A DNA stretch of 32,811 nt from Lachnospiraceae bacterium (GTDB taxonomy: Bacteria; Bacillota; Clostridia; Lachnospirales; Lachnospiraceae). The notes below the pieces were generated by a model that had not been told where the DNA came from, searched no databases, and saw nothing but the letters and a program-made list of their open reading frames with translations. The stretch covers positions 1 to 32,811 of the forward strand of contig JAFZOW010000055.1 of assembly GCA_017552715.1 (NCBI GenBank). Reading direction: 5' to 3'. Of this stretch, positions 1 through 32,811 are shown in pieces (within the stretch, counting starts at the first letter, position 1; every line of letters starts with the position of its first letter). A program made the position numbers and the translations under genes.

Positions 1-230
1 AGACCACCCAGTGCTTTGACCACTTCATCCCCGGGACGAACATGCAGATGATAGGTATTGGAAAGCTCTACCTGTGTGCCTATAGCCTCCAGATCCTCGG
101 TGGACACGGCGCCCTTAATGGCTCCCACGGTACCGACATTCATAAAAACGGGGGTCTGGATCGTGCCATGCACCGTCTCCATCACCGCCCGTTTCGCCCG
201 GCCCTCTGTTTTCAATACTCGATAAGTCAT
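1..230 (-). CDS. tgt: tRNA-guanine (queuine) transglycosylase, N-terminal part
   Basis: This is the first 76 or so residues of a minus-strand gene cut off by the window edge. The protein starts MTYRVLKTEGRAKR and continues with TPVFMNVGTVGAIKG and ELSNTYHLHVRPG, which match the start of bacterial Tgt. The family swaps guanine for preQ1 (or queuine) at position 34 of GUN-anticodon tRNAs. The catalytic Asp and zinc site lie beyond the window. The ATG is preceded by GAAGGAG and lies 2 bases after the stop of the peptidase gene, so the two are probably co-transcribed. Identity is firm; completeness cannot be judged. Confidence 0.9.
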   Translation of the reverse strand, partial: MTYRVLKTEGRAKRAVMETVHGTIQTPVFMNVGTVGAIKGAVSTEDLEAIGTQVELSNTYHLHVRPGDEVVKALGG

Positions 231-232
231 TT

Positions 233-1306
233 TTAACGCTCCTTCAGAAGCTCCGTAAATTCCTCCAGTGTCAGTTCATGCTCCGTTATATAACATGCAG
301 CATCCACTCCCACATAACGGAAATGCCAGGGTTCATATTCTATACCCGTGATATCCTCCCGGCCGGCAGGATAACGCAGTATAAAACCGTATTCCGCACA
401 GTGCTTTGCAAGCCATATACCCGCTTCGCTCTCACCAAAACCGAAGTTCAGCTTTCCGTACTGGTCCGAAACAATGTCAAAGGCTATGCCGATCTCATGT
501 TCACTGCAGCCGGGTATGGTCACGGCCTGGGAGGCCTTACGGTAGGCATCCGCATAGCTCATCCCTTCAGCCATAAAATTATCGATCTTCTTATTAAAGC
601 CCAGGATCTGCGTATGCGAGGAACGGTAGGGCGAGCATACATACAGGGTGATGCCGTCACGTCTCGCTCCTGAAAGCATGGTTCGAAGGCTGTCCAGCAC
701 TCTTGCATCACAGGTAAAGTTACCGGTGATCACATCCAGTTCAAATTCATAATCCTCGGGAATGGGATGCTGCTTGTTCACAAGCACCAGCTTCCAGTCG
801 GAAAGGTCAAAGCTGGCAAGCAGCTCTTCCTCGGAACGGAAGCTGCTCTTTTCCTCGCTTACATCTTCATAGCCCTCCAGCAGCTCATCCGCCCCTACAA
901 GGGTATCGTTACTGACGGAAGGGATCTCTCTTTCAGCATTATTCTCCGAAGGACTCTTTTCCGCGCTTCCGCTGTTCTTTTTCGTATCCCGCGTACCTTC
1001 ATAGCTTACGATATAGGTTCCGGCTTTCTGCTCTTCCGGCACCCTCTCTTCCGCGGGAAGCACCTCATCTCCAGCCAACGCCGCCTCATCAGTCGCAGGA
1101 ACGGAAAAACTGGCACAGAGCAGAAAGATCAGTGCCGTAGCAGATAATACGGAAAGTCTGGGCAGCCGCCTCAGCACAGCCTTCCCCGTATGATAAAAGG
1201 CAAGCACAACAAAAATACAGGCCAGAACGGGGTATTTCAACCCCGGATGCCTGCGGCTCACCGATACAAGTCTGTCCACGATACGCTCGTGAAGCTTCTG
1301 TTTCAT
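233..1306 (-). CDS. Membrane-anchored M15 / VanY-type D-Ala-D-Ala carboxypeptidase
   Basis: The protein has 357 residues. The N-terminus has two hydrophobic stretches (about 24-42 and 49-70), followed by an acidic, Ser-rich, low-complexity linker (about 72-165) and a C-terminal peptidase domain. The zinc-site motif SEHEIGIAFD (His270, Asp277) and EPWHFRYVG (His328) are the hallmarks of the M15B/VanY family, whose members trim the terminal D-Ala of peptidoglycan stem peptides outside the membrane. SPYRSSHTQ at about residue 224 is also typical. Nothing nearby suggests vancomycin resistance (no vanH, vanA or vanX), so a housekeeping wall-remodelling role is more likely. The ATG follows GGAG at 11 bases. 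tgt starts 2 bases after its stop. Confidence 0.85.
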   Translation of the reverse strand: MKQKLHERIVDRLVSVSRRHPGLKYPVLACIFVVLAFYHTGKAVLRRLPRLSVLSATALIFLLCASFSVPATDEAALAGDEVLPAEERVPEEQKAGTYIVSYEGTRDTKKNSGSAEKSPSENNAEREIPSVSNDTLVGADELLEGYEDVSEEKSSFRSEEELLASFDLSDWKLVLVNKQHPIPEDYEFELDVITGNFTCDARVLDSLRTMLSGARRDGITLYVCSPYRSSHTQILGFNKKIDNFMAEGMSYADAYRKASQAVTIPGCSEHEIGIAFDIVSDQYGKLNFGFGESEAGIWLAKHCAEYGFILRYPAGREDITGIEYEPWHFRYVGVDAACYITEHELTLEEFTELLKER

Positions 1307-1365
1307 CGCAAGTAAGACTCCAAACCAAACATAACAGACTTATGTAACCCAACCCAGCTTTTTAA

Positions 1366-1394
1366 CTATACAACATATACTCCCGCTTGTATAG
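1366..1394. promoter_or_regulatory. 8-bp inverted repeat upstream of the peptidase gene
   Basis: CTATACAA (1366-1373) and TTGTATAG (1387-1394) form a perfect inverted repeat with a 13-base spacer, in the 95-base gap between the lactonase stop and the peptidase start. There is no U-run after it on the minus strand, so it is a poor terminator. It could be an operator or part of a promoter. I found no convincing -35/-10 pair in this gap. Confidence 0.3.
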
Positions 1395-1401
1395 TATTTT
1401 T

Positions 1402-2451
1402 TTAATCGAGTCGATGGAATACGATACAGTTGGGCTGCTGTATCTTGATCTCCTTCGTATTCATGACCAGTGTCTTCTTTTCTGTATCCACAGCAAAGAA
1501 GGTCATGGTATTGTTTTCGTGATTCAGGCTCACAAGATGACGGTTGTCCGGGAAAAGTGCCGCATCCTTGGGATAATCGCCGCTGATGGGCAGACAGAAG
1601 ATCTTGCTCAGTGTACCGTTATCCTGATTGATATTATAGAGTATCACGCTGTTATCTCCCGCATTGGAGCAGAGCAGATACTTGAAATCCTCGGAAAGGT
1701 TCAAAGCCGATGCCGCCGAATCCCCCGCATGATAATCATTCAGTGTGGAGATACTCTGGATCTTCTCGAATTCGGGATTATCGTTTTCCTCATAATAACG
1801 GTACACATCCACGCATTTACTGGTCTCGTGAACGATATAGATGAACTCGCCGTTCTTGGAGATCTTCACATGTCTCGGCCCGGAATACTGTTCGGAGTGG
1901 ATGATATCCACCATCTTCAGGGTACCGTGGTTATGATCCACCTGATATACCTTGGTATGGTCCAGCCCCAGATCAGCAGCCAGAAGATATTTATTGTCCC
2001 GGGTCATCTTTACGCAGTTTACATGAGGGCGGAAGTTCTTATCCACCACACTTCCTATGCCTTTGTGGTAAACCTCGTCGGTGATCTCGCCGATCTGCCC
2101 GTCCTCAGCCAGACGCAGCACCGTGATCTTCCCATCGTGATAGCCGGCCACAAAAAGGAAACGGTCCGCATAATCCGTGGAAAGATAGCAGCCGCGCATG
2201 CCGTTGATATTGGCCGCCGTTATGGTCTCCAGGGTACCGTCCTCCCGGATGCGATAGCCCTCCACACCGTAGTCCGTGATGGAATACAGGACCTTCCGGC
2301 CATGGGTAATGGTCATATAAGAGGAGTTGGAGATCTCTACCTGGTCCTTCTCGTGAAAGATCCCGTTCTCCACATCCACATCATAGATCCTGATCCCTAC
2401 CTTACTGCCCTGGGTGTAACAGGATACATAAGCCACATATCTTCCCGCCAT
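1402..2451 (-). CDS. pgl: Lactonase family seven-bladed beta-propeller protein (6-phosphogluconolactonase type)
   Basis: The 349-residue protein has repeated blades with phrases such as GVEGYRIREDGTLETI, PRHVKISKNGEFIYIVHE and DAALFPDNRHLVSLNHE. These are typical of the YbhE/lactonase family (usual length about 340-380). Characterised members hydrolyse 6-phosphogluconolactone in the oxidative pentose phosphate pathway, but the family also covers other lactones, so the substrate is inferred. The start MAGRYVAYVS is preceded by GAGAGGTAAGG. The gene begins 5 bases after the citrate synthase stop, which suggests one transcript. No signal peptide is seen, so it should be cytoplasmic. Confidence 0.8.
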   Translation of the reverse strand: MAGRYVAYVSCYTQGSKVGIRIYDVDVENGIFHEKDQVEISNSSYMTITHGRKVLYSITDYGVEGYRIREDGTLETITAANINGMRGCYLSTDYADRFLFVAGYHDGKITVLRLAEDGQIGEITDEVYHKGIGSVVDKNFRPHVNCVKMTRDNKYLLAADLGLDHTKVYQVDHNHGTLKMVDIIHSEQYSGPRHVKISKNGEFIYIVHETSKCVDVYRYYEENDNPEFEKIQSISTLNDYHAGDSAASALNLSEDFKYLLCSNAGDNSVILYNINQDNGTLSKIFCLPISGDYPKDAALFPDNRHLVSLNHENNTMTFFAVDTEKKTLVMNTKEIKIQQPNCIVFHRLD

Positions 2452-2456
2452 AATCC

Positions 2457-3842
2457 TTACCTCTCTTCCAGGGGACGATAGTCCCGGTGTACGCCCACGT
2501 ATTTATAAGCCGGGCGGATGATCTTGCCCTTGTTCACCAGTTCCTCCAGGCGATGGGCACTCCAGCCCGAGATCCTGGCAATGGCAAATATGGGCGTGAA
2601 CAGTTCCTCCGGTATGCCCAGCATGCTGTATAGGAAACCGCTGTAGAAATCCACATTGGCACATACGGGCTTGAATACCCTGCGGCTTCTTGTGATCAGC
2701 TCCGCCGAGATACGTTCCACGGAATCATAAAGCTTATAATCTTCCGTAAGGCCCTTCTCTTCCGCCAGCTTCTTTACACAGTCCTTGAGTATCACTTTTC
2801 TGGGATCGGACAGGGTATAGATGGCATGCCCCATGCCGTAGATGAGTCCGCTGTGATCAAAGGCTTCTTTATTCAGCACCTTCTGCAGATAGCCCGTTAC
2901 AGCGCCTTCGCTGCGGTCATCTCCCAGCTGCTTTTTCATATCCCGGAACATCATCTGCACCTTCAGGTTTGCACCGCCGTGCTTAGGGCCCTTAAGGGAC
3001 GCCACAGCAGCTGCGATAGCGGAGTAGGTATCCGTTCCGGAGCTGGTGACCACATGGGTAGTGAAGGTGGAATTGTTACCGCCGCCGTGCTCGGCATGGA
3101 GCACCAGGGCCGTATCCAGCACCTCTGCTTCCAGGGAGCTAAACTTTCCGTCCGGCCGCAGCATATACAGGATGTTTTCCGCTGTGGAATATTCCTTCTT
3201 CGGAGTTTTGATCAGCAGGTTCTCGCTTAAGCCGAAATGTCTGTATCCGTAATAACCGTATACCGAGATCAGAGGGGTCTTGCCGATCATCTGAAGGCAC
3301 TGGCGCAGTACGTTGGGAACGCTGGTGTCCTCGGGATTGGCATCAAAAGAATAAAGACTTAAGATCGCCTTCTGCAGCGAGTTCATGATATTGCCGCTGG
3401 GGGTATGCAGTATCACATCCCGGACAAAATCTCCGGAAAGCTCCTGCAGATCCGTGAGTATGGCCTTAAAGCTTTCGAACTGCTTGGCATTGGGCAGGGA
3501 TCCGAAGAGCAGCAGATAGGTGATCTCTTCGAAGGCATAGCGCTTTCCCGCGTTACCGGCGATCAGCTCCTGCACATTGATGCCCTGGTAGTAAAGTTCG
3601 CCCTCCGCAGGCATCTTTACACCGTCCACCACCTTGCTGCCGTTCACGTCCGAGATCTCGGTAAGGCCCGTAAGTACACCTTTTCCGTTTGAATCACGCA
3701 GGCCGCGCTTTACATCGTATTCCGTGTAAAGACTCTGATCGATCTCACCGCTGATCATACAGTAATTGACCAGCTCGTTAAAGAGCTCGTTCCGATCCTC
3801 GCTCAGCTCCATCATTGAATTCTGATACATGGCTTTGTTCAT
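2457..3842 (-). CDS. gltA: Citrate (or 2-methylcitrate) synthase
   Basis: The protein has 461 residues and family motifs in the expected order: LHAEHGGGNNSTFTTHV, then SLKGPKHGGAN (substrate-binding His), GMGHAIYTLSDPR (catalytic His) and NVDFYSGFLY (catalytic Asp). Citrate synthase condenses oxaloacetate and acetyl-CoA. In anaerobic Clostridia it normally feeds 2-oxoglutarate and glutamate synthesis through a partial TCA branch. Neighbouring genes do not include aconitase or isocitrate dehydrogenase, so the metabolic link here is only inferred. An N-terminal extension of roughly 60 residues precedes the core. AAGGAAG lies about 10 bases before the ATG. The leader upstream carries three tandem hairpins. 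Confidence 0.9.
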   Translation of the reverse strand: MNKAMYQNSMMELSEDRNELFNELVNYCMISGEIDQSLYTEYDVKRGLRDSNGKGVLTGLTEISDVNGSKVVDGVKMPAEGELYYQGINVQELIAGNAGKRYAFEEITYLLLFGSLPNAKQFESFKAILTDLQELSGDFVRDVILHTPSGNIMNSLQKAILSLYSFDANPEDTSVPNVLRQCLQMIGKTPLISVYGYYGYRHFGLSENLLIKTPKKEYSTAENILYMLRPDGKFSSLEAEVLDTALVLHAEHGGGNNSTFTTHVVTSSGTDTYSAIAAAVASLKGPKHGGANLKVQMMFRDMKKQLGDDRSEGAVTGYLQKVLNKEAFDHSGLIYGMGHAIYTLSDPRKVILKDCVKKLAEEKGLTEDYKLYDSVERISAELITRSRRVFKPVCANVDFYSGFLYSMLGIPEELFTPIFAIARISGWSAHRLEELVNKGKIIRPAYKYVGVHRDYRPLEER

Positions 3843-3868
3843 ATCAATCCGCTTCCTTAAGCATTTTA

Positions 3869-4003
3869 TATCTATTCAGAACCGCCTTGCGATTCTGAAT
3901 AGATACGCGATTTGTCCATGCAAAATAGGCTTCGCCAATAGACAAATCGCTGTAAAACTCAGGATTCGCAAGCTCACCTTCGCGGTATTCCGAATCGTTA
4001 CAG
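3869..4003. repeat. Three tandem hairpins between trpS and the citrate synthase gene
   Basis: Three inverted repeats fill most of the 155-base gap. Hairpin A pairs 3869-3881 with 3893-3905 (13 bp perfect, 11-base loop). Hairpin B pairs 3907-3916 with 3941-3950 (10 bp perfect, 24-base loop containing GGCTTCGCC). Hairpin C pairs 3950-3955 with 3998-4003 and 3963-3968 with 3991-3996; it includes the trpS stop codon. None is followed by a U-run on the minus strand. They could be leader RNA structure, processing sites or a cluster of extragenic palindromic repeats. The pairing is direct reading; the role is unknown. Confidence 0.7.
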
Positions 4004-5089
4004 CATCTTCTTCCAATCGCCTATCACGCTGCGATCCTTGAAATAATCTATGCGCATGGCGCTGCGAACCCGCTCAAGCGTAGCATTGGTCTTTTCCTGC
4101 GCTCTTTGGGTCCCTTCCAGGATGATGTCATAAACCGTATCGATGTCCGCTTCCCATTTTGCGCGCTCCGCACGTATGGGCTCCAGATTCTTTTCAAGCA
4201 CGTTGATCAGGAACTTCTTGCAGGTGCCGTCTCCAAGGCCGCCCCGCATATAATGCTCCTTCATCTCGTCCAGGTTCCTGTAATCCGGCAAAAACTGCGC
4301 AAAATCCTCGGTGACGGACAGGGCATCCAGATAGGTGAACACCACATTCCCTTCGATATGACCGGGATCCTCGATCTTCAAGTGCTGGGGATCGGTATAC
4401 ATATGCCCGTTCACCTGCTTCTTCACGGTCTTGGCGTCATCTGAAAGATAGATGCAGTTACCCAGGGATTTGCTCATCTTTGCCTTGCCGTCCACCCCGG
4501 GCAGACGCCGCTGCATCTCATTCTCCGGGATCATGGCCTTGGGCAGTACCAGAGTCTCACCGTAGATGCGGTTGAACTTTTCCACGATCTCCCTGCACTG
4601 CTCCAGCATGGGCAGCTGGTCTTCGCCCACCGGCACTACCGTGGCATCAAAGGCCGTGATATCCGCTGCCTGGGACACGGGATAGCAGAAGAAACCTGCG
4701 GGCAGTCCCTCGTCCGCAAAGCCCCGAAGTGCGATCTCTGCCTTTACGGTAGGGTTACGGGAAAGCCTGGCCGTTGTAACCATGTTAAGATAATAGAAAG
4801 TAAGGGCATGCAGGGCCGGAAGCGCACTCTGTACGCAGATGGTGGTCTTTTTCGGGTCCAGCCCTACGGAAAGATAATCCAGTACCACATTGATTATGTT
4901 CTTGCGGATCTTGTCGGGATTGTCAGCATTGTCCGTAAGAGCCTGATCATCGGCGATCAGGATGTAGATCTCGTCATATTCTCCGGAATTCTGAAGCTCC
5001 ACACGGCGCTTTAAGGATCCCACATAATGACCCAGATGCAGCCGTCCCGTAGGCCGGTCACCGGTCAGTATGATCTTTTTCTCAGCCAT
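3998..5089 (-). CDS. trpS: Tryptophanyl-tRNA synthetase
   Basis: The 363-residue class I synthetase charges tRNA-Trp. The HIGH-type signature is HLGH (residues 18-21, within [14 protein letters not shown]) and the KMSKS loop is intact (204-208). [17 protein letters not shown] is also typical of TrpRS. The ATG is preceded by GAGGAGG inside the end of the DUF5662 gene and lies 2 bases after that gene's stop, so translation is probably coupled. No T-box leader can fit upstream because the two genes almost touch, so tRNA-sensing control here is unlikely unless it acts before the DUF5662 gene. Confidence 0.95.
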
Positions 5090-5091
5090 CG

Positions 5092-5748
5092 TTAATCCTC
5101 CTCACTGATGCAGCAGCAGTCTTCGTTCAGTACCGGGATGCAGCCGCCCCTTTTCTTCTTTATCAGTAATTTATTCCGTATAAACTCAAAGGTATAAGCC
5201 TCGCCGCGTTTTGCGTTCATCTTAAGCAAAAGCTCCAGCAGCTTCTTTGTACGGGGATGCAGGAATTCAGAAATATCCCCGTTTTTATAATATTCCCAGG
5301 CCGAAGCATCGGTATAATCCTTCCCCTTATATACCTTGGAAGCCGCCAGCCGGTCCATGAACATCTCTACCACATAATTAACGGGCATACGGCAGGGAAC
5401 GATCTTTGCCTTGTCACCCTTTCCGCTGTCCCCAAGATAGTCCAGCCAGTACTCGAAATGATGGCGGTTGCGGCCTTTATGATGAAGCCAGGCATCGGAA
5501 TAGCCCTTATCTTCCCGCTCTGCCACATTAGGGCTTCGCCAGCCCTGATAATATTTAATCCCCATGCCGAATTCCGTAGGAGAATACTTGGAAAGGTCGT
5601 GGGTCAGGCCCTGCCAGTACAGACCGACGGCAAAGCATTCCTGCCGTACGATACGGCGGTGCCTTGTAATGGTCTTATAATGCTCCAGAGCATTTTTCAG
5701 CCTTTTTATAAAGTCCGTATTGATCTCTATATTCACATCTATTTCCAT
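5092..5748 (-). CDS. DUF5662 family protein
   Basis: The 218-residue cytoplasmic protein is rich in His and aromatic residues. [18 protein letters not shown] (about 50-67) and [16 protein letters not shown] (about 89-104) resemble the DUF5662 family found across Firmicutes. The HDLSK motif and the later His cluster recall an HD-like metal site, but no activity is established. The gene sits directly before trpS. No Shine-Dalgarno sequence is visible before the ATG, and the best -10 element lies only about 10 bases upstream, so the transcript may be leaderless or nearly so. The C-terminus carries a short Cys-containing tail ([18 protein letters not shown]). Confidence 0.75.
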
Positions 5749-5757
5749 AACTATAGT

Positions 5758-5785
5758 ATTTTATCACAATTTATCCGTTTGTAAA
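5758..5785 (-). promoter_or_regulatory. Predicted promoter for the DUF5662-trpS genes
   Basis: On the minus strand, TTTACA (5780-5785) and TAAAAT (5758-5763) are separated by 16 bases. The predicted transcription start falls within a few bases of the ATG at 5748. Confidence 0.4.
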
Positions 5786-5820
5786 ATATAGTTTTTTATG
5801 CTTGACATATTTTATCCGTT
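5770..5820. repeat. Direct repeat TTTATCCGTT in a divergent promoter region
   Basis: TTTATCCGTT occurs at 5770-5779 and again at 5811-5820, in the same orientation and 41 bases apart (about four helical turns). One copy lies in the predicted DUF5662 promoter spacer and the other in the predicted helicase promoter spacer. A shared regulator site is possible, but chance cannot be excluded in such AT-rich sequence. Confidence 0.35.
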
Positions 5821-5830
5821 ATAATATCAT
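5802..5830 (+). promoter_or_regulatory. Predicted sigma-A promoter for the helicase gene
   Basis: TTGACA (5802-5807) is followed after 17 bases by TATCAT (5825-5830). A perfect TATAAT (5820-5825) overlaps but would leave only a 12-base spacer. The predicted leader to the ATG at 5909 is about 70 bases. Confidence 0.55.
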
Positions 5831-5908
5831 AGGCACAATCTGAGAAGGCATAAACTTTTGATTACCGGTCGTAACAGGGACGCTCCGGTACAGAGAAGGA
5901 GTTATGCC

Positions 5909-7741
5909 ATGAATACGAATTCCGTATCTCTCAATCCTGCCCAGGAAAAAGCGATCCGACACGGAAAGGGTCCCATGATGGTCCTGGCGGGTCCCGGTTC
6001 GGGAAAAACCTTCGTCATAACAAGAAGACTGCTTCATATGACCGGCGATCTTGCCATCCCGGCGGAACATATCCTGGTCATCACCTTCACCAAAGCGGCA
6101 GCGGAGGAAATGCGCAGGCGCTACACAGGCTTAAGCGGCGGCGGCCCCTGTGACATACGTTTCGGCACCTTTCATTCCGTCTTCTTCGAGATCGTAAAGG
6201 AGGCGCTGCATTACCGTGCAAGTGACATACTCACGGACGCACAGAGAAAACACTATGCAAAGGAGGTACTTTCGGAATTCCCGGAGCTGAAAGATGACGA
6301 GGCCGGTATCGAAGATCTGCTCTCTCTCATCTCCCGTTTTAAGAATGACGGCCGCTCTCCGGAAAGTTACAAAGCCGAATCGGGTCTGCTCTCCAGAGAA
6401 GATTTCATCCGCCTTTATCGCTCCTATCACGAGCTGCTGGATGAGGAGCATAAACTGGATTTTGACGACATGGTACTGAAATGCCACCGGCTCTTCATAA
6501 AGGAGCCTTTACTGCTCTCCCGCTGGCAGGACCGTTTCCGCTATATCCTGATCGACGAATTCCAGGATATCAATCCCATGCAGTATGCTGTGGTGAAGCT
6601 CCTGGCCGAGCCCCGCCGCAACCTTTTTATCGTCGGAGATGATGACCAGTCCATCTACGGCTTTCGCAGTGCGGATCCCGGCATAATGCTGGGCTTTCCC
6701 AAAGACTATCCGGAGCTGGAGCAGGTAAGCCTTTCGGTCAACTACCGCTCCTGCCCGCCCATTGTGGAAGCATCCCAGCGGCTTGTATCCCATAATACCG
6801 AACGTTACAAAAAGAAACTGAAAGCCGAACGCAGCGGCGATGCGGCTGTACATATCCAAAGCTGTGCGGACCGTTCCTCCGAAGCTTTGGCGATCTGTAC
6901 CCTGCTGAAGGAAGCCAGAAGGTACATGGGCTGGCGGGATATGGCCCTGCTCTTTCGGACACATGCCGGAGCCTCCTTTTATTCCCAGGCTCTTAGCAAA
7001 GCCGCTATCCCATTTTACCTGCGGGATAAGATCGTCAGCGTATACCGTACTCCCATAGGCATGGATATGCTGGCCATCATGGCCTATGCCCACGGGGAAC
7101 AGAGCCGGAAGAATCTTCTGCGTTTCATTAACAAACCCTCACGGAGTATACGCCGAGGCTGGCTGGATCAGGAAAGCATGCCTCTGTCAGACCTTCTATC
7201 CCGTCCGGGTCTGCCCCCAGATACCGCCTCCGCCATCCGGCGCCTTAAGGAGCAGCTTGATTACCTGGGCAGCCTGCCTGTATTTGCAGCTCTTATGTAT
7301 ATACGAAAAAGCATGGGGTATGAACGCTGGCTGAAAGAAGATACGGAAAGAAGCGGAAGGGATATGCAGGATGCTCTGGATACCCTCGCCGCTGTATGCG
7401 AAGCCGCAAGGGAATATGAGGATCATGAGGACTGGCTGGCAAGTGTTGCCGCCTACGAAAAAAAGATGTCCGAAAGCAAAGGTGCGGAAAACGAAGATGC
7501 GGTGCAATTGCTGACCATGCACGCCTCCAAAGGCCTGGAATACCGCCTGGTGATCCTGCCGGATGTGAACGAAGGCAATATCCCCCGGGCCCGCTCAAAA
7601 GGACCGGCTGAGCTTGCGGAAGAACGCCGACTCTTTTATGTGGCCATGACCCGCGCAAAAGACAGGCTCTTCATCTTCTGCAGGAAGAAAAACCCTAAAG
7701 AGCGTACACAGCCCAGCCGTTTTATAAAGGAACTCAGCTGA
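5909..7741 (+). CDS. UvrD/PcrA/Rep-type superfamily 1 DNA helicase
   Basis: The protein has 610 residues. All SF1A motifs are present: Walker A AGPGSGKT (27-34), motif Ia VITFTKAAAEEMRRR, motif II DEFQD (216-220), motif III GDDDQSIYGFRSAD (from 243), NYRS, then LLTMHASKGLEYRLVILP and EERRLFYVAMTRAKDRLFIF near the C-terminus. Such enzymes unwind DNA 3'-5' in repair and in clearing replication blocks. It is about 100 residues shorter than typical PcrA and lacks its C-terminal tail. I chose the ATG at 5909 because AGGAG lies 7 bases before it; a longer frame opens at 5858 without such a site. It ends 2 bases from the convergent DUF1292 gene. Confidence 0.92.
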   Translation: MNTNSVSLNPAQEKAIRHGKGPMMVLAGPGSGKTFVITRRLLHMTGDLAIPAEHILVITFTKAAAEEMRRRYTGLSGGGPCDIRFGTFHSVFFEIVKEALHYRASDILTDAQRKHYAKEVLSEFPELKDDEAGIEDLLSLISRFKNDGRSPESYKAESGLLSREDFIRLYRSYHELLDEEHKLDFDDMVLKCHRLFIKEPLLLSRWQDRFRYILIDEFQDINPMQYAVVKLLAEPRRNLFIVGDDDQSIYGFRSADPGIMLGFPKDYPELEQVSLSVNYRSCPPIVEASQRLVSHNTERYKKKLKAERSGDAAVHIQSCADRSSEALAICTLLKEARRYMGWRDMALLFRTHAGASFYSQALSKAAIPFYLRDKIVSVYRTPIGMDMLAIMAYAHGEQSRKNLLRFINKPSRSIRRGWLDQESMPLSDLLSRPGLPPDTASAIRRLKEQLDYLGSLPVFAALMYIRKSMGYERWLKEDTERSGRDMQDALDTLAAVCEAAREYEDHEDWLASVAAYEKKMSESKGAENEDAVQLLTMHASKGLEYRLVILPDVNEGNIPRARSKGPAELAEERRLFYVAMTRAKDRLFIFCRKKNPKERTQPSRFIKELS

Positions 7742-7743
7742 GC

Positions 7744-8040
7744 TTACAGAAGCTCGTCAAACTCCTGAGAATCCAGAAGCTCGTCGAAGGCATCGGAAGC
7801 CCGCTCGTATTCTTCCTCATCTTCGATATAATGAAGGCTGGGATTACCTTCTTCGTCTTCTTCATGACCGTAGATCCATACTTCGCCGTCTTCATTCTCC
7901 CCGTTCTCATCCAGGGGCAGCAGTGCGATGTAGTCTCTGCCGTCACACTCAAAGATCGCAACGATGGAGCAGTCTACCGTTCCGTCATCCAGCTCCAACT
8001 GCACATACATTTCGTCATCATCTTCATTCTTCTTTCCCAT
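7744..8040 (-). CDS. DUF1292 domain protein (YrzB-like)
   Basis: This is a small, very acidic 98-residue protein. ELDDGTVDCSIVAIFECDGRDYIALLPLDE, read in two blocks, followed by EVWIYGHEEDEEGNPSLHYIEDE, matches the DUF1292 family common in Firmicutes, whose function is unknown. The acidic C-terminus (DELLDSQEFDELL) is also typical. AGGGAGG precedes the ATG. It is the last gene of the minus-strand run and starts 14 bases after the HD-GYP-like gene. No terminator separates it from the oppositely directed helicase gene. Confidence 0.85.
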   Translation of the reverse strand: MGKKNEDDDEMYVQLELDDGTVDCSIVAIFECDGRDYIALLPLDENGENEDGEVWIYGHEEDEEGNPSLHYIEDEEEYERASDAFDELLDSQEFDELL

Positions 8041-8054
8041 GATATCCTCCCTTT

Positions 8055-10046
8055 TTAAGCTCTTATGTCTGCAGGAGTCCCTGCAGCGTCCTCACTTTTT
8101 GAGACTGTTCCCTTCAGATGGGCCTTTCCCCTGTTGTACATCTGCATCAGCATACCGAAGGTTTCCCTGTATAACCGGCTCCGATCGGCCTGCAACATAT
8201 AACGCAGATCGTTCACCACTGTCTCTTCCGATAAAAGCTCCGCCATGAAGGGAGCATATCGGGTACCGGCCCCTTCCTTCACTTCCACCAGAAAAGCCTC
8301 CAGCGTCTTTCCGTTACTATAGCTCCGGCCCACCCGGTCCGTAGCCGCATCCAGACTGTCCGCAACACTTACGATATCAATGATAGTCTTGTAGGGACTA
8401 TCCGCCGCATTAAAGTCCAGAGGGTATCCGCCCTTTCCATTATACCACAGATGATGCCCCCGCATCACATCCGCATATTCACGCACGGAATCAAAGCGCT
8501 CTGCCAGCTCAGCCCCTCTTTCCGGATGTTTTTTCAAAACAAGATATTCCTTATCCAGAAGTCTGCGCCCATACATTGCGATGGTATCTATTATGGTAAG
8601 CTTCCCCAGATCGTGATAAAGAGCAGCATGATAAGCATGATCCAATATCCGGTCACCGGCCGCCATAACAGCCTCCGTACTGCCACAGCCCGGAAAAGCA
8701 ACAAAAAGCTCCGGCTGCCGCTTAAGCAGATGCCTTGTAAGGCAGAGACTCAGCTGTGCCACCATACTTGAATGAACATAGGTAGGGGGATGGATGGCTA
8801 CAAGCAGGCGGATGAACAGCTCTCCGAAACTTATCCCCCCGGGGACTTCCCGGAAATCATCCAGGAAATTTGTAAGATTAGACACAACACTTTCCGCCAT
8901 TTCTCCGGCCCTGGCCAGAGAATAATAATACATCATGTCATAAGGTATACGCCTTTGGAGGGCCAGAATACGTTCCGGAAGCTTATCCCCCATCTCCGTA
9001 CGAAGCTTCTCTATCACACGGAATATAAGCGATGCGTTTGCAAGATTTTCATTTGTCCCCTGTCTGGAATAATCACTGCGGTCCCGTCTTTCATATCGTT
9101 CAATCGCTTCTTCCAGACGCCTGAACAGGGATGGATCCGAGATCTTTTCAGCACAGCTCATAACCAGGATCTTTACAAAATCCGGACCTACCATTTCGCC
9201 AAATGTCCCGCTTTTCCCTTCCGCCAGAAGTTTTTCGCAGATACAGGACGCTTCAAACGCCTCCCTGCACAGTTCTTCCGATAGTGTATCGGAATAAGAC
9301 ATCTCAGCGATATACTCATTACATATAAAAGAGTTCTCATCCCAGTCGCAATCCGGCAGCTGTTCCCTGTAAAAGGGATCTTTCTGAAGGTCCATCAGCC
9401 ACTTCAGCCTCCGGACCATTTCGGCAGGTTCATATACCTCGTACAAACAGGCCCCGAAACGTGCGTCGATCCAGACGAGCTTTCTGCTTTCCTCTGACAG
9501 TTTTGCAAAGATATCTTTTTCGAGAAAATGTACCATTTCCAGATAATCGGCTGTTACCAGCCTGTTTATCTTTCTGCATTCTTCTTTATCACCTGCACGA
9601 TAACAGGCACTGAAACGGTCATACAGGATATCAATACGCCGATCCAGTATATGGATCCTTTTTTCCGGATCCGTATCCGTATCCGTCTCCTCTTCATCCA
9701 GTTCCACACGCCCGTCCAGCCGGTCATTGATCATTTCCGCCAGATGTATATCCACACTACCTTCATGCTTTTCATTAAAAAGCAGCCCGTTCAGTTCATC
9801 CAGCTGAGCGGCTTCCTCCTCACTGAGCTGTTCTTCCCCATTTATCAAAGGCATGATCAGACGTTCCAGGATATCGGCATTTTCACGGGCCAGCGCCCCG
9901 ATCTCGTGAAAGTTATTCAGAAGCAGACTGCTGTAATCCTCTGCATCTTTCACTTCCTCTATGGAAGGCGCGGAAAGACGGCGCACCGTCTTCAGACGTT
10001 CCGCATATGAAGTCAGGGCCTCTTTTATCTCTTTACTCCGTTCCAT
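8055..10046 (-). CDS. HD-GYP-like metal-dependent phosphohydrolase with long helical N-terminus
   Basis: The protein has 663 residues. The C-terminal third carries an HD-type site: HDLGK (His478, Asp479), HPERG (His507), GHHLWYNGKGGYP (His531, His532, GYP at 540-542) and VADSLDAATDR (Asp563). This matches the HD-GYP class, some members of which degrade cyclic di-GMP, but the usual Glu after HH is Leu here, so the substrate is uncertain. Residues 1-450 are helical and charged with no domain I recognise. There are no membrane segments or receiver domain, so it should be cytoplasmic. GAGGA precedes the ATG. It sits 14 bases after the MATE gene. Confidence 0.75.
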   Translation of the reverse strand: MERSKEIKEALTSYAERLKTVRRLSAPSIEEVKDAEDYSSLLLNNFHEIGALARENADILERLIMPLINGEEQLSEEEAAQLDELNGLLFNEKHEGSVDIHLAEMINDRLDGRVELDEEETDTDTDPEKRIHILDRRIDILYDRFSACYRAGDKEECRKINRLVTADYLEMVHFLEKDIFAKLSEESRKLVWIDARFGACLYEVYEPAEMVRRLKWLMDLQKDPFYREQLPDCDWDENSFICNEYIAEMSYSDTLSEELCREAFEASCICEKLLAEGKSGTFGEMVGPDFVKILVMSCAEKISDPSLFRRLEEAIERYERRDRSDYSRQGTNENLANASLIFRVIEKLRTEMGDKLPERILALQRRIPYDMMYYYSLARAGEMAESVVSNLTNFLDDFREVPGGISFGELFIRLLVAIHPPTYVHSSMVAQLSLCLTRHLLKRQPELFVAFPGCGSTEAVMAAGDRILDHAYHAALYHDLGKLTIIDTIAMYGRRLLDKEYLVLKKHPERGAELAERFDSVREYADVMRGHHLWYNGKGGYPLDFNAADSPYKTIIDIVSVADSLDAATDRVGRSYSNGKTLEAFLVEVKEGAGTRYAPFMAELLSEETVVNDLRYMLQADRSRLYRETFGMLMQMYNRGKAHLKGTVSKSEDAAGTPADIRA

Positions 10047-10060
10047 TATATTCCTCTGTG

Positions 10061-11437
10061 TTATTTTACAGCCACTCTGTTTTTATCCTGCATTCTGCGT
10101 ATCAGGATAAAGCAGAGCAGATGCACTCCCGCAGTCAGTGCCCAGGAGATTGGATAGGATTTATATAATAATGTCAGATCATGATGTTTTTTAAATACCG
10201 TAAATATCCACAATATGCGGAAGCCACAGGCTCCCAGCAGTGATACCACCATAGGCAGTATCCCGTAACCCAGCCCCCGCAGGGAACCGCAAAGCACATC
10301 CATGATGCCGCAGAGCAGATATGTGGTCATGATCACGCTCATACGCAGCATACCGTAATCCACCACCCTGGGATCTTCGGTATAAAGCCCCAGCAGGGGA
10401 CGTCCCGCCAGATAAAAGCCCCAGCCCATGCTCAGACCCACTATGCTCACGATCACCAGGCAGCCGGCCAGGATCTTATTGATACGTTTATACAGCCCCG
10501 CCCCAAAATTCTGTGAAGTAAAGCTGATGGAGGTCTGATAAAGCGAATTCATGGAAGTATAAACAAAGCCCTCAAGATTGGCGGCAGCCGTGTTTCCGGC
10601 CATGGCCGTAGAGCCGAAGGAATTGACCGAGGACTGTATGAGCATATTGGAGAAAGAAAAAACCATGCCCTGTAAACCGGCCGGCAGACCGATCTTCAAA
10701 ATACGTGCTGCAATGCGGCTGTTGTAACGCACCTTCCTAAGTTCCAGACGCCAGGATGCAGAAGAAGCCATGAGGGTACGAAGCACCAGAATGGCGGAAA
10801 GCGTCTGGGAAAGTACTGTAGCCAGCGCCACCCCTTCCACATTCATGCCCAGATACTTCACAAAGATGAGGTTCATGAACACGTTCAGCACTCCGGCCAT
10901 AGTCAGGTAATACAGAGGCCTCTTGGTATCACCCACAGCCCTGAGTATGGCTGAGCCGAAATTGTAGAGCATGATCAGGGGCAGGCCGGCAAAATATATG
11001 CGCATATAAAGCACTGCCTGCTCCAGCGCATTATCCGGCGTTGCCATAAGGATCAGGATGGGCCGGCAGAACACTATGGCAGGAACCGCTGCCACCACCC
11101 CAAGAAACAGGCAAAGGGCAATGGAGCAGTGTACGGTATCCGATACTTCCTTATCCCGCCCGGCTCCGTAATAACGGGCCACCATCACGTTGCAGCCCAC
11201 GGAAACACCCATGGTCACGGTCACGAAGAAATTGATCAGAGCCATGGTGGCACCGATGGCCGCCAGGCCGCTCTCGGCCAGCTCCGGTGTTCTTGCATAA
11301 CGGCCGATGATGACCATGTCCGCCGCATTAAACAATAGCTGCAGTATACCGGAGAGTATCAGGGGTACGGAAAAAAGCAAAAGCTTCGGGACCAGCGGGT
11401 CCGTACGCATATCGATCTCGTACTTTTTATCCTTCAT
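10061..11437 (-). CDS. MATE family multidrug/cation antiporter
   Basis: The 458-residue integral membrane protein has about twelve hydrophobic segments in two similar halves. The start region (MRTDPLVPKLLLFSVPLILSGILQLLFNAADMVIIGRY, quoted here only for its character) and the phrases GATMALINFF, SVGCNVMVARYYGA and LRAVGDTKRPLYY are typical of MatE/NorM proteins. They export drugs or metabolites using a Na+ or H+ gradient. The substrate cannot be read from sequence. The gene starts 12 bases after gltX and is followed by the HD-GYP-like gene after 14 bases, so it is probably part of the long minus-strand transcript. Confidence 0.9.
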   Translation of the reverse strand: MKDKKYEIDMRTDPLVPKLLLFSVPLILSGILQLLFNAADMVIIGRYARTPELAESGLAAIGATMALINFFVTVTMGVSVGCNVMVARYYGAGRDKEVSDTVHCSIALCLFLGVVAAVPAIVFCRPILILMATPDNALEQAVLYMRIYFAGLPLIMLYNFGSAILRAVGDTKRPLYYLTMAGVLNVFMNLIFVKYLGMNVEGVALATVLSQTLSAILVLRTLMASSASWRLELRKVRYNSRIAARILKIGLPAGLQGMVFSFSNMLIQSSVNSFGSTAMAGNTAAANLEGFVYTSMNSLYQTSISFTSQNFGAGLYKRINKILAGCLVIVSIVGLSMGWGFYLAGRPLLGLYTEDPRVVDYGMLRMSVIMTTYLLCGIMDVLCGSLRGLGYGILPMVVSLLGACGFRILWIFTVFKKHHDLTLLYKSYPISWALTAGVHLLCFILIRRMQDKNRVAVK

Positions 11438-11449
11438 CTTACGGACGCC

Positions 11450-12904
11450 TCAGCCTCCCAGGAGTTCGATCCCCTTCCTTACACGCTTAAGGCTCTCTTC
11501 TTTGCCCAGCAGCTCACAGATCTCCGTAGCACCGGCAGGTGTCATCTGTTTCCCGGAAACTGCGGTACGTAGGGGCCAGAGCACATAGCCGTTCTTATAT
11601 TCGTGTTCCGCTGCAAAGTTCTGCAGCATGGTATAAAGCGCATCATTGGAATAATCCTCCTGCGCCTCCAGGGCTGGAAGCAGCTCCTTCAGCACCTCAA
11701 GAGAAGATTCCTTCGTGGTCTTCATCTTCTTGTGCACATACATCTCCGTATCGTATTCGGGCAGTTCGTTAAAGAAGTCCACCAGCCCCTCAATGTCCGG
11801 GAAGATCTCGATACGGGTCTTTACCATGGCAGCGATCTTCTTTTTATCCAGACCGTCCTTTATGAACTTCTCAAGATAGGGCTCCGCCATCTTGTAGAAG
11901 CGGTCAAAATCCATGGCCTTTAAGTATTCGCCGTTCATCCACTTAAGCTTAACGATATCAAATACCGCCGGGGATTTGCTGATACGGTGATAATCAAACT
12001 CCTTTATCAGCTCCTCCAGGGAAAAGATCTCCCGGTTATCCTCCGGGCTCCAGCCCAGCAGGGCGATGAAATTAACAATAGCTTCCGAAATAAATCCCTG
12101 ATCGATCAGGTCTTCAAAGGATGAATGACCACTGCGCTTGGAGAGCTTCTTATGATCCTCATCCGTGATGAGCGGCAGATGGATATATACCGGACTCTCC
12201 CAGCCGAAAGCATCATAAAGACGCTGATACTTAGGCGAAGACGAGATATACTCATTTCCTCTTACCACATGGGTGATGTTCATGGTATGGTCATCCACCA
12301 CATTTGCAAAGTTATAGGTGGGAAAACCGTCGGACTTGATCAGGATCATGTCGTCCAGTTCAGCATTCTCTACTGTGATGTCCCCGTACAGCTCGTCACG
12401 GAAGGTGGTGCTGCCCTCATTGGGTATGTTCTGACGTACCACATAAGGCTTGCCTGCAGCCAGATTCGCCTCCACCTCTTCTTTGGAAAGAGACAGGCAG
12501 TGCTTATCGTAAATGCTGATCTCCTTGCCTTCCACCACTTCGGTCTTTAAGGTGGCCAGACGTTCCTTGTCGCAGAAACAATAATAGGCCTCCCCCTTAT
12601 CGATCAGCTCCTTTGCATATTTCATATAGATGCCGGTCTTTACGCGCTCGCTCTGCACATAAGGGCCGAAACCGCCGTCCTTATCGGGGCCTTCATCATG
12701 AGTAAGCCCCGTCTGCTCCAGGGTCCTGTTGATGATATCGATAGCACCTTCAACAAAGCGCTCCTGATCCGTGTCTTCGATGCGCAGCATAAAATCACCG
12801 CCCGCATGTTTTGCGATCAGGAACTCATAAAGTGCCGTGCGCAGATTTCCCACATGCATCTTTCCCGTAGGGCTGGGTGCATATCTCGTCCTTATCTTTT
12901 CCAT
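11450..12904 (-). CDS. gltX: Glutamyl-tRNA synthetase
   Basis: The 484-residue class I synthetase charges tRNA-Glu (and often tRNA-Gln in bacteria lacking GlnRS). The start [20 protein letters not shown] contains the HIGH-type motif (HVGN, 17-20), and the KMSKS-type loop is KLSKR (253-257). [10 protein letters not shown] and [20 protein letters not shown] are family signatures. Length fits the bacterial family. AAGGAGG precedes the ATG, 27 bases after the permease stop. No T-box is seen, so its expression probably depends on the upstream operon or on an internal promoter that I could not identify. Confidence 0.95.
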
Positions 12905-12931
12905 CTTTATATCCTCCTTAAAAACTCTGCT

Positions 12932-15049
12932 CTAACCTTTCCGCCTATAGTACCATATGGCTGTCCCTGCGACAAGCAGCACTCCGGGAAGCAGCAGGAT
13001 AAAGAGCAGGCTGCATACATCCCTCGCCCCGTTCCCCACCAGAATGGGATCATAGGCATAGGCCTTTACGGGCACATCCACAGCATCCTCCGTTTCACTG
13101 ACGGCAGAGAGACATTTCATAAACAGGTCGTAATTGCTGCCGTTCACAGCCCGGTTGATATCCTGGGAAAGGAAATAATCCGACGAAAAACAGACGGCCC
13201 GGCTGACACCCTCCGGCAGATAGCGCGTTACCAGAACCCCCAGCGAAAACGGCCCCTCTTCCTTATCCCGGCCCAGGTCCACATAGGCCTTGTCCCCGGT
13301 CGAAAGGAAAGTACGCGCGCTCACATCCGCCGTCTCATGCAGCTTAAGCCCCTTTGCATAGGGCATATAGACAAAACGCGTACGGCCGGCGGTATATATC
13401 CCTTCCGTAAGTTTATCTTCCACGATCTTCGGAAGCAGGTATTCGCCCGAATTATTGTAATACTTGGGATCTGTTTCACAGACCAGGCCGGGCAATACCT
13501 CTATGCCGTATTCGGCCAGCAGCGAATAATACTTCTCGGGTTCGGCAGCTGTCTCGGAATAGGCAGTGGCAAATACCGCCCCTTTCCCCTTATCCAGAAA
13601 ACGCTTCAGCTTTTCCAGATCTTCATCGTTCAGATCCCGCAGTGGAGCCAGCAGAAAAACGATGTCCCCATCATCCGGTATATCTTCATGCTGCAGCAGA
13701 TTGATGCTCTCCAGCTCGTACATGCTGTTAGCTATGCGGCTTTCCAGCTCGTTTTCGGGAACGAATTCTTCATGCCCGCTTAAGCAGTAGATCTTCGGTA
13801 CATGTTCACTGGTAACATAGAGGATGGCTGAAAGGATCTTTCCTTCCCCGTCATAGCCCGAGACAGTATAATCCGTAGTCACATATCCGCCGCTGGCCAC
13901 ATCATAAGCATAATCATAGCTCAGCTGGAAGCAGTCATAATAATCCACAACCCGGCTCTTTTTTGTCCCGCAAACGATGATGCTGCCCGGTGCGGGCTGG
14001 GCATCCGCGTAGTTCAGATAAAAGTCAGGCTGCTCCGCCGGGTCCACATAGTCGATCTTGATATAGGCCGACGCCTCCTGCATACGCTCCAGGGTATTGG
14101 ATACGGCCTCGTCCTTATCTTCGGGATCGCATAAAACATAGATCTGCACGGCTTTATCAAGGCCGGCCAGGGTCTGCTTTGTGGTTTCCGTTATAGAATT
14201 TATACCATTGTAGCTCAGATCGATACGCTTCGCCTCCGAAGGGAGATTGCGAAGAAAGAGGTTCAGGGCGATCACCGCAACAAATACCAGAAGGGCCTTG
14301 AAAAGACTGCTCAGGGCTCCCATCACTCCCTGGGTCTGAACATGGAAACGCCGAACGGTAAGCGCATAATCAGCAAAAAACAGGCACAGCCCCGCTACAG
14401 AAAGATAAAACACATGATCCGGCCAGTGAAGTACGCCGTAGAGGCTGTACTTGAAAGGTCTGGTAAGATCCAGGAAACGCAGAGCCTCCGTAAAGGCGTT
14501 GCCTTCCCGGCTGATGAGTCCGGAAATGCTCCCGGTCATGGCGCTTAAGAGCAGTACAAAAAAGGTGAGTACCGCAGCGATCAGCTGGTTTTCCGTAAGG
14601 GCCGAGATCAGCACTCCTATCCCCAGAGCCGCCAGTCCGAAAAAGAAAAAGGTAACGACAGCCAGGATATTTTCCGCCAGGGGCACCGGGCCGTAGATCC
14701 TCAGGATCAACGGATAGATGAGCAGCACGGGAAAGACCGGAAGATAAACACAGACAGCCGCCAGGTATTTCCCGACAACGATCTGCCACACCGGCACCGG
14801 AGAGGTAAAGAGCAGCTGGTCCGTATGATGCCGCTTTTCTTCCGCAAAGCTTCGCATGGTGATCAGGGGCAGGGTAAAGATAAAGATGAAGAGCACCGCG
14901 TTCAGCTCGTAGGACAGATAGGGATAACCCTTCGTAAGCCCATACTGCCTGAAGTACCAGCCCAGAAAGAACAGCGTTACCGAAAGGTAGATCCAGCCCG
15001 TCAGATTGCGAAAATGGCCGAGCCACTCTTTTTTAAAGATCGCCCGCAT
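12932..15049 (-). CDS. Fused ABC permease and GldG-like extracytoplasmic protein
   Basis: The protein has 705 residues in two parts. Residues 1 to about 235 hold some six membrane segments typical of ABC-2/GldF permeases (TLPLITMRSFAEEKRHHTDQLL is a family landmark just after the second segment). Residues about 250-670 form a large extracytoplasmic GldG-like domain, and a final segment spans about 678-698 before a basic end (YYRRKG). GldF and GldG are separate proteins in gliding Bacteroidetes; fusions occur in Firmicutes, where the cargo is unknown. The start lies inside the ATPase gene (17-base overlap) after GAGGAGG. Together the two genes should make one transporter. Confidence 0.82.
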   Translation of the reverse strand: MRAIFKKEWLGHFRNLTGWIYLSVTLFFLGWYFRQYGLTKGYPYLSYELNAVLFIFIFTLPLITMRSFAEEKRHHTDQLLFTSPVPVWQIVVGKYLAAVCVYLPVFPVLLIYPLILRIYGPVPLAENILAVVTFFFFGLAALGIGVLISALTENQLIAAVLTFFVLLLSAMTGSISGLISREGNAFTEALRFLDLTRPFKYSLYGVLHWPDHVFYLSVAGLCLFFADYALTVRRFHVQTQGVMGALSSLFKALLVFVAVIALNLFLRNLPSEAKRIDLSYNGINSITETTKQTLAGLDKAVQIYVLCDPEDKDEAVSNTLERMQEASAYIKIDYVDPAEQPDFYLNYADAQPAPGSIIVCGTKKSRVVDYYDCFQLSYDYAYDVASGGYVTTDYTVSGYDGEGKILSAILYVTSEHVPKIYCLSGHEEFVPENELESRIANSMYELESINLLQHEDIPDDGDIVFLLAPLRDLNDEDLEKLKRFLDKGKGAVFATAYSETAAEPEKYYSLLAEYGIEVLPGLVCETDPKYYNNSGEYLLPKIVEDKLTEGIYTAGRTRFVYMPYAKGLKLHETADVSARTFLSTGDKAYVDLGRDKEEGPFSLGVLVTRYLPEGVSRAVCFSSDYFLSQDINRAVNGSNYDLFMKCLSAVSETEDAVDVPVKAYAYDPILVGNGARDVCSLLFILLLPGVLLVAGTAIWYYRRKG

Positions 15050-16007
15050 CTTCCGCCTCCTCTTCTTCCTCTGTATCCCTTGACTGGGTCAGTTCCAGAT
15101 AGACCTCTTCCAGGCTCACCTGTTTGTTCTCCAGCTCCAGTATGGTATAGCCTGCCTCGATACAGGCTCTTGAAAGCGCAGCTCTTATATCCTTCCCCCG
15201 TTCCGCACAAACCTCTATGGTGGAACCGAAGGAGTCCTCCTTCAGCACCCTGTGGCTCTCCACGTGCTCCAGCAGATCTATGGCCCGCTCGGCCGCAGTG
15301 GATGAACCGGAAAGCACGATACGCAGATGCTGCTGTTCATTCACCTCAAAAAGAAGCTGTTCCGGCGTATCATCCGCCACAAGCTTACCGCCGGAAAGCA
15401 CCATCACATGATCGCAGAGGCTTTCCACCTCGCTTAAGATATGAGTGGAAAAGATCACGGTATGATCTTCCTTAAGAGAACGGACCAGTTCACGCATTTC
15501 AACGATCTGCCTCGGATCCAGTCCGGAGGAAGGCTCATCCAGTATGATGATCTCGGGATCTGCTATCAGAGCCTGGGCAAGTCCTACGCGCTGCTTAAAG
15601 CCTTTGGAGATCTGTTTTGTCAGATGAGAATAGACGTATTTCAGCTTCAGCTTCTCTCCCACACGGTCCACTTCCGCAGCAGCCGCTTTTCCTTCCAGTC
15701 CTTTCAGCTCAGCCGCGAACATCAGGCTTTCCCTAACGGTAAGGTCAGGATATAAAGGGGGCTGCTCCGGCAGATATCCGATCTGCCTCTTGGCCCGTGC
15801 CGGCTCTCTGAACAGTGAGATATCATTGATCAGGATATTCCCCTTATCCGGGGCGAGATAGCCCGTGATCAGGTTCATGGTGGTGGATTTGCCCACACCG
15901 TTGGGGCCCAGAAATCCGTAGATCTTTCCTTTTTCCGCCTCAAAGGAAATGTCCCTCAGGACCTTCCTGTCTCCGTATGCTTTACTTAAGTGTGTAACCT
16001 TTAACAA
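15033..16007 (-). CDS. ABC transporter ATP-binding protein (GldA/NatA type)
   Basis: The 324-residue protein has Walker A GPNGVGKST (34-42), a signature region reading ISKGFKQRVGLAQAL instead of the canonical LSGGQ, Walker B IIILDEPSSGLDP and the switch His in HTVIFSTHILSEVE. The SKGFKQR variant is usual for the GldA-like group that pairs with ABC-2 permeases. A C-terminal part of about 100 residues ends in an acidic stretch (TEEEEEAEDAGDL). The start codon is TTG, 7 bases after GAGGGA. It overlaps the upstream gene by 7 bases and the downstream permease by 17 bases, which points to strict co-expression. Confidence 0.9.
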   Translation of the reverse strand: MLKVTHLSKAYGDRKVLRDISFEAEKGKIYGFLGPNGVGKSTTMNLITGYLAPDKGNILINDISLFREPARAKRQIGYLPEQPPLYPDLTVRESLMFAAELKGLEGKAAAAEVDRVGEKLKLKYVYSHLTKQISKGFKQRVGLAQALIADPEIIILDEPSSGLDPRQIVEMRELVRSLKEDHTVIFSTHILSEVESLCDHVMVLSGGKLVADDTPEQLLFEVNEQQHLRIVLSGSSTAAERAIDLLEHVESHRVLKEDSFGSTIEVCAERGKDIRAALSRACIEAGYTILELENKQVSLEEVYLELTQSRDTEEEEEAEDAGDL

Positions 16008-16846
16008 GTGTATTCCCTCAATTCCGCCAGAGCGGCCGCCCGCTCATACATTTCCGGAAAATCCCGGCGCATGCGCAGCATACAGCGTCGAACAAAAGCT
16101 TTCTGCTCATCCCGGTTATATTTGAATACGTTCTTATGCCCCCAGAGGTGCGTGAACATCTTCTGTTCCCGGAGATGCTCTATGCGCTCGCAAAAGGCAA
16201 AGGTATTTATGCCCAGACTGCCTGCCACCATAGGCAGGATACGCTGCTCCGCAAAGACCATGGGGCAGAGCATATCTTCATGTTCCTCACAGTTCTGCAT
16301 GAAACGAAGGGACTCGGAAACATACGCATCCCGAAGCACCTCATCCCGCATAAAGAGCAGCGCTGTATTGGCAGGACGGATATTAAAATCCCAGCTTTTC
16401 GGAAAATGGTATCCCTTTGCCATACGGAAGAGTCCGGGATCTGGATAGATCTCGGGATTCAGCTCTTCTCTGTGGATCACTGCAAGGGATGTCCCCTTCA
16501 GCTGCTTCCCTATCCCCTGCCATACGATCAGATCGGTATCGATCATAGCTGAGGGAAGATCCTCCATGGACAGTGCACAGAGCTTGCCGGCGGCCCAGAA
16601 CACCTTCGGATCGATCCCTTTCGGTACAGACAGGGCTTCCAGCCCCCGGGAAAAGATACGGTCCAGATCCCGTTCAAGAAAATATTTTGTCGCAGCCTCA
16701 TCGGCATACAGGCGGCTTTTGCCGTTATATCTTTCCCAGCACGCTACGGACAAAAGCAGGCAGACCAGGTCGTGATCCGCCATGGCAAAGCCTTTCCCTG
16801 CCTCCGCTGCGGAAGGTGCCGTCCAAAGTGAGTAAAAACCGTTCAT
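16001..16846 (-). CDS. Glycosyltransferase-like protein of unknown specificity
   Basis: This 281-residue protein has no signal peptide or membrane segment. The N-terminal half reads like a GT-A-type fold: SLLLSVACWERYNG-type helix, RLYADEAA (Asp49), KVFWAAGKLCAL and then PSAMIDTDLIVWQ with an Asp-Thr-Asp motif (103-105), which recalls the DxD metal/nucleotide-sugar site. It resembles the uncharacterised DUF6734-type glycosyltransferase-like proteins, an assignment I hold only moderately. The C-terminal part contains LGINTFAF and THLWGHKNVFKYN. The ATG overlaps the GSY-repeat gene's stop (ATGA), and its own stop overlaps the ABC ATPase start. A modifying role on the Ser/Tyr-rich neighbour is a guess from context. 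Confidence 0.55.
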   Translation of the reverse strand: MNGFYSLWTAPSAAEAGKGFAMADHDLVCLLLSVACWERYNGKSRLYADEAATKYFLERDLDRIFSRGLEALSVPKGIDPKVFWAAGKLCALSMEDLPSAMIDTDLIVWQGIGKQLKGTSLAVIHREELNPEIYPDPGLFRMAKGYHFPKSWDFNIRPANTALLFMRDEVLRDAYVSESLRFMQNCEEHEDMLCPMVFAEQRILPMVAGSLGINTFAFCERIEHLREQKMFTHLWGHKNVFKYNRDEQKAFVRRCMLRMRRDFPEMYERAAALAELREYTC

Positions 16847-17967
16847 ATCAGATCCAGTCCGTAACCCAGTTCCCAGCTTAAGCGCCGCACACCGAAAACA
16901 GAAGGGCCGGCATTATAGAAGTTTTCTTCCGGATACGGAAGAAGCTCCGACTCCTGCAGCGGCTCGGAAAAGCCGCCACGGGTAAAACTGCCCCTCTGAT
17001 AGCTTCCTGCATAGTAGCTGCCGGTAAAGAAGCTGCTCCGATGAAAACTCCCGTAGGATTGATACCCAAGATAGGAACCCTGGGAAAAGCTGCCGAATAT
17101 CCAGCGTCCGAAGCGGAAGCTCCCGGCAAAATAGCTGCCACCAAAGATCCCGGAAAAGCCGCTCCCGGCGCCGTAAAGATAACGATAACTGCCGCCTCCG
17201 AAGAGCCAGCTCAAATAGCTGCCGCTCAGGCCTCCGGCACGGTAACTGCCGCCCTGTGCCTGATAGCTGCCGCCGTAGCTTACATATGTACCGCCGTAGC
17301 CGGAAAAACTCCCGGTCACATAACTGCCGGTGACATAACTGCCTGCAGATAAAGCCGTGCGATAACTCCCTCCGGGATAACTGCTCCCCGGGTATGCACG
17401 ATGGAAGAAACTCCCGCCGGGATATGAGCTCCGGCCCCTGAAAAAGCTGCCGGAGAAGTAACTGCCCCGTAAAGGGCCCGAACTGCGGCGCTTCTCCTCT
17501 TCCGCAGGGCCTGAAGGATCCTTTCTGTCAGAAAAACAGAGTCCCTGCGGGGTAATGCACTCGCAGCCGTTAAAATACAGATCGTAGATCCGTTCCCCAT
17601 CGGCAACTGCAAGCTCTTCAGCATGAAGCATCCCCAGCTTGGAATAAAGCTTTATAAATATCGGCAGCCCGTGTCCCAGAGCCAGAAGCTCTTCCGCTTC
17701 ATCTCTGCCGCAGTGCATCATAAAACCGCCGGAAGGCAGGGGAGGGGTAAGCTTTTTATTGCACTCCCCGTTCCAGAGCACATACACAGCAAAAGCTGAA
17801 AATTCTTCGCAGTAATTCTCCCGCGTCAAAAAGGCATATCCCGCATGGAATGCCGAAAGCTCGTTTATTCGTTTGTCATAGGCCGGAACCGTCTCTGCTT
17901 CGGCTCTGTCCAGCCAGTCAAATCGTCTTGCCACTTTCTCTTCTTCTTTCAAATGCGCACAAAGCAC
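16843..17967 (-). CDS. GS[Y/F] repeat protein, first gene of the ABC operon
   Basis: The protein has 374 residues. Residues 1 to about 150 form a Cys-containing globular-looking part (six Cys) with no family I recognise. Residues 167-333 carry 19 GSY or GSF triplets plus variants (SSY, GTY, GGF). The aromatic-to-aromatic distance is most often 5 or 10, with 7, 8 and 9 also seen, so it resembles an irregular pentapeptide-repeat coil. Residues 334-374 form a non-repetitive tail ending YGLDLI. There is no signal peptide. The ATG at 17967 has no Shine-Dalgarno site; a GTG at 17931 (residue 13) follows AAGAAGAGAAA and may be the real start. It overlaps the glycosyltransferase-like gene by 4 bases. 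Confidence 0.7.
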   Translation of the reverse strand: MLCAHLKEEEKVARRFDWLDRAEAETVPAYDKRINELSAFHAGYAFLTRENYCEEFSAFAVYVLWNGECNKKLTPPLPSGGFMMHCGRDEAEELLALGHGLPIFIKLYSKLGMLHAEELAVADGERIYDLYFNGCECITPQGLCFSDRKDPSGPAEEEKRRSSGPLRGSYFSGSFFRGRSSYPGGSFFHRAYPGSSYPGGSYRTALSAGSYVTGSYVTGSFSGYGGTYVSYGGSYQAQGGSYRAGGLSGSYLSWLFGGGSYRYLYGAGSGFSGIFGGSYFAGSFRFGRWIFGSFSQGSYLGYQSYGSFHRSSFFTGSYYAGSYQRGSFTRGGFSEPLQESELLPYPEENFYNAGPSVFGVRRLSWELGYGLDLI

Positions 17968-17987
17968 ATATATTATCAGTTTATCAC

Positions 17988-18017
17988 AAAAAAAAGCGCT
18001 TTTCCAGCGCTTTTTTT
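17988..18017 (-). terminator. Rho-independent terminator of the M6-like protease gene
   Basis: An A-run, AGCGCT (17995-18000), a 5-base loop, AGCGCT (18006-18011) and a T-run form a symmetric hairpin. Read on the minus strand, the stem is followed by eight U residues. It could also work on the plus strand, where seven T follow. Confidence 0.85.
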
Positions 18018-18022
18018 CATAC

Positions 18023-18048
18023 GGCAGCGCGGATGATCCCGCGCTGCC
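18023..18048. repeat. GC-rich hairpin just after the protease stop
   Basis: GGCAGCGCGG (18023-18032) pairs perfectly with CCGCGCTGCC (18039-18048) around a 6-base loop. It lies between the stop codon at 18059 and the terminator, with no U-run of its own, and may protect the mRNA 3' end. Confidence 0.7.
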
Positions 18049-18058
18049 ATAGCTTAAC

Positions 18059-21000
18059 TTATTTCTTCTTGCTCTTTTTCAGTTTGAAGGTCACCACCTG
18101 TGTTCCAAAGTACAATTCGGAATCATGGGTGTCCGTGATGATCATATAGACCTTTCCGGCCTGCTCATTCGCCACGAAGGAAATATCAAGTTCTTTAGTA
18201 TTCAGATTTCCTGCAGCATCCGTAATGGGGTCATAACCCTTAGGCAGCTTGATGGTATAATCCTTACCGTACACAGCCTTGACAGAACCGCCCTCTGCGC
18301 TCAGGCTGCCTTTCTTCTTCTTCACCTTGAGCTTTTCGATCACGTTCTTATCCTTGACCTGCAGATAATTATCTACATAGCCGGTAAAGTTATTCTTACC
18401 CATCACCCGGATAAAGTAAACGCCACCATCCTTAACGGCATTCACCGGCTTCCCGTTGTGATCATAATACATCACATCAAAGTCCTTGGAACTGATCTTG
18501 ACCTTTTCTCCATTCGGCCATACCAGACAGGGCTGGGGCTTCTGTGCCTTCCCTGTATACTGTACTGCACAAGTATAGAGAACAAGATCCTCGTACACAT
18601 TGGCAGGGCGGATGATAAAGCTGGCTTTCTGGGCTTTTTCCTTCTTATAGTTCCCCTTAAACTTAACCTTCACTTCCGCAGTTCCGGCATTTTTGTTCTT
18701 TTTATAAGTCAGCTTGTAATCCTTGCCCGCCTCCAGCTTCTTGATGCCGTCGTATACAGGCATATCCGGTTTCAGGTTCTTTCCGCTGTAGCAGACATCG
18801 TCGATATAGCCCACCCAGCGTTTCTGGGTATAACCGCCGGCATAGAATTCCGCCAGAGTCATGGTACCGCCCAGATCAAGGCTGATCTCTCTTGCCACAT
18901 CTGTCCATTCGTTTCCGAACTGCGCTTTCAGAAGCTCCGTCAGTTCGGGAGCTGCCTCATCAACCACCGTAACCTTACATAGCGCAAAGGATTGGTGGGC
19001 GGTAGAAATAATGATATCCGCATTTCCCTTCTTCCTCGCCAGGAGCAGGTTATCCCCTTTGATACTTACCACGGAAGTATCACTGCTTTCATAGTACAGG
19101 GTAGGATCGGCTTCTTCATGTCCCACAAAAGCAGCGTTCAGTTTAAAGTATTCACCAACAGACAGTGTAAGTTCTGTTCTTTCCGGCACTGCTTTTTCGA
19201 TCAGATATTGCGCATAAGTACGCTTGGTCGCAGGAAAACCATCCGCCGTAAAGGCCTGTGCCTTAAATACCGCACTGTTTTCGATCTTGATGGCTTCCTT
19301 ATACTCTGCAGAGGTAGCCTCCGGCTCGGTGCCATCCAGGGTATAGCGGATCACGCTGCCTTCGGGCGCTCCGCTTACCGTAAGATCAAAGGCGTCGTCA
19401 TATACACCGCTCAACTTCGACAGAGTAAGCTCAGGAGCCCCCTCCACAAAGCTAAAAGGTATGAGCAGATCGTTAGCCGCAACTCCTGCCGCGGAACTGA
19501 TCATGCCTTTAGGCAGATACAGAACCGCATCCGTCATACGTACACTTTCCGGATCCAGCATGAAGTAAAAACGATCCGAATAATGAGAGTAGGATTCGTA
19601 TCTGTAATCCCTGCGGATATCCCAGATCGCTTCCCAGTTCTCATCAACAGCAGGCGCCAGGGTGAAAGGATCCACATCATAGATCTCGGCAGCCATATCC
19701 TTATTGATATTTACCGACTGGTCAAAGATCACTTCGACTATACCGCCAAAATCTTCGTCAATGCCGACTCTGCAGGACTTTACTTCAGGGCGCTTGACCC
19801 CATCATCAAAATCAACATGGAAGCTGAGGGTTCCGCCCTCTGCTTTGGTATTGATATCCGTAATGGAAATACCGCTGGATACCATGGTGCAGTCTGCAAG
19901 ATAACCGTAGCCGTTACTGTCCTCATAGAATACGGAGGAAGGATCTCCATCTGCGAGCAGGCTGTCACCTTCACGGAAAAAGCCGAAACGTTCATCGCTG
20001 GCACATCTGTAATTCTCGATGAGCGGGATCATATAGTCCAAACGGTTGCTTGACGCAAATTCCGCTCCCCAGGGAGCCAGGTGTGCATAAACATGAAACA
20101 GACGCAGGCCGTCGGCAGGCTGTACCTTCGGATCCCTCAGGCACCAGTCGGGGAGAACATCATTTTTCGTTGAAGTGTAATATTCCGCAAGTATGAACTG
20201 GGAATAGACACCGTAAGCCTCTTTTTCTTCCGCAGGAAGGATAACGGCTATACTGCCGCTTTCTGCATAAGGATCCAGGACAACATCGCTGTCCGTCGTC
20301 ACCCACTGGATCTTCTCCTCCGGGATCCATCCCAGGAGCATCTTGGCAAAGCCGTCCTGGTCTCCGAGGTTATTACTCATCATGGCAAAGGAATTGATCT
20401 TTGCCATATCACTCTCATAGGAATAATAATCATCCAGTCCAAGCTGATGCCCCGTTTCATGAACAAAAGTATTCAGATAATCGGTCACATCATCCAATCC
20501 GCTTTCCTCATTATATGTATCCAGAACCTGGATAACGGCAGGGATCGTATAATCACCGATATGGATGCGGCTGTCTCCGGTACGATAAGCCCACCACTGA
20601 CTGCTCCAGCCGGTATTACCGCCGGCAACCGCCAGATAGCAGCCGTCGATGCACATATCTCCGTTCGCATCAAATTTTGCGAGATAATCATTCAGGTACT
20701 TCAGATCGGATATCCCGGAATCAGCAGCATTCCCGGAAACGATCTGCTTTGCCCAGTTGTCCAGCACTTCCTGGTAAAGCACATCATTGCTTCCCGTAGC
20801 ACTGTCATACCAGGAACGCTCATGCTCGGAAACATAATCGATAATATCGCCCTGGATATCCAGTGTTCCGAAGGATGCTCTCTGGTAATAAGCCCTAAGG
20901 CTCTCAAAAGGATACAGCGGGTCATCCTTACTGCTTTCGGAATCCGGCATAAAGATCTTCTGTTGAAGTTCTTCCTTGAAGCCGGCTTTGAATTTTTTGT

Positions 21001-21379
21001 CGGCAAATTCCGTCATGATCACAAGGGTATTCACATCCCCCTCGGAAGGCATCATGACATTGATACCGGTAACGGGCAGTTGCATTCCGTCGGCACGGGC
21101 CTCCACTCCTTCAGGCTGGTACTCGTCCAGATTGCCCATCAGCCCTGTCAGGGAAGAGCCCTTTTCCTCTTCATCGATCTTCTCAATGTAGACAAAGCTT
21201 CCGGGAGCCGCTTGTGCGGTCTCTTCTTCCGCTTCCTCTTCTGTTACGACCTCTTCGGCCTCCGCCTCAACTACCGGCTCATCATCACCGGCCGCCAGGC
21301 TCGTAATGGATGCCGAAAATGTACTCTCAACCGTGAGAGCCAAAGTCAGCAGGTACGTCACGAACGATCTTCTCTTCAT
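18059..21379 (-). CDS. Secreted M6-like zinc metalloprotease with C-terminal surface modules
   Basis: The protein has about 1106 residues. A signal peptide (KRRSF then a hydrophobic core ending near SLAAG) is followed by an acidic linker. The protease part has HETGHQLGLDD (His309, Glu310, His313 in the longer numbering) and a later FAMMSNN Met-turn-like segment, as in the M6 (immune inhibitor A) family. Downstream are a chitobiase-like module (IRYTLDGTEPEATSAEY), a Big_2-like Ig module (about 755-830) and two copies of a surface module (CYSGKNLKP...GKDYKLTYKKN and QYTGKAQKP). The C-terminus is basic (KKSKKK) with no LPXTG. GGGAG lies 6 bases before the second ATG (21379) but abuts the first (21385). 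It likely degrades extracellular proteins. Confidence 0.85.
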   Translation of the reverse strand: MKRRSFVTYLLTLALTVESTFSASITSLAAGDDEPVVEAEAEEVVTEEEAEEETAQAAPGSFVYIEKIDEEEKGSSLTGLMGNLDEYQPEGVEARADGMQLPVTGINVMMPSEGDVNTLVIMTEFADKKFKAGFKEELQQKIFMPDSESSKDDPLYPFESLRAYYQRASFGTLDIQGDIIDYVSEHERSWYDSATGSNDVLYQEVLDNWAKQIVSGNAADSGISDLKYLNDYLAKFDANGDMCIDGCYLAVAGGNTGWSSQWWAYRTGDSRIHIGDYTIPAVIQVLDTYNEESGLDDVTDYLNTFVHETGHQLGLDDYYSYESDMAKINSFAMMSNNLGDQDGFAKMLLGWIPEEKIQWVTTDSDVVLDPYAESGSIAVILPAEEKEAYGVYSQFILAEYYTSTKNDVLPDWCLRDPKVQPADGLRLFHVYAHLAPWGAEFASSNRLDYMIPLIENYRCASDERFGFFREGDSLLADGDPSSVFYEDSNGYGYLADCTMVSSGISITDINTKAEGGTLSFHVDFDDGVKRPEVKSCRVGIDEDFGGIVEVIFDQSVNINKDMAAEIYDVDPFTLAPAVDENWEAIWDIRRDYRYESYSHYSDRFYFMLDPESVRMTDAVLYLPKGMISSAAGVAANDLLIPFSFVEGAPELTLSKLSGVYDDAFDLTVSGAPEGSVIRYTLDGTEPEATSAEYKEAIKIENSAVFKAQAFTADGFPATKRTYAQYLIEKAVPERTELTLSVGEYFKLNAAFVGHEEADPTLYYESSDTSVVSIKGDNLLLARKKGNADIIISTAHQSFALCKVTVVDEAAPELTELLKAQFGNEWTDVAREISLDLGGTMTLAEFYAGGYTQKRWVGYIDDVCYSGKNLKPDMPVYDGIKKLEAGKDYKLTYKKNKNAGTAEVKVKFKGNYKKEKAQKASFIIRPANVYEDLVLYTCAVQYTGKAQKPQPCLVWPNGEKVKISSKDFDVMYYDHNGKPVNAVKDGGVYFIRVMGKNNFTGYVDNYLQVKDKNVIEKLKVKKKKGSLSAEGGSVKAVYGKDYTIKLPKGYDPITDAAGNLNTKELDISFVANEQAGKVYMIITDTHDSELYFGTQVVTFKLKKSKKK

Positions 21380-21414
21380 ATTCATCTCCCTCTCTTAAGA
21401 TTTTTATAAATCAT

Positions 21415-21437
21415 CAAAGCCTGCAGCGCAGGCTTTG
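21415..21437. repeat. 10-bp hairpin in the leader of the protease gene
   Basis: CAAAGCCTGC (21415-21424) pairs with GCAGGCTTTG (21428-21437) around a 3-base loop. It lies downstream of the predicted protease promoter and after dut. The following minus-strand sequence is only weakly U-rich, so a leader stem or a weak dut terminator are both possible. Confidence 0.6.
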
Positions 21438-21450
21438 CGATTCACACGTT

Positions 21451-21479
21451 ATGATAACACAAAAAGGCTCATCAGACAA
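21451..21479 (-). promoter_or_regulatory. Predicted promoter of the protease gene with overlapping palindrome
   Basis: On the minus strand TTGTCT (21474-21479) and TATCAT (21451-21456) are 17 bases apart. The perfect palindrome GTTATGATAAC (21448-21458) covers the -10 element and could be an operator. Confidence 0.5.
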
Positions 21480-21484
21480 CGCAT

Positions 21485-21919
21485 TTATGCCTTCCCCGTA
21501 CTCCCGAAACCGCCACGGTCAGCCCCTTCCAGAGCTTCGCATTCTTCAAATTCCAGGGCGGGCTGATGCTCCATGATGCGGAACTGGCACACCCGGTCAT
21601 TCACATGGATCTCGGTATCCCGCATGGCGATGACCGGCATGAACCACTGGTCGTTATTCCCACAGTAGCTCTCATCCACAATGCCGCAGTGATTGGTCTG
21701 AATGATGCCGAAGTTTTTATAAGTGCTGCTGCGCGGCACAATGTGCGCTTCATAGCCCCGGGGAAGCTCCATGGCTACTCCCAGCGGGATGAGCCTGAAC
21801 TCACCCTTCTTAAGGCTGATCTCTTCCGCACAGCGAAGGTCGATCCAGTCGCTCTTTCCGTCGATATAGCAAAGCTTCTCGATGGCATCCGTAAAATATT
21901 TGATCTTTATCTTTTCCAT
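21485..21919 (-). CDS. dut: dUTP diphosphatase
   Basis: The 144-residue trimeric-type dUTPase hydrolyses dUTP to dUMP, keeping uracil out of DNA and supplying dTMP synthesis. Family motifs are visible: [15 protein letters not shown] (motif 2), [12 protein letters not shown] (motif 3) and the C-terminal [11 protein letters not shown] (motif 5). The ATG at 21919 overlaps the nrdG stop by one base (TGATG); a GTG codon sits directly before it. No strong Shine-Dalgarno site is seen, so translation is probably coupled to nrdG. Its place in the reductase operon fits joint control of dNTP supply. Confidence 0.92.
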
Positions 21920-22428
21920 CACTTATAATCCCCGCAGTGTAAGACCGGATGGGAAGGATCCGTCTGTTTCAGGCTCTCCTGCACATCGATGACACGCTGA
22001 TTGCTGCTGCCCTTCCACAGCAGGTTCACGTCCTTTCTCGCTTCGATGAACTCTCCGTCCACCAGCACATCGATATACTGCATCACGGGATAATGGAGTA
22101 TATCCTCCCATCTGTAGCCGGTATAGAGCCATATGGTCTTGTCGGGATAACGTTCCCTCACTTCCTCCGCGAAGCCGCGTACATCCAGCCGGTTTGTGGC
22201 AAAGAGCGGATCCCCGCCGGAAAAGGTAAGACCGGAGATGTAGCTTTTATCCAGCTGGTCAAAGATCTCCTGTTTGGCCGCCTCATCAAAGGGCAGGCCC
22301 CCCTGGGGATCCCAGGTGATGGGATTCTGGCAGCCGGGGCAGCAGTGCTCGCAGCCTGCCACCCACAGCACGACCCGCAGGCCGTCGCCGTTGAGCATAT
22401 CGTCGTGTGTGATATTATGGTAACGCAT
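21919..22428 (-). CDS. nrdG: Anaerobic ribonucleotide reductase activating protein (radical SAM)
   Basis: The 169-residue protein carries the radical SAM CX3CX2C cluster (Cys26, Cys30, Cys33 in [12 protein letters not shown]) near its N-terminus, followed by [10 protein letters not shown], the GGE-like SAM motif. NrdG uses SAM and a 4Fe-4S cluster to create the glycyl radical on NrdD. The length is typical. The ribosome binding site is weak (AAGAGAA), and a large structured element of about 120 bases lies between it and nrdD. dut overlaps its stop. Confidence 0.95.
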
Positions 22429-22461
22429 TTTCTCTTATCTCATTCTCTTTCATCAATCTCC

Positions 22462-22584
22462 GCCGCGCTCACCTCAAGAGCTTCGCTCTTTCGGTGTACG
22501 GCATTCGCCGTATACATCCTTCGAAACAATACATCTTATGCAGGCAAGCCTGCAACGCTGTATTGTTTCTCGGATGTGCGCGGC
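22462..22584. repeat. Cloverleaf-like inverted-repeat element between nrdD and nrdG
   Basis: The 169-base gap holds nested inverted repeats. A closing stem pairs 22462-22468 with 22578-22584 (GCCGCGC/GCGCGGC). Arm 1 pairs AAGAGC with GCTCTT (22476-22481/22485-22490) and CACC with GGTG (22470-22473/22493-22496). Arm 2 is TACGGC-ATTC-GCCGTA (22497-22512). Arm 3 pairs 22514-22519 with 22572-22577, 22524-22533 with 22559-22568, and 22540-22545 with 22548-22553. All listed stems are perfect. It may be an RNA processing or attenuation element in the operon, or a mobile palindromic repeat. It is not a tRNA. Confidence 0.75.
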
Positions 22585-22597
22585 TCATTGCTAACGC

Positions 22598-24760
22598 TCA
22601 CATCGATTTCCTTTCACTTATCTCCGCCATCTTGGCATCGTTTAAGCGGGAATCCCCGTGGACGCGGGAATAGGAAAGGTAACCGTTCATGCGGTCGATC
22701 TTGGTAAGGTTGCGGCTGCCGCAGACCGGACAGACATCCATCTCCAGTTCCTCATGACCGCAGTCGTCACAGTAGGCCAGGCTTAAGTTAACCCCCTCAT
22801 AAAATCCCATCTCCATGGCCCGTCGCACCAGAGTGCGTACCGCATCGATATTGTAGGAAACGGGATACTTCACATACTGGATCTTGCCGCCGTTCAAAAG
22901 TTCCCAGAAGCGGTCTTCAAGATCCTGCTTCTCTATGGGGGTGATATCCTCCGTTACATGGCAATGGAAAGAATTGCTCACATATTCGCGGTCGGATACT
23001 CCTTCCACTATACCGTATTTCTTACGGAACTGCTGCACCTGAAGTCCGCAGAGGCTTTCCGCCGGAGTCCCGTAGATGGCGTACAGGTTCCCGTCCGCTT
23101 CCTTGAACTCACTGATGCGCTTGTTGATATGCTCCATCACCTCCAGGGCGAACTGGCCGTCCTCCACCAGACTCTTGCAGTTATAAAGCTTCTGAAGCTC
23201 GTTTAAGGCCGTGATGCCAAAGGATGCCGTTGCATATTTAAGCAGGGGCTTGATCTTGTCATGCAGGCTCAGATTCCCGTGAAGGAAGCCACCCTCACAG
23301 TAAGCCAGCGGATTAGTGGAAGCGCGCATCTCGCCCAGATAAGCATAGGTGCGGATGTGCAGCTGACGGATCAGGTTCAGGTAGTAATCCAGGACCTCAT
23401 AGAAATCCCTGCTTTCCTGCCTGGCTTTGGCCAGTATCATGGGCAGATGAAGGGATACTGCCCCGATATTGAAGCGTCCCACAAAGATGGGCTCGTCCTG
23501 ATCGTCCGCCGGATGCATTCCGCCCCTTTCGTACCAGGGGGATAAGAAGGCCCTGCAGCCCATGGGAGAGATCACCTTGCCGTAACGCTTGTACATGCTG
23601 GCGATATAGCCTTTCCCGGTAAGGGAGAGCCAGTCCGGATACATGGTCCGGGCGGAGCATTCCACTCCTGCCTCAAACACATCCTCCAGCTCACAGCCGG
23701 GACCGTGGAGCTTTTCGTCATAAAGGAAAACTATCTTGGGGAAGAGAACGGGTTTCTTATGCCCCTCCTTGCCCTGTCCTTTACGACGGACATTCAGCAT
23801 GCTGATGGTACCCATCTTGGCAAAACGCCCCGTACCGATACCGGCTGTCACCGTGATGAAGGGATAATCCCCACGGCTGGAGGCCACGGTATTGAACTTG
23901 TACTCCCAGCCCTGGAAGCCCTGTTCAAAATCACGGGCCACGTCCCGGGCAGCCTCAGCCTCTGCGCTGTCACGGTCCACCCCCAGCTGTTCGTACTTTT
24001 TGATATATTTTTCATAGGAACGCTCGGCATAGGGCTCCAGGATCTTGTCCACCTCAGGCACCGTAAAGCCGCCGTATTGCTGGGATGCCGCAGAAAGAAC
24101 GATATCTCCGATCACGTCAAAGGCCACATCCAGGGTCTTGGGCTCGTTATACCAGATATTGCCCATTTCAAAGCCGCCGGAAAGCACGTTCTTAACATCA
24201 AAAAGGCAGCAGTTCATGGTATCCCGCCTGGCGCTCATATCATGTACATAGATATAACCGTCCCGGCAGGCCTGCAGTTCTTCCGTGGTAAGGAAGAATT
24301 TCTGATACAGTTCCTTATTCAGCTGGTTGAAGATCAGGGATCTTTTGGTAGATACCAGGGCCGAATCCGTATTGGCATTCTCCTTATCCCCGATATACAT
24401 GATGGACTGACTCTTTTTGTACACATCATCCAGCATGCGTACAAAGTCCTGCTTGTAATTACGGTAATCCCTGTAGCTCTTTGCTACGATGGGCTTAACC
24501 TCTTCCAGGGCGCTCTCCACGATATTATGCATGACGGGAATGGGAATGCGGTCCACTCCCATCTCGTTTACCTTATCCACCACAAACTGGCAGATACGGC
24601 GTTTTTCATCTTCGGAAAAATCCGTCAGGGCACGGTAAGCGCTCTTGCCCACGGCATTGATCACCTTCTGGACGTTGAATTCCTCCAGAGTGTTATCTTT
24701 TTTAATGACTTTGACATCCCTTTCCGGGCGGTATTCCCGGCCGTAATCGATCTCATCCAT
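22598..24760 (-). CDS. nrdD: Anaerobic (class III) ribonucleoside-triphosphate reductase
   Basis: The protein has 720 residues. An N-terminal ATP-cone (VIKKDNTLEEFNVQKVINAV, about 19-105) gives allosteric control by ATP/dATP. The catalytic barrel follows (RRDTMNCCLFDVKNVL and KYATASFGITALNELQ are landmarks). Near the C-terminus four Cys (664, 667, 677, 680) form the zinc site, and the glycyl radical residue is Gly693 in RMNGYLSYSRVHGDSRLND. It makes dNTPs without oxygen. I chose the ATG at 24760, preceded by AAGGGG; an upstream ATG at 24814 would place the NrdR box and promoter inside the gene. It heads the nrdD-nrdG-dut operon. Confidence 0.95.
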   Translation of the reverse strand: MDEIDYGREYRPERDVKVIKKDNTLEEFNVQKVINAVGKSAYRALTDFSEDEKRRICQFVVDKVNEMGVDRIPIPVMHNIVESALEEVKPIVAKSYRDYRNYKQDFVRMLDDVYKKSQSIMYIGDKENANTDSALVSTKRSLIFNQLNKELYQKFFLTTEELQACRDGYIYVHDMSARRDTMNCCLFDVKNVLSGGFEMGNIWYNEPKTLDVAFDVIGDIVLSAASQQYGGFTVPEVDKILEPYAERSYEKYIKKYEQLGVDRDSAEAEAARDVARDFEQGFQGWEYKFNTVASSRGDYPFITVTAGIGTGRFAKMGTISMLNVRRKGQGKEGHKKPVLFPKIVFLYDEKLHGPGCELEDVFEAGVECSARTMYPDWLSLTGKGYIASMYKRYGKVISPMGCRAFLSPWYERGGMHPADDQDEPIFVGRFNIGAVSLHLPMILAKARQESRDFYEVLDYYLNLIRQLHIRTYAYLGEMRASTNPLAYCEGGFLHGNLSLHDKIKPLLKYATASFGITALNELQKLYNCKSLVEDGQFALEVMEHINKRISEFKEADGNLYAIYGTPAESLCGLQVQQFRKKYGIVEGVSDREYVSNSFHCHVTEDITPIEKQDLEDRFWELLNGGKIQYVKYPVSYNIDAVRTLVRRAMEMGFYEGVNLSLAYCDDCGHEELEMDVCPVCGSRNLTKIDRMNGYLSYSRVHGDSRLNDAKMAEISERKSM

Positions 24761-24779
24761 AATAAAAATCCCCTTGTGA

Positions 24780-24795
24780 ATACTATATATCGTAT
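24780..24795 (-). promoter_or_regulatory. NrdR box, proximal
   Basis: On the minus strand this reads ATACGATATATAGTAT, matching 13 of 16 positions of the consensus ACACWATATAKWGTGT that I recall for NrdR. It lies just downstream of the predicted transcription start. Confidence 0.75.
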
Positions 24796-24804
24796 ACTCA
24801 CAAG

Positions 24805-24833
24805 AGGATAGCACAAAATCTTGTATTAGTCAA
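24805..24833 (-). promoter_or_regulatory. Predicted sigma-A promoter of the nrdD-nrdG-dut operon
   Basis: On the minus strand TTGACT (24828-24833) and TATCCT (24805-24810) are 17 bases apart. The -35 begins 3 bases after the chemoreceptor stop codon. The distal NrdR box fills the spacer. Confidence 0.7.
24811..24826 (-). promoter_or_regulatory. NrdR box, distal
   Basis: On the minus strand this reads ATACAAGATTTTGTGC, 12 of 16 matches to the NrdR consensus. Its start is exactly 31 bases from that of the proximal box, the spacing expected for paired NrdR sites (about three helical turns). Confidence 0.75.
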
Positions 24834-24836
24834 TCA

Positions 24837-26825
24837 TCAGACTCTGAAGTTTTTTACCGTATTCTGCATCTCTTCGATGCTGCTGCATACCTGTTCGCTC
24901 TCTTCGGATACAGAGAGGCTGGAGGCCGCCATATCCTGCAGATTATTGTTCACCGTACGGATTGCATCGTTGATATGCTCCTGGGTATCGGTGATGGTGG
25001 AAACGCTGTTCCCGATGGCGTTCATGGAAACGCTCAGCTCCTTAGTACCGCTTCCAAGCGTCTGGCTCACGCTGCGATAGTAATCCGCATCGTCGCGATA
25101 GCTTCTGGCCAGCTCTTCCAGGCGGTCATAATCCTCCAGCACCACATCATTGATGAACTTCAGTATATTGTTGCTCTCAGTGGAAAGCTGCTTTACGCTG
25201 TCCATGACCTTGCCTACCAGATCATTGACCTTGCCCACTTCCTTCTGGGTGTCATCGGAAAGTCCGTTGATCTCCCCGGCCACCACAGCAAAGCCGCGGC
25301 CCGCATCTCCGGCACGCGCCGCCTCGATGGACGCGTTCAGAGCCAGCAGATTGGTCTGGGTGGCGATGCCGCCGATGGTATGGGAAACCGTGACGATCTC
25401 GTCGATGATCTTGGCCGATTCAATAGCTTCCATCAGCTTCTCTTCGGAAGCGCGGGTGATCTCCATGGCCTTGTTCTTCTTGGCGATGATATCGGGGACC
25501 ATGGCTTCCACACGGCCGATGATGGCTCTGGTACGTTCTCCCATATCCTGGGTCTCCTGCTGAAGGGTCTGCACCGTACCGTTCACTTCCATGACTGTGG
25601 TATCGATATGACGGATGCTCTCGGTCTGGGTATCGATATTTGCTCCGGTCTCTTCCATACTGGCACTGATCTGGCTCACGCTGTCGTTGATGCTGCGGAT
25701 CTTTTCACCTGCTCCGGTCATCTTGTCATAGATCTGCTCGGACTCATCCCGGGTCTTTCGTATGGTATGAATGAACTGCTCTTCCATGCCGCTGATGAGG
25801 CGTTCGATCTCTTTCACCTCATCCTCACTGTCGCGCTTCTTTGTATCCCCGATGATGCTTTCGCGGATGAAGCTCTTCATGCTCTCCATAGGCAGGAGCA
25901 GTACACGTATGAGCCCTGTCATGATAAGAGCTGCCGCCACTATGGCTACCACAGCCACGATCACGCCAAAGAGCACCATATGGTTCAGGGTGGCATTCAC
26001 GGTCTTGGCAGGGATCGCGATACCCAGCACCCAGTCGCTGTTATTGATCAGGCCGGTGGCAAAGTAATTGCTTTCCTTATCGTAATCCGCCGTCTTGATC
26101 ACTCCGCTTCCGGGAGCGGAAATGATGGAATTGATCCCGGACATGACGGAGCTCACCGAAGTGGCATCCTCATCACCGGGCAGATAGGCATTATTCTCGT
26201 GAACGATATAGTTACCGCTGCTATCCACCAGAAAACCGTACTGGCCGCCGTCTTTCGGGATGCTGCTCATAACGGAATTGATGGTATCCAGCGTAAGGTC
26301 CGCCCCGCAGACACCGATCAGTTCTCCCTCATGATAGATGGGCACGGCAATGGTAACACACATGCCTCCAATGAGCACATCCATATAGGGATCCGTGACC
26401 ACGGTCTCTTTCGCTTTCTGGGCCGCTATATACCAGCCTCTGGCCGTGGGGTCGTAACCTTCCGGCGTGGTGGCATCGGGATCCGACTGCGCGAACTGCT
26501 TATCCGGCGTACCGATATACATGTTCAGCAGCTCGGGCCGGCCGGCTGCATGAGTACGCAGGATCTTTATCAGTGCATCAAAAGAGGGAGTTGCCGTATC
26601 CAGCATCTGAACGTTATATACAACGCCCTCTACCATGGTCCGCTCACCTTCCATCCAGCTGTTGATCTGCTCGGCATAATAATCCGCCTGGGCCTGCAGT
26701 TTCTGCGACTGCTGCTCTCCCAGGCTGCCGCCTGCAATGGCCACGATCACGCCATTGGACACTAACAGAACAATAGCCACGATCACAAGAACCGTGGCTG
26801 TCAGTCTACCCTTGATAGTCTTCAT
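24837..26825 (-). CDS. Methyl-accepting chemotaxis protein with dCache-type sensor
   Basis: The protein has 662 residues. A first membrane segment (about 8-32) and a second (about 284-308) flank an extracellular sensor whose [16 protein letters not shown] and [15 protein letters not shown] phrases fit a double Cache domain, often a sensor of amino or organic acids. A degenerate HAMP-like linker follows. The C-terminal signalling hairpin includes the conserved tip [20 protein letters not shown], which binds CheA/CheW. The ligand cannot be told. The ATG overlaps the stop of the 48-residue membrane peptide (TAATG). No chemotaxis kinase or flagellar gene is nearby. Confidence 0.93.
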
Positions 26826-26971
26826 TATTTTTCCGCACTCCCGTCATCCGGAACCTCAGGTTCCTTTTTCTTTTTTGCGGCGGTGATGCCGATCATCACG
26901 GCAATCACGATAGCTGCCGAAAAAACGACAAACACCAGTCCATAACTTAAAAATACATTGAGTATCGCCAT
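26825..26971 (-). CDS. 48-residue single-span membrane peptide
   Basis: This small gene is not long enough for ordinary ORF lists. It encodes [20 protein letters not shown] followed by more hydrophobic residues to about residue 32, then KKKK and a short acidic, hydrophilic end (PDDGSAEK). The layout suggests one membrane span with the basic end in the cytoplasm. GAGGTG lies about 8 bases before the ATG, and a good promoter stands just upstream. Its stop overlaps the chemoreceptor start by one base. Short proteins of this build are common in Lachnospiraceae, but I know of no function. A partner or assembly role for the receptor is inference from coupling only. Confidence 0.75.
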
Positions 26972-26995
26972 AGTTGTTCACCTCACATAGAAGAA

Positions 26996-27024
26996 ATTTT
27001 ATCATCCATAAAGATAAGCGTCAA
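26996..27024 (-). promoter_or_regulatory. Predicted sigma-A promoter of the chemoreceptor operon
   Basis: On the minus strand TTGACG (27019-27024) and TAAAAT (26996-27001) are 17 bases apart. No flagellar-type (sigma-28) element was seen here. Confidence 0.65.
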
Positions 27025-27037
27025 GCAAAAATCGGCA

Positions 27038-27526
27038 TCAGCCCTCTTCCGAAACACCCTCATCCACCAGAAGCTCCGTCCCGTCGGCCGCCGTGGTGGC
27101 CAGTCGGTCGCAGCGTTCGTTTTCCGGATGTCCCGCGTGTCCCTTGACCCAGATAAAATGCACCTTATGGTCTTTCATGGCAGCCAGCAGCCGTTTCCAC
27201 AGATCGATATTCTTTACCGGCTCATTCTTTCCCCGCTTCCAGCCTTTTTTGATCCAGCTTTCGATCCAGTGCTGGTTAAAAGCATCCGTCAGATATTTGG
27301 AATCGGAATACAGATCCACTTCGCAGGGACGCTTTAATTCCTCCAGCCCGGCAATGGCAGCCATCAGCTCCATACGGTTGTTGGTAGTCTTTTTATAGCC
27401 GGCAGAAAGTTCCATTTCATGAAGCTCCCCTTTGGAATCCGTAAACTGCAGCACGGTCCCGTAACCGCCGGGACCGTCGGGATTGCCTCTGGCCGCACCG
27501 TCAGTAAAGATCGTCACCCGGGTCAT
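27038..27526 (-). CDS. rnhA: Ribonuclease HI
   Basis: The 162-residue enzyme cuts the RNA strand of RNA-DNA hybrids. The catalytic acidic residues sit in their expected motifs: IFTDGAARGNPDGPGGYG (Asp9), NNRMELMAAIAGLEEL (Glu53), LYSDSKYLTDA (Asp75) and WVKGHAGHPENERCDRLA (Asp140 and the flexible-loop His). The basic handle region (ESWIKKGWKRGK) is present, as in the E. coli-type enzyme. Its ATG overlaps the MutS-like gene's stop by 4 bases (ATGA), so the two are co-translated. Confidence 0.95.
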   Translation of the reverse strand: MTRVTIFTDGAARGNPDGPGGYGTVLQFTDSKGELHEMELSAGYKKTTNNRMELMAAIAGLEELKRPCEVDLYSDSKYLTDAFNQHWIESWIKKGWKRGKNEPVKNIDLWKRLLAAMKDHKVHFIWVKGHAGHPENERCDRLATTAADGTELLVDEGVSEEG

Positions 27527-29196
27527 GTCCAGTTCCCCTCCTTCAGAAAATGTTCCGCCAGCGCTTCCGCTTCCTTCACGATGGCCTGGTCGTAGCCCAT
27601 AACGGAAAGCAGCTTAATGGCATTACGCGAGGTAGCCTTACCTTTCTGCAGACGGTAATTGAACAATACATCCCCTTCCTTTATCTCTTCCTCAAAGTGA
27701 TAGTTGTTATATTCTTTTTCGAGCAGCTCGCAGAGCTCGATATCGTGGGTGGCAGCCAGCACCAGAAAGCCTCTTTCCGCCATGCTCTTCAGTATGCGTG
27801 TTGATGCGGCGATACGCTCTATGGTATTAGTACCCCGAAGCACCTCATCCACGTAGCAGGCAATACGTGGACCTTCCTCCTCCCCGGCTTCCAGGATACG
27901 CCGCATGGCTTTGATCTCAACCACAAAATAGCTCTCGCTGTGGGCCAGGTCGTCCCGCAGGGCCATGGAGCTGTAGATACGGTGAAACTCCGTATGGAAT
28001 TCCGAAGCACAGGCGAAACCGTAGCACTGCCCCAGCAGCTGGTTAATGGCAACGGTCTTTAAGAAAGTGGATTTTCCCGAGGCATTGGAACCCGTGAGCA
28101 GCATGCAGCCATCCAGGCTGTAATCATTTGTTACAGGATCTTCGATCAGCGGATGATAGAGCTCCTTTGCGCTCTCTTTTCCGTCAAAACTCACTTCGCA
28201 GCAATTCTTAAGCGCCTCCATGTAGGAACCAACGGCTATGAGCATCTCCACATAGCCCATCAGGCCGTGAAGGACATCGATCTGTTCCTTTTTATCCTGC
28301 AGCTGCCTAAAGATCCGGTAAAAAAGGATCAGATCGATATGAAAGATCATATTGGAATAGTCCCCCAGGATCTCCAGGGGATCGCCGCTCCTGTCATCCC
28401 CGGAAAAGATCAGACCCGCCCCTTTTTTCAGGGGAGATAGCTCTTTAAGCAGTTCCTTAAGCCTTTCTTCTTCCTCCTTCAGTGCCTCGCAGCTCTTTCC
28501 CAGCAGCTTCTCACCGCACTTCAGTTCCTCGATCACGGCTTTCAGGGTGGCCACATGAGGCTGTACGTAATTCTTTTCCTTAAAATACCAGCTCATGTTG
28601 AAAACGATGGCTGCAATGAGAGCCAGTATCCCCGCTCCGGCCGAGACAAAGAGCAGGCCTACCGCCGCCAGCAAAAGAAGCGGCGCCAGGAAATGATATG
28701 CCAGGCTCTTTCTTTCGCTCAGGGTATCTGAAAAATCAAGATAATCGTATATAGAATAACGCCCCCGCTTTCCCATATTCGCAAAGGCCAGCTGCAGTTC
28801 CGCCCTTTCCGCTGCATGCTCACGGAAATAAGCTATCTGCTCCCGCCTGCGGGCGATCTCCTTCTCATCAAAAAGGGGAGTGCGCAGGGAATGATAAAGC
28901 ACTTCCTCCCCTGCGGCGGAATAAGTCAGGTTCATCTCGCAAAATAGACGGTCCAGCTCCAGATCGGAAGCCGTGATATCATCAATGGAAAGTGATGAAC
29001 GATGCTTTTCAAAATACGCAGGCAGACAGTCCAGACGCTCCGGTGTGATCTCTTTTTGCTGCCTTTTACCGTATTCCGATGCAATACGCGACTTAAGATA
29101 TGCGATATAACGTCGCTTCTCGCCTATACCGAAGGCCGTGATCATAAGAAGGATCACAACCATCACGGCGAGTATAGCTAAGGTCTCACTGCCCAC
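27523..29196 (-). CDS. Membrane-anchored MutS-like ATPase
   Basis: The protein has 557 residues. One membrane segment lies at the N-terminus (about 5-24) and a pair at about 167-204, followed by a MutS core-like helical part and a MutS-family ATPase domain. Walker A is TGSNASGKST (about 368-377), Walker B is ACYVDEVLRGTNT (447-459), and LAATHDIELCELLE is also conserved. The mismatch-binding domain of true MutS is missing, so a role in classical mismatch repair is unlikely; the substrate is unknown. The start is GTG, 10 bases after GGAGG. rnhA overlaps its end by 4 bases, and cdd is divergent. Confidence 0.85.
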   Translation of the reverse strand: MGSETLAILAVMVVILLMITAFGIGEKRRYIAYLKSRIASEYGKRQQKEITPERLDCLPAYFEKHRSSLSIDDITASDLELDRLFCEMNLTYSAAGEEVLYHSLRTPLFDEKEIARRREQIAYFREHAAERAELQLAFANMGKRGRYSIYDYLDFSDTLSERKSLAYHFLAPLLLLAAVGLLFVSAGAGILALIAAIVFNMSWYFKEKNYVQPHVATLKAVIEELKCGEKLLGKSCEALKEEEERLKELLKELSPLKKGAGLIFSGDDRSGDPLEILGDYSNMIFHIDLILFYRIFRQLQDKKEQIDVLHGLMGYVEMLIAVGSYMEALKNCCEVSFDGKESAKELYHPLIEDPVTNDYSLDGCMLLTGSNASGKSTFLKTVAINQLLGQCYGFACASEFHTEFHRIYSSMALRDDLAHSESYFVVEIKAMRRILEAGEEEGPRIACYVDEVLRGTNTIERIAASTRILKSMAERGFLVLAATHDIELCELLEKEYNNYHFEEEIKEGDVLFNYRLQKGKATSRNAIKLLSVMGYDQAIVKEAEALAEHFLKEGNWT

Positions 29197-29215
29197 TCCT
29201 TTATAACCTCCGTAC

Positions 29216-29245
29216 TATTTACTTCCTCCCCTGCAGCTGATACAA
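29216..29245 (-). promoter_or_regulatory. Predicted promoter of the MutS-like gene
   Basis: On the minus strand TTGTAT (29240-29245) and TAAATA (29216-29221) are 18 bases apart. It lies almost exactly on top of the oppositely directed cdd promoter. Confidence 0.4.
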
Positions 29246-29246
29246 T
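29218..29246 (+). promoter_or_regulatory. Predicted promoter of cdd
   Basis: TTTACT (29218-29223) and TACAAT (29241-29246) are 17 bases apart, giving a leader of about 25 bases that contains the GGAAGGAGG ribosome binding site. Confidence 0.55.
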
Positions 29247-29277
29247 CAGGATGATCACAGGAAGGAGGTATAACTTT

Positions 29278-29697
29278 ATGAATCTGGATGATAAAAGCCT
29301 GCTGGGTATGGCTAAAGCGGCACGCAGCCAGGCCTATGCTCCCTATTCCGGCTATCGTGTAGGTGCGGCTCTGGAAGCCGAAAACGGTACTATCTTCACG
29401 GGCTGCAATGTAGAAAACGCCTCCTACGGCGCCACCTGCTGTGCGGAACGCACCGCCATCTTCAAAGCCGTGAGCGAAGGCATACGCCGCATAAAGCGCA
29501 TCGCCATTGCCGGCGGTACCGATGAAGGTTTAAACTACGCCTATCCCTGCGGCATCTGCCGCCAGGTCCTCCGGGAATTCTGCGATCCGGATGAGCTTAA
29601 GATCATCGTTGGAACCTCCGACTCCGATATAAAGACCTATACCCTGGCGGAACTTCTTCCCGACAGCTTCGGTCCGGATTTTAAGAACACACCGTAA
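29278..29697 (+). CDS. cdd: Cytidine deaminase
   Basis: The 139-residue tetrameric-type enzyme deaminates cytidine and deoxycytidine in pyrimidine salvage. TGCNVENASYG binds the substrate (Asn44, Glu46), CAERTAI gives zinc ligand Cys55 and the catalytic Glu57, and PCGICRQVL supplies Cys91 and Cys94. I placed the start at 29278 because GGAAGGAGG lies about 8 bases before it; an in-frame ATG at 29251 lies upstream of that site. The gene stands alone on the plus strand and ends at a terminator shared with convergent araD. Confidence 0.95.
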   Translation: MNLDDKSLLGMAKAARSQAYAPYSGYRVGAALEAENGTIFTGCNVENASYGATCCAERTAIFKAVSEGIRRIKRIAIAGGTDEGLNYAYPCGICRQVLREFCDPDELKIIVGTSDSDIKTYTLAELLPDSFGPDFKNTP

Positions 29698-29700
29698 AAC

Positions 29701-29719
29701 AGGGGGGCTTAGCCCCCCT
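29701..29719. terminator. Bidirectional terminator between cdd and araD
   Basis: AGGGGGGC and GCCCCCCT pair perfectly around TTA. On the plus strand TTCTTATTAATT follows; on the minus strand TGTTTT follows. The stem is strong, the U-tracts modest. Confidence 0.8.
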
Positions 29720-29724
29720 TCTTA

Positions 29725-30423
29725 TTAATTCTGTCCGTAATAGGCGTTGGCTCCGTGCTTTCGGAAATAATGCTTATCCTGGAGCTCCTGCGGGGCCGGC
29801 TGTACGTCGGCCTTTATCATTTCGGTACGTAATGCCATCTTGGCCACTTCATCCAGCACCACGGCATTATGCACAGCCTCATGGGCATCCTTACCCCAGG
29901 CAAAAGGACCATGGTTCTTGCACAGACAGGCAGGAACAGCCTTCACATCCAGCCCCCGTGCCTTGAATTCGTTTACGATCAGATGCCCGGTATTCTCTTC
30001 GTAGGCTTCGTCGATCTCCTCCTTTGTGAGTACACGCAGGCAGGGGATGGGGCCGTAGAAATAATCCGCATGGGTGGTGCCGTAGCAGGGGATATCCCTT
30101 CCGGCCTGGGCCCAGCTGGTGGCGTAGGAAGAATGGGTATGCACCACGCCGCCTATCTCGGGAAATGCCCGGTAAAGCTCCAGATGGGTGGGTGTATCCG
30201 AAGAAGGCTTAAGCTTTCCTTCCACTCTCTCCCCGCTCTCCAGATCCAGTACCACCATATCCTCGGGCTTCATGATCTCATAATCCACACCCGAAGGCTT
30301 GATCACGACCTTACCGCTTTCGCGGTCCACCGCCGATACATTACCCCAGGTAAAGGTCACCAGGCCGTATTTCGGCAGCAGCATGTTTGCTTCGTATACT
30401 ACTTTCTTTAATTCCTCCAGCAT
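29725..30423 (-). CDS. araD: L-ribulose-5-phosphate 4-epimerase
   Basis: The 232-residue class II aldolase-like enzyme converts L-ribulose 5-phosphate to D-xylulose 5-phosphate, the last step of L-arabinose entry. [37 protein letters not shown] (zinc His pair), [15 protein letters not shown] and [10 protein letters not shown] (third zinc His) are AraD signatures. An open frame runs upstream to 30606 within the kinase gene, but the protein match begins at [13 protein letters not shown], with the ATG 4 bases after the kinase stop, so I start there. It could in principle act on a related pentulose phosphate. Confidence 0.92.
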
Positions 30424-30427
30424 ATGC

Positions 30428-32026
30428 TCACCCCACATTCTCCACAGCGGCACGTTCCACCGCCAGGGCTTTCTTATAAGACTCAAGGAAACTTGCAAAA
30501 CCGGCGATATCCGCCGCTTCGGCACAGAGCGTCTCCACCTTTGCCTGGGCAAAGACCTTCTTATCCAGATAATCCTCCAGGCTCTCCTTATCCCCCTTCC
30601 ATACACGGTAAGCAGCCAGCAGGGCCATGCCGTAAGGTCCGCCTTCCCCGGCGCTTTCCATCACGGAAACGGGAACACCGCATGCCGCGGAAAGAATGGT
30701 CTGCCCTACCTTCGGAGTCTTGAAGAAACCGCCGTGTCCCGTGAGGGAATCGATCTGCACCTTTTCTTCTTTTGTAAGTATATCCATACCGATGGCAAGA
30801 GTTGCCATGGCACTCATAAGATTGGCACGCATAAAGTTGGCCAGCGTAAGCTTCGCATCCTGGGTACGGATGAAGAGAGGACGGCCGCTGTCCAGCTTGG
30901 TAACCCCTTCTCCGGAGATATAATTGAAGGGGATCAGACCGCCCGCGTCCTTATCTCCGGACAGGGCCGCGGTAAACAGGGTCGTATAAAGCTGATCGGC
31001 AGAGAGCTCCGTACCGGAGGCTTTTGCAAAATCCTTAAAAAGTCCTGCCCAGGCATTGATATCCGAGGTGCAGTTATTGCAGTGTACCATGGCCACAGGC
31101 ATGCCGGAGGGCGTAGTCACCATATCCAGCTCCTCATGAACGCCGATGGATTCCGAAAGTACGATCATGGCGAAATCGGAGGTTCCGGCCGACACATTTC
31201 CGGTATGAACGCGTACGGCATTGGTAGCCACCATGCCCGTACCCGCATCACCTTCACAGGGGGCACAGGGGATACCGGCCTTTAAGTTTCCTTCAGGATC
31301 CAGGAAGCGCGCACCTTCCTCCGTAAGGCTGCCGGCCTCTTCACCGGCCTTCACCACTTCGGGCAGCACTTCCCTGAGTTTCCAGCTGTATTTTCCGCTG
31401 ATGGCAGCCTCAAATTTGTTCATCATGGCCCCGTCGTAATCCATGCTGGAAGAATCAATGGGGAACATGCCGGAGGCTTCTCCCACTCCCATCAGATCTT
31501 TCCCCGTCAGACGGTAATGGATATAACCGGCAAGGGTGGTCAGATGTGCCAGTTCCTTAAGATGCTCCTCACCGTTTAAGATCGCCTGATACAGATGTGC
31601 GATACTCCAGCGCTGGGGGATATTGAAATCAAAGAGCTTGGTCAGCTTTTCCGCCGCCTCACCTGTGATTGTGTTGCGCCAGGTACGGAACTCCGCCAGC
31701 TGTTTCCAGTCTTTATCAAAGGGAAGATAGCCGTGCATCATGGCAGAAACGCCGATAGCCCCGGTAGTGGTAAGCTTTACACCGTACTGTGCCTCCACAT
31801 CGGAAGCCAACGAGCGGTAGCAGCTCTGCAGGCCCTTTATGATGTCATCCTCCATATGGTAAGTCCAGATACCGTTTTCCAGACGGTTCTCCCAGCTGTA
31901 CTCTCCGGCAGCGATGGGCATATGCTGATCGTCGATCAGACAGGCCTTGATACGGGTGCTGCCCAGCTCGATACCTAGCGCAGTGCGCCCTGCTTCGATG
32001 GCTTTCTTGGCTTCATCCTTGTTCAT
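30428..32026 (-). CDS. araB: FGGY-family carbohydrate kinase, probably L-ribulokinase
   Basis: The 532-residue kinase has the phosphate-1 loop [16 protein letters not shown] near the N-terminus and the C-terminal adenosine-type segment [20 protein letters not shown]. The middle part ([33 protein letters not shown]) fits the FGGY family. The sequence is of the Clostridia type often labelled only as an ATPase; the ribulokinase call comes mainly from araD lying 4 bases downstream. It would phosphorylate L-ribulose in the cytoplasm. AGGAGAAGAG precedes the ATG. araA (isomerase) is not in the window. Other pentulose substrates are possible. Confidence 0.8.
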
Positions 32027-32059
32027 GCTCTCTTCTCCTTGTCTTTTTGTTTTGTCGGA

Positions 32060-32076
32060 GCCCCGAAGGCCGGGGC
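32060..32076. repeat. Short hairpin between the DUF6171 gene and the kinase gene
   Basis: GCCCCG (32060-32065) pairs with CGGGGC (32071-32076) around a 5-base loop, right after the DUF6171 stop. No U-run follows on the minus strand, so it is more likely an intercistronic stem than a terminator. Confidence 0.55.
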
Positions 32077-32077
32077 A

Positions 32078-32323
32078 TTACCATTTCTTATACGGACACT
32101 TTCCCTTACGGATGGCCGCCCGCAGCTCCACATAACAGCCGCAGGCCAGGCAGGTCCCTTCATGGAGCTTTTCACAGGATAAACATACATCCAGGCGTTT
32201 CCGGTAAAGCTCCTCCGGAGAACGCAGCTCCTCATCCATCCAGTCCAGCTCCTTTTTGATCTTCTCAATGTATCCCGCTTCGTCAAAATCCTGCAGGAGG
32301 CATTTGATACAGGGCTTTCTCAA
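32078..32323 (-). CDS. DUF6171 family small Cys-rich protein
   Basis: This 81-residue protein has Cys pairs that look like metal-binding knuckles: KPCIKCLL at the N-terminus and CLSCEKLHEGTCLACGCYVE followed by RKGKCP near the C-terminus. This layout (ELYRKRLDVCLSC, CGCYVELRAA) fits the DUF6171 family seen in Clostridia, which has no known function. Zinc binding is inferred from the Cys pattern. It lies between the chimeric frame and the arabinose kinase gene on the same strand, with gaps of 5 and 51 bases. Whether it truly belongs to arabinose use is unclear. Confidence 0.7.
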   Translation of the reverse strand: MRKPCIKCLLQDFDEAGYIEKIKKELDWMDEELRSPEELYRKRLDVCLSCEKLHEGTCLACGCYVELRAAIRKGKCPYKKW

Positions 32324-32328
32324 GGGCT

Positions 32329-32751
32329 TCAGATCTCTACCGCAAGATGCAGGACACTGCTCTTCGGCATTACGAAATGCAGCTTTCCGTCTTTGATCTC
32401 CACCGCATCAAAGCTCTTCTTCACTACGCGCTCCGGCTCCTCAAAGGTATTATGCTCATGCATCTCGCCGCCTACGATCTCGCCTGCAACACTCTTAACC
32501 GCGGCATCCGTAAGCACCGTCTCCAGCTCGTAATCCTTATCATGGGAAAGGTTGTTCAAAGTGATATGGAGCTTACCGTCTTTTCCGAGGGATACGGATT
32601 CCTGAAGGCAGGGCAGCTTATACTCGTCACTCACACCCACAGTCTCGCTTTCCACATAGCTTTCCACCAGTTCGCCGTCCTGATCAAACAGTCCATAGGC
32701 AACTTTTGTGCCGCCGGCGTCAATTCCGATCGAATACTTATTTTCGCTCAT
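32329..32751 (-). CDS. Chimeric frame: ROK-kinase-like start joined to GH51 arabinofuranosidase end
   Basis: The 140-residue frame starts MSENKYSIGIDAGGTKVAYG, the N-terminal phosphate-1 loop of ROK or related ASKHA sugar kinases. From about residue 29 it reads like the C-terminal beta-sandwich of GH51 alpha-L-arabinofuranosidase: ETVGVSDEYKLP, KLHITLNNLSHDKDYE, GGEMHEHNTFEEPERV and MPKSSVLHLAVEI. Both catalytic domains are missing, so it is probably not active as either enzyme. AAAGGAG lies 6 bases before the ATG at 32751; the frame stays open upstream to the window edge. It is either a deletion fusion in the genome or an assembly join. The GH51 end fits the arabinose genes that follow. Confidence 0.6.
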   Translation of the reverse strand: MSENKYSIGIDAGGTKVAYGLFDQDGELVESYVESETVGVSDEYKLPCLQESVSLGKDGKLHITLNNLSHDKDYELETVLTDAAVKSVAGEIVGGEMHEHNTFEEPERVVKKSFDAVEIKDGKLHFVMPKSSVLHLAVEI

Positions 32752-32811
32752 GACTGCTCCTTTCATATAAGGTGCCTCATTGGTCTTAAAGTCCTGTACA
32801 GCCGAAATAGA

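Follow-up and report, generated by a model that had tools for sequence, protein, structure and literature searches.

A likely DUF6734 glycosyltransferase paired with seven-residue-tagged, usually serine-rich partners in gut and rumen bacteria: an undescribed-looking form of protein sugar decoration

Our analysis points to what looks like an undescribed form of protein sugar decoration, in which some gut and rumen bacteria pair a likely transferase of the DUF6734 family with a partner that ends in a seven-residue tag and is usually rich in serine. We favor, with some confidence, a protein-modification module of two genes in which DUF6734 docks on the tag of its partner and O-glycosylates serines in a flexible stretch. 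The gene pair, the tag, the fold and the co-occurrence in cis and in trans are observed computationally; catalytic activity, docking and serine as the acceptor are what we infer. No paper naming DUF6734 or GYGLDLI was found in the literature searched, which was mostly literature outside subscription papers, and the titles and abstract openings searched held no description of the pair.

Results

The gene pair in the window and its genus

The window, a stretch of 32,811 nucleotides from a Lachnospiraceae bacterium, carries four overlapping minus-strand genes that the original prediction had read as one functional unit. All four reading frames lie where they had been placed, with overlaps of 4, 7 and 17 bases; the linked unit, however, comprises only two of them, the genes for the repeat protein and DUF6734. 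The features discussed below are as follows.

12932..15049, minus strand: GldF/GldG-like fused permease, co-located, non-obligate (Pfam ABC2_membrane_3, ABC_transp_aux)
15033..16007, minus strand: GldA-like ABC ATPase, co-located, non-obligate (TIGR03522, 299 bits against a cut-off of 402.6)
16001..16846, minus strand: predicted DUF6734 GT-A glycosyltransferase, 281 aa (PF20508; AF2 pLDDT 92.7)
16133..16150, minus strand: H-x-W-G-H-K motif (H233, W235, G236, H237 and K238 invariant in 27/27 sequences)
16532..16540, minus strand: Asp-x-Asp metal/nucleotide motif (D103 and D105 invariant in 27/27 sequences)
16843..17934, minus strand: tail-tagged GS[YF]-repeat protein, proposed acceptor, 363 aa, with a GTG start shared with relatives
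16846..16866, minus strand: C-terminal tag GYGLDLI, proposed docking tag for DUF6734 (conserved tails; 5' pairing with DUF6734)
16984..17466, minus strand: GSY/GSF repeat region with 19 triplets (shuffling test; pLDDT ~30)
17545..17904, minus strand: folded N-terminal domain of the repeat protein, residues 11-130 (AF2 pLDDT 78-97 per 10-residue block)
17988..18051, no strand assigned: double hairpin between the M6 protease gene and the repeat gene (-42.5 kcal/mol)

The frame of the repeat gene is present as originally described, though its start, placed at 17967, is more probably the GTG at 17934, since 22 of 23 aligned relatives share a start pattern in which M is followed a few residues later by [FY]-x-WL (the exception is L053). 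The claim that a signal peptide is lacking held: over residues 1-60, mean hydropathy in a 19-residue window peaks at 0.42, and no signal-like stretch was found. The repeat protein shows no long N-terminal signal peptide either, 22 of the 23 aligned relatives starting at the same domain. The reported count of 19 GSY/GSF triplets is real (starts between residues 168 and 326 in the original numbering). Residues 161-340 contain these 19 triplets against a mean expectation of 2.2, a number reached in none of 5000 shuffles, and [GSTA]S[YFW] recurs mainly at intervals of 5 or 10 (multiples of 5 in 14 of 21; binomial p 4.5e-6). Between the two structures originally offered for this region, the AF2 model favors disorder in the window, with a pLDDT of ~30 for the repeats beside a predicted folded N-terminal domain; a beta-helix is possible in some lineages. 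The window repeat protein matched no Pfam family at E<=1, hence no pentapeptide-repeat family.

The double hairpin (z -7.34; as strong in 0 of 200 shuffles) is likely a bidirectional terminator between the M6 protease and repeat genes; a consensus scan did not list it. Since hairpins intervene, the M6 metalloprotease gene (18059-21385) was rejected as an operon member, and no homologue of it was present in the fetched loci of 29 relatives. The genes surrounding the four-gene stretch are mostly housekeeping (GltX, RNase H, MutS-like, UvrD-like, dUTPase-like, and a ribonucleotide reductase of the anaerobic type together with its Fer4_12 partner). Relatives that might indicate a mobile origin were sought in IMG/VR, plasmid and phage collections and none was confirmed; five proteins compared with PHROGs gave no match.

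The original suggestion that the repeat gene is tied to the transferase is borne out within the genus. Of 98 genomes searched, 34 contain DUF6734 relatives, namely 33 of the 35 of the window genus (its own included) and G084. The N-terminal domain was detected in 32 of those 35. The two are jointly absent only from G008 (72% complete) and G016 (81% complete), and the contig of G011 terminates within the pair. Whenever one contig bears both, the repeat gene lies directly 5' of DUF6734; in each of G012, G015 and G023 a separate contig carries the N-domain match and DUF6734 lies near a contig end. The named DUF6734-bearing relatives are Lachnospiraceae, many from the rumen (NK4A179, AB2028, XPB1003, NC2008). 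The N-domain itself is nearly confined to the window genus, its profile A3 matching 32/35 genomes there and 0/109 further genomes; L091 and L096, put into alignment A3 by eye, carry a version with 28-29% identity.

A C-terminal tag in cis and in trans

The GYGLDLI ending of the repeat protein, absent from the original prediction, turned out to be the informative feature. Repeat proteins of the window genus vary in length and in repeats, and those complete at the 3' end close with [LM]GYG[LI][DNG]LI; a few of these tails bear one additional Trp after the tag. Clostridia, Selenomonadales and Verrucomicrobiota supplied 72 distinct DUF6734 genes (loci L032-L145, identical DUF6734 stretches merged; L117 is truncated by a contig start, and a fragment in G020 gave no locus), and 64 of them have a frame containing G-Y-G-[LI]-x-[LIRN]-I no more than 400 nt 5'. 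Most tagged frames stop exactly at the tag, and those of five Selenomonadales partners and L091 extend 4 to 12 residues further. The eight genes lacking a 5' tag are five of genus g154, two of Verrucomicrobiota and one truncated by its contig. Gly-Tyr-Gly and the last Ile are unchanged in 69/69 tails (64 distinct 21-mers), while synonymous codons vary freely.

Across the class, DUF6734 is present in 20 of 391 sampled genomes, covering 10 of 223 genera, and the outward search also drew 57 loci carrying it from the genome collection. When the tag was sought as a degenerate pattern directly before a stop (or Trp) codon, 16 of the 391 genomes matched, 15 of them among the 20 with DUF6734 and one among the 371 without, where the single match ends a 15-residue open stretch. 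The five DUF6734 genomes missed by the pattern (G214, G246, G289, G393 and G434) have the variants GYGLELI and GYGLNII just 5' of the gene. In five genomes of g154 DUF6734 has no tag beside it; each of the five nevertheless has the tag on a different contig, where it closes a Ser/Gly-rich protein or peptide, one of these being truncated by a contig start. The gene preceding DUF6734 in these genomes is presumably TrmR-like, and the gene after the tag carrier is one that we take to be a U32 peptidase in the four genomes examined. Co-occurrence of tag and DUF6734 gave a Fisher p of 5.5e-22 overall and of 1e-10 for the trans cases against background, values that are optimistic because the genomes are related and the five of g154 form one lineage.

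Tagged partners across lineages

The tag is preceded by N-terminal types that differ between lineages (those of the window, MKLLLMFF, CLW...WL, Selenomonadales and g154), and Pfam found no family above cut-off in ten partners. Most partners are ~140-460 aa long; the tagged products of L112, L127 and L152 have ~60 residues, and in Cellulosilyticum (L099) and G084 (L052) the product is a small peptide, 23 residues long if it starts at the last ATG (MSYWELEYDGEQSGVGGYGLELI and MTSISNVETTSGSGLEGYGLNLI). Upstream of the tag, most partners place Ser beside small residues: GS[YF] in the window genus, GSQ in L096 and L091, [GST]S[FY] in L105, L109-L111, L134, L136-L138 and L143-L145, and (SG)n in L092, L094, L095, L097, L098, L100, L101 and L103 (GS z-scores 5.2 to 7.4). 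Poor in Ser, with one to a few SG, are the Selenomonadales partners L104, L106-L108 and L113 and the short products L052, L099, L112 and L127. Among the 40 partners listed of 69, the small-Ser-aromatic motif beats all 500 shuffles in 17 and fails to do so in 23, eight of the latter being the (SG)n partners.

The spacing of the repeats also depends on lineage, being mainly 5/10, 7, 4, 14, 13 or 6, and therefore the motif is retained and the period is not. A single beta-solenoid for all repeats was rejected on a comparison of the 40/69 partners with at least six spacings, in which at least half of the spacings are multiples of 5 in 22 partners and fewer than 30% in 14. When eight relatives were scanned, L030 matched Pentapeptide_2 (E 1.9e-34) and L024 matched LbR_Ice_bind over the cut-off; judged by these sequence matches, both look solenoid-like, and L024 like an ice-binding beta roll. 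L053 matched NigD_N (32.7 against 24.3 bits) with no single stretch passing, probably due to its repeats, and the other five gave no such match, as with the window protein.

DUF6734 as a predicted GT-A enzyme

The proposal that the second gene encodes a glycosyltransferase-like protein with a GT-A fold agrees with a confident AF2 model resembling the retaining enzymes glycogenin, UGGT and LgtC; the window transferase combines this fold with the DxD motif. TM-scores to known glycosyltransferases are modest (0.3-0.5). RmlA-type nucleotidyltransferases are also among the structural matches. By analogy with the C-terminal His of GT-A enzymes, the H-x-W-G-H-K motif may supply a candidate metal-binding His. 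Against PF20508 the window transferase scored 27.7 bits over residues 5-187, narrowly above the gathering cut-off of 27, and a six-frame genome search recovered a shorter window stretch at 24.2 bits, below the cut-off, and the family in no other of 249 genomes of the phylum; this suggests that the Pfam model reaches the window branch of DUF6734 poorly. No GT8-type sequence model matched the window transferase, PF20508 being the only Pfam family at E<=1, and a profile search of PDB sequences returned no glycosyltransferase at E<=1. On the predicted model, the likeness to GT8 and glycogenin is structural only.

The ABC genes and other neighbors

The ABC transporter had been taken as part of the system, but the relatives speak against it as a required part. 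Of 29 fetched loci, 23 have GldA/GldFG genes 3' of the pair, every one of them in the window genus (23/28), and five same-genus loci (L042-L046) as well as G084 from another genus keep the pair with no adjoining ABC genes. At E<=0.001 no GldFG was detected genome-wide in G002, G004 and G027 (99-100% complete), and G003, G026 and G034 have only a copy with 31-32% identity on another contig; GldFG relatives, some weak, were also found in 13 further genera, in whose searched genomes DUF6734 is missing. The window proteins fall short of the NCBIfam equivalog cut-offs (GldA 299/402.6, GldF 88.1/288.5 and GldG 16.3/389.85 bits). We read the two ABC genes as lineage neighbors, perhaps co-transcribed. 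Distant DUF6734 cassettes, read by eye, sit among different neighbors, with no third gene recurring across all lineages; what we take to be a YihY/BrkB-like membrane protein gene lies 5' in L112, L134, L136, L143 and L144, and a presumably GAPDH-like gene is nearby in L092, L094, L097, L101 and L134.

Discussion

Under the reading that we favor, DUF6734 would be a metal-dependent GT-A enzyme using nucleotide sugars that binds the C-terminal GYG[LI]xLI of one dedicated partner and, once docked, would transfer sugar to partner serines in a flexible stretch. Most lineages would offer many acceptor serines, in Gly-Ser, (Ser-Gly)n or small-Ser-aromatic motifs, and the tail of tag plus acceptor would have been joined, lineage by lineage, to unrelated N-terminal domains or to peptides of ~23-60 residues. 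Docked O-glycosylation of serine explains jointly the fold, a tag that does not vary, Ser motifs that are kept despite a shifting period, and the trans cases. Several observations run counter to it: some partners are Ser-poor and small-Ser-aromatic enrichment is not universal, the sugar could instead go to the Tyr that every tag contains, a 5' tag is missing from two Verrucomicrobiota DUF6734 genes, and the TM-scores are modest, with RmlA-type nucleotidyltransferases among the matches. More tentatively, GYG[LI]xLI may be a portable C-terminal glycosylation tag, or code, in Clostridia and Selenomonadales, with one dedicated GT-A enzyme per genome that would recognize the tag and sugar-coat the flexible Gly/Ser stretch before it; its carriers would then be otherwise unrelated, apparently non-secreted proteins and peptides of ~23-60 residues.

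The main rival to docked Ser O-glycosylation is a glycogenin-like role for Tyr, which we regard as unlikely, in which DUF6734 would add sugar to the tag Tyr (or to one Ser) as a primer to be extended, for example by glycogen synthase, with the repeats as a spacer or granule scaffold. Glycogenin is indeed among the top structural matches, the tag Tyr is invariant (69/69), and a GlgA-family protein was found in 25/25 DUF6734 genomes tried; but GlgA is also present in 71/80 genomes lacking DUF6734 (a non-random control set of completeness at least 90%, nearest families first), which does not discriminate (Fisher p 0.11), and a glycogen link through GlgA was rejected as the difference is not significant. 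No glycogen gene was recognized beside DUF6734 in loci read by eye, and the persistence of the Ser motifs would be left unexplained. It is likewise improbable that the partner is a scaffold, adaptor or chaperone whose tag recruits DUF6734 to glycosylate another molecule, be it a polymer, a lipid or another protein. The folded N-domain in the window, the different N-terminal parts between lineages and the Ser-poor partners are in keeping with such a role, but in most lineages composition is kept in the Ser-rich part and not in the N-domain, and products of ~23-60 residues offer little to scaffold.

Export of a secreted repeat glycoprotein through the GldA/GldFG transporter, as a four-gene system, appears very doubtful: the ABC genes do follow the pair in 23/28 same-genus loci, and overlap by 7 and 17 bases in the window, but the five same-genus loci without them, the three near-complete genomes in which GldFG went undetected at E<=0.001, the other neighbors of distant cassettes and the lack of a signal-like hydrophobic stretch all argue against it. 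It is hardly credible that the tail is conserved not as a protein tag but as a leader for DUF6734, whether regulatory or serving translational coupling. The tail does lie just 5' of DUF6734, often overlapping it, and short products exist, but the tag DNA is distinct in 64/69, its distance to DUF6734 varies, and five genomes hold tag and gene on different contigs; given synonymous variation, spacing and the trans cases, a regulatory leader or ribosome-binding site was rejected as the cause of tail conservation.

Compared with known systems, DUF6734 recalls the glycocins and RiPPs, to judge from the available part of that literature, in that some lineages have small precursor genes beside a glycosyltransferase and the recognition segment lies outside the modified part. 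It differs from glycocins in that most partners are ~140-460 aa (363 aa in the window) with a C-terminal tag, though some are short; glycocin enzymes belong to another family, and no peptidase and exporter set was recognized by eye beside distant DUF6734 cassettes. UGGT (GT24), YeGT and the Skp1 galactosyltransferase AgtA are likewise protein-acting GT-A enzymes and top structural matches, but identity to DUF6734 is ~9-14%, their acceptors are others and, to our knowledge, none uses the GYG[LI]xLI tag. The (SG)n stretches of eight partners resemble serglycin-like acceptors, which are served by a different glycosyltransferase family; L100 weakly matches Pfam Serglycin (E 0.08, below cut-off), and no test run supported homology of the (SG)n partners to serglycin. 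Glycogenin bears its acceptor Tyr on the enzyme itself, unlike DUF6734, whose proposed acceptor is a separate protein and for which no tie to glycogen genes was found. Within the available part of the source, glycogenin (GT8) is described with a C-terminal binding motif behind a variable linker (PMC9188544); DUF6734 shares with it (PDB 1ll0, 3rmv) the predicted GT-A fold, the DxD motif and a proposed protein acceptor. The serine-rich repeat glycoprotein (SRRP) systems, in the portion of the source available, have GtfA/GtfB genes near a serine-repeat acceptor whose repeat Ser/Thr are sugared before export (PMC6973325). DUF6734 resembles this accessory Sec arrangement in that a dedicated transferase goes together with a repeat acceptor. 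It departs from what is described there in having one GT-A enzyme, a C-terminal tag, no long signal peptide and some partners of only ~23-60 residues. No SecA2, SecY2 or Asp genes were recognized among 18 window genes scanned with Pfam.

In summary, DUF6734, a Pfam domain of unknown function, gains a testable enzyme class and a partner, and a reason is offered for why rumen and gut anaerobes have a group of low-complexity proteins. Thanks to the trans cases and the short peptides, the docking model lends itself to easy testing. If the tag is a docking signal, it would be a seven-residue handle that steers O-glycosylation to a chosen flexible stretch, of use in glycoengineering, and would extend bacterial protein glycosylation by a branch that is apparently non-secreted. 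Should the portable-tag reading prove true, it would define a system of protein glycosylation that has a recognition logic of its own.

Gene content around the repeat gene in the window

Two features of the window lie outside the repeat gene, which encodes the GS[YF]-repeat protein:

18059-21385, minus strand, M6-type metalloprotease (1108 aa)
5858-11437, HD-domain and MATE genes, flanked on one side by the UvrD-like gene and on the other by GltX

The metalloprotease gene, flanked by the repeat gene and a dUTPase-like gene, matches TIGR03296 at 71.4 bits, under the cut-off of 110.8, and its product carries a chitobiase C-terminal-like domain; no homologue was found in the loci of 29 relatives. 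In those relatives' loci that hold both GltX and the UvrD-like gene, the interval between the two is without the HD-domain and MATE genes, and the UvrD-like gene is oriented opposite to that of the window.

Variation in the tagged partners and their neighbors

The partners of DUF6734, a predicted GT-A glycosyltransferase, bear the C-terminal tag GYG[LI]xLI, and stretches of alternating aromatic residues and Glu (e.g., YEYEYEYE) occur in 8 of the 69 tagged partners, across several families (L044, L053, L110, L136, L138, L143, L152 and L154). Asn homopolymers of at least eight residues lie within the repeat region of two relatives (L042 and L043). In one genome (L057), near-identical tandem copies of the tag-coding DNA, read as GYGLDLI three times and GYGPDLI once, lie within about 180 nt 5' of DUF6734; here the end of the gene has been duplicated locally.

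In the genus g154 (L135, L139-L142 and L222-L225), DUF6734 is preceded by what we take to be mltG-like and trmR-like genes, and the tagged gene lies 5' of a presumed U32-peptidase-like gene. These three kinds of gene adjoin one another in Bacillus, hinting that the g154 arrangement is one cassette split in two. Elsewhere, one group of genomes (L112, L134, L136, L143 and L144) repeatedly has a membrane protein gene, presumably YihY/BrkB-like, on the 5' side of the tagged gene. At two Verrucomicrobiota loci (L115 and L116), where the tag was not found with the DUF6734 relative, that gene directly follows one that we assume to be adenylate-cyclase-like, and this DUF6734 is possibly a branch using a different partner.
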